This document shows, piece by piece, positions 1 through 64,000 of a DNA stretch of 64,000 nt. The notes below the pieces were generated by a model. That model was not told where the DNA came from. It was given only the letters and a program-made list of their open reading frames with translations, and did not search any database. A program made the translations under genes and the position numbers. Numbering within the stretch: the stretch's first letter is position 1; every line of letters begins with the position of its first letter. Source of the DNA: Emticicia sp. C21 (GTDB lineage Bacteria > Bacteroidota > Bacteroidia > Cytophagales > Spirosomataceae); NCBI RefSeq assembly GCF_003418935.1, contig NZ_QVMT01000001.1, forward strand, positions 660,063 to 724,062. The letters are read 5' to 3'.

Positions 1-318
1 AAAACACAATGATTATTTACTAAGAGACCTGTAAAATTGGCAGTTGATACTCTGTGTTTGGCTTTACTAAACTAAGGCTGAATAATTATGAAATAAATAT
101 ACTAGGTTTTTGATAGACTATATTCGCATATTACGTAAAATAATCCTCAAAAAGCGCACGACCCTCAATAATTAACTTTTACCTAAAATTGGAAGATATT
201 TTGGTAATAGTTTGATAAAATTAACGCCGTCTAATAAAGGAAATTACCTAATCTTTTCAGCTCAGAACATTTCTGTTATCTTTAATACATAAACTATAAA
301 ACTGTATCACGACGAACT
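1..318. other. Left-edge intergenic sequence
   Basis: AT-rich sequence before the first gene. No reading frame of useful length, RNA gene or convincing TAnnTTTG promoter was found. A few codons at the extreme left edge could be the tail of an upstream gene, but nothing supports that. Confidence 0.4.
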
Positions 319-1479
319 ATGAAAAAATCATATTTACTCTTTTTATTACTATCTATTCTTTCCTCTCAATTACTAGCTCAGAAACCCAGAGCAAGAGATT
401 TAGGTATTCCGTTCGATGGAATAACCGGGCCCTACAATGCTATTACCGATGTCCCTGGTGTTGAAGTCGGCTATAAAACATTAATCAGTGGCTCCGGCGA
501 ATTAAAAGTAGGAAAAGGCCCAGTCCGAACCGGTGTTACAGTTATTCTACCCAAAGGCAAAACAGATGCAAACTACCCGGCCGCTTGGTTTTCATTGAAT
601 GGTGATGGCGAACTGACTGGTCTACCCTATATTGATGATTTTGGTACTGGCTATGGAGCTATTGGCATTACCAACACGAATAGCGTGGGTATCGTAAAAG
701 ATGCGATTGGCGAATGGAGTTATAAAAAGTTCTCAAAAGGAGATTTTGTCGATTTTTCGTTCGGACTCCCAACCGTAGGCGAAACATGGGATGGGGTATT
801 GAATGACATAAGCGGCTTTCATGTAAAAAAGGAGCATGTATTTGAAGCCTTAGATAAAGCCCAAGACAGGAAAATAGCGGAAGGCAATGTGGGTGGTGGC
901 ACAGGTATGGCGCTCTATAGCTTTAAAGGTGGTAATGGCACGGCTTCAAGAGTATTTACTATTGATTCTATTCAATATACATTAGGGGTATTTGTGCAAG
1001 CCAACTTCGGCAGACGGGATGAGTTGACTGTAGCAGGCGTACCTGTAGGCAAAGAAATTCAGGATTTACAGCCCATTGTCAATCGTGAGAACCGCAAAGA
1101 TGGGTCTATCATAGCCATTGTTGGAACAGATGCTCCGCTTCTACCCAATCAATTAAAACTGATAGCCAAAAGAGTAACACATGGCATTGCCCGCACGGGT
1201 ACATTTTCGCATCATGGTTCAGGTGAAATTTTTCTGGCTTTTTCTACTGCCACGCCTATATATAATAAGGATAAGACAGAAACCTGGAAAGTACTACCGA
1301 AATGGGAGCTTGACCCTGTTTTTGAAGCAACTGTTCAGGCCACGGAAGAAGCTATCATCAACGCCTTAGTAGCCGCCGAAGATATGGAGGGCATTAATGG
1401 TAATAAATATTTTGGTATTCCTCATGATAGACTGAAAGTTATTATGAAGAAATATAATAGATTAGATGAGAAAAAATAG
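319..1479 (+). CDS. P1 family peptidase (DmpA/S58-like aminopeptidase/esterase)
   Basis: Predicted 386-aa exported N-terminal nucleophile hydrolase of the S58/DmpA family, whose members release N-terminal residues from small peptides or amides and mature by self-cleavage. A signal peptide covers about residues 1-20 (cleavage at LLAQ). The family start 'RARDLGIPFDGITGPYNAIT' follows at once, then the glycine-rich GNVGGGTGM segment (189-197). The G262-S263 pair in KDGSIIAIVGTDAPL is where the family cleaves itself and exposes the Ser nucleophile. Length is normal for the family (350-400 aa). It is monocistronic; the next gene converges on it across two palindromic repeats. The natural substrate cannot be told from sequence. 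Confidence 0.9.
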   Translation: MKKSYLLFLLLSILSSQLLAQKPRARDLGIPFDGITGPYNAITDVPGVEVGYKTLISGSGELKVGKGPVRTGVTVILPKGKTDANYPAAWFSLNGDGELTGLPYIDDFGTGYGAIGITNTNSVGIVKDAIGEWSYKKFSKGDFVDFSFGLPTVGETWDGVLNDISGFHVKKEHVFEALDKAQDRKIAEGNVGGGTGMALYSFKGGNGTASRVFTIDSIQYTLGVFVQANFGRRDELTVAGVPVGKEIQDLQPIVNRENRKDGSIIAIVGTDAPLLPNQLKLIAKRVTHGIARTGTFSHHGSGEIFLAFSTATPIYNKDKTETWKVLPKWELDPVFEATVQATEEAIINALVAAEDMEGINGNKYFGIPHDRLKVIMKKYNRLDEKK

Positions 1480-1481
1480 TA

Positions 1482-1605
1482 GAGACGTATTGCAATACGT
1501 CTCCAAAGATATATCAGTAACAATGAATTATCTTCTGGTTTCGCGTCTATCCATATCCAATCTATTAGATTGCATAGGCCCTTGAGACGTATAGCAATAC
1601 GTCTC
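1482..1605. repeat. Pair of GAGACGTAT palindromes between convergent genes
   Basis: Two near-identical 22-bp palindromes at 1482-1503 (perfect, left arm GAGACGTATTG) and 1584-1605 (one central mismatch) sit between the convergent peptidase and esterase genes. Each can fold into a strong hairpin on either strand, so together they could end transcription from both sides. A diverged relative (GAGACGCCATG...GTGGTCTC) lies at 62163-62184, which suggests a dispersed REP-like family rather than ordinary terminators. Confidence 0.7.
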
Positions 1606-1622
1606 TACAAAATAATATAATT

Positions 1623-2501
1623 TTATTTCGCCTGATAGACCTGCTGCAACCAAGCTCCCAATTTCGTATAAATACTAAACAAACTCTTCCGCATTTCATG
1701 CGTTTCACCAGGATATAATTCCAATTGTGATTTGATGCCTAATGATTGTAATTTCTTATACAATTCTTTCGATTGATTCACATTTACCAATTCATCACTT
1801 TCGCCATGAAAAATTATGGTGGGTACACCCGTTTCTTTTTTCAGGTGATAAATAGGACTGGCATCAATGGCAATAGTTGCCTGTGGATTAGTATCACCTA
1901 AGAATTGATTAATTGTATTACTAGCTGTTGGATTGTCTCTAAAAATCTTATCAGTTAAATCCGTTGGCCCTACTATATCTATTACCGTCTTTATCTGCTT
2001 TTGGGTATCATGTTTATAAGTATATAATAAGGAAAGGTGTGCCCCCGCACTCACACCCAATAGAGCAAACTCTTTACCATTGTAACCATAGTTAGATGCT
2101 TTGGCTGTCAGGAAAGCAATCGCATTTTTTACATCCTCAATTTGCGCAGGGAAACGGTTTTTCCCCTCTCTCAACAAACGATAATTGATAGCCGCCACCC
2201 CATAGCCTTGTGAAGTAAGGGTACTAACCAATATCTTCGGAAAATCATTCTTACTTCCCCACTTCCAGGAACCACCATGTACATACACTATCAGCTTTGT
2301 ATTGGCTGAATGAGTCTTAGGGAGATAAAGGTCTAATAAATTACCATTACCCTCAGCAGGACCATATTTTAAATTCAGATGTTGGATATAAGTAGTATCC
2401 TGTCCGAAAAAATTCTCAAAGTTTTTGCTCCATGTTTGGGTAGAAGCTAACATAACAACAGCAAGGCTTAAAAATATTTGATGCATACGTTTAATAATCA
2501 T
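1623..2501 (-). CDS. Secreted alpha/beta hydrolase (esterase/lipase, BD-FAE type)
   Basis: Predicted 292-aa exported carboxylic-ester hydrolase. A hydrophobic N-terminus (about 1-25) precedes the alpha/beta-hydrolase core. The HGG oxyanion motif is at 75-77, the nucleophile elbow G-V-S-A-G has Ser151, and probable acid Asp236 (HGESDELV) and His268 (GETHEM) complete the triad. This arrangement is typical of the hormone-sensitive-lipase/BD-FAE-like group that removes acetyl or feruloyl groups from polysaccharides or small esters. The gene converges on the peptidase and diverges from the GH92 operon, so a role in glycan de-esterification is plausible but only inferred. A second ATG five codons downstream is an alternative start. 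Confidence 0.85.
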   Translation of the reverse strand: MIIKRMHQIFLSLAVVMLASTQTWSKNFENFFGQDTTYIQHLNLKYGPAEGNGNLLDLYLPKTHSANTKLIVYVHGGSWKWGSKNDFPKILVSTLTSQGYGVAAINYRLLREGKNRFPAQIEDVKNAIAFLTAKASNYGYNGKEFALLGVSAGAHLSLLYTYKHDTQKQIKTVIDIVGPTDLTDKIFRDNPTASNTINQFLGDTNPQATIAIDASPIYHLKKETGVPTIIFHGESDELVNVNQSKELYKKLQSLGIKSQLELYPGETHEMRKSLFSIYTKLGAWLQQVYQAK

Positions 2502-2581
2502 AGCTTAAGTTTAAAAAATAGAAAAGGGAATAGTATACGAGGCTTAACAGAGATATAGTCAGTAATTCTTACAATTTTAAT

Positions 2582-2613
2582 CACTCAATCGCTCATTCGC
2601 TAAATCGCTCAAT
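2582..2613. repeat. Octamer tandem repeat, CRCTMAWT units
   Basis: Four consecutive 8-bp units (CACTCAAT, CGCTCATT, CGCTAAAT, CGCTCAAT) occupy the divergent gap between the esterase and the GH92 operon. Read on the other strand the units match the ATTKAGTG units found near 5139, 22355, 45448 and 45590. Confidence 0.75.
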
Positions 2614-2730
2614 TCTTTTTATCAACTCCAAAACGCCGGAATTATTGTTTTTTTTCTTCAATCAATAGTCTTGAATCGCCTTGTTGAAGTAATTAATCTA
2701 AAACAAACCACCTAAGCTATCTTGCTTTGT

Positions 2731-5139
2731 ATGAACACCAGTCCTAAAAAATATTCAATCCTAAAAAAAATACGCTTTATATGGCTCTCTGTTATCTGTA
2801 TCGCTGTTGCTTTAAGTATCCAATCCTGCTCTGGCGAAGCTGATAAAGAAACCGTTGATTATGTAGACCCATTTATAGGTACAGATTATTTCGGACATAC
2901 TTTTCCCGGGGCAGTTACGCCTTTTGGGATGGTGCAGTTAAGCCCCGACCATGATACCCAAGGCTGGACCTACAGCAGCGGCTATAGTTATGCCGATAGC
3001 TCGATTATGGGATTCAGTCATACGCATTTCAGTGGTGTGGGTATGACATCAGGAGGTGATATTTTGTTAATGCCTACCGTAAATGATAAAATTCAGACTA
3101 GTCCGGGTTCAAAAGAAAATCCTGATTCTGGCTATCGGTCAAGATATAATAAGGCAGATGAAAGTGCTTCCCCGGGATATTATAGTGTATTACTCAAAGA
3201 CGACCATATCAAAGCTGAACTGACAACTACCAAACGTGTAGGTATGCACCGCTATACTTTTCCGAAAGCAAGACGTTCTAATATTTTGCTGGACCTGGGT
3301 CATGAGATTGGGAATGATGATAAGAGTGGCTATTCAATGTTTAAAATCGTTGGCGATTCAACCATTGAGGGCTATAAAGATGCCAATGGGACAATAATTT
3401 ATTTTGTAGCCAAATTCAGCCGACCATTTGATTACTATGGCACCTGGGATTCAGACTATAATACACCCGAATCGGCAGAGGGTTTCTGGCCTTATAAGAA
3501 TGAAGAAAAAGGTTTGAATGTAGGGGCGTTTGTCAGCTATACAACCAAAGAAAATGAACAGATATTAGTCAAAGTGGCTATCTCATTCGTCAATCTTGAA
3601 GGTGCCAGAAAGAATCTGCAAACTGAATTGCCCGACTGGGATTTTGACAAAGTAAAAGATGATGCTCGTAAAGCATGGAATGAAGAATTACAGAGAGTAG
3701 AGGTTACTACCGATAACGAGGCACAGAAACAAATTTTCTATACAGCCGTATATCGTAGCATTTTAGCTCAGTACATCGGGCAAGATGTAGACGGGCAATA
3801 TATGGGTATGGATAACAAAGTGCATACGGCCAAAGGCTACGACTTCTATCCCAACTTCTCCTGCTGGGATACTTATCGAAGCCAGCACCCTTTGTTGACA
3901 ATCATCGCTCCGAATCATGTAAATGACCTCGTAAAATCTATTGCGGCTAAAACTTCAGAATACGGTTGGTTACCGGCGCAGCATTTCAGAAATGTATTCG
4001 GACAAGGCATGGTCGGCGACCATCTGGTGCCTGTAATTGTAGATGCCTATATAAAAGGATATAGAGATTGGGATATTGAAGGTCTTTACAACGCTATGAA
4101 ACGCAAGGCATTGGAGCTTCCACCTGCTCCATTCCCGGCATCAGCAGGCCGCTCGGGATTGACTGATTATATGAGCGTAGGCTATGCCCCTTGTGATGTG
4201 GTCACCGAATCAGTCCCTAACACCTTAGAATTAGCCTACAACGACTGGTGCATTGCCCGATTGGCAGAAGCTTTGGGCAAAAAAGCAGATGCCGAGCTAT
4301 TCTATAAGCGCGCACAAAACTACAAAAATGTGTATGACTCAGACACCCAATTCATGCGCCCACGTAAAAAAGATGGATCATGGCTACCGGAAAAAGGCAA
4401 TAACGAACAAGATACCGTGTTTGTTGGCAATCACAGATACTACCAATATTTCGACCCTCTATTGGTTGGTCGTCGCCCGATGCGCCATTATACCGAATCA
4501 AATGCCTGGCAATACCTATGGTCTGTTCAGCATGATGCGAAAGGTCTGGTAAATCTTTTAGGTGGTGAGGAAGCTTTCAACAAACGTCTGGATACCTTTT
4601 TCGAAATGGATGCTTCTATCAGTGAGCCTAAATATGTGGGCGTAGTAGGAACTATCGGACAATATGTGCAGGGTAATCAACCATCACATCATGTAGCTTA
4701 TCTTTATAACTATGCCTCTGCCCCTTGGAAAACCCAGATGCGTACCCGTGAAATCATGCAAAAACTCTATCGCACCGGTCCGGGTGGGTTGTGTGGAAAT
4801 GAGGACATGGGTTCACTATCGTCTTGGTTTGTCTTGAGTAGTATGGGTATTTATCCATTTACTCCTGGTAGTAGCCAATATGTCATCGGCAGCCCATTAT
4901 TCGAAGAAGTAGAAATCAAAGTAAAGGACAATAAAACATTCAGCATAGTTGCCAAAAACAATAGCGCCAAAAATATTTATATTCAGTCGGCTACTTTGAA
5001 TGGTAAGCCGTTCAACCGTACTTATATCGACCAGTCGGAGATTATGGCAGGGGGTGAATTAGTTTTTGAGATGGGAGCAACACCCAATAAATCCTGGGGT
5101 ATAGGCAGGGACGCGCTGCCATATTCATTTAGTAAATAA
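2731..5139 (+). CDS. GH92 family glycosidase, lipoprotein, with Gln at the general-acid position
   Basis: Predicted 802-aa surface or periplasmic lipoprotein of glycoside hydrolase family 92, a calcium-dependent exo-acting alpha-mannosidase family. The start is the ATG at 2731; an in-frame TTG nine bases upstream is less likely. A hydrophobic signal ends in a lipobox-like LSIQSC. The N-terminal GH92 signature VDPFIGT...GHTFPGAVTPFGMVQLSPD and the C-terminal GNEDMGSLSSW (Glu691/Asp692, region of the catalytic base) are intact. The family motif usually written GNEPSHH reads GNQPSHH here, with Gln650 replacing the catalytic-acid Glu. Known GH92 enzymes with Gln here cleave mannose-1-phosphate diesters, so the substrate may be mannosyl-phosphate rather than a plain mannoside. 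First gene of a six-gene operon. Confidence 0.92.
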   Translation: MNTSPKKYSILKKIRFIWLSVICIAVALSIQSCSGEADKETVDYVDPFIGTDYFGHTFPGAVTPFGMVQLSPDHDTQGWTYSSGYSYADSSIMGFSHTHFSGVGMTSGGDILLMPTVNDKIQTSPGSKENPDSGYRSRYNKADESASPGYYSVLLKDDHIKAELTTTKRVGMHRYTFPKARRSNILLDLGHEIGNDDKSGYSMFKIVGDSTIEGYKDANGTIIYFVAKFSRPFDYYGTWDSDYNTPESAEGFWPYKNEEKGLNVGAFVSYTTKENEQILVKVAISFVNLEGARKNLQTELPDWDFDKVKDDARKAWNEELQRVEVTTDNEAQKQIFYTAVYRSILAQYIGQDVDGQYMGMDNKVHTAKGYDFYPNFSCWDTYRSQHPLLTIIAPNHVNDLVKSIAAKTSEYGWLPAQHFRNVFGQGMVGDHLVPVIVDAYIKGYRDWDIEGLYNAMKRKALELPPAPFPASAGRSGLTDYMSVGYAPCDVVTESVPNTLELAYNDWCIARLAEALGKKADAELFYKRAQNYKNVYDSDTQFMRPRKKDGSWLPEKGNNEQDTVFVGNHRYYQYFDPLLVGRRPMRHYTESNAWQYLWSVQHDAKGLVNLLGGEEAFNKRLDTFFEMDASISEPKYVGVVGTIGQYVQGNQPSHHVAYLYNYASAPWKTQMRTREIMQKLYRTGPGGLCGNEDMGSLSSWFVLSSMGIYPFTPGSSQYVIGSPLFEEVEIKVKDNKTFSIVAKNNSAKNIYIQSATLNGKPFNRTYIDQSEIMAGGELVFEMGATPNKSWGIGRDALPYSFSK

Positions 5140-5236
5140 TTGAGTGATTTAGGGATTGTTCAATTACTACTTGTGCAAATCGGGCGACGTTCGCTTAGTG
5201 TCACTCTGTAGTTAAACATAAATTTTGAATAATAAT

Positions 5237-7534
5237 ATGCATATTTCTCTGAAAAACACCTGTAAAAAAACTCTTCTCTACTTAACTCTAAGTATAGGAG
5301 TAGCTTTTTCTATGTACGCCTGCAAATCATCAGAGAAACAAAGCATAGAAACAACTTATAAAGACCAACCATTCTGGCAGGAGTATCATGAAGCCTATCC
5401 GATAAGCACTGATGCAGAAGAAAATGAGGTAAGAAGCATAACGGTTGACAAGGCGCAAAATGTCTGGGCGGCCACAGCTTCGGGTATTTTTATGAAAAAA
5501 CCAAATGAACTGATCTGGACATCTATCCAAACCGGAGAAGATAAAGGCCCGGCCTATTCAGTAGAAGAAGATGCAGAATCAAATATATGGATAGGTACAT
5601 GGAATGGCATTTATAGATATAAAGACACTAAATTAGAAAAGCTGACAGGTGTAACTGCTCCTGTTTCAGCTATATGTATAGCAAAAGAGGGTGTATATGC
5701 GTTAAGCCCAAATGGCATCTGGCTATTTGATGGAAAAACATTCAACAAGCCTCAATCAAATAAAGAGGATTACCAACTACCCCGCTCTATCAGAGATGTT
5801 ATTTCTGATAATGAAGGTGGTTTATGGATTGCCAGTGATGTAGGTTTATATCATACCTCTGCTAAAGAAACCAAATACTACCGTAATAAGGACAAAGTAA
5901 TAAGCGGATATATCAAAGGTGTTGCATTAGATAGCAATCAGCATCTTTGGGCAGGTGGTTTAGGTGGCGTAAGTATCATTCAAAATGAAACTAAATTAAG
6001 AGAGATTACACCACAGCAAGGTCTGCCTACAGTTTTTGTCACCTGTATAGACAATGCCCCTGATGGCACTTTATGGGTCGGCACAGAACAGGGGCTTGTA
6101 CGTTATAAACCGCATAGTGACAAGCCCGATAGTACTTATTCTATGCTTTTTAGCCGAAGATGGTTGTTAGATGATCATGTAAACGATATAGCTTTTGATG
6201 CGAATGGTAATGCTTGGGTTGCCACACCAAAGGGTGTAAGTGTCATTAAAAGAAGACAAATGACATTGGCACAAAAGAATGATTTTTTCATGGATGTGAC
6301 CATGAGGCGCCATATCCGTGCCCCATGGATTGCGGGACAAGCGCATTTACGCATTCCAGGTGATACTACGTCATGGCAGCCGGAAGATGATGATAATGAT
6401 GGTGAATATACTGGTAATTATCTGGCAATGGAATCTTTCAGATATGCTGCTACGAAAAGTCCGGAAGCTAAAGAAAATGCCCGAAAAGCATTTAGTTTCT
6501 TAAAACTCCTGCAGGAAGTTACGGATACTGAAGGTTTCTTTGCCCGTACCATCGTACCATCCACCTGGAATTTTGTACATGATGGCAACCGAACTTTTAC
6601 GTCTCACCAATTGGCAGATGAATCTGTTAAAGAACCGCGCTTTAAACCTGTTGAAGTACGATGGAGAAAATCTAAAGATGGAAAATGGTTATGGAAGGGT
6701 GATACCAGCAGCGACGAAATGTGCGGACATATGTTTGGCTATTTCTTTTATTATGAATTAGTAGCCGATGAAGCCGAAAAGGCAATTATCAGAAAGCATG
6801 TGTCAAACATTGTCGATTATCTGATTAAACATAATTTCAATTTTATAGATATTGATGGCAAGCCAACCCGTTGGTCTGTTTGGTCGCCAGACCAGTTGAA
6901 TCGAGATCCTGAATGGGCACCAGATAAGGCACAGAACTCAATGGAAATGCTGACTTTTCTGAAATTCGCCCATTATATCACCAAAGACGAAAAGTATCAG
7001 AAACATTATCTGAGATTAATAAATGAAGAGCATTATCTGGAGAATATGGCCGAGGTACCCAATCAGAATAGGGCATGGTTTATATATTTCGATACTATTC
7101 TGCAGGCTTACCTTTATCCTATACTATTGAAATGTGAAACTGACCCGGAGCGTAAAGCTTTCTTTGAGAAACATATAGACCAATGGTTTGAAAAACGAAA
7201 AGCCGATCATAATCCTTTGATTAATTTCATCTATTGCTATTCACGCAATAAACAAACAGAAATTGCGAATTCAGTAGAATTTCTGAAGGATACGCCGCTT
7301 GACCTGGTAGATTGGCATATAGACCATACCAAACGCGAAGACATTCAACTGGTAAGAAGTATTGTTCTGGATGAATTACAGGTTTCAAAGCTACCACCTG
7401 CCAGTATCAGAAAAACTGTTCGTTGGGATAAAAATCCGTGGGATGCAAGAGGCGGCGACCCACAGGTAGAAAGAGAACCGGTGTTTTGGTTACTACCTTA
7501 CTGGATGGGACGATATTTAGATATGATTCAATAA
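5237..7534 (+). CDS. Lipoprotein: Reg_prop beta-propeller fused to a probable alpha/alpha-toroid domain (paralogue A)
   Basis: Predicted 765-aa lipoprotein starting at the ATG at 5237 (an in-frame TTG lies four codons upstream). The lipobox is MYAC near residue 27. Residues about 55-340 carry repeated W-x-G/A-T blades (LWVGTEQGLVRY, AWVATPKGVSVI, NIWIGTWNGIYRY) typical of two-component-regulator propellers, but no kinase follows. Residues about 345-765 form a helical domain with acidic DDDNDG at 384-389, then TSSDE, GKPTRW, PLDLVDW and a C-terminal WLLPYWMGRY. All these motifs recur in the paralogue at 9860. I do not recognise an enzyme family; the helical pattern resembles six-hairpin glycosidases or epimerases. 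Same operon as GH92, so a glycan-related role is inferred. Confidence 0.75.
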   Translation: MHISLKNTCKKTLLYLTLSIGVAFSMYACKSSEKQSIETTYKDQPFWQEYHEAYPISTDAEENEVRSITVDKAQNVWAATASGIFMKKPNELIWTSIQTGEDKGPAYSVEEDAESNIWIGTWNGIYRYKDTKLEKLTGVTAPVSAICIAKEGVYALSPNGIWLFDGKTFNKPQSNKEDYQLPRSIRDVISDNEGGLWIASDVGLYHTSAKETKYYRNKDKVISGYIKGVALDSNQHLWAGGLGGVSIIQNETKLREITPQQGLPTVFVTCIDNAPDGTLWVGTEQGLVRYKPHSDKPDSTYSMLFSRRWLLDDHVNDIAFDANGNAWVATPKGVSVIKRRQMTLAQKNDFFMDVTMRRHIRAPWIAGQAHLRIPGDTTSWQPEDDDNDGEYTGNYLAMESFRYAATKSPEAKENARKAFSFLKLLQEVTDTEGFFARTIVPSTWNFVHDGNRTFTSHQLADESVKEPRFKPVEVRWRKSKDGKWLWKGDTSSDEMCGHMFGYFFYYELVADEAEKAIIRKHVSNIVDYLIKHNFNFIDIDGKPTRWSVWSPDQLNRDPEWAPDKAQNSMEMLTFLKFAHYITKDEKYQKHYLRLINEEHYLENMAEVPNQNRAWFIYFDTILQAYLYPILLKCETDPERKAFFEKHIDQWFEKRKADHNPLINFIYCYSRNKQTEIANSVEFLKDTPLDLVDWHIDHTKREDIQLVRSIVLDELQVSKLPPASIRKTVRWDKNPWDARGGDPQVEREPVFWLLPYWMGRYLDMIQ

Positions 7535-7549
7535 ATAATTTTTACACTC

Positions 7550-8608
7550 ATGATTAAGCTAAAAATTCAATTATTACTCTGCTTTTTGTTGGTATCAGTT
7601 ATACATACCCAAGCCCAGGAAACTTATGCTGAAAAGCTCGGCTTTCCGAAAGGTAAAAAAGTAGTGATTTTCCATGTAGATGATTGTGGAATGTCTTACT
7701 CTTCCAATCAGGGAGCTATTAAGTCCATCGAGCAAGGAGTAGCTACCTCCTGTAGCATCATGATGCCTTGCGGATGGGCACCTAGCTTCATTAAAAACTA
7801 TATTCAGAAAAAAAATCCGAATCTGGATGCAGGACTTCACCTTACATTGACCTCAGAATGGAAAGATTATCGCTGGGCACCTGTAGCCGGATTCCAGCAT
7901 GCCCCAGGTCTGGTAGATGAAGAAGCCTGTATGTGGCACACCGTAGAGCAGGTAGTAAAAAATGCTTCGGCTGACGAGGTAGAAAAGGAAATCAGAGCTC
8001 AGGTGGAACGAGCCTTGAAAATCGGTTTGAAACCTACACACCTGGATTCGCACATGGGTACGCTCTTTGCCAGTCAGGCCTTTTTGGAGCGTTATATAAA
8101 AGTCGGTGTTGAGTATGGCATTCCGGTCATGTTTCCGGGAGGCAATAATAAATTATTGATTGAGTGCCAGAATGCCCCTTTAATCAAAAGTCTGAAAGCG
8201 AAAGGGCAATGGAAAGAGGGCATGGAACTACCCGTACCAGCCATGCTTAAACAAACTAAACCAGTTGGCGAAATGATATGGAAAGCCGGTCTGCCAGTCT
8301 TGGACGACCTACACACTTTCAGCGGAGACTGGAAACCGGAAGGTAATGCCACGCCCGAAGAATGGGGGAGATACAAAGCACAGAAATTTATTGAGACTCT
8401 TAAAAGCATGCAACCTGGCGTGGCCATGTTAATTGTCCATAGCAGCGATATTACCGATGAGTTTAAACAAATCAGTGGTTCGGGTGGCTCAAGATATGCA
8501 GATATGCTATCGATGATGAGTCCAGAATTAAAGGCTTATATCGAATCAGAGGGCATTATTCTGACTACTTTCCGCGAATTGTTGGAGAGACGTAAGAAGG
8601 TGAAATAA
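7550..8608 (+). CDS. ChbG/HpnK (YdjC-like) carbohydrate deacetylase, exported
   Basis: Predicted 352-aa exported enzyme of the YdjC/ChbG family, metal-dependent deacetylases that remove N-acetyl groups from sugars such as chito-oligosaccharides. A signal peptide (about 1-22, ending TQAQ) is followed by the N-terminal metal motif HVDDCGMSYSSN (His-Val-Asp-Asp), DAGLHLTL, and HLDSHMGT, which carries the conserved histidines. Characterised ChbG proteins are usually cytoplasmic and about 250 aa. This one is longer and exported, so it would act on periplasmic glycans. It lies 15 bases behind paralogue A in the operon. The assignment to the fold is firm; the sugar is unknown. Confidence 0.85.
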   Translation: MIKLKIQLLLCFLLVSVIHTQAQETYAEKLGFPKGKKVVIFHVDDCGMSYSSNQGAIKSIEQGVATSCSIMMPCGWAPSFIKNYIQKKNPNLDAGLHLTLTSEWKDYRWAPVAGFQHAPGLVDEEACMWHTVEQVVKNASADEVEKEIRAQVERALKIGLKPTHLDSHMGTLFASQAFLERYIKVGVEYGIPVMFPGGNNKLLIECQNAPLIKSLKAKGQWKEGMELPVPAMLKQTKPVGEMIWKAGLPVLDDLHTFSGDWKPEGNATPEEWGRYKAQKFIETLKSMQPGVAMLIVHSSDITDEFKQISGSGGSRYADMLSMMSPELKAYIESEGIILTTFRELLERRKKVK

Positions 8609-8640
8609 ATAAATCCATTTTTAATTGTATTGATGTTTTA

Positions 8641-9819
8641 ATGAAAAAAACGCTTTCATACATCCTATTCATAATCGTCTGTTCTCAACAATTACAGGCA
8701 CAAAACCCTGCAATTATCAATTCAATGTTGATTTTCCCTCCACAGGAAAAACACGTACACGGTAGCAGCATAGTCGGTTTACCTAATGGTGATTTTCTGG
8801 CAGTCTGGTTTCAGGGAAGTGGCGAACGAACCGCTGATGATGTCAGAATCCTGGGCGCAAGGTTAAAGAAAGGCGCAACAACTTGGAGTGAACCTTTTTT
8901 GATGGCTGATACGCCTAATATTCCTGATTGTAACCCCGTCTTATTCCTCAATCAGGAGAATAAATTGTTTCTGGTTTGGATTGCCGTACAAGCCAATAAA
9001 TGGGAACAATCAATTCTCAGATTTAAAACATCAACTGACTATAATCAAAGTGATGCACCTATATGGAACTGGCAGGATAATATTCTGTTAAAGCCAAACG
9101 ATGATTTTGCTAATGAAGTAGCAGCTAAACTGAAAAGCCTACCCGACACTCACCATGGATGGGCAGGCTATGCGCCTGAATATGATAATATGATTATTGA
9201 AGCCAGCAAAGATGCCACCAAACGCAGCATCGGGTGGATGACCAGAATTAAACCGTTATTGATGCCTAACGGGCGCATTGTTTTACCCCTTTACTCTGAT
9301 GGTTTCAATATGTCGATGATGGCAATATCAGAAGATAATGGAACAACCTGGCGGTCAAGTCTGCCTTTGGTAGGTCGTGGCCCAATTCAGCCCGCTATAG
9401 TACTAAAGAAAAATGGCAATCTGGTAGCCTATATGCGTGACAGTGGAGATAGTCCACCACGAGTACATTATAGCGAATCGAGTGACAAAGGTGAAACCTG
9501 GTCTGCATCGGTTAAAATGGATATTCCAAATACTGCCAGTGTAGAGTTATTGGTATTGAAGGATGGCAGATGGGCATTTTTAGGTAATGATATTTATGAC
9601 GGGCGCTATCGTCTGAGTCTGTTTTTATCAGACGATGAGGGCAAAACCTGGAAATGGAAAATACGGATGGAAGACCATGACCCTAAAAAAGGTGGATTCT
9701 CTTATCCATCATTGATTCAGACAAAAGATGGTCTTTTGCATATGACATATTCGCATCATGTAGAAAAGAATCAGAAATCAATTAAATATGCTGTGGTTGA
9801 CCCACAGAAAATCAAATAG
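8641..9819 (+). CDS. Sialidase-like protein with Asp boxes (BNR_2 family), exported
   Basis: Predicted 392-aa exported six-bladed propeller. A signal peptide (about 1-20) precedes the BNR_2 opening HGSSIVGLPNGDFLAVWFQGSGE. Three Asp-box repeats are visible: SEDNGTTW, SSDKGETW and SDDEGKTW. Such proteins are commonly annotated exo-alpha-sialidase, but the RIP arginine motif of classical GH33 sialidases is not obvious, and many BNR_2 proteins act on other sugars or only bind them. Its place between the deacetylase and paralogue B supports a role in degrading a complex glycan. Treat sialidase as a fold name, not a proven activity. Confidence 0.75.
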   Translation: MKKTLSYILFIIVCSQQLQAQNPAIINSMLIFPPQEKHVHGSSIVGLPNGDFLAVWFQGSGERTADDVRILGARLKKGATTWSEPFLMADTPNIPDCNPVLFLNQENKLFLVWIAVQANKWEQSILRFKTSTDYNQSDAPIWNWQDNILLKPNDDFANEVAAKLKSLPDTHHGWAGYAPEYDNMIIEASKDATKRSIGWMTRIKPLLMPNGRIVLPLYSDGFNMSMMAISEDNGTTWRSSLPLVGRGPIQPAIVLKKNGNLVAYMRDSGDSPPRVHYSESSDKGETWSASVKMDIPNTASVELLVLKDGRWAFLGNDIYDGRYRLSLFLSDDEGKTWKWKIRMEDHDPKKGGFSYPSLIQTKDGLLHMTYSHHVEKNQKSIKYAVVDPQKIK

Positions 9820-9859
9820 TCCTGTTAACGCACACATTAATCAATTACCTTACATACTT

Positions 9860-12082
9860 ATGAAGTTTTCTTCTTACATTTTCATTGGATTATCGATGAT
9901 AGGCTTTGCCTCCTATGCGCAAAACCTGACTCCAAAGACAACACAACCCGTGTATCGTGATAAACCTTTCTTGCAGGATTATAGTATAAAATATTACCTG
10001 AAGTCAAATAATACCAAACTGATTGAGGTGGCCAGCGATAGAAATGGTTCTATCAAAATATTTTCGTCGGAAGGACTGCTACAACCTCATGATGGACAAT
10101 TCCTATATCCCGGCACTATCGTAGCTGATAAAACCTATCGTACTCTTGGCGACAAAAAAATACAAGGCTTAAGCAGCTACCAGAATCAGTTTGTATTGCT
10201 TGATAACAAAACAGTTTTAAGCAATGCCTGGGCAGGTAAATTACTCAGCAAACATGAACTAGGTAACGCCAGTCTCTTTGCAGGAGGCAAAGACTTTACC
10301 TTTCTTGTTTCAGATGGTAAGTCTCTGCAATTAATAAAAGATGTCACTACGCTTTGGAAAGGTTCTTTAAGTGGTGACGAAGTAGTGAGCATCCGCTATC
10401 AGGCTAATACAGATACTTTCTGGATTCTGGGCAAAAAGTCTTTATCCACCCTGGCAGGTTTAAAACTAACCAGAGTTTATGAAGGAACTGGCTTTACCTC
10501 TTTTGATACCAATGGTAAAAAGCTCATCATAGGTACGAATGACGGTATTATTACACTGGATGCTACTAAAAAGCAAATCAGCAGTAAAAACCAGAAATTG
10601 CCATCGACTGAAATCACCGATGTAAAAGCGATTGGAGATAAATTCTGGTTTGGCTCAACCAATGGCGCATTTGCCTTACGTACCGATGGCAAGTTTGATT
10701 ATTATAATGGCGAGCGCTGGCTACCGGGCAATATAGTAACTAATATTGCCGAAGGCCCTGAAAATTCGGTATTGATATTAACTACCGAAGGCCTGGGACA
10801 GATTTGCTTCAAAAAAATGACGCTACATGATAAAGCCATGTTCTACGATAAACAAGTGCGTAGCCGCCATATTCGCAATGGTTTCAATGCTTCCCTTAGC
10901 CGCATGGAAAGAGGTAATTTAAGTACAGGTTATTTGTCTGATTCTGATAATGATGGACTTTGGACATCAATGTATCTGGGAGGTGAGATATTCAGATATG
11001 CTGTTACTAAAGACCCCGAGGCGCTACAAAACTGTATTGAGTCATTGGATGCCATGGAACGTTTGTATACGGTAAATGGTATTCCCGGATTCCCGTCGCG
11101 CTCATTTGAAAGAAGAGGTTATATTGAACAATTGTCTGACCCGGAGCGTTGGCAACACTCACCCGAGGCCGAATGGGACTGGAAAGCAACCACCAGTAGC
11201 GATGAAGCCATCGGACATATTTTTGCTTTTGGTGCCATGGCCGAATTAATATCAGAGCCAACGATTAAAAAACGTGCGGTTGTTTTGATAGATACCTTAA
11301 TGAGCCATATCGTTAAGAACAATATGTATATGATTGACTATAACGGCAAGCCTACGCAATGGGGTCGTTGGAATCCTGAATATGTTAATTCTTTCCCGAT
11401 TAATGTGGGTGATAGAAAATTGAATTCGTCGAATATAGTAGCTATGCTACAAACAGCCTATCATTTCACTAAAAAGGAGAAATATAAGCAAAAGGCTTTT
11501 GAGTTGATGAAGAAACACGGCTACTATGAAAACCTGATGCGCCCGATGAGTGTTATTGGCAGAGCAGCAGACGATGCTGACGCACATGCCAAAAACATGT
11601 CAGACGGTTGGAATCACTCTGATGACGAAATGTATTTTGTAGGTTATTGGGGTTTGTATCGCTATGCCTTTAATGATACCCTGAAAGCCGCTTACAAAAG
11701 AGCTATTATTGACCACTGGGAAGCTGAACGCCCTGAAAAAGAAGGTGCATGGAATATCTTCACGGCATTGACAGGCACTAAAAACTTTGATTTAAATGAA
11801 GCTGCCTGGTATTTAAGAGAATACCCATTAGATTTAGTTGATTGGGTGATTGTGAACAGCAACCGCAAAGATATTGAGAAAATTGCGCCTAACTTCCGTA
11901 ATCAGACCATTAAAGAAGTTTTACCCCCTGACGAAAGCCCGATTCAACGTCATAATGGCAATACGTTCAACCTAGACCGTAAAGGTGGCAACGGCACTTC
12001 AGAGCATAGTGCCGGAGACATCTGGTTATTGCCTTATTGGCTCGGGAGATATCAAGGTGTGATTAGTGCACCAGAGAAGTAA
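9860..12082 (+). CDS. Exported propeller plus alpha/alpha-toroid protein (paralogue B)
   Basis: Predicted 740-aa exported protein. The start at 9860 is chosen because the ATG is followed directly by a good signal peptide (MKFSSYIFIGLSMIGFASYA, then Q) and lies clear of the preceding gene; upstream in-frame codons overlap that gene. The N-terminal half has degenerate propeller blades. The C-terminal half repeats the motifs of paralogue A in the same order: DSDNDG at 361-366, TSSDE, GKPTQW, PLDLVDW and WLLPYWLGRY. It has a type I signal rather than a lipobox, so the two paralogues may sit in different compartments. Enzymatic activity is not known; the conserved acidic residues suggest one. Confidence 0.72.
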   Translation: MKFSSYIFIGLSMIGFASYAQNLTPKTTQPVYRDKPFLQDYSIKYYLKSNNTKLIEVASDRNGSIKIFSSEGLLQPHDGQFLYPGTIVADKTYRTLGDKKIQGLSSYQNQFVLLDNKTVLSNAWAGKLLSKHELGNASLFAGGKDFTFLVSDGKSLQLIKDVTTLWKGSLSGDEVVSIRYQANTDTFWILGKKSLSTLAGLKLTRVYEGTGFTSFDTNGKKLIIGTNDGIITLDATKKQISSKNQKLPSTEITDVKAIGDKFWFGSTNGAFALRTDGKFDYYNGERWLPGNIVTNIAEGPENSVLILTTEGLGQICFKKMTLHDKAMFYDKQVRSRHIRNGFNASLSRMERGNLSTGYLSDSDNDGLWTSMYLGGEIFRYAVTKDPEALQNCIESLDAMERLYTVNGIPGFPSRSFERRGYIEQLSDPERWQHSPEAEWDWKATTSSDEAIGHIFAFGAMAELISEPTIKKRAVVLIDTLMSHIVKNNMYMIDYNGKPTQWGRWNPEYVNSFPINVGDRKLNSSNIVAMLQTAYHFTKKEKYKQKAFELMKKHGYYENLMRPMSVIGRAADDADAHAKNMSDGWNHSDDEMYFVGYWGLYRYAFNDTLKAAYKRAIIDHWEAERPEKEGAWNIFTALTGTKNFDLNEAAWYLREYPLDLVDWVIVNSNRKDIEKIAPNFRNQTIKEVLPPDESPIQRHNGNTFNLDRKGGNGTSEHSAGDIWLLPYWLGRYQGVISAPEK

Positions 12083-12107
12083 TTGCAGAAAATTTCAATA
12101 GCGACCT

Positions 12108-13460
12108 ATGAAATATTTACTTTTGGCCTTTATTTTTTCACTATCAGCTTGCAGCACTACTATGAAGTATATGACCGAGAAACAAATAACCGATGATGCC
12201 ACCTATCAGCATGATTTAGATCAGAATGATAATTTCTCACCAGATAATCAATGGTTAGTGTATGATACAAGAACAGATGATGGAGGCATTGCGGAATCTG
12301 GCCGTATTGAAAAAGTAAATATTTCAACAGGCGAAAAGAAAATTATTTACGAAATCCCAAACAATCAGCTTTGGGGGCCGGGAGCTGGAGCGGTTAGCTA
12401 CTCCCCTCTTGAGAACGCAGTAGTTTTTATTCATGGTTTGCCAAGCATTACTAAAGAAAATCCTTATCAACAATGGCGACGCACAGGGGTAATTATTGAT
12501 GAAAATATTGCTGGCAAGCGCATCTTTATGGATGCCCGTGATATTACCTCACCTTATACCAAAGGGGCTTTAAGAGGTGGTACGCACCGTCACGAATGGA
12601 GCGGTGATGGTCAATGGATTGGCTATACCTACAACGATGCTGTGATGAAAGCTTTAGAAGACTCAACGGGCGAAAAACACAATCTCCGTACTATTGGTGT
12701 ATCAAAAAAAATCAATCCGGTAGTAGTAGAGAAAGATGCACACGGCGAAAATATTTCGGGTGAATGGTATAGTGCGCTGGTAGTAAAAGTAACACCGAAT
12801 CCTACACCCGGTTCAGATGAAATCAGCCATGCGGCGGGTGATAGTTGGGTAGGCACAAAAGGATACGCAAAACCTGATGGAAACAGACAAATCGCAAGGG
12901 CCTTTATCGGAATTGTAAAAGACAAAAACGGTAAAAATGTGGATGAGGTTTTTATTGTAGATATACCAGAGGCCATTGATGTACCCGGTGAATCCGGGCC
13001 ATTAGAGGGCACCGCTACTACAATGCCTATGCCCCCCAAGAATACCATTCAACGACGCCTTACGCATACTGCCGATACAAACCAACCTGGTTGTGTAGGT
13101 ATAGTCAGAAGCTCTCCTGATGGACAATCAATAGCGTTTTTAGCTAAAGACGATAAGGGTAATTTACAAATATTTACGATTAGCCCTGAGGGTAGGAATC
13201 TGACGCAACTTACTTTTCACCCAAGCAAAGTGGATGGATTTTTTCGATGGCACCCATCTGGCAAAACCATTTATTATGTCTGGAATGGTAGTATCGTAAG
13301 TTGTGAAACGGGCGATGAAGGTTTTGAAAAGCGCCACAAAGTCTTAACAGAGTCTACCGTTCCATCGCCAACGAATTTAGTGATTTCACACGATGGGAAA
13401 ACGATTGCTTTTAATCGACTGATAGGTAAAGCCAAGCAGATATTTATCGGAAAGCTCTGA
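12108..13460 (+). CDS. YidR-like lipoprotein (DUF3748, TolB-type propeller)
   Basis: Predicted 450-aa lipoprotein resembling the DUF3748/YidR family. The signal ends in a clear lipobox LSAC at about residues 12-15. The body has TolB-like blades, for example FSPDNQWLVYDTR, SSPDGQSIAFLAKDDKGNLQIF and FRWHPSGKTIYYVW. No catalytic motif is visible; the family's biochemical role is unknown to me. It is the last gene of the glycan operon (25 bases after paralogue B), and its 3' end overlaps the convergent AsmA-like gene by 17 bases. Confidence 0.75.
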   Translation: MKYLLLAFIFSLSACSTTMKYMTEKQITDDATYQHDLDQNDNFSPDNQWLVYDTRTDDGGIAESGRIEKVNISTGEKKIIYEIPNNQLWGPGAGAVSYSPLENAVVFIHGLPSITKENPYQQWRRTGVIIDENIAGKRIFMDARDITSPYTKGALRGGTHRHEWSGDGQWIGYTYNDAVMKALEDSTGEKHNLRTIGVSKKINPVVVEKDAHGENISGEWYSALVVKVTPNPTPGSDEISHAAGDSWVGTKGYAKPDGNRQIARAFIGIVKDKNGKNVDEVFIVDIPEAIDVPGESGPLEGTATTMPMPPKNTIQRRLTHTADTNQPGCVGIVRSSPDGQSIAFLAKDDKGNLQIFTISPEGRNLTQLTFHPSKVDGFFRWHPSGKTIYYVWNGSIVSCETGDEGFEKRHKVLTESTVPSPTNLVISHDGKTIAFNRLIGKAKQIFIGKL

Positions 13461-15906
13461 AAGGTATCTTTCGGGCTTTCTTTTTCATCACGTACTTAAT
13501 ATTTACTTTCCCGTTTTCATCTACGGCTCTCAAAAAGATATTTGAGCCAATACTATCCGGGTCATAGTCTCTGAACTGGTAGGTAGAATCCCTTTTACGC
13601 AGATTACTCAAAGGAATCTGGATATTCAGGTCGGTTTTATCACCTAAGCTATAAATGCCATCTACAAAGAAAGTCATCACATTACTTTCTATCTGCATTT
13701 TTTTCACTTCTACCTCTTTTCCTTTAATCACAAAGTCATGCACGATAGGTGCAAATTGCACATGTTCTAACGGACGCTTTCTGAAAATCAGTTTTTTCAT
13801 TTTCAGCAAAGGATCAAAATCAATAATTTCTGCCTCTCTTAAATCGACAGTTAAGGTTCCATCAACGGAGTTCTGAATTAAAGAAACATCGTTTTTCAAT
13901 TCAGCACTGAACTTAAAAGTGCTGCTGAGTTTGCCCTGAATATTTCGGTCAGTCATAGTATATTGACCAAAATTATTGAAAGAAGAAAAAACAGATTTTA
14001 CATCAGTATTTGTCAACTTAGCATCCACATTCAACTGAACAGGTCTACCCGAACGTAACTGATTCACATCGCCGGATACCTGAAATGTACCACCAAAAGC
14101 ATTCATAGAAAAATTACGCAAATGAATCTTATCTGTGCTCAAAGTCATTCTTCCCTTAAGATTCTGAGCAGTCAGGCGATTATATCTGAATCGTTTGGCT
14201 TCCAATGTGGCATCTACCTCAATATTATCAATGGCCTTATCTAATAGGGCCGATAAGGTAAACTTAGAATTGCCACTCCGTTTAGGTCGGGAATGATCAA
14301 GATTCAACAATACTTTTAACCAATTCAATTGCCAGTCCGGTATTTTGATATTAACCAATGCTTTGAGCGGACTATTTTCCAGATAGAGATAAGGAAATAC
14401 TCCGGTAATGCGCCCATTAACGTAGAGGTTATTCTGTCCGTCAAATATCTGAATATTAGGTATTCTTACCTCTTCGCCTGTAAAAGCTATATCTCCCCTA
14501 ATCTGCTCAATGGTCACTTTCTGGGGTAAGTAGCTAATTGCCAAATCGTTTAAGGAAACGCTTCCATACAGCAACCCATTGAGTTTTTTAGTTTCTTTGT
14601 TAAAGAATGATTTGATATTACCCTTATAGGTAAGTTTCATTTGCGCATTACCTTTTCTCACCTTATAGCGTTCGGGATCAAGTAAGTCATTCAAAGAGGA
14701 TGGGCTAGCATCTAAAGTACAATCAATATCTGCTAATGCCTGCTCTAAATCGTTGACGACTATTTTCCCATGTATCGGAATCGTTTCAAACAATCCTCTC
14801 ACATTGTTACCTGTAATTCTTGTATTAGCATCTTCTGCAGGTTTAGTGCTATCAGCATGGTTAGTAAAAGTACCTTGGGTGCTTAGCTCTTTCAGCAATC
14901 CTACCGGAAGCCGGTATTCAAAATCACGGGCATCGAAATTAATGTCTATTTTCGGGATTCGCTCACCTAGTTTTCCGTTAAGATGAACTTCTGCACTGAC
15001 AAGCGGATCTATTTTAATACGGTCTAATGTATTCGAAAGATGTTCTGTCAATAATTTTCTGGCATTGGCTAAGCGGAGTTCTTTTGTTTTAAAATTTAAA
15101 CGGATAACTCTATCTTCGTGACTAAAATCGAACTCCCCTGATAGCTGTATTCTATCTTTAGTAGCTGATTCAATTTCAGAAGGAGCAATAACCAATTTCT
15201 TCTCTTTTTCTTTATAAAGTGTAGATAAACGAAGTTCCACTTCCTGATTGGTCAGAAAACCTCCCTTATCTGGATTAAAAATTAACCCTTTAAAAAATAC
15301 ACTTCCTTTCGAATCCATATTCCAGACTTCATCTTCATACGCTACTTTGCTGATAAACTGATGAAAATCTGCACCATAAAACTTCTCTTTTAACGAATCG
15401 GCATAATACACCTGAAAATCGGTAAAAGATACCTCTTCTAAATCTCTAAGGGTACCAGTATCTGTCTTTTTTGTACTTGTAGCAGAATCTTTTTTAGCGG
15501 GAGAGAAAATAGAAAGATTTGTAAAACCGTCTTTTCGCTTGAAGATATTCAGTTTGCCATTAGCAAATTTCATACTATGTATCAGCACCTTGCCTCTGAA
15601 TAAAGACTGTGTTTCTAATGTAACATTAATTGAGGCGGCATCAACCAGATAAGTTTTATGCTGATTAAAGTATTTATCTTTGAGTTTTACTCCCATTAAT
15701 GAGAAAGTGAATCCGACACCATTCTGAAAGGGAGTAAATTTAAAATCTCTTACTTCAAGTGTCCCGTCAATCTTTTCATTTATGAGGTCTTTTAACCGTA
15801 TAAAAAGACTTCCCTGATTATAATATACCCAAAACCCCACCCCAGCCAAGAGCAAAATAAAGCTTCCCGAAATAATAAGAACTACTTTAAGGATTTTGGA
15901 TGTCAT
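13444..15906 (-). CDS. AsmA-like inner-membrane protein
   Basis: Predicted 820-aa protein of the AsmA/DUF748 group, which spans the periplasm and is linked in other bacteria to phospholipid transport to the outer membrane. The start at 15906 gives MTSKILKVVLIISGS with the usual single N-terminal membrane anchor; an in-frame upstream codon at 15957 adds 17 charged residues and looks unlikely. Long beta-rich stretches follow, and the C-terminal AsmA_2-type region includes LNALAI-like repeats and DLREAEIIDFDPLLKMKKL. It converges on the YidR-like gene and overlaps it by 17 bases. It stands alone with no obvious operon partner. Confidence 0.8.
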   Translation of the reverse strand: MTSKILKVVLIISGSFILLLAGVGFWVYYNQGSLFIRLKDLINEKIDGTLEVRDFKFTPFQNGVGFTFSLMGVKLKDKYFNQHKTYLVDAASINVTLETQSLFRGKVLIHSMKFANGKLNIFKRKDGFTNLSIFSPAKKDSATSTKKTDTGTLRDLEEVSFTDFQVYYADSLKEKFYGADFHQFISKVAYEDEVWNMDSKGSVFFKGLIFNPDKGGFLTNQEVELRLSTLYKEKEKKLVIAPSEIESATKDRIQLSGEFDFSHEDRVIRLNFKTKELRLANARKLLTEHLSNTLDRIKIDPLVSAEVHLNGKLGERIPKIDINFDARDFEYRLPVGLLKELSTQGTFTNHADSTKPAEDANTRITGNNVRGLFETIPIHGKIVVNDLEQALADIDCTLDASPSSLNDLLDPERYKVRKGNAQMKLTYKGNIKSFFNKETKKLNGLLYGSVSLNDLAISYLPQKVTIEQIRGDIAFTGEEVRIPNIQIFDGQNNLYVNGRITGVFPYLYLENSPLKALVNIKIPDWQLNWLKVLLNLDHSRPKRSGNSKFTLSALLDKAIDNIEVDATLEAKRFRYNRLTAQNLKGRMTLSTDKIHLRNFSMNAFGGTFQVSGDVNQLRSGRPVQLNVDAKLTNTDVKSVFSSFNNFGQYTMTDRNIQGKLSSTFKFSAELKNDVSLIQNSVDGTLTVDLREAEIIDFDPLLKMKKLIFRKRPLEHVQFAPIVHDFVIKGKEVEVKKMQIESNVMTFFVDGIYSLGDKTDLNIQIPLSNLRKRDSTYQFRDYDPDSIGSNIFLRAVDENGKVNIKYVMKKKARKIPFRAFR

Positions 15907-16133
15907 AATAGGATTTTTTATAGTGTGTGAATTTGAGCGATTCACAGGCAAAAGCACGTTTGACTTTTCGAATTTACTCAGAAAACTTTTCTAATCAGTA
16001 TTAAATCATCATTTTTAATTAAAAACTAATTTGAAATTTAAGTATTATTAAACGATTCCTTTAAACGTTTTTACCTGCCTTTATTTCAAGACAGCTCTCA
16101 TGGTGCAATCCCCTATTCTATATAACTAAAAAA

Positions 16134-17144
16134 TTATGCCAGCGGTTTTAAATCAAAGGCTTCTGCTAATAATTCAAACGAACGTTTGCGATTTACTGAG
16201 TTATTAGCCATTGTAGATACTATGACTTCATCCACACCAAAATCGTTGGCAAGTGCCAATAATTTTTCTTTTACTTCCTCTTTTGTACCAGATATGACTC
16301 TACCTCTGTTGCGATTGATACGCTCCTGTTCAGCCAACGAAAACTGGTATTTCTGTATAAAGGCATCATCACCAAAGTTATCAAATTTACCTTGCTCAAA
16401 TTGTACCAGAACATAGTCTAAAAACTTCCTCATTTTTCGGGCTTCTTCCTCAGTTTCAGCACATAGAACCGAGATTGACATCAATGCATGGGGTTTTGAG
16501 AATTGAGATGATGGTTCAAAATTCTTGCGGTAAGTTTCTACAATATCCGGCTGGGCAAATCCATTAATAAATCGGGCAATGGCCAGCCCCATACCAAACT
16601 GCGCGGCAATTTTACTACTGCCACCACTCGAACTCAATATCCATTGCGTAGGCATAGTTGGCGCTTGCGGAACAGCTAGAATCGGTCCATATTTGGTAGC
16701 AGCTGTATCTCTGAAAAAGTGTTGCAGGTATTCTAATTGTTGCAGATAACTCTCTTCATTGAAATCGTTAGACGGATTCAGCAAAGCAGCTGTGATTCTA
16801 TCTCCGCCCGGTGCCCTGCCCATGCCTAAATCAATCCGTCCGGGAAAGAGTGTTTCCAGCATTCTGAAATTCTCAGCTACTTTTAAAGCGCTATGGTTAG
16901 GCAGCATTATCCCACCTGAACCAATGCGGATGTGCTTGGTTTCATCGGCTAGTTTAACCATCAATACTTCCGGTGTTGAACCTGCAATAAAGGTGGAATT
17001 ATGATGTTCGGATACCCAGAAACGGCCATACCCTAATTTTTCGGCTAATTTTACTGTAGCAATTGTTTCCTCTACAGCCTGTATAGCTGTTTTCCCTTGT
17101 GTGACTATCGATTGGTCTAATACTCCTAATTTCAGTTTACTCAT
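16134..17144 (-). CDS. Luciferase-like (LLM class) flavin-dependent oxidoreductase
   Basis: Predicted 336-aa cytoplasmic flavin-dependent monooxygenase of the bacterial-luciferase superfamily. Family signatures include RFWVSEHHNSTFIAGSTPEVL near the N-terminus, the conserved RIGSGGIMLPNHSALKVAENF block and LGMGRAPGGDR. The protein has the typical 330-340 aa length and no signal peptide. It fits the YhbW/MsnO8-like subgroup found widely in bacteria; its substrate cannot be read from sequence. The gene is separated from the upstream aldolase gene by a strong terminator, so it is probably transcribed on its own. Confidence 0.9.
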   Translation of the reverse strand: MSKLKLGVLDQSIVTQGKTAIQAVEETIATVKLAEKLGYGRFWVSEHHNSTFIAGSTPEVLMVKLADETKHIRIGSGGIMLPNHSALKVAENFRMLETLFPGRIDLGMGRAPGGDRITAALLNPSNDFNEESYLQQLEYLQHFFRDTAATKYGPILAVPQAPTMPTQWILSSSGGSSKIAAQFGMGLAIARFINGFAQPDIVETYRKNFEPSSQFSKPHALMSISVLCAETEEEARKMRKFLDYVLVQFEQGKFDNFGDDAFIQKYQFSLAEQERINRNRGRVISGTKEEVKEKLLALANDFGVDEVIVSTMANNSVNRKRSFELLAEAFDLKPLA

Positions 17145-17227
17145 TTTTCATTCGGTCTTTTGCTTACTAACACAAATTAATTCCAATTCGTTACCTGAAG
17201 TTACTATACAAAAATATACCAATAAAA

Positions 17228-17255
17228 AATCTCCGGCACTTTGGTACCGGAGATT
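17228..17255 (-). terminator. Rho-independent terminator of the aldolase-symporter operon
   Basis: On the - strand, AATCTCCGG and CCGGAGATT form a 9-bp perfect stem around a 10-nt loop, followed by a T run. It lies 48 bases beyond the stop of the DapA-type gene. Confidence 0.85.
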
Positions 17256-17302
17256 ATGCTAAGAAACAAAACGTATTAAAAAAGAGGTAGGTAATCCAAA
17301 TA

Positions 17303-18262
17303 TTAAGAAACTAAAGCTGCAGATTGTTGATAAACAGGTTTAATTCCTAGTTCATCATGCAGATTATCTATGGTAACCAAAAGCTCATCCATTCTCACTT
17401 TCAAATCATCCGTCAATGGCTCAACTTGTCTGCGGGTATAGGTTGAAATCGGGAAGCCTCTTTTCATCAGGCTATACTTGGCAATGGTTGGATAAGCAGA
17501 GTGGACTATTTCCATAGAGTCATTGAAAAACTGCTGTACTTTTTGTGATTCAGCAGAATTATCATTGAAATGCTCACAAATCCATACAATCAATTCAGGA
17601 TAAATATTGCCTTGTATACATGATAAACCTGCTGCACCTGCTTTCAAAGACGAAGTGGCATTTACCATATAGGCATCATATAATCCAAAATTATAGCCTT
17701 GTGCTACTGCCAGTCTGCGTTCTACTTCAGCGGCATCCAGACAAGTATCTTTATGATAAATCAGGCGTTTAGATGGCAATAATTTCGCTAAAGTATCATA
17801 ATTGATTAAACGCTTATAAGGAACCGGGCACTCATAAAAACCTAAAGGAATATTGGGTGTCAGATGCATGAGTTCTTCCATTCGCTCAACAAATAAATCA
17901 TCCGACTCGTCAGCTTTTGCAATCTGGCTTGTAATCACGATGACAGCTTGAACGCCTGTGTCATAAATTCTTTTCACAAAATCTGCCTGTTGGGCTATCG
18001 TTCCGCCCAAGGTACCTGTAGATACTACTGGAATATGTCCTGCTGCCTGGTCAACTACCTGTTTGGTGATAGTCAGACGCTCTTCGTTAGTTAATTCATA
18101 CATTTCGCTCGACAGACAGTTGGCAAACAATCCGGCTGAGCCTGCCTGCATATAATAGTCTGTCAGAACCGAAAGTCCTGCATGATCAATTGCTCCTGAC
18201 TCTGTAAAGGGCGTGAGCATAACAGGAATAAAGCCTTGTGGTAGTGAATTGGTGGAAGCCAT
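17303..18262 (-). CDS. Dihydrodipicolinate synthase/N-acetylneuraminate lyase family aldolase
   Basis: Predicted 319-aa TIM-barrel class I aldolase. The Schiff-base lysine is K171 in LIYHKDTC and the partner tyrosine is Y143 in GFYECP, both at family positions. The usual GTTGE/GSTGE substrate loop is replaced by NCLSSEM at 48-54, so the enzyme is probably neither DapA nor a standard sialate lyase. The stop codon of the symporter gene lies 32 bases upstream, making a two-gene catabolic operon for an acid sugar or related compound. With the sialidase-like gene nearby, sialic acid or another 2-keto-3-deoxy acid is a reasonable but unproven substrate. Confidence 0.85.
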   Translation of the reverse strand: MASTNSLPQGFIPVMLTPFTESGAIDHAGLSVLTDYYMQAGSAGLFANCLSSEMYELTNEERLTITKQVVDQAAGHIPVVSTGTLGGTIAQQADFVKRIYDTGVQAVIVITSQIAKADESDDLFVERMEELMHLTPNIPLGFYECPVPYKRLINYDTLAKLLPSKRLIYHKDTCLDAAEVERRLAVAQGYNFGLYDAYMVNATSSLKAGAAGLSCIQGNIYPELIVWICEHFNDNSAESQKVQQFFNDSMEIVHSAYPTIAKYSLMKRGFPISTYTRRQVEPLTDDLKVRMDELLVTIDNLHDELGIKPVYQQSAALVS

Positions 18263-18294
18263 AATCTTATCTTTTCAAAAAATTGGAGGGGATC

Positions 18295-19848
18295 TTACTT
18301 TGTTTTCAATCTGGTTATCAGTACTCCTGTGAGAAAGATACTCAGGGTACCTATTACCATAATCATATTCTGATGGAAAGGGCTACGTAAAGCCGCAAAT
18401 TCATCTGGTATTTGTTTCGAGAAGGTCATCCAGCAGATAACCAGTACGCCTATGATTGTTGCGATGATCGCTTCAGCATTCTTTGCTTTTTTAACAATCA
18501 TACCTAAAAGGAATAAGCCTAACATACCTCCTGCAAAAATACCTGAGAGCATCCACCAGATGTCTAATACACTCTTGACTCCAATCATGGCTACGCCGGT
18601 AAGCATACCTAATACGCCAAACATAGTGGTAGCAATGTATAAAAGTCTTAATGATTGTTTAGCCGTTAAATCCGGTTTGATATAACGTTGGTAGATATCT
18701 ACCGAGAAAACCGTAGCAGAAGCATTCATACCAGAACTAATGGTACTCATAGCCGCCGACATAATAGCTGCTATAATTAACCCCAACAAACCAGCCGGAA
18801 TTTTATTTACCATAAAATGCGGCATGACTTTATCGCCAATATCGGCGGCACTTAAAGTTGAGGCTAATTGGCCAATAGCATCGCTACTACCGCCTGGCAG
18901 GCGTTCGGTAGCTACCTGCATCCTTACCTGGTTCAGTAAATCAGGATTGCTTTGGTAATAAGCATAGAGGCATGAGCCAATGACAAAAAACATTAACGAA
19001 ACTGGCAGATACAAATACACACATAGCCATATTGAACGGGTGGCTTCCTTGACAGAGGTAGTAGTATGGTACCTCTGCACGTAATTCTGGTCCATACCGA
19101 AATTATTAAGGTTCATAAAGAAACCATATAATAACACTACCCAGAATGTGGATTGAGTAAAGTCGGGAATAAGGCTGCCCAGGCTGAATTTATCATCTGC
19201 CTGACCGATTTCTATAATACGACTGACGCCTCCGGGCATTCCCTGAACGACCAGCACCAGTATAATTAATGCACCAAGAGTTTTAACCACCCCTTGTACT
19301 ACTTCCGTCCAGATGACGGCCTCCATGCCACCCATTACGGTATATATAATAATACATACACCAACTACAATCATAACACTTTCCATCGAATAGCCTGTAA
19401 GAGCCTGTAAGCTCAAAGCGATACCGAAGAAAATTGACCCCATACGAGCCAGCTGCGTGAGCAGAAAACACACTACGGCATAGGTTCTTGCCCAAGGCCC
19501 GAAACGATGCTCCAGATGGGTATAGGCCGATACCTCTCCGGTATTCCGGTAGAACGGCACGAAATAACGAGACGCCACCCACGCTGCAATGGGCATTGAC
19601 AAGCTAAACACAAATGAATTCCAGTTACTCCCAAAAGCTTTCCCTGGCACTCCCAGAAAGGTATTACTGCTCAAAAAAGTGGCATAAATTGATATACCAA
19701 TGGCCCAACCTGGAATCTTACCAGATGCGGTGGTAAACTGGTCAGCGTTTTTGTTCTTTCTTGAGAAATAAACTCCTATGATAATCATTCCGGCCAGATA
19801 GGCAAAAATGATGGCTAAGTCAATAACCGGGAGCGATCTTAAATTCAT
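18295..19848 (-). CDS. Sodium:solute symporter (SSS family)
   Basis: Predicted 517-aa inner-membrane transporter with about 13 hydrophobic segments. SSS family features include the N-terminal IDLAIIFAYLAGMIIIGVYFSRKNKNADQF, the TFLGVPG motif in an early helix, and SAAMSTISSGMNASATVFSVDIYQRY in a later helix, matching the second sodium-site region. It is first in a two-gene operon with the aldolase, so it probably imports that enzyme's substrate; NanT-like sialate uptake is one possibility. The promoter region to its right carries the palindromic element at 19911-20025 and is shared with the divergent AraC gene. Confidence 0.9.
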   Translation of the reverse strand: MNLRSLPVIDLAIIFAYLAGMIIIGVYFSRKNKNADQFTTASGKIPGWAIGISIYATFLSSNTFLGVPGKAFGSNWNSFVFSLSMPIAAWVASRYFVPFYRNTGEVSAYTHLEHRFGPWARTYAVVCFLLTQLARMGSIFFGIALSLQALTGYSMESVMIVVGVCIIIYTVMGGMEAVIWTEVVQGVVKTLGALIILVLVVQGMPGGVSRIIEIGQADDKFSLGSLIPDFTQSTFWVVLLYGFFMNLNNFGMDQNYVQRYHTTTSVKEATRSIWLCVYLYLPVSLMFFVIGSCLYAYYQSNPDLLNQVRMQVATERLPGGSSDAIGQLASTLSAADIGDKVMPHFMVNKIPAGLLGLIIAAIMSAAMSTISSGMNASATVFSVDIYQRYIKPDLTAKQSLRLLYIATTMFGVLGMLTGVAMIGVKSVLDIWWMLSGIFAGGMLGLFLLGMIVKKAKNAEAIIATIIGVLVICWMTFSKQIPDEFAALRSPFHQNMIMVIGTLSIFLTGVLITRLKTK

Positions 19849-19910
19849 GTGTTAGGTTTCAAAAGATTCAATAGGACAAATAAGCTGTTCGACAGTATTA
19901 TAAAGTATCA

Positions 19911-20025
19911 GCGACTGAAGTCGCCGCCTAAGATAACAAAGGTATTTTTACTTTCATATTCGGACTTAAGTCCGAATTCACTACTAAATAATCCTTTGTT
20001 ATTTTAGCCACCGACTTCAGTCGGT
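19911..20025. repeat. REP/BIME-like palindromic element
   Basis: Three palindromes are ordered symmetrically: GCGACTGAAGTCGC (19911-19924), TTCGGACTTAAGTCCGAA (19959-19976) and ACCGACTTCAGTCGGT (20010-20025). The outer pair and their flanks (AAGATAACAAAGG and the complementary CCTTTGTTATTTT) form one long imperfect inverted repeat around the central palindrome. It lies in the divergent gap between the symporter and the AraC gene. Confidence 0.8.
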
Positions 20026-20195
20026 GAAACGCCACATAAAATGCTAAAAATATACATTCAATTTTAAGCAAATGTGTATTTTCTATAATCAGGCGAATAT
20101 TTTATTTAACTTTACAAAGATAACAGATAAAAACACAAGCTTTTTATAGACAATTTACCAATCATTGTACGATATTATCATAAATATTTCTAGTA

Positions 20196-21071
20196 ATGAA
20201 ACCTCATTTTCATAAAGTACCAAGTAATACCGAGCAGTCGTTTAGCATCAGGCATGATATTAAACCCAATTTTGGTACAATATGGCATTACCATCCAGAA
20301 TTGGAATTACACTATGTAATCAGAGGCGAGGGTGTGCGGTTTATCGGTGACAATGTCAGCAACTTTACAGCAGGAGAAGTATTGCTTTTAGGTGAAAACC
20401 TACCGCATACCTGGCGATGCAACCAGGAATATTTTCAAGGCAATGCAGACTTGCAGATAGAAGCTATTGTGATGCAGTTCAAAACTGATTGTTTGGGCAA
20501 TGAATTTCTGAATCTGAGTGAAGCCTATGCCATTAAAAAGCTATATGAAAAAGCGAAAAAAGGTTTAATCATTAAAGGAGAATCAGCACAGCAATTAAAA
20601 GATCTGATGCAGTCAGCCTTGCTGGCAAGCCCCTTACAACGCCTGATAGTCCTATTATCTATTCTGGAACTGCTTACAGAATCAGATGAAACAGAAATGA
20701 TTACGGATGCTAACACTTTCTATCAATCAAACGAAATGGAGACAGTACGGCTGAATAATGTTTGTAGTTATACCTTAGCCAATTACGCTAAAGACATCAG
20801 ATTAGAAGATATTGCAGCCATAGCCAATCTAAGTACCACCTCTTTTTGCCGTTATTTCAAGTTAATGACCCATAAGACCTATAATGATTTCCTGACCGAA
20901 ATCAGAGTAAGCCATGCCTGTAGAGCATTAGTTGAAAACAGGTTAAGTATAGAAATTATCTGTTTTGAAAGTGGCTTTAATAATCTCTCTAATTTTTACA
21001 GACATTTTAAGAGTGTGAAGGGGATTACACCTTTGGAATATAAAAAACAGTATTTGAAAGAGACTAATTGA
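20196..21071 (+). CDS. AraC family transcriptional regulator with cupin sensor domain
   Basis: Predicted 291-aa cytoplasmic regulator. The N-terminal cupin (about 15-110) has the HYHPELELHYVIRGEG sugar-binding pattern. Two C-terminal AraC helix-turn-helix motifs follow (about 190-285), including IRLEDIAAIANLSTTSFCRYFK and the signature FNNLSNFYRHFKSVKGITPLEYKK. It diverges from the symporter-aldolase operon, and AraC proteins usually control a neighbouring catabolic operon, so it probably senses the sugar or acid that the operon handles. Length and domain order are ordinary for the family. Confidence 0.92.
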   Translation: MKPHFHKVPSNTEQSFSIRHDIKPNFGTIWHYHPELELHYVIRGEGVRFIGDNVSNFTAGEVLLLGENLPHTWRCNQEYFQGNADLQIEAIVMQFKTDCLGNEFLNLSEAYAIKKLYEKAKKGLIIKGESAQQLKDLMQSALLASPLQRLIVLLSILELLTESDETEMITDANTFYQSNEMETVRLNNVCSYTLANYAKDIRLEDIAAIANLSTTSFCRYFKLMTHKTYNDFLTEIRVSHACRALVENRLSIEIICFESGFNNLSNFYRHFKSVKGITPLEYKKQYLKETN

Positions 21072-21087
21072 TTATACCCAATGTAAA

Positions 21088-21194
21088 ACGATTTTTCAAA
21101 TCGTTATTCATAGATTATGAGATATAATTCCAACTTCTCATGTCATAGTAAAATGATAAAATTCTACCGAATTTTGACGATTTGAAAAATCGTC
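21088..21194. repeat. Pair of ACGATTT/AAATCGT palindromes between convergent genes
   Basis: ACGATTTTTCAAATCGT (21088-21104) and GACGATTTGAAAAATCGTC (21176-21194) are mutually similar hairpins in the gap between the AraC gene and the TauE-like gene. A relative, GACGATTTTCCAAATCATCG, lies at 59126-59145. They may serve as bidirectional terminators or belong to a dispersed repeat family. Confidence 0.65.
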
Positions 21195-21208
21195 ATACAC
21201 ACTAAATC

Positions 21209-21904
21209 TTACCTCCCATGACAAACAGTAATCCCATTCACATCATGATGCCCCAAATTATTGGCGGGTAAATTAACGCCTTTGAATATAAGCCAGATGG
21301 CCAAGATAATATATGAGAAAGTATAGACAGCTTTAGGTTTAAAGCTAATCCATTTACGAAGACTATTACCTAAAAATGCAAAGCCAAGCATCATGGGCAA
21401 AGTACCCAATCCAAACAATATCATAAATAAAGCACTCTCCCAAACTTCACTCATCAGAAAAGCACCGCTTAAGGCGGCATAAACTAAACCACAAGGTAAT
21501 ATTCCGTTCAGTATACCAAAGACTAATTGTGCGAATAATGTATGTTTTTTGTAGAAGACAGATAAAGAAGATTTAATAAAATTGTTGAGTCGGCTTGCAT
21601 AAGGCAATACATCTAAAGATTTTAACCAACTTTTGGGTAAAACGAATGCAAGTAATATCAGGGTACCGACAATAATAAAAAGGACTTTTTGAGAAGTAAA
21701 AAGAACGATTTGTTCACCAAGTAAGCCTATTAAAAGCCCTAAAATACTATATGTGACAATCCTACCCAAATTATAAATCAATCTCCCTACAATATATCTG
21801 CCACGTTTTGATTTGTCACCGGGTAATAGCATAGAGATTGGCCCGCACATTCCCATACAATGCAAACTCCCCGCCAGGCCTAATATCAATGCAGAATACA
21901 ACAT
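21209..21904 (-). CDS. SafE/TauE-type membrane protein of the cbb3 assembly operon
   Basis: Predicted 231-aa polytopic membrane protein with six hydrophobic segments, of the sulfite exporter TauE/SafE (UreH-like, DsbD-like) family. The start at 21904 gives MLYSALILGLAGSLHCMGMCGPISM; the SLHCxGMCGP motif is the hallmark of members encoded with cbb3 oxidases and is thought to concern copper or haem delivery. An in-frame upstream start would overlap fixH. It follows fixH by two bases, so it is the last gene of the ccoG-fixH group. The precise cargo is unknown. Confidence 0.85.
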   Translation of the reverse strand: MLYSALILGLAGSLHCMGMCGPISMLLPGDKSKRGRYIVGRLIYNLGRIVTYSILGLLIGLLGEQIVLFTSQKVLFIIVGTLILLAFVLPKSWLKSLDVLPYASRLNNFIKSSLSVFYKKHTLFAQLVFGILNGILPCGLVYAALSGAFLMSEVWESALFMILFGLGTLPMMLGFAFLGNSLRKWISFKPKAVYTFSYIILAIWLIFKGVNLPANNLGHHDVNGITVCHGR

Positions 21905-21906
21905 GA

Positions 21907-22344
21907 TTATAAAATGATTTTTTGTTCTTTCAGATAAGTCTTTCCGGCCTTTTCCCATTCGAGTTTAACTACCCACAATCCTTTGGTCAGATGATTCACA
22001 GATATTTCCTGCCCGGCAGTTTCTTTCAAAGCTAAATCAACAGCAAAATCCTTTTTAGCATCTGATGGGCGATAGAATTTTACTTTACCAGTAGCGCCTT
22101 TTTGCTCTTCCGGAAAACTCACAATTACCAGTTGTTTTTCACTTGCATAAGTAATTTGTACAGGAGTTGCCAACTGCTCAGCATTGTTTTGCTTCTCAAT
22201 TTCAGCCTGATAGTCAATCTCCTGTTTGTAATAGTCATTACTCACCAGCGAGATATCTTTCTGTTTGACACAGAGCGTTACCAATGTAACCATGAAGATT
22301 ACAAATAGCATATAAAAAATCCCGATTTTATGTCCGAAGTTCAT
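21907..22344 (-). CDS. fixH: FixH family protein, cbb3 oxidase maturation
   Basis: Predicted 145-aa membrane-anchored protein with one N-terminal transmembrane helix (about 8-27, IGIFYMLFVIFMVTLVTLCV), then the FixH pattern VSNDYYKQEIDYQAEIEKQNNA and a beta-rich periplasmic domain ending in WEKAGKTYLKEQKI. FixH works with the copper P-type ATPase in building the CuB site of cbb3 oxidases. It lies between ccoG and the TauE-like gene, exactly where Bacteroidota carry it. An octamer repeat array lies just upstream. Confidence 0.9.
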   Translation of the reverse strand: MNFGHKIGIFYMLFVIFMVTLVTLCVKQKDISLVSNDYYKQEIDYQAEIEKQNNAEQLATPVQITYASEKQLVIVSFPEEQKGATGKVKFYRPSDAKKDFAVDLALKETAGQEISVNHLTKGLWVVKLEWEKAGKTYLKEQKIIL

Positions 22345-22354
22345 GAGTTTAAAT

Positions 22355-22390
22355 ATTTAGTGATTGAGTGAGTTAGTGAATGAGTGATTA
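22355..22390. repeat. Octamer tandem repeat, ATTKAGTG units
   Basis: Four successive units (ATTTAGTG, ATTGAGTG, AGTTAGTG, AATGAGTG) and a partial fifth lie just upstream of fixH. The same 8-bp period occurs at 2582, 5139, 45448 and 45590. Confidence 0.75.
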
Positions 22391-22461
22391 ATCGTTTTGT
22401 ACAATAATTTAGCAGTGAGGTATATGAGCTGTTTCTTGGATTGATTGATTATTTCTATAAT

Positions 22462-23877
22462 TCACTCAATTGTTCCCAAAAATGTCGTTTTAATAGTCTC
22501 CAACTTATCCTCACCTTGCCATACTTCAATTGCCAAATTAGTTTTTATTTTCTTAATAGCAGCTTTATCCATTTCTAAAAAGAATACGACATCTGCTTTG
22601 CCTTCTTTACGTACTTTTATTGTCTTTTTACCGTCAATCAACCTGATAGAGCCTTTATTATCCTCCACTTTCAGACTCACTACCATTTCATTATTGCTCT
22701 TGTTGACAATCTGAGCATTGTAGAGGTTACTGATTTTATTATTGGCTTGTTCCTGATACATTTGCCCCGGTACACGCATCACAGTAGTTTCTATCGCAGA
22801 GCGGCTCAATAATAAAAATGCTTCGATGCCAACCAGGAGTAATAAAACTGCCGAATATGCATAGGCTCTGAAAGATAGCTTGAAAGGTATCCTTTTCTCT
22901 ACACTCTCTACTGACCCATATCTGATTAAGCCTGTTGGTTTATTGATTTTAATCATCACATCGTCGCAGGCATCGATGCAAGCTGTACAGTTAGTACATT
23001 CCAATTGTGCCCCATTTCGAATATCAATACCCATCGGACAAACCTGCACACATAATTTACAATCGATACAGTCGCCTTTAGGAATTGAAATGCCCGCAGG
23101 TTCATGTTTGTTAAGTTTTCCTCTAGGCTCCCCACGTATCCAGTCATAAATAATGTTAACGGTATTTCTACCCATTAGCACTCCTTGTAAACGGCCATAA
23201 GGACAAATAGAGATACAAACCTGCTCGCGAAGCACCGTAAATACGTAATAGAAAATACCAGTAAACGCCACCAAACCAATAAAGCCTGTCATGTGTTCAG
23301 TCGGAGACTGGGTAATAATTTCTTTGGTTGCCTCCAGGCCTATCAGATAAGCCATCGTAGTATGAGCAATCAGAATAGAAATCAGAAGAAATACCAGTCT
23401 TTTACCCCCTTTTTTCAGTATCTTCTCGGTAGTCCACGGGGCTTTGTTGAGAGCTATCTGCTGTTTGCGGTCGCCCTCAATCCAGTATTCAATTTTGCGG
23501 AAAACCATTTCCATGAATACTGTTTGCGGACAAGCAAAACCACACCAAAAACGCCCATAGACTACCGTAAATACGATAATGAAAACAAAGAAAGTAAGCA
23601 GACCTACACTAAAAATGACCGAATCCTGAGGTAAGAATAATTGCCCAAATAAGACAAACTTACGCTCAAAGACGTTAATCATTAACAGTGGTTGTCCGTT
23701 GATTTTAACGAATGGCCCCACGAAAAACACGGTTAAGAATATGATAGTAGCTATCACACGGTAGTTATGGTAACGACCACTCGGTTTTTTCGGATATACC
23801 CATACCCTCTTCCCCTCACTGTCTACCGTGGCGATACTGTCGCGATAGGCTTCATCTATAAAATCTAAATTGCTCAC
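22462..23877 (-). CDS. ccoG: Cytochrome c oxidase accessory protein CcoG (FixG/RdxA), 4Fe-4S
   Basis: Predicted 471-aa membrane ferredoxin-like protein required for cbb3 oxidase assembly, probably as a copper reductase. Several transmembrane segments lie in the first 350 residues. GRFWCGFACPQTVFMEMVF and QVCISICPYGRLQGV carry conserved cysteine motifs. Two ferredoxin-type clusters follow, DCKLCVQVCPMGIDIRNG and CTNCTACIDACD, and the C-terminus is an Ig-like periplasmic domain. Length matches the family (about 470 aa). It sits between ccoP and fixH. Confidence 0.94.
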   Translation of the reverse strand: MSNLDFIDEAYRDSIATVDSEGKRVWVYPKKPSGRYHNYRVIATIIFLTVFFVGPFVKINGQPLLMINVFERKFVLFGQLFLPQDSVIFSVGLLTFFVFIIVFTVVYGRFWCGFACPQTVFMEMVFRKIEYWIEGDRKQQIALNKAPWTTEKILKKGGKRLVFLLISILIAHTTMAYLIGLEATKEIITQSPTEHMTGFIGLVAFTGIFYYVFTVLREQVCISICPYGRLQGVLMGRNTVNIIYDWIRGEPRGKLNKHEPAGISIPKGDCIDCKLCVQVCPMGIDIRNGAQLECTNCTACIDACDDVMIKINKPTGLIRYGSVESVEKRIPFKLSFRAYAYSAVLLLLVGIEAFLLLSRSAIETTVMRVPGQMYQEQANNKISNLYNAQIVNKSNNEMVVSLKVEDNKGSIRLIDGKKTIKVRKEGKADVVFFLEMDKAAIKKIKTNLAIEVWQGEDKLETIKTTFLGTIE

Positions 23878-23947
23878 TTTTGCTGCGTTTTAATTCTCCA
23901 ATTTCTATCTGATACACTCATGTTAGCAGTCAACGAGATGGTAATAT

Positions 23948-24760
23948 TTATAAGCTTGCAACGGGTTTGGCACTGGTTGAATCAACACCAGCTGTAGCTT
24001 TATCGCCTTGCGGAGCCTTAGCATTAGCAGGTTTTGTACCCTGAATCGACAAAATATAGTTACTTACGCTTTGTATTTCATTTGGTTTTAAGGTTGCCTG
24101 CCAGGCAATCATCCCTTTTTCAGGCACGCCATATTTCACGGTCTTGAAAATATCGTTGATTGTTCCACCATGTAGCCAGTATTCATCTGTCAGGTTAGGT
24201 CCTACCCCACCCTCGCCGGCTTGTCCGTGGCAGGCTGCGCATTTACCTGTAAAAATATCTTTACCTGCACTCACAGTTTTACTATCAGTTACCAATAGTT
24301 TCACCGTTTTTTCGTCGATACTATTGGCAGTTTTAGATTGGTACAGTTCCACTTCTTTTTTACCCTCTTCTATTGCTATTCTGTACTCTTCATCCTGCAA
24401 AGGTGTGATATTCCAGATATGATAAATGCCTATGTAAATCACGGAAAACACAATAGTCGCGTAGAACATTTTTACCCACCAAGGCGGCAAATGGTTGTCG
24501 AGTTCCTGAATACCATCATAACTATGGTGTAATAAGATGGCTTCTTCTTTCTCTACCGAAACACTTGTACCCGATTCTTTTTGCCACCATTTTTTAAAAC
24601 TGAAAGGCTCAACAATTTTCCCCTCTTTTTCGGCTATGATTTTATGTATGACACTGTACATATTCAGTACTATAAACAGTAGTACAACAGCCGTAAGAAT
24701 CAATATAATAAGTATCAGGAGTTGAATGAGTTCTTCGCCTGATTTAATGAATGTTCCCAT
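23948..24760 (-). CDS. ccoP: cbb3-type cytochrome c oxidase subunit III, mono-haem (CcoP)
   Basis: Predicted 270-aa membrane-bound c-type cytochrome that feeds electrons to the CcoNO catalytic core. There are transmembrane helices near the N-terminus (about 12-36) and at about 95-115, the typical CcoP linker (NHLPPWWVKMFYATIVFSVIY), and a single haem-binding CAACH with GPNLTDEYWLHGG downstream. Proteobacterial CcoP has two haem motifs; here only one is present, as is common in Bacteroidota. An Ala/Lys-rich tail ends the protein. The small ccoQ gene lies 52 bases upstream and ccoG 70 bases downstream. Confidence 0.93.
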   Translation of the reverse strand: MGTFIKSGEELIQLLILIILILTAVVLLFIVLNMYSVIHKIIAEKEGKIVEPFSFKKWWQKESGTSVSVEKEEAILLHHSYDGIQELDNHLPPWWVKMFYATIVFSVIYIGIYHIWNITPLQDEEYRIAIEEGKKEVELYQSKTANSIDEKTVKLLVTDSKTVSAGKDIFTGKCAACHGQAGEGGVGPNLTDEYWLHGGTINDIFKTVKYGVPEKGMIAWQATLKPNEIQSVSNYILSIQGTKPANAKAPQGDKATAGVDSTSAKPVASL

Positions 24761-24812
24761 GAATGGATATTGATTTAAATTTCTTGAATGCTTCTATTTA
24801 GCCTAAAAGGCT

Positions 24813-24971
24813 TTATTCATCTAATGGCAGATTTTCCATGTGCTGTTGTTTCTTTTTATCGAATCTGAACACGTGCCAACCCAAACCAAGAAAAAAGAAA
24901 AAGAAAACCAGTAGGGAGAAAATCGGGTAAATACTTACCCCATCCATTTGCTCGAAATAATGTTTAAACAT
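24813..24971 (-). CDS. ccoQ: CcoQ-like small subunit of cbb3 oxidase (52 aa)
   Basis: Short open frame between ccoNO and ccoP encoding 52 residues: MFKHYFEQMDGVSIYPIFSL, a single hydrophobic helix (about 14-36, including a run of five Phe) and a basic C-terminus FRFDKKKQQHMENLPLDE. Size, single helix, cytoplasmic lysine-rich tail and position all match CcoQ/FixQ, which stabilises the oxidase. There is no sequence motif beyond this, so the identification rests on context. Gene finders with a 60-codon limit would miss it. Confidence 0.82.
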   Translation of the reverse strand: MFKHYFEQMDGVSIYPIFSLLVFFFFFLGLGWHVFRFDKKKQQHMENLPLDE

Positions 24972-25004
24972 GGTCGTAGTGTTGTTTAAAATAGGTTTAC
25001 AGGC

Positions 25005-27146
25005 CTACTTTGTTGTTTTAATGTCTGTACCTAGTCTTTGCAAGTAAGCAATCAGAGCTATGATTTCCTTATCACTATTAGTCTTGATTTTTGCATCTGC
25101 CAGACTTTTGGCGATTTCATTGGCTTGTTTTTCTGCTTCTGCTACAGCTATATCTTCATAACCATCCGGGTATGGTACACCCAATGTACGCATCGCTTTT
25201 ATCTTGGCAGGCAACAGCTCCTTATCATAATCATTCTCCAAAAGCCAGGGGTAAGGCGGCATAATTGAACCGGGCGACATGGTAGTCGGGTCCATCATGT
25301 GGTTATAGTGCCAGCTATCAGGATATTTTTTACCGACTCTGTGCAAATCAGGACCTGTACGTTTTGAACCCCATAAGAACGGGTGGTCATAGACAAATTC
25401 TCCGGCCTTTGAATATTCGCCATAACGCTCGGTTTCTGAACGGAAAGGACGAACCATCTGCGAGTGGCACCCTACACATCCCTCTTTTATATAAATATCA
25501 CGGCCAGTCAACTCAAGAGGGGTGTAAGGTTTTACAGCTTCAATTGTTGGTATATTAGAGTCTATCAGCGCAGTTGGCACAAACTCTATTACACCACCTA
25601 TAATCACAGCAATGAGGGCTAATCCAGTAAATATTACGGGTTTGCGTTCTAATACTGAGTGCCAGTTGCCACCTGTTACTCGCACATGTTTTTCAAGTGC
25701 AGGGGCTTCAGCATATTCGGCAGGCACAAATGTACCTTGTTGCGCAGTTTTAATCAGGTTATAAATCATTACCAGCGTACCCAAAAGGAACATCGTTCCA
25801 CCCACCGCTCTCATCATATATAAAGGCACAATTTGTGTTACAGTTTCCAGGAAGTTTGGATAAGCCAGAAAGCCATCTTGTGTAAACTCTTTCCACATCA
25901 GACTTTGAACAAACCCGGCCCAGTACATCGGCAAAGCATAGAAAATAATCCCTAAAGTGCCTAGCCAGAAGTGCGTATTAGTCAAAGTTTTAGAGTAAAG
26001 TTTGGTTTGATACATGCGAGGTATCAGATAATATAAGATACCGAATATCATGAAACCATTCCAACCCAGTGCCCCAACGTGTACGTGGGCAATTGTCCAG
26101 TCAGTAAAGTGAGAGATGGCGTTTACGTTTTTCAACGATAGCATCGGGCCCTCGAATGTAGCCATACCGTAGGCGGTAACAGCTACCACAAAGAATTTCA
26201 AAACAGGGTCTTCACGTACTTTATCCCAGGCACCACGTAGAGTCAACAGACCGTTTAACATACCTCCCCAGGATGGTGCAATGAGCATAATTGAGAACAC
26301 TGTTCCCAGGCTTTGTGCCCAGTCAGGTAATGAGGTATATAACAAGTGGTGAGGCCCGGCCCAGATATAAATAAATATCAAAGACCAGAAGTGAATAATT
26401 GATAACTTATAGGAGTATACGGGGCGATTAGCTGCTTTCGGTAAGAAGTAGTACATCAAACCCAGATAAGGAGTTGTCAGGAAGAATGCTACGGCATTAT
26501 GACCATACCACCATTGTACCAGCGCATCCTGTACACCTGCGTATAACGAATAACTTTTTGTCCACGATACCGGTAACTCCAAAGAGTTGACAATATGTAA
26601 TAAAGCTACCGTAACCACTGTACCTATATAGAACCAAACGGCTACATACATGTGGCGTTCGCGACGTTTGATGATCGTACCAAACATATTAATGGCAAAA
26701 ACTACCCATATTACAGTGATAGCAATATCAATTGGCCATTCCAATTCGGCATATTCTTTACTGGTAGTCATCCCTAAAGGCAAGGTAATAGCTGCTGCCA
26801 GAATAATTAATTGCCAGCCCCAGAAGTGAATCCATGAAAGCGCCTGGCTATACATGGCGGTTTTTAATAGTCTCGGCAATGAGTAGTAAATACCCGCAAA
26901 CATGGCATTACCTACAAAAGCAAAAATAATGGCATTGGTGTGTAAAGGTCTGAGACGCCCAAAGGTCACGTGAGGGTTTTCAAAATTGGCTCCGGGCCAG
27001 AAAAGCTGTATGGCCAGGGTTAGTCCGGCTAACATACCAACTAAACCAAATATGACTGTTACGATCAGAAAGGCTTTCACGATTTTATTATCGTATTCAA
27101 ATCGTTCTAATGTCCCTACTGGTTCAGGCTGCGTAATATACTGCAT
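25005..27146 (-). CDS. ccoN: Fused cbb3-type cytochrome oxidase subunits I and II (CcoNO)
   Basis: Predicted 713-aa catalytic core of the high-affinity haem-copper oxidase. The start at 27146 (MQYITQPEPVGTLERFEYD) is chosen because the upstream in-frame extension has no homology pattern and contains the promoter. The CcoN part (about 1-500) has the haem/copper histidines in RPLHTNAIIF, WWYGHNAVAFF, GPHHLLYTSLPDW and HFTDWTIAHVHVGALGWN. A short linker and transmembrane helix then join it to a CcoO part with CVGCH and GTGPDLH-type motifs (TGPDLHRVGKKYPDSWHYNHMMDP) and the MPPYPWL Met ligand. The N-O fusion is normal in Bacteroidota. It has its own promoter with a TGA-N6-TCA site. Confidence 0.96.
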   Translation of the reverse strand: MQYITQPEPVGTLERFEYDNKIVKAFLIVTVIFGLVGMLAGLTLAIQLFWPGANFENPHVTFGRLRPLHTNAIIFAFVGNAMFAGIYYSLPRLLKTAMYSQALSWIHFWGWQLIILAAAITLPLGMTTSKEYAELEWPIDIAITVIWVVFAINMFGTIIKRRERHMYVAVWFYIGTVVTVALLHIVNSLELPVSWTKSYSLYAGVQDALVQWWYGHNAVAFFLTTPYLGLMYYFLPKAANRPVYSYKLSIIHFWSLIFIYIWAGPHHLLYTSLPDWAQSLGTVFSIMLIAPSWGGMLNGLLTLRGAWDKVREDPVLKFFVVAVTAYGMATFEGPMLSLKNVNAISHFTDWTIAHVHVGALGWNGFMIFGILYYLIPRMYQTKLYSKTLTNTHFWLGTLGIIFYALPMYWAGFVQSLMWKEFTQDGFLAYPNFLETVTQIVPLYMMRAVGGTMFLLGTLVMIYNLIKTAQQGTFVPAEYAEAPALEKHVRVTGGNWHSVLERKPVIFTGLALIAVIIGGVIEFVPTALIDSNIPTIEAVKPYTPLELTGRDIYIKEGCVGCHSQMVRPFRSETERYGEYSKAGEFVYDHPFLWGSKRTGPDLHRVGKKYPDSWHYNHMMDPTTMSPGSIMPPYPWLLENDYDKELLPAKIKAMRTLGVPYPDGYEDIAVAEAEKQANEIAKSLADAKIKTNSDKEIIALIAYLQRLGTDIKTTK

Positions 27147-27178
27147 AATTGAAAGAGTTTTAAAAAACTTTGATGGGG

Positions 27179-27243
27179 CAAAATTACCTCTGGCTTCATG
27201 CCTAAAACATGACCAGAGTTTTGTGGAAATATGACATTTGTCA
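27179..27243 (-). promoter_or_regulatory. ccoNO promoter with Fnr/Crp-type palindrome
   Basis: On the - strand, TGACAAATGTCA (27243 to 27232) lies 57 bases upstream of a TAATTTTG -7 box (27186 to 27179), which is about 33 bases before the ccoN start codon. Palindrome and box are arranged identically at the usp and desaturase promoters. Confidence 0.8.
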
Positions 27244-27270
27244 TAATTTCCTTTGAGATTGGGGGCGTGT

Positions 27271-27663
27271 TTAGCCAATACCGATTGTCTCTGAATTAGC
27301 GATAAATGTTCTGAACTTAGACTTTACAGACCGATAGTCTTGTTCAAAATAGTCCATTTCTTCTTTCAGATACTGAAAATCAAGCTTTTGTTCTTTATCA
27401 AGAATATTATCATGAAGCACTCCCTCAGCCACACCCTTCTCAACACTTCTTAATTCTTCCTGTATCTGTTTGATTAATCGCTGAAAATGATGAAACTGAT
27501 TAATGAACCAGTTCTGTTCGGTTTTTCCGGTTGTTTTTTCAAGCGCGGCAATCTCTTCAATAATGCTCAGGAAGAAATCTGTTTCTTTCTGCATCATTTC
27601 TAATTCATTCCGCCACAAACTGTATTGAAAATGCGTATGGCTTAGTTGAGAGTACTTGTTCAT
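27271..27663 (-). CDS. Conserved hypothetical helical protein
   Basis: Predicted 130-aa cytoplasmic protein, not recognised. It is almost entirely helical and charged, with coiled-coil-like heptads (QFHHFQRLIKQIQEELRSVEKG and LDFQYLKEEMDYFEQDYRSVKSKFR). It has no signal peptide, cysteine motif or catalytic signature. Its start is 37 bases after the stop of the universal stress protein gene, so both are probably transcribed from the usp promoter, and it directly precedes the ccoNO promoter. Co-regulation with micro-oxic genes is inferred from that arrangement. Confidence 0.6.
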   Translation of the reverse strand: MNKYSQLSHTHFQYSLWRNELEMMQKETDFFLSIIEEIAALEKTTGKTEQNWFINQFHHFQRLIKQIQEELRSVEKGVAEGVLHDNILDKEQKLDFQYLKEEMDYFEQDYRSVKSKFRTFIANSETIGIG

Positions 27664-27699
27664 GTTTTAGAATTTTAGGTTATCAATATGAAAGGCTAA

Positions 27700-28563
27700 T
27701 TAAAAAGTAACCAATTCATTCTCCGGTACTTCTTCCTGAGCATAATCATATATGCTCAGCAAAGGGACTATAGGATTGAACGCAAACCTACGTGTAACAG
27801 AGCGATTGAAGAGCACATCGAAAAATGAATGATGGCGGGTAAGCATTACCAGCATATCGGCTTCATGGGAGCTCAGATACTCAACGATACCTTCTTCCAC
27901 ATTGTCTGCATGCAATTGGTAATCTATAATACCTACACCCTTGAAATAATCGTGATATTCATATTTCAACAAACCATCCAGTTCGGTGGGAAACTGTCCG
28001 TCTTTCAGTATGGTCAATAAGGTGAGCGTAGCATTTTCTTTAAGCAATAGTTCTTTTAAACCATCGAATTCAGTGAATGAGTTGATAGTTTTATAGTCGA
28101 CAGCTAATACGATATTTCTGATTGGTTCTAGTTGCGTTTTTACAGGTATTATAATGGTGTTGGCAGGTACGTTTCGCACCACATCTGTAGCAGTGCTACC
28201 AAACCAAATATCTTCACCTGTGCCTGTAGCACCTATTATGACAAAATCATAATCATGTTGCTGATTAAGAATCTGAATAGCACTGGCCGGAGAACCGGAA
28301 ACCAGTTCAGCCTTGAAAGTGTGTATTCCTTCGGTGTCCAATTGTTTGGCAGCTTCTATATATTCTCCTATTTCCTTTTTCGCCCGGTTATACATTTCAT
28401 CAATCAGCACATAAGCCAATTCAGGAATGCCACCTCCGGGGAAAGTATCATAGGCGTGCATAAGGGTAAACTCGCAAGGGGTATGACTAAACAGGTTGAA
28501 AGCATAGGCAATGGCTTTGTCTGATGCCTCAGAGAAATCGGTTGGAAGAAGTATCTTTTTCAT
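27700..28563 (-). CDS. Universal stress protein, tandem UspA domains
   Basis: Predicted 287-aa cytoplasmic protein made of two UspA-like domains (about 1-145 and 150-285). Domain one starts MKKILLPTDFSEASDKAIAYA and has the ATP-binding-like loop GATGTGEDIWFGSTATDVVRN. The second domain is more diverged and lacks a full G-x2-G-x9-GS/T motif. Tandem Usp proteins are common in Bacteroidota and often rise under low oxygen. Its promoter carries the same TGA-N6-TCA/TAATTTTG arrangement as ccoNO, and the gene lies inside the cbb3 cluster. Confidence 0.92.
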   Translation of the reverse strand: MKKILLPTDFSEASDKAIAYAFNLFSHTPCEFTLMHAYDTFPGGGIPELAYVLIDEMYNRAKKEIGEYIEAAKQLDTEGIHTFKAELVSGSPASAIQILNQQHDYDFVIIGATGTGEDIWFGSTATDVVRNVPANTIIIPVKTQLEPIRNIVLAVDYKTINSFTEFDGLKELLLKENATLTLLTILKDGQFPTELDGLLKYEYHDYFKGVGIIDYQLHADNVEEGIVEYLSSHEADMLVMLTRHHSFFDVLFNRSVTRRFAFNPIVPLLSIYDYAQEEVPENELVTF

Positions 28564-28588
28564 GTTGGTTTCGATTAATTTGATACTA

Positions 28589-28653
28589 CAAAATTAACGG
28601 AGCCTTCATAGGCATTTTATGAGCAGATAGACATACTAATATGATATATATCA
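28589..28653 (-). promoter_or_regulatory. usp promoter with Fnr/Crp-type palindrome
   Basis: On the - strand, TGATATATATCA (28653 to 28642) lies 57 bases upstream of TAATTTTG (28596 to 28589), about 26 bases before the usp start codon. Spacing and -7 sequence are identical to those at ccoNO and the desaturase gene. Confidence 0.8.
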
Positions 28654-28654
28654 G

Positions 28655-28687
28655 AAAAAAAGACAGGCAGTACCCGTCTTTTTCTGT
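28655..28687 (-). terminator. Terminator after the 281-aa gene
   Basis: On the - strand, GACGGG pairs with CCTGTC (one G-U pair) around a short loop, followed by a run of seven T. It lies about 35 bases beyond the stop of the gene at 28723 and separates it from the usp promoter. Confidence 0.65.
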
Positions 28688-28722
28688 CAACACGAACCTA
28701 AATTTTCTATTCTAAGAAAATT

Positions 28723-29568
28723 CTATTTTTTCATTAAATGATGTCCGATAATGGGTTGATTAAACTCTTCGCAAGCTGTATTCTTCAATCTATTGGCAAA
28801 GCAGGGCACAAGTAAACTTTCAACTTCATCTATCCTGAATTTTAATACAATTCCTTTGCTGCTGTTTAATATATCGTTGTTGAGGTATACCACCAGATTA
28901 TTATTAGCTAAACCCAGTTGACGGGTATAGGCCTTCCAGTCATTCACCAGATTGAGCTTTTGTTTATTTACCTTCTTTTCGATGGCGGTAAAAAAGGCAG
29001 CCTGTGATTTTTCATCCTGTTTGATAATATCACCCTCCTGCAAAAATCTTTTTCCTCTCAGGTCATATATCTCCCAGTCCTGATTTTCCAGGCAATAGGA
29101 CTTTTCATCCTTGCAATTACCTTCGTGCAGATAAAAACCTAATAAGTCGTTTTGCAGATGGGTTACTCTGGTTGCTTTATAATAATAATGGTACGACTGA
29201 AAATCATAACACTCTTTATCTCCCTCACAATTACCGAAGTAGGTCATGCCTGATAACCAATCATTCAGAAAATCCTGTGTTTGTGTATCCAACATTCCAC
29301 TTAACTGGGCATGAGAAGTTTTCCAGGTACAATCTAATTCTTCATCTCTTTGAACCAACAATACATTTTTTACTGCAATAGAAGCTCTATTATTAATAAA
29401 CTTTTCATTGGCAGGTATTTTCGAGAAATCAACCTGTGCATGGCAGTTTTGGGCAATAAAGAAAAAAATTACTAATATTAGAATACCAACAAAAGCACTT
29501 GATTCGAGTACGAAAGTGACTGACTTCTTAATATACTGATAGATGTTTCTATGCGATTTAGACTTCAT
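28723..29568 (-). CDS. Hypothetical exported/anchored protein of the cbb3 cluster
   Basis: Predicted 281-aa protein, not recognised with confidence. A basic N-terminus and hydrophobic stretch (about 24-42, AFVGILILVIFFFIAQ) form a signal or anchor with a possible cleavage at CHAQ. The mature part contains about eight cysteines, several in pairs (CEGDKEC, CKDEKSYC) that could form disulfides in the periplasm. The pattern HYYYK...GFYLHEGNC...YDLRGKRFLQEGDIIK faintly recalls DUF3298-type proteins. It follows ccoS by 62 bases and ends at a terminator, so it is probably the last gene of the desaturase-ccoI-ccoS unit. Confidence 0.5.
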   Translation of the reverse strand: MKSKSHRNIYQYIKKSVTFVLESSAFVGILILVIFFFIAQNCHAQVDFSKIPANEKFINNRASIAVKNVLLVQRDEELDCTWKTSHAQLSGMLDTQTQDFLNDWLSGMTYFGNCEGDKECYDFQSYHYYYKATRVTHLQNDLLGFYLHEGNCKDEKSYCLENQDWEIYDLRGKRFLQEGDIIKQDEKSQAAFFTAIEKKVNKQKLNLVNDWKAYTRQLGLANNNLVVYLNNDILNSSKGIVLKFRIDEVESLLVPCFANRLKNTACEEFNQPIIGHHLMKK

Positions 29569-29630
29569 GATAGATGATTGATTAGATGAACAAAGCTAAG
29601 GCGCTCTACTCAACTAAAATCTATCTTACC

Positions 29631-29798
29631 TCATGCCGACTTATGATTTTCGGCAGGTTTTTCTTCGTCAAATAAAATCCTGATTGATGGCGTATAGGTA
29701 TCATCAAACTGCCCATCATTGGTAGCCCAGAAGAATGAGATTAGAAAGCCTCCGGCCACCAATAACGCTGCTATTACTAAAAATATAATGACTGCCAT
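29631..29798 (-). CDS. ccoS: CcoS, cbb3 oxidase assembly protein (55 aa)
   Basis: Short 55-residue frame immediately after ccoI (its ATG begins two bases past that stop). It begins MAVIIFLVIAALLVAGGFLI, one transmembrane helix, followed by the CcoS signature FFWATNDGQFDDTYTPSIRI, where DGQFDD-x4-P-x2-RIL is diagnostic. CcoS is needed to insert haem and copper into cbb3 oxidase and always accompanies the CcoI ATPase. It is below the length cut-off of many gene callers. Confidence 0.93.
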   Translation of the reverse strand: MAVIIFLVIAALLVAGGFLISFFWATNDGQFDDTYTPSIRILFDEEKPAENHKSA

Positions 29799-29800
29799 GG

Positions 29801-32206
29801 CTAGATCAATTTTTTAAGTTTGGCAAAAAGATAGGTCATCCCTACCGCAAATAATACTACTGATAACGAACTCAAAGGCATAAAGATAGCTGCCATAACT
29901 GGCGATAGTTTACCTGATACCGCCCAACCTATACCTATAAAATTATAGATTACTGATAATAAAAAACTGGCCTTTACAATCCGCAAAGCCTTTTTACTAA
30001 AGCCCAGAAAATCTGTTAATCTATTGAATTGCGAAGCGTCCAGTATAGCATCACAGGCTGGCGAGAATGCCTGCACATCTTCACTCAGGGCTATGCCTAC
30101 ATTGCTCTGGCGCAATGCTCCTGCATCGTTCAGGCCGTCTCCTATCATCAATACATGTTTACCTTCTTCCTGTTCTCTTTTAATATAATCAAGTTTATCC
30201 TGTGGTTTCTGATTAAACAACAGTCGCGACTTATCAAAAAACGGACTCAGGTTTTCTTTTTCTTCATCATTATCGCCAGATACCAAAGCCATTTTGAAAT
30301 TTTTCTGTATCTGTTGTAAAACCTCTTTCCAGTTTTTCCGGTATTCCGATTTTATAGTAAAATAACCCCTATACTCGCGATTTATCTCGACATTTACTTG
30401 ACTGGCACTCACTCCACTAATCGGTAATCCTAGAAACTCAGCATTACCTAATCTGATGAAATTCCTATCAACTATCCCCTCAACCCCCATTCCTTTTATC
30501 TCATTATAATAGCTGATAATTCCTTTGCCAACCCCTAAATATTGATATATCATTTTACTAAGTGGGTGCACCGATTGGGCAGCTAATTGTCCGATCCAGC
30601 TTTTCTCCTGCTCTTTTAATTGTCCGTCTACAAAATGCAATTGTCCATTTTTATTTTCTGTAAGTGTTCCGGTTTTATCAAATACCACCTCGTTTATCTC
30701 GGTTAATAGCTGGACAACCATCTGATTTTTTACAAAAAACTTATTTCTGCCAAAAATACCCATCGTGGTATTCATTGTAAAAGGCATAGATAATGTGAGT
30801 GCGCATGGACAGGCAACCATCAATACTGCAGTTACACTTTTCCAGATCAATTCTGGTTGAACAAAATACCAGTAAACACCTGTAGCTAAAGCAATCAATA
30901 ATGCAGTATAAGTGAAGTACTTGCTAAAGGCATTGGCTAAATCTATGGTAGGCGTTCTCTTTTCTTTTTTAAAGGCATCATTATTCCACAACTCAGTCAG
31001 ATAGCTTTGCGAAACCTGTTTTTGTACGGTCAGATACACTTTCTCGCCAATTAATCTGCCACCTGCATAAATCAACTCCCCTTTTTCTTTTTTAATAGGT
31101 TCCGATTCACCTGTCACAAAACTATAATCAATATAAGCTCTATCTGAAATCAGAAGCGAGTCAGCCGGTATCAATTCCTGATTATGTATATCTATTATAT
31201 CACCCTTTTGTAGTTCAGATACATTCTTGTAACCACCTCTGGCTTTCACAGCCAATGGGAAATAAGATTTATAGTTACGCTCGAAAGACAAATAATTATA
31301 AGTCATCTGCTGCACCCATTTTCCTGTCAGTAAGAAGAAAACCAATCCGGCCAGACTATCCCAGTATCCAGCCGAATGATTGACAAAGGTTTCAAAACTA
31401 CTTCTGACAAATAATGCGGTAATACCCAAAGCAATAGGAATATCAACGCTCAGGACATTGGTTTTACGTTTCAGGTTTTCTTTAACAGAAATAATCGCCC
31501 CTTTCAAATAGTCAGAAGCACCAAAGAAGAAGACAGGGAGTGATAGCAAAAAGTTGAGATATAAGAAGAATCGCTGATAGGCAGCATCAACCAGATTATT
31601 AAGGTCTAATTTAAAATATTCGGGAAAACTGAGGAGCATTATATTACCCATACAGAATCCCACTACCCCAATCTGTAAAATCAATCGCCTTTGCACTTTA
31701 TTTTGTTTAGGCTGATGCTCGGCGCTTTGCAGGTTTATCAATGGCTCATAGCCTAGCGTAGCCAGTAGCTCTATGATAGTTTGTAAATTGACTTTTGCAG
31801 GGTCATAGCTTAATGATAATTCTTTACGCAGGAAATTGAGCCTCGCCGTAAAGATACCTGTCTGAATCTTATTGAAGTTTTCAAGCAACCAAACACAAGA
31901 ACTACAATGTATAGCCGGAATAAACAAAGTTACCTTCTTTATGCTCTCACTCTGGAAATCCAGCAATTGAGCCTGTATTTTTTCATCAGCCAGATAGTCA
32001 AACTTGCCGTTAAAATTGGAAGACTTCAAGCTAATACCTGCGTGCTGATTCAGGTCATAATACGAACATAAGTTATTGTCTTGCAGAATTTCATAAACAG
32101 TCTTACAGCCATGGCAACAAAAATGTTTGTCTTCCAACATAATCGGGCTGTCGGCACAATCATCACCGCAGTGATAGCAGGCTATTTTGGTTTCATTGAG
32201 TGTCAT
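29801..32206 (-). CDS. ccoI: Copper-exporting P-type ATPase CcoI (FixI) for cbb3 maturation
   Basis: Predicted 801-aa P1B-type ATPase. The cysteine-rich N-terminus (CYHCGDDC, CCHGC at 30-34) is typical of CcoI-type pumps. A heavy-metal-associated domain follows with CSSC at 101-104. The membrane CPC motif (MVACPCALTLSMPF), phosphorylation site DKTGT, and hinge GDGLND are all intact. CcoI moves copper to the periplasmic side for CuB assembly. It lies 18 bases behind the desaturase gene and is directly followed by ccoS, so all three should be one transcript. Confidence 0.95.
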   Translation of the reverse strand: MTLNETKIACYHCGDDCADSPIMLEDKHFCCHGCKTVYEILQDNNLCSYYDLNQHAGISLKSSNFNGKFDYLADEKIQAQLLDFQSESIKKVTLFIPAIHCSSCVWLLENFNKIQTGIFTARLNFLRKELSLSYDPAKVNLQTIIELLATLGYEPLINLQSAEHQPKQNKVQRRLILQIGVVGFCMGNIMLLSFPEYFKLDLNNLVDAAYQRFFLYLNFLLSLPVFFFGASDYLKGAIISVKENLKRKTNVLSVDIPIALGITALFVRSSFETFVNHSAGYWDSLAGLVFFLLTGKWVQQMTYNYLSFERNYKSYFPLAVKARGGYKNVSELQKGDIIDIHNQELIPADSLLISDRAYIDYSFVTGESEPIKKEKGELIYAGGRLIGEKVYLTVQKQVSQSYLTELWNNDAFKKEKRTPTIDLANAFSKYFTYTALLIALATGVYWYFVQPELIWKSVTAVLMVACPCALTLSMPFTMNTTMGIFGRNKFFVKNQMVVQLLTEINEVVFDKTGTLTENKNGQLHFVDGQLKEQEKSWIGQLAAQSVHPLSKMIYQYLGVGKGIISYYNEIKGMGVEGIVDRNFIRLGNAEFLGLPISGVSASQVNVEINREYRGYFTIKSEYRKNWKEVLQQIQKNFKMALVSGDNDEEKENLSPFFDKSRLLFNQKPQDKLDYIKREQEEGKHVLMIGDGLNDAGALRQSNVGIALSEDVQAFSPACDAILDASQFNRLTDFLGFSKKALRIVKASFLLSVIYNFIGIGWAVSGKLSPVMAAIFMPLSSLSVVLFAVGMTYLFAKLKKLI

Positions 32207-32224
32207 GGCTATGTTGTTTATGGC

Positions 32225-32971
32225 TTACATATAGTTCAAATCGTTATTCAATTTGAGCCTGATTACATGCAGTTTATTGAGCAATAAAATAATTGGGTAC
32301 GTAGGGTCAAACTCATGCCACTTAATGCCGAAATTCGCCCTACCGCCCAATTTATGGTGATTGTTGTGGTAAGATTCTCCCATCATCAGGAAATCAAACG
32401 GAAGTAGGTTTTTAGCAGTATCGTTTACTTTAAAGTTGGTATAGCCATATTTATGCGCAAACCAATTGATGATAACCCCATGCACTGGCCCCATCAAAAA
32501 GTGTATTGGTAATAGCAGATAAACCCAGGGATTAGTAGCGAAATAAATATAAAACAAAGTATAAAGTACACCCCAGGCTACTCTCACGGTCCATTTATCA
32601 CCCAGGCGCTCTATGAACATCCAGTTAGGTACACCTTTCTTAAATTTCGGTTCTATATTCGCCTTATCGTTCAGTATATCATTATAATAATTCTTGGTCT
32701 TCCACATCATATGAAAGAGGTTATCGGAATAACTCGGCGAGTGCGGATCTTTTTCAGTATCGGCATAAGCATGGTGCAAGCGGTGCATGATACCATAAGC
32801 TTTGGGGCTCAGAAACGAAGACCCCTGCATAATGAAAGTAAGCACATAAAAAAACTTCTCCCATCCTTTTGACATTGTGAACATCTGGTGGGCTGCATAG
32901 CGGTGCAAAAAGAAAGTTTGTGAGAATAGTGATAAATACCAGTGGGCCAGGAAAAAAATGAGAATTGCCAT
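32225..32971 (-). CDS. Acyl-CoA (delta-9 type) fatty acid desaturase
   Basis: Predicted 248-aa integral-membrane di-iron desaturase. Three histidine boxes are complete: HRYAAH (23-28), HRLHH (63-67) and HNNHH (202-206), with hydrophobic segments between. The enzyme uses O2 and electrons to introduce a cis double bond into membrane fatty acyl chains. The protein is short next to eukaryotic SCD, but typical of bacterial forms without a fused cytochrome b5. Its promoter has the TGA-N6-TCA/TAATTTTG layout of ccoNO, and ccoI follows 18 bases later. Confidence 0.9.
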   Translation of the reverse strand: MAILIFFLAHWYLSLFSQTFFLHRYAAHQMFTMSKGWEKFFYVLTFIMQGSSFLSPKAYGIMHRLHHAYADTEKDPHSPSYSDNLFHMMWKTKNYYNDILNDKANIEPKFKKGVPNWMFIERLGDKWTVRVAWGVLYTLFYIYFATNPWVYLLLPIHFLMGPVHGVIINWFAHKYGYTNFKVNDTAKNLLPFDFLMMGESYHNNHHKLGGRANFGIKWHEFDPTYPIILLLNKLHVIRLKLNNDLNYM

Positions 32972-33001
32972 TTAAGAATAGTGTATGTATTGTTTGAGGC
33001 T

Positions 33002-33066
33002 CAAAATTAAGGCTCAGACAACAGTGCATTTATGACCAAACTCTGTCAGAAAACTGATATTTATCA
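33002..33066 (-). promoter_or_regulatory. Desaturase-ccoI-ccoS promoter with Fnr/Crp-type palindrome
   Basis: On the - strand, TGATAAATATCA (33066 to 33055) lies 57 bases upstream of TAATTTTG (33009 to 33002), about 31 bases before the desaturase start codon. This is the third copy of the same promoter architecture within 6 kb. Confidence 0.8.
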
Positions 33067-33518
33067 TAATTGCAAAATCAGTGTAGGTTTGTTTGTGTTA
33101 TGACAAGTTTCAGGAAATTTATTTTTGAAGGCATGCGTCATTATATTACAAGGAAGCATTATATTTATACCACATTGACTATACTGTTCAACTTCTATGA
33201 AAATTCACTCTTTTATCAAGCCTTTTTTGAGGCTATTTCAATGGCTTTTTATTTCCCGGTTTATACAATCGAAGCTACCTGTTCATTACCTCATCCCTTA
33301 CTAATTCTGATGTTATTCATGTAGAATTTCCTCCTTTTTTCACATTCTTATTTCTGATTTCAAAGCATTATTTGTTTTGCCGTGGAGGTCTATAACAAAT
33401 CCATCTTCATCAAGCCAAGGCTTTCAGGGCTTAAAACCAGGGAGATGCTTGATAAGTATTTGAAATTGTGAAACCTAATTACCTATTACAAAAACCAATC
33501 AACTTAAATTTTAAAATC
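33067..33518. other. Gene-free gap between desaturase and TlpA-like genes
   Basis: No supported gene. A further TGA-N6-TCA match (TGACAAGTTTCA, 33101-33112) has poor internal symmetry and no -7 box at a matching distance. A 37-codon frame ending at 33471 has a coding-like tail (KPRLSGLKTREMLDKYLKL) and may be a gene remnant, but no start or homology supports it. Confidence 0.35.
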
Positions 33519-34949
33519 ATGAAAAAACTCTTCAATCTCTTATTCTTACTTTGCTTACTCGGCACAAGCTTACAAGCAACAGCTAACACCGAACAAGCCG
33601 ACTCTACGATTATCATTGTACAAAAAACCAAAGGACAATCAAATGTATTTTTGCAATATACAAGCCCTTTCGGTGAATATAAGAACTATGTATTAGACAA
33701 AAATAAAACTGATACAGTAGTATTTAGAGAAAACTACCCTTTCAGAATCATATCAAACGACGCTAACAAGCAGTATAAAAACGGACGCCAGCTTTCCTTT
33801 TTACTCTATCCCGGCGAGAAATTGTATTTATCGAAAGACAGTAAAGGTGTAACACAAATCAAAAGCCTTACAGAAAGTATCAGAACCAACGAATTAGCTT
33901 TTTTTGATGAATTCGAAAAACAATGTGGCGAATTTGAAGGATTTGCTGTAGAAGGCGTACCTTCAACTATTTTAGGGAAAGAAAGAATACAAAAACTTCA
34001 GGCCATACATCAGAAAAGAGTAGTTTTTCTGGATGGATACAAAAACAGAAAAAATATCAGTGAAACGTATTACGAATATCTGAAAGCGCTCTTTTTGAAT
34101 AATTATCTATTAGAACTTACATGGCCTTATTACTCGCAATATATTGAGAAACGTGCACCCGCTGATAAAGAAACAGCTGAGATATTTGCCAAAGATTTAA
34201 AGATTAATGATAAGTTTTTTCATGAGTTTAATTATAGAGGTACTATTCTCAGGTATTTGATTATACAATCTGGTCAGCCACTCGATACGCCCGAAATAAA
34301 CTATCTACCTGTATTTGAAGCAGCAATGAATAAACTTTCAGGCATCACCTTAGAAGTTGCATTGTTAGACATTATAAATAATAACAAACGGAATATCGAC
34401 AAGAGTATTAACCTTAAAGTAGTAGAAAAATTGGCTGAAATAGCCCGGAACTCTGACATAAAGGCTATTGCCAATAATATGTTACCTTTTTACAGAGCTA
34501 CAGCCCACCCTGTTGGCGATAATATGCCTGTACTCAACAGTAATTTCGAAACACAGGAATTCAACACTGTTTTTACGAAATCGGCTTCAGAATATAAATA
34601 TTTCTATGTCGACTTCTGGGCAAGCTGGTGTGCACCTTGTCGTGCACAAATGCCTGCTTCGAAGAAACTTAAAGAAGACTATGGCAAAAAAGGCATCGGC
34701 TTTATCTATGTTTCAACCGATGAGGACGCAAACGCCTGGAAAAAAGCCACTAAACAATTAAATCTTTCGCTCCAATACTCCTACATGCTGCCGAGCGGTA
34801 ATGCCTCAGCTATTGCAAAGAGGTTTACTATCACTTCAATACCCCGATATTTAATAATCGATGCAAATGGAAACGTAATTTCTGACCAGGCACCTATACC
34901 ATCAGATTCTAAAATCAAGCAGATGTTTGATAAACTTCTGAAAAACTAA
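33519..34949 (+). CDS. TlpA-like thioredoxin-fold protein, exported (first copy)
   Basis: Predicted 476-aa exported thiol-disulfide oxidoreductase. The start at 33519 gives MKKLFNLLFLLCLLGTSLQA, a clean signal peptide; an upstream in-frame start would add 17 residues. A long, poorly conserved helical region (about 30-340) typical of Bacteroidota TlpA homologues precedes a C-terminal thioredoxin domain with W-C-A-P-C (C371, C374) and the cis-Pro region TSIPRYLIID. Such proteins reduce apocytochromes or manage periplasmic disulfides. It may be surface-anchored or periplasmic, and a strong terminator follows. Another TlpA-like gene lies next to it. Confidence 0.88.
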   Translation: MKKLFNLLFLLCLLGTSLQATANTEQADSTIIIVQKTKGQSNVFLQYTSPFGEYKNYVLDKNKTDTVVFRENYPFRIISNDANKQYKNGRQLSFLLYPGEKLYLSKDSKGVTQIKSLTESIRTNELAFFDEFEKQCGEFEGFAVEGVPSTILGKERIQKLQAIHQKRVVFLDGYKNRKNISETYYEYLKALFLNNYLLELTWPYYSQYIEKRAPADKETAEIFAKDLKINDKFFHEFNYRGTILRYLIIQSGQPLDTPEINYLPVFEAAMNKLSGITLEVALLDIINNNKRNIDKSINLKVVEKLAEIARNSDIKAIANNMLPFYRATAHPVGDNMPVLNSNFETQEFNTVFTKSASEYKYFYVDFWASWCAPCRAQMPASKKLKEDYGKKGIGFIYVSTDEDANAWKKATKQLNLSLQYSYMLPSGNASAIAKRFTITSIPRYLIIDANGNVISDQAPIPSDSKIKQMFDKLLKN

Positions 34950-34982
34950 GTTGTTAATTTACTCAACGAGAAGCCTGTAAGA

Positions 34983-35024
34983 TTAAAGATTTTATTGTTT
35001 GGTATCATGCAATAAAATCTTTAA
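34983..35024. terminator. AT-rich inverted repeat after first TlpA gene
   Basis: TTAAAGATTTTATTG and its exact complement CAATAAAATCTTTAA form a 15-bp stem around a 12-nt loop, 33 bases after the stop codon. A terminator is likely, though no T run follows. Confidence 0.65.
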
Positions 35025-35039
35025 ATTAACCGGATTATC

Positions 35040-35051
35040 TGACAAAAATCA
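35040..35051. promoter_or_regulatory. Candidate Fnr/Crp-type site before second TlpA gene
   Basis: TGACAAAAATCA lies 28 bases before the start codon at 35079. Its reverse complement, TGATTTTTGTCA, is identical to the site at 37797-37808, also about 30 bases before a start codon. No -7 box at the activating distances was found, so repression or chance is possible. Confidence 0.4.
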
Positions 35052-35078
35052 TTGCTGAGACCTTAAACTAACAAGCGC

Positions 35079-36449
35079 ATGAAAAAAATCTTTTTGCTTC
35101 TGCTCATAACCTATTCTTCATTGGCTCAAACTGATAAAAACAAGGTTTCTCTGACACTTTATAATCCAAAGAAGTTAAAAGTAGCCATTTATGCCTACGA
35201 TAAACTATATTATAAAAATGATACTTTGCTTGCTACACAATCTGATACTCTCTTAAAAAAAGTAGTAGATTTCCCTGAACCACGATTCGTCACGATGAGG
35301 GTCGGAAATAAAATGCAAAGCCTCTATTTAGATGGTAGTTATAATCTGAGGATATACCCGAGTGAATACAAAGTTTTTGATGGATGGGGTTCGGATATTA
35401 ACAATTATCTGAATAGCTATAATTCTTTTGTAAAAACTTATCAATACAAGAATATTCCTCTGCATCAATTAGAATTCAATTATTTCTTTGAAGCAATGAT
35501 TGATTTTGAAAAACGGTTTGAGGAGTTTCATAAGCGGGAAATCCGAACTAATAAAATTACTAACGAGAGAGTTGAACTACTTGAGAAATTGGGAAAACTC
35601 CATGCCTTATCGTTGAAAGCCAATAGATACCTGCCCTGGCTTGATTCAAAAGATAGTGTAACACATCAGGAGTTAAAAAAAGTAATACATGAAATACATT
35701 TTCTATTTGATGATAAGAATACATTAGAAGTATTCAATTCCGAATATCTGAGTATTCTGAACGACTATGTTACCATAGAAATGAGAAACACATACAATCG
35801 GCTGGCAAAAGAAAGTAACCCTGATTTTCTGATACCAACTTATAATTACTTCAATGAATTAAAGGTAAATGCTATACTAAAAGAGTATTTATTAGCAAAA
35901 ATGGTTCTCACAGCCCTTGATGCAGTCAATAAGTTTTCTGCTTTTAATGAGATATACGACCTGTGTACAGATACTTATCCAAATTCATCCTATACGCCCA
36001 TTATAGATCAGAAAACAACCAGTTATGCCGAAAAAATGTTTAGTAAGAACCGGGAAGCGCCAGACTTATCGGGCTCACTGGCTGATGGAAAGAGAGTAAA
36101 ATTATCTGATTTGAAAGGGAAGCCTGTTCTGATTGATATATGGGCAACGTGGTGTGGGCCTTGTATGGCACAAAAACCTGCTATAGAAAAACTGCAGAAG
36201 AAGTTTACCAATATTACTTTTCTTTATATTTCCGTAGACGAAGATAAAAATAACTGGTTGCAAGTTGTCAGGAATAAAATGGCACCCAATGCTCTCAATA
36301 TTATTCAGGCACCCGAAGAGGCTCAATTAATGTGGAAAAACTATGTAGCGCTTGGTGTACCAAGATACATGGTTATCAATTCAGATGGGAAAATTGTGGC
36401 AGCGAGAGCTAGAGTGATTGAATTAGAAGGGCTATTATCTACTCTCTGA
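35079..36449 (+). CDS. TlpA-like thioredoxin-fold protein, exported (second copy)
   Basis: Predicted 456-aa exported thiol-disulfide protein. The signal peptide is MKKIFLLLLITYSSLAQ. A helical N-terminal domain is followed by a C-terminal thioredoxin/AhpC-TSA domain with WATWCGPC (C359, C362) and GVPRYMVINSDGKI. The CGPC pair is the reducing-type active site also seen in thioredoxin. Layout is the same as in the preceding gene (tandem duplication with strong divergence). Its place beside cytochrome maturation and haem genes suggests a role in keeping cytochrome cysteines reduced; this is inference. Confidence 0.88.
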   Translation: MKKIFLLLLITYSSLAQTDKNKVSLTLYNPKKLKVAIYAYDKLYYKNDTLLATQSDTLLKKVVDFPEPRFVTMRVGNKMQSLYLDGSYNLRIYPSEYKVFDGWGSDINNYLNSYNSFVKTYQYKNIPLHQLEFNYFFEAMIDFEKRFEEFHKREIRTNKITNERVELLEKLGKLHALSLKANRYLPWLDSKDSVTHQELKKVIHEIHFLFDDKNTLEVFNSEYLSILNDYVTIEMRNTYNRLAKESNPDFLIPTYNYFNELKVNAILKEYLLAKMVLTALDAVNKFSAFNEIYDLCTDTYPNSSYTPIIDQKTTSYAEKMFSKNREAPDLSGSLADGKRVKLSDLKGKPVLIDIWATWCGPCMAQKPAIEKLQKKFTNITFLYISVDEDKNNWLQVVRNKMAPNALNIIQAPEEAQLMWKNYVALGVPRYMVINSDGKIVAARARVIELEGLLSTL

Positions 36450-36498
36450 GATTCCTAATATTTATGGTTATAGCATGAGTATTTATTAATTAAAATAC

Positions 36499-36846
36499 TC
36501 ATGCTATTTCTCCAAATATATTCCTACCCATACGGTTCTGGCGCTCAAGTGTCCAGTTATTGGTAAAAGACGTGTGTATCCAGGAATTACCTACTTTTCT
36601 GAAAACAGCTACCTGTAAGCCGAGTTCTTCCCAGAAAAAAGTTTCAATCTGCTCAATGGTCATAGTAGGCGAAATAATAAATACCGATGGGGTTTTCATG
36701 CTTGAGATTTCACCCAAAGTATGAAAATAATCAGCACTTACTTCGCTCCCCTTATGATATACCTCAATCCTTAAAAAAGGATAAACTTCGTTGAAAGCCC
36801 TCGCTAGCTGATTGACGGTCATATCCTTGTCAACGACAATTTTCAT
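36499..36846 (-). CDS. Hypothetical protein downstream of universal stress gene
   Basis: Predicted 115-aa cytoplasmic protein, not recognised. It begins MKIVVDKDMTVNQLARAFNE and shows an alternating beta/alpha pattern with a conserved-looking ending TNNWTLERQNRMGRNIFGEI. No signal peptide, cysteines or catalytic motif is seen. It starts 19 bases after the stop of the neighbouring universal stress gene and so is probably co-transcribed with it. The N-terminal half resembles a small ubiquitin-like or ferredoxin-like fold only in secondary structure. Confidence 0.6.
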   Translation of the reverse strand: MKIVVDKDMTVNQLARAFNEVYPFLRIEVYHKGSEVSADYFHTLGEISSMKTPSVFIISPTMTIEQIETFFWEELGLQVAVFRKVGNSWIHTSFTNNWTLERQNRMGRNIFGEIA

Positions 36847-36865
36847 AGTTAATAGTATTTTTTAT

Positions 36866-37684
36866 TTATTTTATTGCCAATAATGGCACATCTATTTCGA
36901 ACACTAATCGGCGGGTATTACCTTGCAGAAAAAATTTTTCAAAAAAAGTATGAAGCTTCGGGAAAGTAATCAGTAACTGCGCCTTTCTCTTCTTCACGAA
37001 TCCATTAATTTCGTTAACTTGCTTATTACCTACAATCGTCTGAAAAGTATGAGGTACATTTTTTAATAATTCTCTTAATTTTAACCCAGCTTCTTTTACC
37101 TCTTCGCTCTTTAGTTCTTCGTCTGTCTTTGCTACATAGACTACATCAACAATCGTATCCAAATCTCTGAGAAAATAAACAGCTTTGTCTAAAGCTCTGG
37201 CATCAATTGGCTTTTTCAGGTCAACTGCCATTACTGCATTTTCAATGGTTGTTCTTCTGTATTTTGGTGGTAATAGAAGCATCGGCACATTTAGTTTATC
37301 TAACATCTCGGTGGCAATACTCCCAAAATATCCTGCTTCTAATGGTGTATCTCCTACACTACTTATTACAATCAAATCAACCCCAAACTCATCAATTGGC
37401 TCTTTTATCGTATCCATCACAAAGCCATGTTTATTACATAATATGATCTCAGCAGGCTTTTCAGCTTTGGCAAGAATCCGTTTCTTTAAATCATTCAGCT
37501 TTCTGTCGGTTATTCTTTTTACCACATCAATCGGATACCCGTAGTTATCATCATAGGTATTCATAAACCGATATGAATGATACAATACCAAACGTGCCTC
37601 CTGTTTGATTGCAATTTGTGTGGCTATGTGGATTGCCTTATTGGCTGCTCTTGAAAAATCTGTTGCAAATAGAATGGTTTTCAT
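36866..37684 (-). CDS. Universal stress protein, tandem UspA domains (second locus)
   Basis: Predicted 272-aa cytoplasmic protein. The start at 37684 gives MKTILFATDFSRAANKAIHI, the standard Usp opening; an in-frame codon 63 bases upstream is disregarded. Domain one (about 1-140) has SSVGDTPLEAGYFGSIATEML, and domain two is diverged. It is a paralogue of the Usp at 27700 and diverges from the PAS kinase gene, so both may respond to the same regulator. A GAATTTTG -7-like box lies about 20 bases upstream of the start. Confidence 0.9.
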   Translation of the reverse strand: MKTILFATDFSRAANKAIHIATQIAIKQEARLVLYHSYRFMNTYDDNYGYPIDVVKRITDRKLNDLKKRILAKAEKPAEIILCNKHGFVMDTIKEPIDEFGVDLIVISSVGDTPLEAGYFGSIATEMLDKLNVPMLLLPPKYRRTTIENAVMAVDLKKPIDARALDKAVYFLRDLDTIVDVVYVAKTDEELKSEEVKEAGLKLRELLKNVPHTFQTIVGNKQVNEINGFVKKRKAQLLITFPKLHTFFEKFFLQGNTRRLVFEIDVPLLAIK

Positions 37685-37734
37685 ATGAATAGTTTTACTG
37701 CAACAAAATTCAGCATTCTGACAGTCAATGAATA

Positions 37735-37808
37735 TGAGCATTATCATAATAGGATATGATAATGCAATTAATTTTGTTGATAGTATTTTAGAAAACTGAT
37801 TTTTGTCA
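37735..37808 (+). promoter_or_regulatory. Kinase-gene promoter with two Fnr/Crp-type palindromes
   Basis: TGAGCATTATCA (37735-37746) lies 34 bases before a TAATTTTG -7 box (37769-37776). A second site, TGATTTTTGTCA (37797-37808), is just downstream of the presumed transcription start. An 8-bp inverted repeat (TTATCATA/TATGATAA, 37741-37762) overlaps the first. The layout suits activation from about -41 plus feedback repression. Confidence 0.55.
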
Positions 37809-37842
37809 TATTTTTAGCTCTGAAAACTTCTCTCCTTTGCTG

Positions 37843-39078
37843 ATGAAAAAGAATACAGACATTCTGTCGAAAGTAGCGGAAATGGATATACTACACCAAT
37901 CGGAGGCGATTTTTCTCTTTGCCACTGAAGGCATTTTAATAGCAGATAAACAAGGGAAAATTGTCAGAGTGAATCCAAGCGGTGCAGCGATGTTTGGGTA
38001 TGAACCGGAAGAACTGACCGATTTGATGATAGAAGATCTGATTCCGAATCGTTTTCGTCAGATGCACCAAACCCACCGGACAAATTTTAATGAGCATCCA
38101 CATGCAAGATCGATGGGGAGTGGTATGGATTTATACGCTAAGCGCAAAGATGACTCTGAATTTCCGGTAGAAATCAGCCTGAGTCCCTATCAGAATAGTA
38201 AGGGGGCTTATGTAATTGCTTTCGTCATAGATATTTCTATTCGTAAAGTTGCTGAAAACAAACTGGTAAGTTACAAAAATGAGTTGGAAGTAGAGGTGGA
38301 AGAACGCACCCTGGTATTGAAAGAGGCAATTCAGAAACTGGAGAAAACCAAAGACGAATTAGACAGGGCCTTGAAACGTGAACAGGAACTGAACCTGATG
38401 AAGTCGAGATTTATAACCATAGCCTCCCACGAGTTCCGTACACCTTTGGCTACTGTACTTTCTTCTCTTTCATTGGTTGAAAAATACGGTGATTTAGATG
38501 AAAATGAAAAGCGAGATAAGCATATACATCGCATTAAATCATCAGTTAGAAACCTGACAGACATACTCAACGATTTCCTATCACTCAACAAACTTGAGGA
38601 AGGAAAAGTAGTAGTAGCCCCAGAAAGCTTTATTATCAACGATTTTCTGGAAGAAATATGCCAGCAAATGCAAGGCATTGCTAAAAAGGGGCAAAAGATT
38701 GATTGTATATGTGAAACAACAGAATCGTCTTACGAAGTACGTCTTGATTCAAAACTGATTAAGAATATTATTATCAACCTTATATCAAATGCCATTAAAT
38801 TTTCGCCTGACGACTCCCGTATTCAGATAAAAGGCAGCCTTACAAACAGGCAGGTTGCTATCAGTATAAAAGATGAAGGCATTGGTATACCTGAAGCAGA
38901 AAAAAAACACGTTTTTGAAAGATTTTACCGCATGAGTAATGCCGAAGCCATACAGGGCACAGGCCTGGGTTTAAGTATTGTGAATCAATACGTATTGTTA
39001 CTGAAAGGTAAAATTGATTTTATAAGCGAAGAAAACAAGGGTACGAAGTTTATTGTGACACTACCCAGATATTTATAG
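37843..39078 (+). CDS. Soluble PAS histidine kinase
   Basis: Predicted 411-aa cytoplasmic sensor kinase with no membrane helix. The start is the ATG at 37843; an in-frame TTG six bases earlier is unlikely. An N-terminal PAS domain (about 18-135) is followed by a coiled coil (about 138-188), HisKA with phospho-acceptor H196 (ASHEFRTPLA) and HATPase_c with N box IIINLISNAIKFSP, G1 DEGIGIP and G2 GTGLGLS. His75 in PNRFRQMH aligns with the haem-ligand histidine of FixL, although FixL's downstream arginine is not conserved. The cognate regulator gene starts 21 bases after the stop. A redox or oxygen signal is inferred. Confidence 0.9.
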   Translation: MKKNTDILSKVAEMDILHQSEAIFLFATEGILIADKQGKIVRVNPSGAAMFGYEPEELTDLMIEDLIPNRFRQMHQTHRTNFNEHPHARSMGSGMDLYAKRKDDSEFPVEISLSPYQNSKGAYVIAFVIDISIRKVAENKLVSYKNELEVEVEERTLVLKEAIQKLEKTKDELDRALKREQELNLMKSRFITIASHEFRTPLATVLSSLSLVEKYGDLDENEKRDKHIHRIKSSVRNLTDILNDFLSLNKLEEGKVVVAPESFIINDFLEEICQQMQGIAKKGQKIDCICETTESSYEVRLDSKLIKNIIINLISNAIKFSPDDSRIQIKGSLTNRQVAISIKDEGIGIPEAEKKHVFERFYRMSNAEAIQGTGLGLSIVNQYVLLLKGKIDFISEENKGTKFIVTLPRYL

Positions 39079-39099
39079 TATATAGTACAGCAATACATT

Positions 39100-40140
39100 A
39101 TGAAAAAAATCCTCTTAATCGAAGACAACGCAGAAATCAGAGAAAACACCTCTGAAATTTTAGAGTTAGACGGTTACGAAGTCCTCACAGTAGAAAACGG
39201 AAAAATAGGCGTAGATATCGCTATCAGAGAATTACCGGATTTGATTATATGTGACATTATGATGCCTGTGCTTGACGGCTATGGGGTATTGCATCTGCTC
39301 TCAAAACATGAAAAAACCTCCACTATCCCTTTCATTTTTTTAACTGCCAAAGCCGAACGCACCGATTTAAGAAAAGGAATGGATATGGGTGCTGACGACT
39401 ATATAACCAAACCTTTCGATGATGTTGAGTTGCTGAGTGCCATTGAAAGCCGCCTGCGCAAAAGAGAAGTTTCAAAAAAGCAATATTCTCAGGATATATC
39501 AGGGCTTGACCAATTGATTGCCGATGCCAATGGTGAACAGGAACTTAAGAAACTTACCGAAAATAGGGAAATAAGGTATTTTAAGAAAAAGACTGAAATC
39601 TATAGAGAGGGAGATTTCCCACTCTATTTATACTATGTAATAAAAGGGAAATTAAAAGCCTTTAAAACCAATGATGACGGCAAGGAATTTATAGTGAATC
39701 TCTATAACCCGGGAGATTTTATTGGTTATGTGGATTTGATTCAGGAAACGAATTTTACTGATACTACCGAAACCCTGGAAGACGCAGAAATCTGCCTGAT
39801 TCCTAAAAAAGACTTTAATAATCTACTACACCAAAACCCTCAGGTAGCACAGAAATTTATTCAGTTGCTATCTAAAAATATTAAAGATAATGAAGACAAT
39901 CTGCTGAAACTGGCCTATAATTCAGTCAGAAAAAGGGTGTCAGAAGCCTTGATACGTTTCTACCAAAAGAACCAGACTCCTATGAAGATAAGTCGTGAGG
40001 ACCTGGCCAGTGCCGCAGGTACCTCTCTCGAAACAGCTATCCGTACTTTATCAGATTTCAGAGATGAAAAACTGGTTGAAATTGAGTCGGGCAAAATCAC
40101 TATTCTGAACATGGAAAAACTAAAAAAGCTAAGAAATTAG
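39100..40140 (+). CDS. Response regulator: receiver fused to Crp/Fnr domain
   Basis: Predicted 346-aa cytoplasmic regulator. A receiver domain (1-122) has phospho-acceptor D52, T82 and K104. A linker leads to a cyclic-nucleotide-binding-like beta barrel (about 155-255), a dimer helix, and a Crp-type winged helix (about 285-345). The recognition helix reads E311-T-A-I-R315, matching the E-T-x-x-R of Fnr that reads TGA half-sites. The N-terminal Fe-S cysteines of Fnr are absent, so the input should be phosphorylation by the adjacent kinase. This makes it the prime candidate for binding the TGA-N6-TCA sites at ccoNO, usp, the desaturase gene and hemN. Confidence 0.93.
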   Translation: MKKILLIEDNAEIRENTSEILELDGYEVLTVENGKIGVDIAIRELPDLIICDIMMPVLDGYGVLHLLSKHEKTSTIPFIFLTAKAERTDLRKGMDMGADDYITKPFDDVELLSAIESRLRKREVSKKQYSQDISGLDQLIADANGEQELKKLTENREIRYFKKKTEIYREGDFPLYLYYVIKGKLKAFKTNDDGKEFIVNLYNPGDFIGYVDLIQETNFTDTTETLEDAEICLIPKKDFNNLLHQNPQVAQKFIQLLSKNIKDNEDNLLKLAYNSVRKRVSEALIRFYQKNQTPMKISREDLASAAGTSLETAIRTLSDFRDEKLVEIESGKITILNMEKLKKLRN

Positions 40141-40146
40141 CAAATA

Positions 40147-40189
40147 TGATTTTGCTCATATTTCTTTTTTTATCCAACTACTACTTTTG
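40147..40189 (+). promoter_or_regulatory. hemN promoter with Fnr/Crp-type site
   Basis: TGATTTTGCTCA (40147-40158) lies 35 bases before a TACTTTTG -7 box (40182-40189), placing the site near -42. This is 22 bases (two helical turns) closer than at ccoNO, as expected for a class II rather than class I arrangement. The ATG follows an AGAGGAG sequence, a rare good Shine-Dalgarno for this phylum. Confidence 0.6.
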
Positions 40190-40206
40190 AATAAAAAAAG
40201 AGGAGA

Positions 40207-41556
40207 ATGACCCAATCAGCACTTATTGAGAAGTACAATACTTCAGCACCAAGATATACGAGTTACCCGACTGTACCTTACTGGGATAATAATAGCTTTA
40301 CAGAAGCTCAATGGAAAGAGAGCTTTATTCGTACTTATAAAAACCAGAAAAAACTTAGTCTTTATATACATCTCCCGTTTTGTGAGAGTCTTTGTACTTT
40401 CTGTGCTTGTCACAAACGCATTACTATCAATCATCAGTTTGAAGTACCATATATTGAAGCTGTATTGAGAGAATGGCATATGTACCGTAGCTTGCTAAAA
40501 GAAGCACCCGAAATTGAGGAAATTCATTTAGGCGGTGGTACGCCAAGCTTTTTCTCTTCCGAAAATCTTAAAGAACTAATTGAAGGCATTCTTTCGGGCT
40601 CAAAAGTAAGCCCGACACACGAGTTTAGTTTTGAAGGCCATCCCAATAATACAACCGAAACACATCTCCAGACATTATATGATTTAGGCTTTCGCCGGGT
40701 AAGTTTTGGTGTGCAGGACTATGATCATGTCGTACAAGTAGCTATCAATCGCTTGCAGCCATTTGAGAATGTAAAGAAAGTAACCGAGTTAGCCCGAAAG
40801 ATTGGCTATACTTCTATCAGCCATGATTTAGTTTATGGCCTACCATTCCAGAATATCGAACAGTTTGAGAAAACCATCAAAAAGACTATAGAGCTTTCAC
40901 CAGATAGACTTTCATTGTACTCTTATGCACATGTGCCTTGGTTGAAAGGAAACGGACAAAGAGGTTTTGATGAAAACAATCTGCCAAGCGCAGCTGTTAA
41001 AAGACAACTATACGAATTAGGCCGGATGATTTTTGAAGCAAATGGCTATACCGAAGTGGGTATGGATCATTTTGCACGCCCAACTGATTCATTATTTAAG
41101 GCTGCTAAGGATGGCTCGCTCAACCGTAATTTCATGGGTTATACCACCTCACAATCAAAATGTATGCTTGGCTTAGGGGTTTCGGCTATTAGCGATTCAT
41201 GGACGGCTTTATCGCAGAATACCAAGAGTTTAGACGAATATATACACCTTACTAAAAATCATATTTTCCCGTTGCTGCGTGGGCATATCCAGTCGGAGAC
41301 TGATATGTTATGGAGAAACTATATCCAGAACCTGATGTGCCGATTTGAAACAGATTTTTCATCAAATGATCTCAATCAGGAGCAGATTCAACAGTTATTA
41401 GAATTGCAGGAAGATGGTATTTTGGTATTGGCTGATAATAAGGTAAGAGTAACCGAAGAGGGACGTGCGTTTATCAGAAATGTATGTACAGTTTTCGACA
41501 AGTACATTCGCCCGACAGGCAGTGTGATAACTAATACTTTTTCAAAGGCTATTTGA
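40207..41556 (+). CDS. hemN: Oxygen-independent coproporphyrinogen III oxidase
   Basis: Predicted 449-aa radical-SAM enzyme that converts coproporphyrinogen III to protoporphyrinogen IX without O2. The HemN-type motif C59-x3-C63-x2-C66-x-C68 (HLPFCESLCTFCAC) is present, together with the N-terminal APRYTSYPT trip-wire segment characteristic of true HemN rather than HemW, plus GGGTPSFF and FGVQDYDHVVQVAINRLQPF. Length matches HemN (about 450 aa). It would supply haem for the cbb3 oxidase under low oxygen, consistent with the Fnr-type site before it. It ends before a pair of duplicated terminators. Confidence 0.95.
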   Translation: MTQSALIEKYNTSAPRYTSYPTVPYWDNNSFTEAQWKESFIRTYKNQKKLSLYIHLPFCESLCTFCACHKRITINHQFEVPYIEAVLREWHMYRSLLKEAPEIEEIHLGGGTPSFFSSENLKELIEGILSGSKVSPTHEFSFEGHPNNTTETHLQTLYDLGFRRVSFGVQDYDHVVQVAINRLQPFENVKKVTELARKIGYTSISHDLVYGLPFQNIEQFEKTIKKTIELSPDRLSLYSYAHVPWLKGNGQRGFDENNLPSAAVKRQLYELGRMIFEANGYTEVGMDHFARPTDSLFKAAKDGSLNRNFMGYTTSQSKCMLGLGVSAISDSWTALSQNTKSLDEYIHLTKNHIFPLLRGHIQSETDMLWRNYIQNLMCRFETDFSSNDLNQEQIQQLLELQEDGILVLADNKVRVTEEGRAFIRNVCTVFDKYIRPTGSVITNTFSKAI

Positions 41557-41568
41557 TAAGTATTTAAT

Positions 41569-41807
41569 TTTAGCAAAAGTTGTGAAAATATAAGAAGCGT
41601 CTCTTTGAGGCGCTTCTTTATTTATATGCCTATTCAATATTTAAATACGATTTTCTTCTAAGTTAGTTGATACACACCTTGAATCATTCCTCTTTAAAGA
41701 GCCTCTCACAAAATGCTTTTTAATATCGGCCAGCTATTAAACTTTAGCAAAAGTTATAAAATAAAATAAGCGTCCCATTGAGACGCTTATTTTATTTATA
41801 TACTCAT
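41569..41807. repeat. Duplicated terminator segment
   Basis: Two imperfect direct copies of about 65 bp (41569-41632 and 41743-41807) share TTTAGCAAAAGTT, then a hairpin and a TATTTATAT tail. Hairpins are AAGAAGCGTCTC/GAGGCGCTTCTT (41592-41618) and AAAATAAGCGTC/GACGCTTATTTT (41763-41793). They lie between the convergent hemN and fibronectin genes, so one copy can serve each strand. Confidence 0.75.
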
Positions 41808-41815
41808 TGTTTCAA

Positions 41816-44029
41816 TTAAAACTTGTATACTCTCTTCGAGATTTGTTGTGAACCTGTACTGATATTGATGATATAAGTACCCTCAGAGAAATTGCTTAAA
41901 TCGAAACGATATTCTTTCTGATTCGAGTTCAATTTAGCTTTAATCACTTCTCTGTTTGTTTTATCAACAATCGTTACTACACCTACCTGGTTCTGCATGC
42001 TTTCAGGTAAGGTAACCTGTACAGCATCAACAGTTGGGTTTGGATATACCTGCCATGCTTCATTAGAGATATCATTTCTTGCTACTAATCCTTGAGTTGC
42101 AGCTGCAATTGTTACAGATACAGTATCAGTATAAGCAGAAGTTCCTTTTGGATTCACAGCTCTTACACGGTACCAGTATTTAGTGCTATTTGCTACAGTG
42201 TTATCCACATAAGAAATGGCATTGGCAGCAGTTGTAGTTATTTTACCAAAGTTGGCACCATCAGTCGAACGTTCTACTTCAAAACCTTCTTCTTTGTTTG
42301 AATCATCACCCCATGTCAACGTTACTGATTTGCCAGCTGCAGTAGCTTTCAAAGCATAAGGTTTGTTAGGAATAGCAGTATAGAACGAAGTTACACTTGT
42401 CCAATCTGTAAATTCAGATGAACCATGCTCGTTTACAGCTCTGATACGGAAGAAGTAATTAACACCTTCATCAAACGGAATACTTGTAGCTGAGGTATAG
42501 TTTTTCAAAAGATTTGCAGTCAACAAATTCTGAGTAAAGTTTACATCAGTAGCTCTTTCTAATACGAAGTAATCTTCGTCATCAGAAGCATCATTCCATC
42601 TGGCAACCAGAATATCATTACCTAGGCTATCTTTTGTGGCAATTACCTGCAAGTTAGTTGGCATAGAAGGAGGCCCCAAAGTAGTAGCAGTTGCTACATT
42701 TGAGAAGTTTTCGCCATAAGTATTTGCGGAACCAAGTCTATACCAGTATTTTGTTTTTGGCTTACCAGTGGTATCGCTATAAGTAAATTGCTCTGGTGTA
42801 ACTTCCCCTATTTTAACGAAGTTAGTACCATTAGTTGAACGGTAGATATTTGTAGCTACAGGAATATCGTACGGACCAGGAATAGCGTTCGACCAGTTCA
42901 AATCAATTCTGTAAGGCGACATGGTTTTTGCCATTAGATCATAAGGCGAAGGAGGAGCCGTATGTCTTTGAGTAGTAGCCTGGATTACATTTGAAGGACC
43001 ACTACGACCGCCTTTGTTTACCACCATTACTCTATACCAGAATGTTTGACCCTCTCCCAATCCAGCATCTTCATACCAGTTGATAAATGGAAAATAACTA
43101 TCATTCAAGTCATAGAAATTCACCCCATCATTTGAGCGTTGAATCACAGTTGCTGTTTGATTGGTTGAGTTAAATGTCCATTCTATACGAATTGTATTCA
43201 AGGTTGTCCAAGGAGATATTAATATTGATGGTGCCTGTGGAGCGTAAGGCAATGTTTCAAATTGTCTTGATTCAACTACTGTTGAAAGACCACTTACGTT
43301 ATAAGCAGCAATCTGATAGCGATGATATGACGCATCCTGAAGACCGTTATCAACATATACACGTTGACCTGTACCTGCGTAAGCTGGAAGAGTTACTACT
43401 GGTACCCAAGGACCTCCGTTGGTAGAACGCGATATATAAAATCCTTGTTCGTTAGTTGAATTATCATTAAAATACAACTTTGCTTGAGTCTGTGTTGTCT
43501 CATGATCAAGTACCAGAACATTTGAAGGAGTTGTTGGAACTGTAGGATTAGTACTCACAGTAATAATATCACTCCAGCAAGAATATTGATTAAGAGGATT
43601 ATTAACTTCGTTAGGAATAGTTACTGTACATCCTGAAAATGTAGTTGGACCTGATCCAGCCTTTACAGCTCTTACTGCAATCTTATAGGTTGCACCAGGG
43701 GTTAAGCCAGGAAGGGTTCCCACAGCAAAAGCGCCTAATGAAGGACCGGCAGAATTGAAGCTATAGCTTGTGCCACCATTAGAAGAAATAGCAATCTGGA
43801 AACTGGTTTCTTGGTTACCTCCAGAAGTATTATCCCGCCAAACCAAATTAATCTGGGTTCCAACACCTGATACAGATGTTCCAGAAAGTTCAGTTGGTCT
43901 TGGTAGTACAGGAGCCATCATTGTAATGGAAGTAGGGGCGGTTTCTTTTGAGATTTCTCTCTCTTTAGCCTCAACATTCCAGAAAGCGCTCATCAACAAT
44001 AATAGAGATAGAAAATAATTTTTTCTCAT
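41816..44029 (-). CDS. Type IX secreted fibronectin type III repeat protein
   Basis: Predicted 737-aa secreted protein. The signal peptide is MRKNYFLSLLLLMSAFWNVEA. About six fibronectin III modules follow (roughly 40-650); each has the conserved W...Y/F...R...V/A pattern, e.g. WRDNTSGGNQETSFQI, TKYWYRLGSANTYG and TKYWYRVRAVNPKGTSAY. The C-terminal about 70 residues (YPNPTVDAVQVTLPE through GTYIINISTGSQQISKRVYKF) match the type A sorting domain recognised by the type IX secretion system. No enzymatic domain is present, so adhesion or surface scaffolding is likely. It is monocistronic. Confidence 0.9.
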   Translation of the reverse strand: MRKNYFLSLLLLMSAFWNVEAKEREISKETAPTSITMMAPVLPRPTELSGTSVSGVGTQINLVWRDNTSGGNQETSFQIAISSNGGTSYSFNSAGPSLGAFAVGTLPGLTPGATYKIAVRAVKAGSGPTTFSGCTVTIPNEVNNPLNQYSCWSDIITVSTNPTVPTTPSNVLVLDHETTQTQAKLYFNDNSTNEQGFYISRSTNGGPWVPVVTLPAYAGTGQRVYVDNGLQDASYHRYQIAAYNVSGLSTVVESRQFETLPYAPQAPSILISPWTTLNTIRIEWTFNSTNQTATVIQRSNDGVNFYDLNDSYFPFINWYEDAGLGEGQTFWYRVMVVNKGGRSGPSNVIQATTQRHTAPPSPYDLMAKTMSPYRIDLNWSNAIPGPYDIPVATNIYRSTNGTNFVKIGEVTPEQFTYSDTTGKPKTKYWYRLGSANTYGENFSNVATATTLGPPSMPTNLQVIATKDSLGNDILVARWNDASDDEDYFVLERATDVNFTQNLLTANLLKNYTSATSIPFDEGVNYFFRIRAVNEHGSSEFTDWTSVTSFYTAIPNKPYALKATAAGKSVTLTWGDDSNKEEGFEVERSTDGANFGKITTTAANAISYVDNTVANSTKYWYRVRAVNPKGTSAYTDTVSVTIAAATQGLVARNDISNEAWQVYPNPTVDAVQVTLPESMQNQVGVVTIVDKTNREVIKAKLNSNQKEYRFDLSNFSEGTYIINISTGSQQISKRVYKF

Positions 44030-44236
44030 AGCTAAACTATTTAGTTTTAGTTACAAATGGGAGGAATTGCTTTTTTCGTAAATATATAAGATTTTCTTTA
44101 TTAAAGATACATTATTAACAATGAAAATTATTTTACGGTAAGGATTTATTTTATTTGGCAGAATAATCTATTTTGCAAATACCTGATAATCAAGTTTAAG
44201 CATTTCATATTAATTTTTTGGCTGCCAGATTAAAAT

Positions 44237-44602
44237 TTAATTAACCGCAATTACCGAAATTTCAACGTTTACATCTTTTGGTAATCGGGCTACCTGAACA
44301 GTTTCTCTGGCTGGCGGATTCGAGGTAAAATAGCTGCCATATACTTCATTAACTGTGGCAAAATCATCCATATTTTTCAGGAAAATACTCGATTTTACAA
44401 TGTTCGAATAGTCCATTCCGGCCTCGGCTAATATATGACCGATGTTCTCCATAATTTTATTAGCTTCGGCCTTTATATCGCCCGAAGTGGCGAGGTCCAG
44501 CGCTATTTGCCCCGACATATAAAGTGTATTACCTGCCAGTACGGCCTGGCTATAAGGGCCGATGGCAGCGGGTGCTTTTTCAGTAAAGATTATTTGTTTC
44601 AT
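44237..44602 (-). CDS. ridA: RidA family reactive-imine deaminase
   Basis: Predicted 121-aa cytoplasmic enzyme that hydrolyses reactive enamine/imine intermediates such as 2-aminoacrylate. The start at 44602 (MKQIIFTEKAPAAIGPYSQA) matches the family; an in-frame TTG upstream runs into the neighbouring gene's stop. Signatures are GPYSQAV, LYMSGQIALD, KSSIFLKNMDDFATVNEVYGSYF and the C-terminal PPARETVQVARLPKDVNVEI, which contains the catalytic Arg. It lies 17 bases downstream of the S1-domain gene and may be co-transcribed. Confidence 0.94.
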   Translation of the reverse strand: MKQIIFTEKAPAAIGPYSQAVLAGNTLYMSGQIALDLATSGDIKAEANKIMENIGHILAEAGMDYSNIVKSSIFLKNMDDFATVNEVYGSYFTSNPPARETVQVARLPKDVNVEISVIAVN

Positions 44603-44619
44603 ATTTGTTGTTTTTGTTG

Positions 44620-45447
44620 TCAAACTAAATAAATTCCGTCGTCTTCTATCCTGATCAGGCGCTGTTTATATAAGCCTCCAACAGCTTTTTTAAAGGTTTT
44701 CTTACTCATTTCCAACTGGTACATAATGTAATTGGCATCGCTTTTATCAGTCACATCCAAAAAGCCATTATTGGCTTTTAGCTTCTCCAGTATTTTTTCT
44801 GCATTCGGCTCTACGTTGGCATATCCCTGCTTTTGGAGACTTACATCTATCCGGCTATCTTCTCTTATGAATTTGATATATCCTTTGAGCTGGCTTCCTA
44901 ACTTTACCCTTTGAAAAATCTCATTTTCGTAAATCAACCCCTTATATTTGTTGTTGATAACTACGTTCAGGCCCATATTTGTTTCTTCAAAAACGAGTAA
45001 ATCGACCTCTTCACCCTCCTCTAATTCAATGTTATCCTTCTCAAAAAACTTATTCACCTTGCATGAACCTACTAAGCGATCAGTCTCTTCATCGAGATAA
45101 ACGTATACGGCGCACCAGTCATCTGTGTTTAGTTTTTTGTTCTGTTCTTTAAACGGCACAAAGAGGTCTTTTTCAAGTCCCCAGTCCAGAAAAGCACCGA
45201 TACCCGTCACAGCCATTACTTGCAGATAAGCAAATTGATTGAGTTGAACTTTGGGTTCAAGCGTAGTAGCAATGATACGGTCTTCGGAATCTTTATAGAT
45301 AAATACTTCTATATCATCTCCTACTATCAAATCATCGGGGATATACTTTTTGGGCAACAATACATCATTACCCTCTTCATCGCCTAGGTACATACCCACA
45401 CTAGTACCCCGTAGCACTCTTAAAGTATTTTTAACGCCTAAGTTCAT
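44620..45447 (-). CDS. S1 RNA-binding protein, CvfB/YitL-like
   Basis: Predicted 275-aa cytoplasmic RNA-binding protein of the CvfB family. Several S1-like OB folds (about 1-210) include VTGIGAFLDWGLEKDLFVPFKEQ and GLNVVINNKYKGLIYENEIFQRVKLG. A C-terminal winged-helix segment (NYIMYQLEMSKKTFKKAVGGLYKQRLIRI) follows. CvfB proteins affect translation and mRNA handling and are widely conserved in Bacteroidota and Firmicutes. An octamer repeat array begins one base upstream of its start codon, so its 5' leader must lie within the repeats. Confidence 0.85.
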   Translation of the reverse strand: MNLGVKNTLRVLRGTSVGMYLGDEEGNDVLLPKKYIPDDLIVGDDIEVFIYKDSEDRIIATTLEPKVQLNQFAYLQVMAVTGIGAFLDWGLEKDLFVPFKEQNKKLNTDDWCAVYVYLDEETDRLVGSCKVNKFFEKDNIELEEGEEVDLLVFEETNMGLNVVINNKYKGLIYENEIFQRVKLGSQLKGYIKFIREDSRIDVSLQKQGYANVEPNAEKILEKLKANNGFLDVTDKSDANYIMYQLEMSKKTFKKAVGGLYKQRLIRIEDDGIYLV

Positions 45448-45613
45448 ATTGAGTGAATGAGTGATTTAGTGATTTAGTGATTAGATTTTCCTTCCTCAAT
45501 TATTCTATACTAAATGCGCCTCAGTTGTTTTTCTATGTTTTTAATTACTAGTCTGATAAATTGGGAAATTCATGATTCAATAAAATAATCACTCATTCAC
45601 TAAATCATTCAAT
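45448..45613. repeat. Inverted pair of octamer repeat arrays
   Basis: Array one (45448-45484): ATTGAGTG, AATGAGTG, ATTTAGTG, ATTTAGTG, ATTAG. Array two (45590-45613) in the opposite sense: CACTCATT, CACTAAAT, CATTCAAT. The arrays face each other across about 105 bp between the S1-domain gene and the metalloprotease gene and could pair as a long interrupted stem. The second overlaps the protease stop codon region. Confidence 0.75.
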
Positions 45614-46300
45614 AAAGTAATAAGGATTACCCATCTCATCATATACCAGATTGTTGAGGATGCCTAAATTGAGAGTGCCTTCTGCTGAAAAAGTATGACC
45701 TGCAAAAATCTGAACTACTTCTTCGGGACATACTTTCCTGTAAATCGGTTTCATGGTTCCACCAAATTCCCCGGCATTTACTGTTGGGTTCCATTGGAAT
45801 TTAGGTTTTACCAAAGTTCCTCTGGGAGCCATCATGGGAGGTGGCGATTCTCTTGCTCGTAAATCAACATCAGCGGGGTGATCAAGCCCTAAAGAATGAC
45901 CAAATTCATGTGCAGCAGTGGTGGATTCCCCTAGATTATCACTTATCAGCCAGTGCCCTATATTGCCTCCTAATTCGTGACCCATAAATGAGCGTTTCAG
46001 GATATTATCCTGCTCAATCCGGATATAATTATTCCGGTAATCGGTATTATTTTGCACCAGATCAAAAACCTCATCTACCGATACAACGGCTGAATCTATT
46101 TCAAATCTGATGAGATAAGTGGCTATACTTCCATCAGTCTGCCTTATCTGTATTTTGCCTTGCGCTTCGTTGTATTGGCTACTGATTTCGAGTACTATTT
46201 TATCTACCAACTCAGGTGCAGCAAATGTACCATAAAACCAGAGTTTAGCAGAAATCACAATTTCTTTTGCTTCTGGTCTGATATAAGCTATGGCAGACAT
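45605..46300 (-). CDS. Leaderless matrixin-like zinc metalloprotease
   Basis: Predicted 231-aa metzincin. The zinc motif H131-E-x2-H135-x5-H141 (AHEFGHSLGLDHP) is complete, and PPMMAP at 154-159 can serve as the Met-turn, giving a matrixin/M10-like catalytic domain. No signal peptide, propeptide cysteine switch or sorting domain is seen: the protein begins MSAIAYIRPEAKEIVISAKL. Secreted members of this family normally carry all of these. Its ATG directly follows the stop codon of the small upstream gene, so the two are probably translationally coupled. Activity is likely from the motif; location and target are unknown. Confidence 0.78.
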   Translation of the reverse strand: MSAIAYIRPEAKEIVISAKLWFYGTFAAPELVDKIVLEISSQYNEAQGKIQIRQTDGSIATYLIRFEIDSAVVSVDEVFDLVQNNTDYRNNYIRIEQDNILKRSFMGHELGGNIGHWLISDNLGESTTAAHEFGHSLGLDHPADVDLRARESPPPMMAPRGTLVKPKFQWNPTVNAGEFGGTMKPIYRKVCPEEVVQIFAGHTFSAEGTLNLGILNNLVYDEMGNPYYFIE

Positions 46301-46588
46301 TTATTGCTGAAAAGCACGTTCAAGAATCAGTTCTTTCACTTTACGCGCATCGCTTTTTGTAAAATTCTCAATTATTATTTCATGCTCTCTTGCACGCGCC
46401 TTGATGCGAATGGTTGAGAAAAACATACCAGAATCTATTTCTACACCCGCTATATCGTTATAAAAAACAAATTGTTCAGAGCTACTAAAAACTTTTCTTG
46501 CCTTGAAAGTAACGCCTTTTTCGTTGAAAATAACTTCATCGGGCATTAACGGATTTTTCAGTGTACTAGCTGCAAATCTTTCGTTCAT
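46301..46588 (-). CDS. Small PH-like protein paired with the metalloprotease
   Basis: Predicted 95-aa cytoplasmic protein, not recognised with certainty. The pattern VIFNEKGVTFKARKVFSSSEQFVFYNDIAGVEI followed by a second beta meander and C-terminal helix (SDARKVKELILERAFQQ) resembles bacterial PH-like domains. No signal peptide or cysteines. Its stop codon abuts the start codon of the leaderless metalloprotease, so it may be a partner, inhibitor or immunity factor; this is a hypothesis from gene order. It starts 41 bases after the rsmG stop. Confidence 0.6.
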   Translation of the reverse strand: MNERFAASTLKNPLMPDEVIFNEKGVTFKARKVFSSSEQFVFYNDIAGVEIDSGMFFSTIRIKARAREHEIIIENFTKSDARKVKELILERAFQQ

Positions 46589-46628
46589 TGTATTGATTAT
46601 TTATGGGTTGTCAAAAATTATATGTGCA

Positions 46629-47261
46629 TCAGAATGGCACATAAACTACTTTTTTGGTCTCAAAAAACTCTTCTTCAAAATAATCTGAAAGGTCATACAA
46701 CTTATATTTTTTACCAAACTCCTGCAATTCTTCTTCCAGATCTCCGCCTTTCAGATATAAAATACCATTTCTCAGGTCATTAAATTGGTTTCTGGTAACC
46801 TTATCCTGTACCCAACCATAAAATGGTTTAAGCCTGGTTACAGCCCTGCTTACGATAAAGTCAAAATCGTTTGCCACATTCTCGGCTCTTTCGTGCTGCC
46901 CAGTCAGGTTTTTTAAACCGATAGCCTGAGCTACTTCGGTAACTACCTTGATTTTCTTACCTATTGAATCTACCAGATGAAAATGGCATTCAGGAAACAG
47001 AATAGCTAAAGGAATACCCGGAAAACCGCCGCCTGTACCTACATCTAAAATTTCTGTGCCATGTTTAAAATTAAGCACTTTGGCTATACCCAGCGAATGC
47101 AAAACGTGTTTTTCGTACAGGTTCTCAATATCCTGTCTTGAAATCACATTAATCTGGTTATTCCAAAAACTGTAGAGTTCCTGCAATTGTTCAAATTGCT
47201 CACGCTGTTGAGCCGTGAGTTTCGGAAAATATTTAGTCAGTATATCTATATTAGCAGGCAT
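46629..47261 (-). CDS. rsmG: 16S rRNA (guanine-527-N7)-methyltransferase RsmG
   Basis: Predicted 210-aa cytoplasmic SAM-dependent methyltransferase that modifies G527 of 16S rRNA. The start at 47261 (MPANIDILTKYFPKL) is the ATG; an in-frame TTG two codons upstream is less likely. Motifs are NVISRQDIENLYEKHVLHSLGI, the SAM-binding ILDVGTGGGFPGIPLAI, and ENVANDFDFIVSRAVTRL. Length is usual for RsmG (about 210 aa). It lies 30 bases downstream of the glycosyltransferase gene. Confidence 0.95.
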   Translation of the reverse strand: MPANIDILTKYFPKLTAQQREQFEQLQELYSFWNNQINVISRQDIENLYEKHVLHSLGIAKVLNFKHGTEILDVGTGGGFPGIPLAILFPECHFHLVDSIGKKIKVVTEVAQAIGLKNLTGQHERAENVANDFDFIVSRAVTRLKPFYGWVQDKVTRNQFNDLRNGILYLKGGDLEEELQEFGKKYKLYDLSDYFEEEFFETKKVVYVPF

Positions 47262-47290
47262 ATACAATGCGCAAAAAAGTAAAATTTATC

Positions 47291-48505
47291 TTATCTCCAC
47301 TTAATCTTTTTAGGGTTCGAGAAAATAGTAATCAGGCCAAAAACCAGATAATAACAGGCATAAAGAAAATCGTAATACGGAATCTTGAACGATTGTATGG
47401 TACTACTCAGTTTTTTATTGGCTTTAGCAAGAACTATCCATCTGATAAATAACCATGAAAGAAACACGCCTGTTATCAATCGCATCCAGTCATTGTACAG
47501 ATAGAAATCCTGTAAATTATTATCATCCAACCACTCTGTTGGAATTCTCGACCACTCAGGGGCTTCAAACCAATCTGGTTTTATAAAGAAAGTTGGCAAT
47601 AATATAAACCAGCATACTAGTTGACTTGTTGCCAGGCTTCCTAATAAAAACTTATCCCTGAATTTATAACGCTTGCCTACCGATAAATGGCGACGTTTTT
47701 GTGTAACCCAATCTCCCCAGGTTCTTTTGGGTTCAGATATCATTTGAGCATTTTCGTCAATACAAATAGCTACGTTTGTTTTATTAGAAACCTCATTGAC
47801 AAATAAATCATCGTCTCCGCCTAATAACTCCTGATGGTGCAGAAAACCATTTCCTACCCAGAATAAATCCCGGCGATACATCAGGTTTCGACCTACGCCC
47901 ATGTATGGCATACCAGCCTTTGTAAAAGACATGTATTGCAGGGCAGTCTGAAAAGTTTCATAACGAATCAGCGAATTTAAACGTGAATCCTCAAAACTGT
48001 ATGGCGAAAAGCCCAGTACAATATCCTTTCCTTTGTCGAGTTGTGCTACCATCGTATCAATCCAGTAATCACTGGTAGGGCGGCAATCGGCATCGGTCAA
48101 CAAGATAATGTCCTTAGTGGCTTTTTTGATTCCCATGGTTACGGCAAATTTTTTGGCTGTAAAATGGGCAGGTAATGACTCAATTCTGACAAAATTAACT
48201 TTTGAATAGCCCCCCTCGTTGAATAAGAGGTAATCGTAAGTGCCGTCGTGTGAGCGGTCATCTGCTACAATTATTTCAAAATCAGGATAATTCTGTGATT
48301 CTAATATCGGCAGCAATTCTTTCAGATTTTCAAGCTCGTTCCAAGCAGCAATAACCACCGAAACTCCTGGTTTCTGATTCGAAATTGTATCACGCTCTGC
48401 ATCCTGATGCGACAATAAGCCCGGAAAAATACCCAAAATAAAAATGAGTTGAACAAAGACAGCAGTGAAAAAAAGAATCGGTAGTAAATAGTGCCAAAAC
48501 ACCAT
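47291..48505 (-). CDS. Membrane GT2 family glycosyltransferase
   Basis: Predicted 404-aa inner-membrane glycosyltransferase. One N-terminal membrane helix (about 5-27) is followed by the GT-A domain: SVVIAAWNELENL, ADDRSHDGT, the D-x-D motif in LLTDADCRPTSDYW, GGDDDLFVNEV and QKRRHLS (equivalent to the Q-x-x-R-W of processive synthases). Two or three C-terminal membrane helices follow (about 300-395). The layout resembles IcaA/NodC-like enzymes, but no synthase partner is nearby. The sugar donor and product are unknown. Confidence 0.88.
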   Translation of the reverse strand: MVFWHYLLPILFFTAVFVQLIFILGIFPGLLSHQDAERDTISNQKPGVSVVIAAWNELENLKELLPILESQNYPDFEIIVADDRSHDGTYDYLLFNEGGYSKVNFVRIESLPAHFTAKKFAVTMGIKKATKDIILLTDADCRPTSDYWIDTMVAQLDKGKDIVLGFSPYSFEDSRLNSLIRYETFQTALQYMSFTKAGMPYMGVGRNLMYRRDLFWVGNGFLHHQELLGGDDDLFVNEVSNKTNVAICIDENAQMISEPKRTWGDWVTQKRRHLSVGKRYKFRDKFLLGSLATSQLVCWFILLPTFFIKPDWFEAPEWSRIPTEWLDDNNLQDFYLYNDWMRLITGVFLSWLFIRWIVLAKANKKLSSTIQSFKIPYYDFLYACYYLVFGLITIFSNPKKIKWR

Positions 48506-48653
48506 GTATCAAGAGTTTAGGTTTAAAAGTGTGCAAAGATAAAATTCTTTAATTGAACAATTTCTACAAACCTAAATAATTAAATCAAGAAAATTACGTT
48601 ATAAGTCATTTTGCAGCAGTTTTAATAAAAATTTTATATTTTTTTAATCCCGC

Positions 48654-50537
48654 TTAGTCAAACAAAGGCCAGTTGGCACCCAGGAAGAATGTTCGACGTA
48701 AGCCCGGATAGACTGAACTTACAAAATAACCACTAGCAGGGAAACCCTGGTTGACATGAGCGAATTTCAAGAAAACTCTTACCTTGCTCACTTTCATATT
48801 GGCAAATAAATCTACCACCGGATACCCCCACGCTTTTTTATCATTCTGCAAGTAAAACTGTCGGGTTAGTGGCATATAATTATCTGCATAATAAGCCGTA
48901 CGATAATAAATCTCAGCCCCGGCATTAATATGCAATCTTTTGGCATAGACAAACTCATAAGAAACCGTTGTGTTATTGGCAATAGCAGGCATGCGGATGA
49001 TGTTTCTTTGAGAGGTTTGAGCCAGATGAATCTGGTTGGCCAACAGAAATTTCTTCCAACGGTACTCAATATTTAAAGATGCTCTGAAAATGCTTATCGG
49101 AACAGATGATTGATTTACCCGGGCATTCAAATCATAATAAATATAATTATCTATCAGCGTATAATAAGCACTTGGTAAAAACCTGAATCGCCCAAACTGA
49201 ATAGCAGTTGAGGCATAAAAGTTATTGGAGAACTGATTTTTAAGGCTTTGATTCCAACTATAAGCAGCACTCATAAAGCGCTCGTCCAGAATATAAGCGG
49301 GTGTAGAAAGCTGGCTAAATCCTGCATTGAGTCGAGGGCCAATATATTCGGCTTTCAGTTTATAATTCAGATTAGTACCGATTTCAAACTCGGCATAAGC
49401 CCGTTTTAAACTATCCGGAAAATAATAATTAGCCCATGCGCCTGCCAGTACTTCATTCTGGAATTTCAATCTGAAATCGTTGCCAAAATTAGAGGTGAGA
49501 TTATAAAGCCGATGACGCAGGTGAAGTCTGTAAGCAAATCCTCTGTAAATACCTTTAATACCAAATTTATTCTCGATCAGGCGGTACCTGTAAGCTATTG
49601 AAAGTGTATCAGGTATTTGGTTAAGAGAGGCCGTGTCTGTAGGCATTATCTGTCCATAGAAATTCAGCCCGTTGGCCGTATCAGCTTTGAAACTATTATC
49701 CTGATAGTAATCGATACGTCTTTGATAATCTAAAATATGGTAGACCTGAAACCCATTAGACAATTGATATTGCTGATAAATATGAAATTCGTTTCTCCAA
49801 TCGCGCGAAGAGGCATTGCTTAGCCTCGACAAGAAATTTTTATAATTGCTTAAGTCGCTTGTTTCAACAAATTTAAGGCTGTCATCCAAAGGCTTTATAC
49901 CACCCTGGTCTACAGGAGCATGATTAAAATGGTTATAAGTACCTAAAACAGTATACTTCCCATCTTTTGATTCATAATTGGTTGATCCAAGCAAAGCCCA
50001 GCTATCTACTAGTCTTTCCTCTCGGGTTTGTGGTGCACCATATTGTTTGGCAGCAGTGAGGCGTCGTACATCAAATGTTATATTCCAGCGGGGTTTGATA
50101 TTCTGTGAGTGTGTAAAATCCAGATACAACATGCCTCCACCCGACTGGGAGTAATACATATTTGTATAAGGCGATTTAGTATTATAATATTTGCTTTTTG
50201 TGGCATCAAAGGCATAAAAACCATAAGTAGTAAAACCCAATTGCTTACTTACCTCTTCATTTGGCTGGAAAAACAAAGGTTTCACAGCCGTGCCTATCAG
50301 ACCCAAGTCCTGATACAGCCAACCGCTTTTGAGATTTCTATCAAACAGATGAAAACCATCAAGAGTAGAATCGGGATTATAATAGGTTTTGCGATTATTC
50401 AGAATATCGTTTTCGAGAATATAACGGGTAGTCTTAAGTCCGTAAACTTGCTTAGTAGAATCGTCAAGGATTTGGGCGTGGCATAAACCGTAAAAGTAGC
50501 TCAATAAAAGTGTAAAGAATATTTTTTTTATGCTCAT
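48654..50537 (-). CDS. Putative outer-membrane porin (Bacteroidota porin family)
   Basis: Predicted 627-aa outer-membrane beta-barrel protein. The start at 50537 gives MSIKKIFFTLLLSYFYGLCHAQ, a clear signal peptide; the upstream in-frame extension is rejected. The mature part is rich in alternating aromatic strands (e.g. HIYQQYQLSNGFQVYHILDY, LHLRHRLYNLTSNFG) and ends RRTFFLGANWPLFD with a terminal aromatic-rich strand. It matches the 'putative porin' family that is widespread in this phylum; substrate is unknown. It lies alone between GT2 and VWA genes. Confidence 0.8.
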   Translation of the reverse strand: MSIKKIFFTLLLSYFYGLCHAQILDDSTKQVYGLKTTRYILENDILNNRKTYYNPDSTLDGFHLFDRNLKSGWLYQDLGLIGTAVKPLFFQPNEEVSKQLGFTTYGFYAFDATKSKYYNTKSPYTNMYYSQSGGGMLYLDFTHSQNIKPRWNITFDVRRLTAAKQYGAPQTREERLVDSWALLGSTNYESKDGKYTVLGTYNHFNHAPVDQGGIKPLDDSLKFVETSDLSNYKNFLSRLSNASSRDWRNEFHIYQQYQLSNGFQVYHILDYQRRIDYYQDNSFKADTANGLNFYGQIMPTDTASLNQIPDTLSIAYRYRLIENKFGIKGIYRGFAYRLHLRHRLYNLTSNFGNDFRLKFQNEVLAGAWANYYFPDSLKRAYAEFEIGTNLNYKLKAEYIGPRLNAGFSQLSTPAYILDERFMSAAYSWNQSLKNQFSNNFYASTAIQFGRFRFLPSAYYTLIDNYIYYDLNARVNQSSVPISIFRASLNIEYRWKKFLLANQIHLAQTSQRNIIRMPAIANNTTVSYEFVYAKRLHINAGAEIYYRTAYYADNYMPLTRQFYLQNDKKAWGYPVVDLFANMKVSKVRVFLKFAHVNQGFPASGYFVSSVYPGLRRTFFLGANWPLFD

Positions 50538-50710
50538 GTTCCGCCAATTACTATAAAAACGTTGCAATTTACGGCAAATCTTCGGATTTTGGTCAAGCCA
50601 ACTCTTAATAGTTCTTAAAAAGTATAGATTGTTAATATAGCCAAACTTTAAGCAGATAAAAAGCGTTAATTATTAGAGAGAGGTAACAGAATACTAAATC
50701 ACTGATTGTC

Positions 50711-51814
50711 ATGCTTGGTTTTCGTTTTTCAGAGTTTAAGCCCGAAATGAAGGGCAACACCAAATTCGAGCAATTGCTCAATATTTTTCAACAATTATTA
50801 TTAATTACAGCCGGAGACGTAGGTCAGGCATTGAGTTATATGAGTGACCTTGACCGTCAGTATCAACTTACGGATGATAACTACGGCATGGCCGATTTTA
50901 TAGAAGACTTAAAGAAAAAAGGCTATATCACCGAAGAAAATCAAGAGGGTCAGCAGTATAAAATCACAGCTAAAAGTGAGCAAAGTATCAGAAAGCAGTC
51001 ACTTGAGGAAATCTTTGGCAAACTGAAACGCACCAAATCGAGTGGTAGCCACCATACCCCTTATACAGGAGTTGGCGATGAATTAAGCAGTGATGTACGC
51101 GCTTTTCAGTTCGGCGACTCCCTGGAACAGATTTCTATGACAGAATCATTGAAAAATGCTCAAATAAATAGTGGTATTGATGACTTTATGCTGTTGGAGA
51201 GTGATCTGGAAGTAGTTGACCGGGAATCAAAGATACAGACTTCTACGGTATTGATGATTGATATTTCTCACTCCATGATTCTTTATGGCGAAGACCGTAT
51301 TACGCCTGCCAAAAAAGTAGCCTTGGCATTAGCAGAATTAATCCGCACTAAATACCCTAAAGATACCTTAGATATACTGGTATTTGGCAATGATGCCTGG
51401 CAGATACAACTGAAAGACATTCCTTATCTGGAAGTAGGGCCATACCACACTAATACTGTAGCCGGATTAGAACTGGCAATGGATTTACTACGTCGCAGAA
51501 AAACCAAAAACAAACAGGTTTTTATGATTACCGACGGTAAGCCGACCTGTTTGAAAGAAGGTATTAAATACTATAAAAACAGCTTCGGTCTCGACCGGAA
51601 GATTGTGAATAAAACCCTGACGATTGCAGCACAAGCCCGTAGAATGGATATTCCGGTTACAACTTTCATGATTGCCTCAGACCCTTATCTCAAACAATTT
51701 GTACAACAGTTTACCGAGGTAAATAATGGCCGGGCTTATTACAGCAATCTGAATGGATTAGGTGGATTCGTTTTAGAAGACTTCCAACGTAATAGACGTA
51801 AGAATGTAAAGTAG
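50711..51814 (+). CDS. VWA domain protein
   Basis: Predicted 367-aa cytoplasmic protein. The N-terminal region (1-165) is helical and of unknown function (MLGFRFSEFKPEMKGNTKFE). A von Willebrand A domain follows (about 175-355) with an intact metal-ion site: D-I-S-H-S in LMIDISHSMILYG, a Thr in NTVAG, and MITDGKPT. It resembles CoxE/BatA-like VWA proteins that partner MoxR ATPases, but no MoxR gene is next to it here. No signal peptide or membrane helix. Role unknown. Confidence 0.82.
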   Translation: MLGFRFSEFKPEMKGNTKFEQLLNIFQQLLLITAGDVGQALSYMSDLDRQYQLTDDNYGMADFIEDLKKKGYITEENQEGQQYKITAKSEQSIRKQSLEEIFGKLKRTKSSGSHHTPYTGVGDELSSDVRAFQFGDSLEQISMTESLKNAQINSGIDDFMLLESDLEVVDRESKIQTSTVLMIDISHSMILYGEDRITPAKKVALALAELIRTKYPKDTLDILVFGNDAWQIQLKDIPYLEVGPYHTNTVAGLELAMDLLRRRKTKNKQVFMITDGKPTCLKEGIKYYKNSFGLDRKIVNKTLTIAAQARRMDIPVTTFMIASDPYLKQFVQQFTEVNNGRAYYSNLNGLGGFVLEDFQRNRRKNVK

Positions 51815-51876
51815 CCCGTCCGGTTTATATTGATTCATTAACCTGAGACCCTAAGTTAAAAACTACCTTATAACCG

Positions 51877-52536
51877 ATGAATAAAAAAGAACGCTATAGA
51901 GCTTTAGTGACTTATTTTACCGAACATTATCCCCAAGCCGAAACCGAACTCAACTTCACCAATGCTTACGAATTACTAGTGGCTGTGATACTTTCAGCCC
52001 AATGTACTGATAAACGAATAAATATGGTAACGCCACGATTATTCGAGCGCTACCCAACACCCGAAAGTCTGGCTGCTTCTACTGCCGAAGAAGTACTTGA
52101 GTATGTAAGAACTGTAAGCTACCCAAATAATAAGAGTAAGAACCTGATAGGTATGGCTCGTATTCTGGTAAATGATTTTAATTCAGAAGTACCCAATACC
52201 ATCGAAGACCTACAAAAAATGCCGGGAGTAGGCCGCAAAACTGCTAATGTAATAGTTTCAGTTATTTATAATCAACCAGCTATGGCTGTTGATACCCATG
52301 TTTTCCGTGTTTCTCACCGTTTGGGTTTAGTGCCTAAAACTGCTAAAAACCCATTACTGGTAGAAAAAGAATTGATAAAGTATCTACCCAAAGAGACTAT
52401 TTCGGTAGCCCACCATTGGTTGATTTTGCATGGAAGATATATCTGTATAGCGCGTTCCCCAAAATGCCCGGAATGTGAACTGAAAAGCTTCTGTCTGGCC
52501 TATGAAACCAAAGATTTCAAAACACCTTCGCTCTGA
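51877..52536 (+). CDS. nth: Endonuclease III
   Basis: Predicted 219-aa DNA glycosylase/AP lyase of base-excision repair, removing oxidised pyrimidines. The helix-hairpin-helix MPGVGRKTANVIV contains catalytic K121, and D139 lies in AMAVDTHVFR. Four cysteines (C190, C197, C200, C206) form the C-x6-C-x2-C-x5-C 4Fe-4S cluster. Length is standard. It is followed 28 bases later by the MOSC gene. Confidence 0.96.
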   Translation: MNKKERYRALVTYFTEHYPQAETELNFTNAYELLVAVILSAQCTDKRINMVTPRLFERYPTPESLAASTAEEVLEYVRTVSYPNNKSKNLIGMARILVNDFNSEVPNTIEDLQKMPGVGRKTANVIVSVIYNQPAMAVDTHVFRVSHRLGLVPKTAKNPLLVEKELIKYLPKETISVAHHWLILHGRYICIARSPKCPECELKSFCLAYETKDFKTPSL

Positions 52537-52564
52537 AATGGTTATTAGTGAAAAAGCTGAATAG

Positions 52565-53068
52565 ATGGAAATTAAACAATTGATGAAAAACTTTGCCTAC
52601 AATGGCAAGGTAGAATGGTTAAGTTATCGCCCCGGCTCTACTTCGAGAGGATCGATACACATAGTTGATACTATTGAAATAACTGAAAAGAAAGGTATAG
52701 TAGGCGATCGCTACCGCGGCACTTCACGCAATAGACAAGTAACCCTCATACAAGCAGAACATATTGAAGCTTTTGCCAAAATGCTTCATAAAGAAAGTAT
52801 TGATCCTGCCCTTTTGCGACGCAATATCGTAGTTTCAGGCATTAACCTATTGGCTTTTCATGATACTACTTTCCAGATTGGCGAGGTAGTATTAAAAGGG
52901 ACAGGCTACTGTCACCCGTGCAGCCGAATGGAAGAAAACCTGGGCCCTGGCGGATACAATGCCATGCGCGGGCATGGGGGAATCACCTGCATGGTGATGA
53001 AAGGCGGTATAATAAAAATTGGTGATGAGGTATCGCCAATTCAGGATTTCATCCCCCAGCTTTTTTAG
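52565..53068 (+). CDS. MOSC domain protein
   Basis: Predicted 167-aa stand-alone MOSC protein, a family that binds or transfers the molybdenum-cofactor sulfur. The beta-strand-rich domain includes GIVGDRYRG, RQVTLIQAEHIEAF, LLRRNIVVSGINL, and a C-terminal GTGYCHPCSRMEE in which the cysteines probably carry the thiol. It lacks the NifS-like domain found in Moco sulfurases. Its 3' end overlaps the convergent SUI1/YciH gene by 20 bases. Confidence 0.87.
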   Translation: MEIKQLMKNFAYNGKVEWLSYRPGSTSRGSIHIVDTIEITEKKGIVGDRYRGTSRNRQVTLIQAEHIEAFAKMLHKESIDPALLRRNIVVSGINLLAFHDTTFQIGEVVLKGTGYCHPCSRMEENLGPGGYNAMRGHGGITCMVMKGGIIKIGDEVSPIQDFIPQLF

Positions 53069-53387
53069 CTTTATAACCCTCTTTTAATAAAAAGCCTAAG
53101 ATTTTATCACGGTGGTCGCCTTGTATAAGTATTTCTCCATCTTTAGCTGTGCCGCCGCTACCGCATAGGTTCTGGAGTTTCTTTCTTAGATTCTGAAGGT
53201 CTTCGTCTTTGGCAATCACGCCTTCTACCCTACTTACAACCTTATTACCCCCTTTCCTATCCAACCAGACTTTCAGGTTCTGTTGCTGTGGGGCTAAGGT
53301 TTCTATTTCCTCCTCTTCACCAAAGTTAAATGCAAAATCGGGATTGGTTGAATATACCACTCCCTCACGGTGTTTTTTATTTTTCAT
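53049..53387 (-). CDS. SUI1/YciH-like translation factor
   Basis: Predicted 112-aa protein of the SUI1/eIF1-like family (YciH). The C-terminal SUI1 fold shows the typical KDLQNLRKKLQNLCGSGGTAKDGEILIQGDHRDKI pattern (glycine pair and GDHRD), preceded by a charged, poorly conserved N-terminus. YciH acts on initiation fidelity in E. coli. Its ATG overlaps the stop codon of the lipid kinase gene (ATGA), so translation is probably coupled. Confidence 0.9.
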   Translation of the reverse strand: MKNKKHREGVVYSTNPDFAFNFGEEEEIETLAPQQQNLKVWLDRKGGNKVVSRVEGVIAKDEDLQNLRKKLQNLCGSGGTAKDGEILIQGDHRDKILGFLLKEGYKAKKAGG

Positions 53388-54253
53388 ATCATTACATGCA
53401 AGCTTTTTCCACGAATACTTATCGTTAATTCATCAGTATCCAGCCTTAAAGGCTCTCCGTCATAATGAATCAACAGATTTTCCTGACCTTTCATTTTAAA
53501 TTTAGCTCCCCTGTACACTTCGGCATACGGAGATTCATTAATCGTTTTGTTAAATAGCTTGGTAATAATACCTGGCACTTGCCAGAGTGGCATCGGATTC
53601 AGCAGAGTACAATCAATGAAACCATCGTCTATCTGAGCAATTGGGGCAATATATGCATTATTCCCAAACTGGCGGGCATTGCCAAAAGTAATGCTGAACA
53701 CCTTGTAATCGTTCCCACCAAAATTGCATGGCAAAGGCTGATAAGACCAGAATTCCTGAAAACCTACTTTTATATAGTTAAATAATCCACGTCCTTTCAA
53801 TCTTGAAAACACATCGGCACAATGGGCATCAAAGCCTACCCCAGCCGTACAAAAAAATGGAATATCATTTACATAACAGGCATCAATCTGTTTTACGGTA
53901 GCATTATTAAGTGCCTCAATGACCTTATGTGGTTTCATAGAAATACCTAACTCCCTAGCCAATCCATTACCCGAACCCAGGGGCATAATACCTAAAGCTG
54001 TTTTGCTGCCAATTAATGCCTTAGCGGTTTCGTTTACAGTGCCATCGCCGCCCATCGCTACTATATAAGGTACTTGTTTCTCTGAGGCTTCATAAGCCAG
54101 TTCGGTGGCATGTCCTGCTGCTTTGGTGGGAATAACTCTAGCCTGATACTTTTTTTTGTCTAATTGATTTTCAATCAGGCTGATAATTGCCTGGTGATTT
54201 TTCTTTCGGCCTGAAAAGGGATTAACGACAAACCAGATTTCTTGCTTGCTCAC
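53384..54253 (-). CDS. Diacylglycerol kinase-family lipid kinase (YegS/DgkB-like)
   Basis: Predicted 289-aa cytoplasmic lipid kinase. The GTG at 54253 gives VSKQEIWFVVNPFSGRK, matching the family start; a GTG 36 bases further upstream (301 aa) is the alternative. The nucleotide motif is VNPFSGRKKN and GGDGTVNE is the signature glycine loop. GSGNGLARELGI and the C-terminal NLLIHYDGEPL region complete the DAGK_cat plus YegS C-terminal domain. It phosphorylates diacylglycerol or a related lipid. It is coupled to the SUI1 gene by a four-base overlap. Confidence 0.93.
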   Translation of the reverse strand: MSKQEIWFVVNPFSGRKKNHQAIISLIENQLDKKKYQARVIPTKAAGHATELAYEASEKQVPYIVAMGGDGTVNETAKALIGSKTALGIMPLGSGNGLARELGISMKPHKVIEALNNATVKQIDACYVNDIPFFCTAGVGFDAHCADVFSRLKGRGLFNYIKVGFQEFWSYQPLPCNFGGNDYKVFSITFGNARQFGNNAYIAPIAQIDDGFIDCTLLNPMPLWQVPGIITKLFNKTINESPYAEVYRGAKFKMKGQENLLIHYDGEPLRLDTDELTISIRGKSLHVMI

Positions 54254-54366
54254 AAATAGGGGGATAACTAAGTTCAAATGAATAATCACTCAAAAATAGT
54301 TGATTGAAACAAACTTTCTGAATATTTGAGAGAGTTCGACTATTTTATTTATTAAGCTACGCTTGA

Positions 54367-54822
54367 TTACCAATTTCTTGGAGAAGTAAAACGGGAATAG
54401 TGAAACCTGAGTGTATCCGCTTGTGCAGGGGACTTATACAAAAAATCACTCATGACGAGGCCCATAAGACTGCCCTCACTGTTAGGAATTATTTCTATTT
54501 TCACTAACTTAATCCCCATATTCACTTCAAAATAAATTTTACCTTTTTTGTCAATTTCGTTACTCGTACGTCCAAATGAATAAGTGTCTGTTAGTTTTTT
54601 GTCCTTAAAAATGAAGAAATTGTGCGTACTCCCATTGGGTTCGATCTGAATCAATTGTTCATATCCTAACTCATTAGCGAGAATAGATCTGGAAGGGCTC
54701 ACAATTTTTTCCAGTTTCCATATACCATAAGAAGTAGTAACAAGAGGTGCATTTCTGCCATAATAGGTTTTCTCACATGAAAGCAATAGCAGGCAGCAAA
54801 GGAAGTAAAAAACTTTTTTCAT
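54367..54822 (-). CDS. Hypothetical lipoprotein
   Basis: Predicted 151-aa lipoprotein, function not recognised. The signal peptide MKKVFYFLCCLLLLSC ends in a clear lipobox. The mature part is beta-rich with a lipocalin-like opening (SYGIWKLEKIVSPS) and ends in a Tyr/Arg-rich tail (LRFHYSRFTSPRNW). Such small lipocalin-like lipoproteins are frequent in Bacteroidota. It lies alone between the lipid kinase gene and the divergent NTF2-like gene. Confidence 0.62.
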   Translation of the reverse strand: MKKVFYFLCCLLLLSCEKTYYGRNAPLVTTSYGIWKLEKIVSPSRSILANELGYEQLIQIEPNGSTHNFFIFKDKKLTDTYSFGRTSNEIDKKGKIYFEVNMGIKLVKIEIIPNSEGSLMGLVMSDFLYKSPAQADTLRFHYSRFTSPRNW

Positions 54823-54980
54823 GAGTTTATTTGTATTTGAATTACACTTTCAAAAGAAACCTCTAAAAACCCAAAAAATTACAATATATTTATTTCTTCA
54901 AATTAAGACCTCGAAAAAACTTAAGCAACAATATTATTGCACCTAAAAATAAAAAACTTTCATTAAATTAAACTAACTAT

Positions 54981-55409
54981 ATGAGAATTATTATTACTGT
55001 ATTCTGCTTTTTATTTTCAAGTCAATTATTTGCCCAAAACACTAAAGACAGACAGGAAGTATTAAAAGTATTAAGCAGACAAAATGAGAACTGGAACAAA
55101 GGAGACATCAAGTCTTTTATGGAAGATTACTGGAAGTCTGATTCGCTGATGTTTATAGGTAAAAACGGGGTAATTTATGGTTGGAAAGCCACTTTAGAAA
55201 GATACCTGAAAACTTACCCAGACCTTGCTACCATGGGTAAGCTCAAATTCGATATTCAGAAAACAGATTTTCATTCACCTACCACTTGCTGGGTATTAGG
55301 AAAATGGCACTTGACTCGACCTGAAAAAGGTGATGCTGGTGGATTCTTTACGCTTGTATTAAAAAAGATTGATGGCCAATGGCTTATTGTCTCTGATCAT
55401 ACAAGCTAA
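54981..55409 (+). CDS. Exported NTF2-like (SnoaL/DUF4440) protein
   Basis: Predicted 142-aa exported protein with an NTF2-like cone fold. Signal peptide MRIIITVFCFLFSSQLFAQ. The DUF4440/SnoaL pattern is QNENWNKGDIKSFMEDYWKSDSLMFIG...GWKATLERYLKTYPD, then KWHLTRPEKGDAGGFFTLVLKKIDGQWLIVSDHTS. This family includes binding proteins and enzymes such as ketosteroid isomerase-like, but no catalytic residues are diagnostic here. It ends one base before the convergent LytTR gene. Confidence 0.83.
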   Translation: MRIIITVFCFLFSSQLFAQNTKDRQEVLKVLSRQNENWNKGDIKSFMEDYWKSDSLMFIGKNGVIYGWKATLERYLKTYPDLATMGKLKFDIQKTDFHSPTTCWVLGKWHLTRPEKGDAGGFFTLVLKKIDGQWLIVSDHTS

Positions 55410-55760
55410 TCAGCTTGCTTTTCTATATTTAGATACGGTATCCAGGAAGATTTCTTTTCTACGGCGTGAAAGGCTCACCTGGTGTTCATCCTGTACTTTT
55501 ACCAACAAGCCCTCATGAATCTGATAGCCAGTCACATACTTCAGATTAACCATATAGGATTTATGCGTACGGAAGAAATTATAATTGACGAATCTTTTCT
55601 CCAACTCTTTCAGGGTTTTTGAAACGATAAATCTTTCGCCATCCTGTAAAAAAATCTCTGTGTAGTTTACGTCTGCTTTCAGAAAAAGCACTTCGGCAGG
55701 ATTCACTTTCTTTTTTCCTGCTAATTTAATTGGTGTAGCTGTGTATAGTTTTGCGTCCAT
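55410..55760 (-). CDS. LytTR DNA-binding protein without receiver domain
   Basis: Predicted 116-aa cytoplasmic DNA-binding protein consisting of a single LytTR domain (about 15-112), with the signatures VLFLKADVNYTEIFLQDGERFIVSKTLKELEKRF, FFRTHKSYMVNLKYVTGY and VSLSRRRKEIFL. LytTR proteins normally carry an N-terminal receiver; stand-alone forms exist in Bacteroidota, and their inputs are unclear. The gene is convergent with the NTF2-like gene and lies 98 bases from PBP1A. Confidence 0.9.
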   Translation of the reverse strand: MDAKLYTATPIKLAGKKKVNPAEVLFLKADVNYTEIFLQDGERFIVSKTLKELEKRFVNYNFFRTHKSYMVNLKYVTGYQIHEGLLVKVQDEHQVSLSRRRKEIFLDTVSKYRKAS

Positions 55761-55858
55761 TAGATAGAGAGTTTACGTTCTTCAAAGGCATTGACTCCCA
55801 ATCGAGGATAATAGTTGTAATGATTTTATATTTTTTATAAGATTTTTTTTAGCACCAT

Positions 55859-58438
55859 CTATCGATTGTTTTTTGTAGTATCTCTGGCCGGTTGCTCTCG
55901 CGGAGGGAAAGTGATTATCTCTTGCTGAACAGTATTTGATGTATCCAGACCTATGGCACTTGTATCTGCGGCAATAATTCCGCCAATATCTCCGCCACAG
56001 CCCTGATAGCTTTTGTTAATTGCTATACTTGGTTTAGGGAATGGCCCAGGCTTATAACCTAAAGTTTTATCAGTATACACACTCTGCATAAATTTACCAA
56101 AGATTGGAAGAGCCGAGCGAGACCCCTCACCCATGCGCGAACGGAAGTGAATACTGCGGTCGTCGCCACCTACCCATACACCACATACCAGATCTTTAGT
56201 GAAGCCCATATACCACGCATCTGAATAATTGGAAGTTGTTCCTGTCTTTCCTCCAGCTTGTCCGCCGTTGCCAAATAAAGCGCTGGCATATTCCCACAAA
56301 CCTTGTGAAGTACCACCCGGTTCTTCTACCCCACCACGTAACATATATTGCATCAAGAATGCAGATTCAGGGCTAATAGCCTGACGTTTTTTCACTTCAG
56401 CTTCATAGATAACCTTTCCTTTGGCATCTTCAATTTTAGCAACCAGAACAGGCTCGACATGCTCACCACCATTTGCAAAAACCGCATAAGCCCCCACAAG
56501 CTCATAAAGTGATACATCAGATGAACCTAATCCTATCGATAATACAGGGTCAAGTGGGGTAGTAATACCTAACTTACGTGCATACTCTACCGTAACTCTT
56601 GGCGTTATTTCATCAGAGAGTTGTGCTGCTACCGAATTGATAGAGCGGGCCATAGCCCTGCGTAAGGTCATGCTGGCGTATGTAAATACACCATCCGCAT
56701 TTTTGGGTTCCCATATTTTAGTTTCACCGTTTTCCTGCCATTCTTTTTTGAATGGTTCATCGGTACGTCTATCGCATGGCGAAAGATTCAAAGGGCCGTC
56801 AATGGCAGCGGTATACAAAATCGGTTTGAAAGTAGAACCCGGTTGACGGCGGCCTTGTCGAACATGGTCATATTTAAAATATTCGTGGTCTATCCCTCCT
56901 ACCCATGCTTTGATATACCCATTGTATGGATCCATCGCCATCATACCTGTTTGCAAAAGTTTTTTATAATGGATAATAGAATCAACAGGACTCATAAGAA
57001 ATTCCTGAGACGAAGCCCCATCTTTACCCCAAACAAATACCCTGGTCATTTTCTTTTTCTCATACATGTAATAATGTATCGAGTCAGGGTTATTCTTAAA
57101 TTTCTGAGCCAGTTTTTTGTACATAGGTGTACGCTTTGCTACCGTATCAATATACCCTAATATTTCCTGTCCGTTTTCATAAATCCATGGATTTTTGCCT
57201 TTCCATTCGGTATCAAAAATCTTTTGCAGACGCCTCATATGGCTCGAAACAGCATTATCTGCATAATCCTGCATTTTAGAATCAATAGTCGTATAGATTT
57301 TTAAACCATCTTTATACAGATTTAAATCTACTTCATTGGTTTCTGCCCATTTTTCAATAAAGCGTGCGAGTGCAGTTTTGAAATAAGTACCTTTATTATC
57401 TTCATCAACCTCTGTATTTATATCCAGTTTTATTTCGGTGTTGCTTAATTCATCGGCTTGTTTTTGTGTAAGGTCACCGTTATTAGCCATCAGTTGCAAA
57501 ACTGTATTGCGGCGTTTCAATGCATTCTTTGGATTTCTGATTGGGTTGTAAAGCGTTGTTCCTTTTTGTAAACCTACCAGTACAGCCGCCTCTTCTGGGT
57601 TCAGTTTGTCAGGTTCTTTACTGAAATAAGTTTGAGAAGCCGTTCTGATACCATAAGCATTGTTCCCATAATCTACCGTATTCAGGTACATTGTCAGAAT
57701 CTCCCCCTTGGTGAAACGTTGTTCCAGACGAATAGCCGTAAGCCACTCTTTGGATTTATAAACAATTGTGCTTAATACCGGTATATAGTATAATAAACCT
57801 CTCATTTCGCTACGCCGTGTATTATAGAGGTTTTTAGCTAACTGCTGTGTAACAGTACTACCGCCACCCCGCTCACCACCTGAGAAAATTCCAACAGCAA
57901 CACCTGCCATCGACTTCAGGTCTATACCTGAATGTTCAAAAAAGCGTTTATCTTCGGTAGAAATAAGGGCTTTAAACAGCCAGGGTGACATCTGGGCACT
58001 ATCAATGGTCTGTCTGTTCTCGGTAAAGAACTTACCCAATTCGACTCCATCATTTGAGTAAATAGTAGAAGATTGTGCAATTTTAGGATTGGTTAACTGC
58101 TCAATACTTGGCATACCGCCGCACAACCATAGGAAATTGGTTTCGATACAGAACCAATAAAAGAAGATGAAAATAAAAATCCTGACGGCCACTCTATAGA
58201 AACCTCTGATAAGGGGAAAATATTTACCATCAGTATCAAATCTGGCGCGAAAAGTACCAGTTATCTTATCAATAACTTTATAAAAAGATATAAAGACAAT
58301 TTCCACCCTTTCTTTACCGAATATCTTAGTCAAAAGCAGATATATCTGGTCGAAAAACCACCCCCATGCTCCGCCTATCTTTGTAGTAGCGTTATTAAAA
58401 ACTTTTCTGATAGAATCTACTCTATTATTTTCTTCCAT
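55859..58438 (-). CDS. Penicillin-binding protein 1A (GT51 glycosyltransferase/transpeptidase)
   Basis: Predicted 859-aa bifunctional peptidoglycan synthase. The start at 58438 (MEENNRVDSIRKVFN) is preferred over a codon 90 bases upstream. A cytoplasmic N-terminus and membrane helix (about 85-105) are followed by a GT51 domain with EDKRFFEHSGID (Glu162 catalytic) and GGGSTVTQQLAKNLY. An insert precedes the transpeptidase motifs S535-T-F-K538, S599-I-N601 and K731-T-G. Class A PBP with normal motif spacing. It is divergent from the small membrane-protein gene at 58636. Confidence 0.95.
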   Translation of the reverse strand: MEENNRVDSIRKVFNNATTKIGGAWGWFFDQIYLLLTKIFGKERVEIVFISFYKVIDKITGTFRARFDTDGKYFPLIRGFYRVAVRIFIFIFFYWFCIETNFLWLCGGMPSIEQLTNPKIAQSSTIYSNDGVELGKFFTENRQTIDSAQMSPWLFKALISTEDKRFFEHSGIDLKSMAGVAVGIFSGGERGGGSTVTQQLAKNLYNTRRSEMRGLLYYIPVLSTIVYKSKEWLTAIRLEQRFTKGEILTMYLNTVDYGNNAYGIRTASQTYFSKEPDKLNPEEAAVLVGLQKGTTLYNPIRNPKNALKRRNTVLQLMANNGDLTQKQADELSNTEIKLDINTEVDEDNKGTYFKTALARFIEKWAETNEVDLNLYKDGLKIYTTIDSKMQDYADNAVSSHMRRLQKIFDTEWKGKNPWIYENGQEILGYIDTVAKRTPMYKKLAQKFKNNPDSIHYYMYEKKKMTRVFVWGKDGASSQEFLMSPVDSIIHYKKLLQTGMMAMDPYNGYIKAWVGGIDHEYFKYDHVRQGRRQPGSTFKPILYTAAIDGPLNLSPCDRRTDEPFKKEWQENGETKIWEPKNADGVFTYASMTLRRAMARSINSVAAQLSDEITPRVTVEYARKLGITTPLDPVLSIGLGSSDVSLYELVGAYAVFANGGEHVEPVLVAKIEDAKGKVIYEAEVKKRQAISPESAFLMQYMLRGGVEEPGGTSQGLWEYASALFGNGGQAGGKTGTTSNYSDAWYMGFTKDLVCGVWVGGDDRSIHFRSRMGEGSRSALPIFGKFMQSVYTDKTLGYKPGPFPKPSIAINKSYQGCGGDIGGIIAADTSAIGLDTSNTVQQEIITFPPREQPARDTTKNNR

Positions 58439-58635
58439 ATTTAAAGATTTCGCCGAAAACCCAACAAATAACTTGATTCTAAGCCAAATAATCAAAAAAC
58501 TTGAAAGGTTTTTTAGTCGATTAACCATTTGCTAAAAAACTAAGTCGAATTATTAAACAAAACCCCTTGAAATTGCTTTTAAATAGTATATTCAAATCAA
58601 AATTCACATTTACGTTCCCAAAACCAATCATTTCC

Positions 58636-59064
58636 ATGAGCTTAATACCTGCCGACAAACCCTTAGAGAAAGAGATACTACCTCTTTTCACTAAAACTAT
58701 CTCATTTCAATTACCCATAGAATGGAAAGAATTTATAGTAAAAGTAACTCCCTGGATTATGGTTTTGTTGGTGCCGCTCTACATTTTTGTGATCGGTCTT
58801 TCAGCATTTACCACTTTGTTTACAGCCTTTTTTAATCATCCGCTTTGGTCTCTTGGGATGCTTTTTGGTATTTTAGGTCTATTCTGTAGTTTATTGTCAA
58901 TCAAAGGTTTATTTGACCGGAAGCGTGAGGGGTGGGTATGGGCTTACTATGCATTTCTGCTATTTCTGATAGGCGATATACTCTATTTAAGGTTTCTTGA
59001 TGCCATCATCACCTTTCTTATTTCGGGGTATTTTCTATTTCAAATAAGAGAGTATTATAAATAG
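58636..59064 (+). CDS. Hypothetical membrane protein
   Basis: Predicted 142-aa membrane protein, not recognised. The start at 58636 (MSLIPADKPLEKEILPLF) is the ATG; a TTG 69 bases upstream is unlikely. Hydrophobic segments lie at about 37-60 (WIMVLLVPLYIFVIGLSAF), 68-92 and 98-135, so three to four helices. A charged KRKREGW loop links two of them. No catalytic motif. It precedes a terminator and stands alone. Confidence 0.6.
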   Translation: MSLIPADKPLEKEILPLFTKTISFQLPIEWKEFIVKVTPWIMVLLVPLYIFVIGLSAFTTLFTAFFNHPLWSLGMLFGILGLFCSLLSIKGLFDRKREGWVWAYYAFLLFLIGDILYLRFLDAIITFLISGYFLFQIREYYK

Positions 59065-59092
59065 AATTTTTCAAAATATAGATAAAGTTTTG

Positions 59093-59121
59093 CAGGAAGG
59101 CAGTTGCTTTCCTGTTTTTTT
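59093..59121 (+). terminator. Terminator after the 142-aa membrane-protein gene
   Basis: CAGGAAG and CTTTCCTG form a stem with one bulge, followed by a run of seven T, 29 bases past the stop. Confidence 0.7.
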
Positions 59122-59225
59122 GTTTGACGATTTTCCAAATCATCGTTATGGAAATCTCAGTAAATAATATAAAGCTCAAATAGTCATTTACTTTTTATCA
59201 AATTTCAGATAACTTAGTAATTAAA

Positions 59226-59262
59226 TTCTCTATACGACACCTATGAGTTATTGTATAGAGAA
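59226..59262. promoter_or_regulatory. Perfect 10-bp inverted repeat before the TPR kinase gene
   Basis: TTCTCTATAC and GTATAGAGAA are exact complements 17 nt apart, ending 28 bases before the kinase start codon. It could be an operator for a dimeric regulator or a leader hairpin. A half-site-like TACCCTA follows at about 59265. Confidence 0.5.
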
Positions 59263-59289
59263 TTACCCTATTCGACCTTTACATAGTAT

Positions 59290-61038
59290 ATGAAAAAACT
59301 TCATTTTGTAAGAGTAGGCTTCACCAGTCTATTCTTCATTTTCTTTTATTTCCGGGGGTATACTCAACCCAAATACAAAAAGGAACACGCCTCAATTATC
59401 AGCCTGAAAGAAGCTATTGAAAAAAATAAAGACAATCCGGCGCAATTAGGGATTTTGTACAAGCGGCTTGGCGATGCCTATCAGAATCACTATGGTTTTA
59501 ATATTTATAGTCTGGAATCATATCAGACAAGCCTGATTTATTTTAAACAAACGGGAGATTCGGCTAATTATTATGGCACAAAAATGGATGTGGGATGGAT
59601 GTATTATTTTGATAATTATACCAGAAAATATGCGATCGAAAACTATGAATCAGCTCTGGGATATTATAAAAGAACACATCAGTTACAAAAAGAAATCCAC
59701 ACCGAATTAGCAATTATTGATGCTAAAAAGCACCAGCCTCCTTTCGATTATTCGCTTATCAGAGAATTACTTATCATTGAAAAAAGATGTAAGGCCAACC
59801 AGTTTTCCTATGATCTGAGTTATACTTACAATCTGCTTGCTATTTGTTATATCAATCATAAACATCTGATTCTAGCCAGAAAATATCTCGACCTAAGTCA
59901 GAAATATGCCCAACAGGCAAAAATTGACTGGATGGTTTCTGTCAATAACTTCTATCTGGGGCGTATAGAAGCGCTTTCGGGTAATTATAAGACAGCTATA
60001 GATTATTATCTGAAAGCTTATGAAATCAGTGGCAAAAACAAAGATGTTGCTTTGGCCAAAGACATTTCTTATCATCTCTCAATAGCCTATACTAAAGTCG
60101 GTGAGTTTCAAAAAGCCAACGAGTTTTATCAGCAAACAATTCTGTACTCTAATCAATATTATGAGTCGGAACAAACCATGACCATACGTTTGGAAGAGCT
60201 GAATAGTCAGTATAAAAATCTGCAATTACAAAATCAGCTTACTGAGCAAGCCAATAGCGAAGCCCGTTTACAGAATATACTGCTTACGGTCTTGATTATC
60301 TTTCTGATTCTGGCAGTAGTGGCTCTTTTTGTGGGCCGTAGACAGCTAAACACCATAACCCGCCAAAAAGACATTATCCATAATCAGAGAATTAAAAATC
60401 TAGAGCTGAAATCGTTACAGGCGCTTATACAAGGGCAGGAGAACGAACGTGGGCGCATCGCCCGTGATTTACACGATAGTCTGGGTATACAGTTAACACA
60501 AATCAAGTTTTTTGTTGAATCACGTCATAAACCGCTTTCCGCCAAAGAACGAGCTACTCTGAATCAGATTATTGATGATGCCTGTCAGGAAATAAGGCTT
60601 ATATCGCATAATTTACACCCAACTGCCCTTTCTAAATATGGCCTTGAGATTGCCCTGGAAGACCTGATAAATAAATTGCCCAGCACAAAAAAAACCAAGA
60701 TAAACCTCGAAAAATATGGGTCACTTCCTCCATTAAGTCAGGAAGCTATTGCTTTATTATACAGAGTTATTCAGGAGTTGGTTAATAATGCCATGAAACA
60801 CGCCTGTGCACGCAAAATCAGTGTTCAGTTATTAGCTAATCAGAAAGACTTGCTGATTAGCGTTGAAGATGATGGTATTGGTTTTGACATGGAAAGGCAA
60901 CCTCAGGGAAGTGGTATTTCTAACGTCACTTCACGTATTGAATACCTGAGCGGGCAGGTACTCTGGCAGAATCATGCGCCGGCAAGTACCGGAACATCAG
61001 TAATGATTTCTGTTCCTATGGCCAAAATAGCCAGTTAA
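59290..61038 (+). CDS. TPR-containing sensor histidine kinase (HisKA_3/NarL type)
   Basis: Predicted 582-aa membrane sensor kinase. A signal or first hydrophobic segment (about 11-22) is followed by tetratricopeptide repeats (about 45-290) on the periplasmic side, a coiled coil, a transmembrane helix at 329-348, and the cytoplasmic kinase: phospho-acceptor H395 in RIARDLHDSLGIQ (HisKA_3), N box VIQELVNNAMKHA, G1 DDGIGFD and G2 GSGISNV. TPR kinases of this type pair with LuxR-type regulators and often sit beside SusC genes in Bacteroidota. The cognate regulator gene lies 376 bases downstream. Confidence 0.93.
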   Translation: MKKLHFVRVGFTSLFFIFFYFRGYTQPKYKKEHASIISLKEAIEKNKDNPAQLGILYKRLGDAYQNHYGFNIYSLESYQTSLIYFKQTGDSANYYGTKMDVGWMYYFDNYTRKYAIENYESALGYYKRTHQLQKEIHTELAIIDAKKHQPPFDYSLIRELLIIEKRCKANQFSYDLSYTYNLLAICYINHKHLILARKYLDLSQKYAQQAKIDWMVSVNNFYLGRIEALSGNYKTAIDYYLKAYEISGKNKDVALAKDISYHLSIAYTKVGEFQKANEFYQQTILYSNQYYESEQTMTIRLEELNSQYKNLQLQNQLTEQANSEARLQNILLTVLIIFLILAVVALFVGRRQLNTITRQKDIIHNQRIKNLELKSLQALIQGQENERGRIARDLHDSLGIQLTQIKFFVESRHKPLSAKERATLNQIIDDACQEIRLISHNLHPTALSKYGLEIALEDLINKLPSTKKTKINLEKYGSLPPLSQEAIALLYRVIQELVNNAMKHACARKISVQLLANQKDLLISVEDDGIGFDMERQPQGSGISNVTSRIEYLSGQVLWQNHAPASTGTSVMISVPMAKIAS

Positions 61039-61063
61039 TTCTGGTATTTTCTCTTCAGAAAAA

Positions 61064-61108
61064 TAGGGTTTACCCTAATAGATTGCACAGCCTTTCTATC
61101 TATTTTTG
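61064..61108 (+). promoter_or_regulatory. Promoter with TAGGGTTTACCCTA palindrome after kinase gene
   Basis: TAGGGTTTACCCTA (61064-61077) starts 37 bases before a TATTTTTG -7 box (61101-61108), centring it at about -43. The same palindrome and distance occur before susC. It would drive the regulator gene or a short leader RNA. Confidence 0.72.
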
Positions 61109-61112
61109 TGTA

Positions 61113-61320
61113 GTTTAAGCCCTATCCTCTAATTCCCAAAAACTAATAACATTGATTTGTAATGAGACAATGCGCTGCTATTCCAGTTGCATTTCAATCA
61201 TTGACATATACTTGTGTGCATCCATTATCCTGAACTAACAAACTCACAAAGATTTTAGAGTACTTAAAAAAAGTAAAAATTAAATTGTTAGAGAGATGGT
61301 TTTTAGCCATCTCATCTTTT
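61113..61320 (+). ncRNA. Candidate leader or small RNA between kinase and regulator
   Basis: Between the promoter above and a terminator-like hairpin (GAGATGG/CCATCTC, 61293-61313, then ATCTTTT) lie about 200 nt without a good coding frame; the longest is a 23-codon ATG frame (61162-61233). It could be a small RNA or a 5' leader with attenuator for the regulator gene at 61415. No known family is recognised. Confidence 0.25.
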
Positions 61321-61414
61321 GTATACATACTATACGTATATCCATTAGAGATTCACCCAATTATTTAATAAAAAGATTTTACTAACTTAGGCTGTTTCTA
61401 TTCACTTTAGAACC

Positions 61415-62059
61415 ATGATTAACTTGCTCATTGCCGACGATCACAATGTATTTGTAGAAGGAATTGAATCCTTATTATCTGATAATGATGGATTAAAAGT
61501 ACTCGGAAGATGCTATAATGTAGAGTCTGTTAAGGAAATCTTACAGGCTTTTACTGTTGACATCATTTTGTTAGATATTTCATTTCCGAGGGTTGAAGAC
61601 GGTCTGATGTTGTATGATTATCTCTTGCAACATCATAAATCTATAAAAGTTATTTTCCTTACTATGCACGATGAACTTAGCATCGTGAAAAGGGTCATGA
61701 AAAAGGGAGGTCAGGGATATTTGCTGAAAAATACTTCGAAAACTGAGTTAGTACAGGCAATTCAGACAGTCTATGAAGGTAAAAAATATATCAATTCATT
61801 TATTAAAGAACTGATGGATACTCATGATAAAAAGTCGCGCAAAACCAGTTTCTTCTCTACCAATGAGATTCGCTTGTCTCCACGTGAGAAAGAAGTACTT
61901 TTTCTGATTTCAGAGGGTTACACTACCCAGCAAATGGCTACTAAACTTTTTGTTACACTCAAAGCCATTGAGTTTCATAGAAGCAGTCTATTAGTGAAAT
62001 TTGATGTGCCCAATACAGCTTTACTTATTAAGACTGCTTTGGAGATGAATTATTTGTGA
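61415..62059 (+). CDS. LuxR/NarL-type response regulator
   Basis: Predicted 214-aa cytoplasmic regulator. The receiver (1-120) has acidic D8-D9, phospho-acceptor D54 (ILLDISFPRVEDG) and the conserved Lys in LLKNTSK. A GerE/LuxR helix-turn-helix (about 148-210) contains LSPREKEVLFLISEGYTTQQMATKLFVTLKAIEFHRSSLLVKFD. It follows the TPR kinase gene and precedes the SusC-like gene, so it probably controls uptake of a glycan or other ligand. It is the likely reader of the TAGGGTTTWCCCTA palindromes. Confidence 0.94.
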   Translation: MINLLIADDHNVFVEGIESLLSDNDGLKVLGRCYNVESVKEILQAFTVDIILLDISFPRVEDGLMLYDYLLQHHKSIKVIFLTMHDELSIVKRVMKKGGQGYLLKNTSKTELVQAIQTVYEGKKYINSFIKELMDTHDKKSRKTSFFSTNEIRLSPREKEVLFLISEGYTTQQMATKLFVTLKAIEFHRSSLLVKFDVPNTALLIKTALEMNYL

Positions 62060-62162
62060 TAAATATAAATTTCAACTCATAGTCTCCCTTGGTATATTCA
62101 ACTCAATAAATTCTGTTTGGGATAAAATCAGATTCCTATTTTGTGTTATTTATAAACCCTCG

Positions 62163-62184
62163 GAGACGCCATGCATGTGGTCTC
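62163..62184. repeat. Diverged GAGACG palindrome
   Basis: GAGACGCCATG...GTGGTCTC is an imperfect relative of the two 22-bp palindromes near 1500, placed after the response-regulator gene, where it may end its transcript. Confidence 0.5.
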
Positions 62185-62245
62185 TACAAACCACAAAATT
62201 TCACCGAATCCCCTCAAATTAAAATCTCCTACCCTCCTCTAAATA

Positions 62246-62290
62246 TAGGGTTTTCCCTAATAAAATGTTATTTCATTAAATATACTTTTG
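62246..62290 (+). promoter_or_regulatory. susC promoter with TAGGGTTTTCCCTA palindrome
   Basis: TAGGGTTTTCCCTA (62246-62259) starts 37 bases before a TACTTTTG -7 box (62283-62290), which lies about 85 bases upstream of the susC start codon. No -33 TTG box is seen at the normal distance, so an activator is probably needed. Confidence 0.75.
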
Positions 62291-62374
62291 TAAATGACAT
62301 TTTTTATCGGAATAGTTATATAATAACTTTCCCTTAGAAAATCCGATAACTAAAACAAAACACTCTACGCATTA

Positions 62375-64000
62375 ATGAAACATTTTTACTCTACCTACAT
62401 GCGGAGTATTAAACTCTGTCTGTTGTTCTGTTTTTCAGCCATCCTTACTTACGCGCAAACAAATATCAGCGGAAAAGTAACCGATAAAAGCGGTTCGGGT
62501 ATTCCAGGTGTAAGTGTTGTGGTGCAGGGATCTACTACTGGTGCTGTTACCGACGCAAACGGAAGCTACCAGATTGCGGCTAAGGCCGGTGCCAGAACCT
62601 TAACCTTTTCTTCGATTGGATATACCTTAAAAAACGTTGAAATAGGTACTAAAACAGTCATTGATGTAACCCTTGAAGAAGATGTAAACTCACTCGACGA
62701 AATTGTTGTGACGGGTTATACATCTGAAAGAAAGAAAGACATTATCGGTTCGGTAGCTGTAGTGAACACGAAATCTACCTTACAACAACCTTCATCAAAC
62801 CTTGGCAATATGCTACAAGGTCGTGCTCCGGGCGTAACCGTCAGTGGTACAGGAGCTCCAGGTGCACCTGCCAAGGTCCGTATCAGAGGGTTCACCTCAT
62901 TTGGTAATAATGATCCGCTTTATGTGATTGATGGAGTACCAACCGATAACGCCAATGCCCTTAACCCACAGGATATTGAGTCAGTACAAGTATTGAAAGA
63001 CCCTGTATCGGCTTCTATTTATGGTTCTCGTGCGGCCAATGGAGTAATTGTAGTTACCACCAAACAAGGTACATCAGGCAAAACTACCATTTCGTATGAT
63101 GGTTATTATGGTATTCAATCATTGCCGGAAAGGGTTTTTCCAAGTATGATGAATACGCAACAATATTATCAGTATTTACAGGCTGCGGCGGCCGGAGCGG
63201 GTATTCCGTTCAAAAGCAACGTATTTCAGAATGGAATTCCTAAGTACCTGGTTACCAACACGAATGTGACAGCGAATCCGAACGATGCTACGAATCCGGA
63301 TATGAGTAAGTATAACTATGACCCTTATAGCTACGACCGGACCTATCAGATCGCCGAAACAAGTATGGGTACTAACTGGCTGAAAGAAGCAACGCAAAAT
63401 GCACCTGTGCAGAGTCATCAGATTACTGCTACCGGAGGTACTGATAAAGGTACTTACTCATTAGGTGTAAACTACTTCGGTACAGAGGGGATCTTTAAAA
63501 ATACAGGCTTAAACCGTGTTACAGTTCGTGCTAATACCCGTTTTAAACCCACTAAATGGCTTACTATAGGTGAAAACCTGCAGGTAGCTTTTACAAATCA
63601 GTATGGGGCTAGCGGTAACCCATTCAACTCAGGAGATGGCCTTGACTTTAATAATGAAGCCAGTCCATGGTATCTGGCATTGCGTACAGTTCCTTTTTTA
63701 CCGGTTTATGATGTTAAAGGTAATTATGCAGGTACTTCGTTAGGTGAGGCAGGTAGTACGCCCGTACCGTCATCAACCCTTGCGCGCAACAAAGACAATA
63801 AGTTTAATGGCTTTAACTTATTTGGTAATTTGTATGCACAGATAGAAGTGTATAAAGACCTTACAATTTCATCTTCTTTTGGTATCGACCAGAATATGAC
63901 TAACGGTTACAACTTCATATTCATTACACCTGAGAAAGCCGAACCAATTCGTAATAATGCGTTCAACGAATATTTTGGCAGAGGTTTTTCATGGACATGG
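62375..64000 (+). CDS. SusC/RagA-type TonB-dependent receptor, truncated by window end
   Basis: First 542 codons of an outer-membrane receptor that imports glycans or other large ligands with TonB energy; the frame is still open at the window edge. A signal peptide (about 1-27, ending LTYAQ) precedes a carboxypeptidase-like domain (ISGKVTDKSGSGIPGVSVVV...VTDANGSYQI), the SusC signature LDEIVVTGY, then the plug domain with GRAPGVTV, VRIRGFTSFGNNDPLYVIDGVP and DPVSASIYGSRAANGVIVVTTK. Full-length members run to about 1000 aa, so roughly half is visible. A SusD partner would be expected just beyond the window. The start is the ATG at 62375; an internal ATG eight codons later is the alternative. 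Confidence 0.95.
   Translation, partial: MKHFYSTYMRSIKLCLLFCFSAILTYAQTNISGKVTDKSGSGIPGVSVVVQGSTTGAVTDANGSYQIAAKAGARTLTFSSIGYTLKNVEIGTKTVIDVTLEEDVNSLDEIVVTGYTSERKKDIIGSVAVVNTKSTLQQPSSNLGNMLQGRAPGVTVSGTGAPGAPAKVRIRGFTSFGNNDPLYVIDGVPTDNANALNPQDIESVQVLKDPVSASIYGSRAANGVIVVTTKQGTSGKTTISYDGYYGIQSLPERVFPSMMNTQQYYQYLQAAAAGAGIPFKSNVFQNGIPKYLVTNTNVTANPNDATNPDMSKYNYDPYSYDRTYQIAETSMGTNWLKEATQNAPVQSHQITATGGTDKGTYSLGVNYFGTEGIFKNTGLNRVTVRANTRFKPTKWLTIGENLQVAFTNQYGASGNPFNSGDGLDFNNEASPWYLALRTVPFLPVYDVKGNYAGTSLGEAGSTPVPSSTLARNKDNKFNGFNLFGNLYAQIEVYKDLTISSSFGIDQNMTNGYNFIFITPEKAEPIRNNAFNEYFGRGFSWTW

Follow-up and report, generated by a model that had tools for sequence, protein, structure and literature searches.

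A tandem promoter arrangement ahead of cbb3 oxidase genes in Bacteroidota and its putative Crp/Fnr-type regulators

Introduction

Among the closest described counterparts of the locus analyzed here is the FixL–FixJ–FixK pathway, together with hFixL–FxkR–FixK, acting on rhizobial fixNOQP. Both sides have a PAS kinase with a conserved His at the heme-ligand position, a final activator of the Crp/Fnr family, an FNR-like palindrome and a cbb3 oxidase as the target. However, our locus pairs its sites at a distance of 22 bp where the rhizobial system has a single one, its −7 box is of the Bacteroidota kind, and the FixJ-to-FixK transcriptional step is missing because the receiver and the Crp/Fnr output lie in one protein. 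Escherichia coli FNR recognizes TTGAT-N4-ATCAA; in FNR as in CRP, an E and an R of the recognition helix contact TGA. The system described below has in common with it the TGAY-N4-RTCA core, the helix E and R in the candidate regulator and the class II position, i.e. a site centred near −41.5 from which activation occurs, but its half-sites show no preference for the outer T. In E. coli, promoters bound by a pair of CRP/FNR dimers belong to class III. Our arrangement would likewise place a pair of dimers, both of the same regulator, ahead of RNA polymerase, but at a fixed 22-bp distance (−63.5/−41.5) proposed as a phylum-wide module, and we know of no such rule elsewhere.

In rhizobia, a second, cysteine-cluster sensor, FnrN, reads the same anaerobox (PMC7888657). 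This duality of a FixK route and FnrN on one anaerobox is the same as the one that we propose here. Within the same phylum, HcpR/HcpR2, PgRsp and CrpPg of Bacteroides and Porphyromonas also belong to the Crp/Fnr family; however, HcpR2 has another motif (GTAAC-N4-GTTAC), the targets are different (hcp, virulence genes), and the available text of the reports mentions no receiver domain (PMC1274295, PMC12040651). No description of the regulon or architecture presented below appeared among the listed titles and abstract openings of open-licence PubMed Central papers. Here, we analyzed a 64,000-nucleotide stretch of the Emticicia sp. C21 genome, referred to as the window.

Results

Three minus-strand promoters in the window lead into ccoNO (25005–27146, ATG at 27146), encoding a fusion of cbb3 oxidase subunits I/II, the universal stress protein gene usp (27700–28563; Pfam PF00582), and a unit composed of a fatty acid desaturase gene (32225–32971; Pfam PF00487), ccoI (29801–32206), encoding a P-type ATPase for cbb3 assembly, and ccoS (29631–29798), a small assembly protein gene named and delimited by eye. 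The first-pass annotation had reported that TGA-N6-TCA begins exactly 57 nt ahead of an identical −7 box in each of them, and reading the sequence bore this out. The palindromes, TGACAAATGTCA for ccoNO (27232–27243, centre about −63.5), TGATATATATCA for usp (28642–28653) and TGATAAATATCA for the desaturase unit (33055–33066), start at 27243, 28653 and 33066, and the box TAATTTTG starts at 27186, 28596 and 33009 (27179–27186, 28589–28596 and 33002–33009, respectively). The gap from the box to the ATG, given earlier as 26–33 nt, was 32 (ccoNO), 25 (usp) and 30 nt (desaturase), close to that range. As had been implied, the six inner bases of the palindrome differ among the promoters; so does the sequence between the elements. 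The TAnnTTTG box of Bacteroidota sigma-A promoters is present in the ccoNO, usp, desaturase and hemN promoters. It has been placed at about −12 to −5 from the transcription start (PMC9723704); our −63.5/−41.5 numbering rests on that position, with a predicted start about 5 nt past the box.

The pattern TGA-N6-TCA-N45-TAnnTTTG occurred three times in the window, compared with a mean of 0.02 after shuffling, and none of 100 shuffles held at least three matches. The paired motif thus withstood the outcome that had been named as its refutation, equal frequency in shuffled DNA. When the spacer was relaxed to N30–60, the count rose to six, the three exact matches included, where 0.72 would be expected, and the palindrome alone was mildly enriched (36 in the window, 21.9 expected). 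All three exact copies span less than 6 kb.

The description of these promoters as class I-like, centred near −64, holds for the distal site only and is incomplete, since a proximal site had been missed. This second site begins 22 bp downstream of the distal palindrome and 35 nt ahead of the box, with its centre at about −41.5; the two centres lie 51.5 (distal) and 29.5 nt (proximal) ahead of the start of the box. The window copies, all on the minus strand, are degenerate: AAACTCTGGTCA at ccoNO (27210–27221, about −41.5), TCTATCTGCTCA at usp (28620–28631; similar usp genes of congeners have the same layout) and AGAGTTTGGTCA at the desaturase gene (33033–33044) keep only the downstream TCA half, at the identical place in 3/3 promoters. 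The upstream half is gone in all three, which makes dimer binding there doubtful. When promoters of relatives were picked by the distal site and −7 box alone, the proximal TCA was present in 38 of 45, compared with 0–3 at other shifts. The predicted sites have the geometry of a Crp/Fnr class II (or I + II) promoter. By eye, these promoters share no −33 TTG-type element at the usual distance; the proximal TCA stands there instead.

A fourth promoter, overlooked by the first-pass annotation, belongs to hemN (40207–41556, plus strand), whose product, oxygen-independent coproporphyrinogen III oxidase, scores above the cut-off of NCBIfam TIGR00538. Here, TGATTTTGCTCA (40147–40158, plus strand) lies exactly 35 nt ahead of the −7 box TACTTTTG (40182–40189, plus strand) and has no distal partner, suggesting that the −41.5 position can serve alone. 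A genome-wide search at 35 nt, as had been proposed, gave nine matches in the organism's own genome against zero for the control. One is hemN; three were set aside because they fall within long ORFs on the other strand; and the other five, with PAP2, PhyH, AhpC/TSA, DinB and a small ORF as next genes, are plausible candidate promoters. When the proximal TCA was also required and no mismatch allowed, the whole 6.64-Mb genome yielded the three window places only. Tandem-type promoters in this genome are three, all within this cluster, a point against the proposed promoter class. Three further exact 57-nt matches, among the matches listed, were inspected by eye and set aside, having no proximal TCA. 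Another palindrome, at 37797–37808 in the divergent usp2/kinase intergenic region (no strand assigned), is good in itself; neither flank offers a −7 box of good quality at a distance of 57 or 35 nt, and it was therefore kept as a weak candidate only.

The same spacings were recovered across the phylum. In 80 ccoNO loci, the distance from TGA-N6-TCA to TAnnTTTG peaked at 57 nt (45) and 35 nt (44), with a mean of 1.5 per spacing, and the distance between palindromes peaked at 22 bp (51; mean, 1.0). The full tandem gave 76 matches in 38 of the 392 genomes of the phylum, whereas the reversed pattern gave none and a control with the box displaced by 1 nt gave 12 in seven genomes. Both the spacing peaks and this count support the Crp/Fnr geometry claimed for the palindrome. 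At the family scale, a half-tandem pattern was found in 91/150 genomes (control, two matches). The best arrangement ahead of ccoN scored at least 14 of 18 in 56 of 78 loci, versus 1/78 for the reversed form; the 22 loci below 14, some of them not Bacteroidota by title, count against the proposed promoter class. Among loci titled Flavobacteriaceae or its genera, seven of nine ccoN genes have the proximal site only, one locus (L046) has the tandem, and the arrangement in the ninth (L098) is ambiguous; these loci, too, count against the proposed class. In three genomes (G388, G292 and G064), a single pair serves two divergent promoters, each dimer site being the distal one in one direction and the proximal one in the opposite direction. 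The site core is TGAY-N4-RTCA, and the outer T occupies its position in only 12% of 75 tandem sites.

Predicted target genes include those for cbb3 oxidase, ccoI, hemN and usp, and also D-2-hydroxyacid dehydrogenases. In 48 family promoters that were read, ccoNO recurred 12 times and usp-like genes 10 times. The same reading met 15 ORFs of about 590 aa, representing a conserved protein. Desaturase relatives with 75–77% identity in two Larkinella loci, part of a promoter set of n = 75, also have the 57-nt promoter. In one family (f7), the tandem sites beside the receiver–Crp/Fnr gene lead into Hsp20 or ATP-cone genes and not cbb3, an observation that counts against the proposed promoter class. 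In Flavobacterium psychrophilum, cbb3 and heme genes are up under oxygen limitation (PMC9723704).

The most likely regulator in this genome, as judged from sequence, is a receiver–Crp/Fnr protein (RR-Crp; 39100–40140, plus strand) encoded beside a PAS histidine kinase (37843–39078, plus strand). Two Crp/Fnr proteins of the organism, RR-Crp and L116, exceed the Pfam cut-off, and of these, only RR-Crp (GTSLETAIR) matches the recognition helix of FNR in its E and R. RR-Crp is present in 27 of 38 tandem-positive versus 32 of 354 tandem-negative genomes (p = 6e-17, or 3e-4 in its own class only, kinship being ignored), and its gene is followed by a tandem site at no more than 300 bp downstream in 13 of the 76 cases. 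This association and linkage favour the earlier proposal of a receiver–Crp/Fnr regulator and, with the ccoNO spacing peaks and the tandem count of 76 versus 0, that of a defined micro-oxic regulon. The link is not one to one, as 32 genomes with RR-Crp have no exact match to the strict tandem pattern. A rule tying tandem sites to RR-Crp alone was rejected: receiver-less loci (L032, L040, L054, L071, L079 and L101) are also tandem.

The receiver of RR-Crp matches Response_reg at 3.9e-27, and its phospho-acceptor Asp52 is conserved in 20/20 sequences, as in a two-component response regulator, with phosphotransfer predicted; the kinase gene adjoins RR-Crp in the window and likewise stands beside most of the 19 RR-Crp genes in the loci. 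Its output is cNMP_binding plus HTH_Crp_2, not the LuxR/NarL-type helix-turn-helix of FixJ. Unlike E. coli FNR with its four cluster cysteines, the window RR-Crp has two Cys; 5/20 sequences have Cys in the column that aligns with C122, and the window protein scores 76.3 against the NCBIfam Fnr cut-off of 228. At 84.7 bits, it is far below the cut-off of the NCBIfam CRP equivalog (266), which argues against a classical cAMP regulator.

The PAS domain of the window kinase, a candidate heme-PAS with His75 as ligand, aligns with the heme PAS domains of DosP (3e-8) and FixL (2e-6), and its closest solved relative is the PAS of a kinase (10jx). The heme-ligand column is His in 19/19; however, Met replaces the Arg220 of FixL in the window PAS, and heme binding is therefore less certain there than in Pedobacter. 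The Pedobacter paludis relative (L061) is FixL-like in its PAS (E = 2.4e-31), with both His and Arg present, and scores 166 against the NCBIfam FixL cut-off of 850. On these alignments, the window PAS is probably a heme oxygen sensor.

Of the 11 tandem-positive genomes without RR-Crp, 10 carry a Crp/Fnr protein with four conserved cysteines, whose recognition helix is closely similar to that of RR-Crp. One promoter code thus appears to be read by either a kinase-driven or an FNR-like regulator. In FNR numbering, with cluster cysteines C20, C23, C29 and C122, the receiver-less proteins have the C20, C23 and C122 positions in 15/15, i.e. the CxxC and Cys122 position of E. coli FNR, but no C29; another invariant Cys lies 49 residues past the first instead. 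The remaining genome (G051) has neither regulator type, which counts against this reading. Strict mutual exclusion of the two types was rejected, as 20/59 RR-Crp genomes match the four-Cys profile at 1e-70. In the tree, the split between the types is weakly supported (45/87).

Discussion

From the observed architecture, spacing, conservation and gene association, we infer steps of binding, proximal occupancy, activation, phosphorylation and heme-based oxygen sensing. One Crp/Fnr-type dimer would bind TGAY-N4-RTCA near −63.5 and another the weaker site 22 bp further downstream, whose centre near −41.5 falls in the class II position; as 22 bp are two helical turns, both are proposed to lie on one DNA face beside RNA polymerase positioned at the TAnnTTTG −7 box. 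At low oxygen, the PAS kinase would phosphorylate RR-Crp, and the phosphorylated protein would switch on the cbb3 oxidase, the assembly operon with the desaturase, Usp and hemN. In relatives without RR-Crp, the four-Cys, FNR-like Crp/Fnr protein may read the same sites. We consider it quite probable that these genes represent a tandem Bacteroidota micro-oxic promoter class, driven by RR-Crp here and by the four-Cys type in some relatives. The scales are evenly poised on a wider claim: that the two-dimer module (−63.5/−41.5, 22 bp) is phylum-wide and driven interchangeably by two unlike sensors, either a FixL-like heme kinase with a receiver–Crp/Fnr fusion (FixJ and FixK in one) or a one-component Fe-S Crp/Fnr protein with a relocated third cysteine (CxxC, +49, +102), so that one sensor took the place of another with hardly any change in promoter code or recognition helix.

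Three copies within 6 kb might have arisen by chance or gene duplication inside one cluster, which we regard as practically negligible: the shuffled and reversed-pattern controls refute it, the spacers of the three promoters are unlike, and the design recurs across the phylum. An unlikely reading of the proximal site is that this genome uses single-site class I promoters, with only the −63.5 palindrome bound, and that an ancestral tandem left the proximal TCA behind as a relic. It would explain the loss of the upstream half in 3/3 window promoters and in many family relatives, but fits poorly with a TCA at one exact position in all three, and in 38/45 relatives' promoters chosen without it, and with hemN, which has the proximal site only. 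Alternatively, the sites may play opposed roles, by analogy with the dual anaeroboxes of rhizobial fnrN, where the distal anaerobox has been described as activating and the proximal one as repressing (PMC7888657). We find this improbable here, as the proximal centre, 29.5 bp ahead of the −7 box, is a class II activating position and not over the start, hemN and seven of nine Flavobacteriaceae-titled ccoN loci have the proximal site alone, and the pairs shared between divergent promoters (G388, G292 and G064) give each dimer both positions.

The regulator could also be another protein, such as L116 (244 aa), the sole other Crp/Fnr protein above the Pfam cut-off in this genome, or a cAMP-CRP-like one; both are very doubtful candidates. 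The recognition helix of L116 (CSTRQTVTQL) is without the E and R seen in RR-Crp, its branch is very long and falls outside the cco-linked clade, and a cAMP-CRP-like identity of RR-Crp is at odds with 84.7 bits against 266. It is conceivable, if rather unlikely, that the kinase responds to redox, NO or another ligand and not to oxygen, the regulon being micro-oxic in effect only. The Met at the Arg220 column and a nearest solved PAS (10jx) from a kinase of unspecified ligand point that way, as do Porphyromonas Crp/Fnr proteins that bind heme and respond to redox and nitrosative stress (PMC12040651). Against it stand the targets, a high-affinity oxidase, oxygen-independent HemN and D-2-hydroxyacid dehydrogenases, the FixL-like kinase of P. 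paludis, and the rise of F. psychrophilum cbb3/heme genes at oxygen limitation (PMC9723704).

Oxygen regulation in Bacteroidota seems little mapped. High-affinity cbb3 oxidases serve these bacteria in soils and waters as well as in biofilms and hosts. The tandem arrangement provides a rigid, searchable promoter code with which a regulon can be predicted in many genomes and its likely regulators named. It also sets a defined geometry for two dimers on this phylum's unusual promoters. Moreover, it would represent a natural experiment in which the sensor was exchanged and the promoters were left unchanged.

Promoter architecture

On the minus strand of the window, the palindrome TGACAAATGTCA (27243) and the box TAATTTTG (27186) precede ccoNO, TGATATATATCA (28653) and the same box (28596) precede usp, and TGATAAATATCA (33066) with the box at 33009 precedes desaturase-ccoI-ccoS. 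The first-pass annotation had placed each TGA-N6-TCA palindrome exactly 57 nt before its −7 box (TAnnTTTG), and this spacing was borne out: the window contains the exact paired pattern three times, vs 0.02 in shuffles. Aligned on the palindrome, the three promoters share a TCA at index 32–34. A genome-wide search with the resulting half-tandem form (the paired pattern with the proximal TCA added) found just these three places in the strain's own genome without mismatch, and 4 more with one mismatch (control, 2). The plus-strand hemN promoter, with TGATTTTGCTCA exactly 35 nt before TACTTTTG, is a fourth of the same kind.

Spacing was then surveyed in the best 80 of 590 candidate ccoNO loci (1.50 Mb in total; one scan of named records), whose titles are mostly Bacteroidota, with some Ignavibacteria, Verrucomicrobia, Calditrichota and Neomarinimicrobiota. 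Counts of TAnnTTTG by distance from TGA-N6-TCA peaked at 57 nt (45) and 35 nt (44), compared with 7 at 58 nt, 4 at 36 nt and an average of 1.5 for each spacing, and pairs of palindromes peaked at 22 bp (51 vs a mean of 1.0). From these peaks we concluded that the common plan is two sites 22 bp apart; the palindrome described earlier thus stands as the distal site of this plan, but the proximal site 22 bp downstream had been missed. Taking the −7 box to span −12 to −5, as given in PMC9723704, puts the site centres at about −63.5 (distal) and −41.5 (proximal). The proximal copy in the window is worn down, with the downstream half alone left.

In an unbiased set of 45 promoters, picked by distal site and box only and compared at shifts of −8 to +8, the proximal TCA was at the exact place in 38 (other shifts, 0 to 3); the upstream half of the proximal site was TRA in 36 and full TGA in 23. 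A score of at least 14 of 18 was reached before ccoN in 56 of the 78 usable loci from the best 80 of 590 (two were dropped as too short), vs 1 of 78 for reversed sequence. Seven of nine ccoN loci titled Flavobacteriaceae, or its genera, had the proximal site only, and locus L046 was tandem; at ccoN of locus L098, the best score was a poor 57-nt arrangement, and by eye TAGTTTTA was seen 35 nt on. hemN relatives in the 80 loci had the proximal site alone in five of six cases, the match at L040 hemN may be a chance hit, and L125 hemN, outside the 80 loci, has a tandem promoter.

Distribution and target genes

Among 392 genomes of the phylum, the full tandem pattern gave 76 matches in 38 genomes and 0 when reversed; with the box moved one base, there were 12 in 7 genomes. 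The half-tandem form occurred in 91 of 150 genomes of the window's family (control, 2 matches).

For 75 of the 76 tandem promoters, the next ORF was taken mechanically. It resembled a window protein in 26: ccoNO (6), ccoI (6), usp (4), hemN (1), and relatives of the kinase, response regulator, Crp/Fnr and orf115. In the best 80 of 590 ccoNO loci, 75 promoters belonged to the 57- or 35-nt class. They were followed by ccoNO (29), hemN (6), ccoI (3), desaturase (2, both Larkinella), usp (2), a Crp/Fnr gene itself (2), further window relatives, the PAS kinase among them (4), or none of these (27). A Pfam run on ten next genes, eight from phylum-wide promoters and two from the 80 loci, matched D-2-hydroxyacid dehydrogenase, Hsp20, an ATP-cone protein with an Mrr-type domain, pyruvate phosphate dikinase, pyridine nucleotide-disulphide oxidoreductase, AsnA, cytochrome c and Rrf2; two of the ten had no Pfam match.

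Within the family, 48 distinct promoters were read (30 loci returned by search and 20 chosen stretches, including all listed congeners). ccoNO came next after 12; after 10 it was a usp gene resembling that of the window (47–74% identity, each from a member of the window's genus). A conserved ~590-aa protein (HTFHIPVLGLGYS(I/V)DTP...; loci L081:19754-21547, L061:1233-2999, L068:1433-3202 and others) stands behind this promoter class in many relatives, and after 15 of the 48, counted by eye. Seven others share 49–61% identity with that of L081, which has no match in Pfam or NCBIfam; in the window genome, no match was found at E 1e-5.

Divergent promoters around one tandem pair were observed in three genomes (G388:C22:306960-307055, G292:C1:1378362-1378457, G064:C11:986315-986410). 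Each −7 box lies 23 nt from the nearer palindrome, so that a dimer on either palindrome would occupy the distal site of one gene and the proximal site of its partner; the G388 partners are a cytochrome c gene and an Rrf2 gene. Elsewhere in the strain's own genome, a single 35-nt class site (L263, C8:84956-84998) precedes a ~123-aa ORF that looks by eye like a truncated hemoglobin and matches nothing in Pfam or NCBIfam. The window also carries a 115-aa ORF (36499-36846) downstream of its second usp; since relatives (about 29% identity) lie behind the same promoter in loci L152 and L070, it could be a regulon member elsewhere.

Two candidate regulator types

In the window, the PAS kinase gene (37843-39078, plus strand) is followed after 21 bp by the receiver-Crp/Fnr gene (RR-Crp; 39100-40140, plus strand) and then hemN (40207-41556, plus strand). 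The PAS domain matches heme domains (EcDosP, 3.4e-8; FixL, 1.6e-6), its best match being the kinase PAS 10jx (6e-13). Its His75 aligns with the heme-domain His of DosP, which we take to be His77. Across 19 aligned kinases (the window and 18 loci; the short fragment L041 was dropped), this column is His in all 19. At the position of FixL Arg220, 9 of the 19 have Arg, whereas the window kinase has Met. For the Pedobacter paludis PAS, the FixL match reaches 2.4e-31 and both residues align, and five further loci have a PAS like it by eye.

All 20 RR-Crp proteins compared have Asp52 and the helix Glu. The one other Crp/Fnr above the Pfam cut-off in the strain's own genome has a recognition helix without the Glu and Arg by which CRP/FNR read TGA. 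Helix positions 180 and 181, which PMC1274295 links to the bases read, are Leu and Glu in RR-Crp (180 is Ser or Thr in 19 relatives), which is consistent with a predicted FNR-like, not CRP-like, half-site.

RR-Crp orthologues with a receiver lie less than 10 kb from ccoNO in 19 of the best 80 of 590 loci. At E at most 1e-50, RR-Crp was present in 59 of the 392 genomes, with 27 among the 38 that are tandem-positive and 32 among the 354 that are tandem-negative (odds 24.7, p 6e-17, kinship ignored). For the 105 genomes of the window's own class, tallied by eye, the counts were 27/6/32/40 (p 3e-4, kinship ignored). Twenty-eight of the 76 tandem sites are less than 20 kb from the gene, 13 of the 76 within 300 bp downstream of it.

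A receiver-less Crp/Fnr is found near ccoNO in 15 of the best 80 of 590 loci. Of 17 such proteins found, 15 were compared, the divergent L074_841 and L098_15000 being left out. Four cysteines (CxxC, +49, +102) are invariant among the 15, which also share the helix form GT(A/S)xE(S/T)xIR. CxxC and +102 align with three FNR cysteines, presumably C20, C23 and C122. Eleven tandem-positive genomes lack RR-Crp, and 10 of them (all but G051) encode this four-Cys type with the complete cysteine set. The four-Cys profile at 1e-70 had no match in 39 of the 59 RR-Crp genomes and a match, at profile rather than cysteine level, in 20, of which 16 belong to family f7. The 38 tandem-positive genomes divide into 18 with RR-Crp only, 10 with four-Cys only, 9 with both and 1 with neither. 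Either regulator alone accompanies the same promoter plan. On a tree, one weakly supported branch (45/87) separates the two types.

Six f7 genomes (G025, G174, G222, G314, G320, G382; loci L140, L141, L143-L146) that match the four-Cys profile as well have a tandem promoter 11–15 bp past the RR-Crp gene. The genes behind it are Hsp20-like or ATP-cone genes rather than cbb3 genes (one of each by Pfam, the others by eye), which suggests a division of tasks. In G271, G306, G380 and G384 (L224-L227 with L234-L237), among the genomes richest in tandem sites (4 to 6 each), a second Crp/Fnr gene, dissimilar to the four-Cys gene and encoding a helix without Glu, lies ~200 bp away from it.

Relation to known systems

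RR-Crp was rejected as an FNR by its cysteines, and the four-Cys type by being without Cys29; CRP membership was rejected by score and FixJ membership by output domain. The proteins are therefore not classed under those names. From targets and homology, we infer activation at low oxygen. The kinase would signal to RR-Crp, as a joined FixJ and FixK, acting on the two-dimer promoter; an FNR-like regulator would be the alternative to this kinase route on the same promoter. The window plan would work like FixL-FixJ-FixK, except that FixJ and FixK are joined in one protein. In rhizobia, according to PMC7888657, a kinase route and a cysteine route feed one box, a duality that the RR-Crp/four-Cys plan would parallel.
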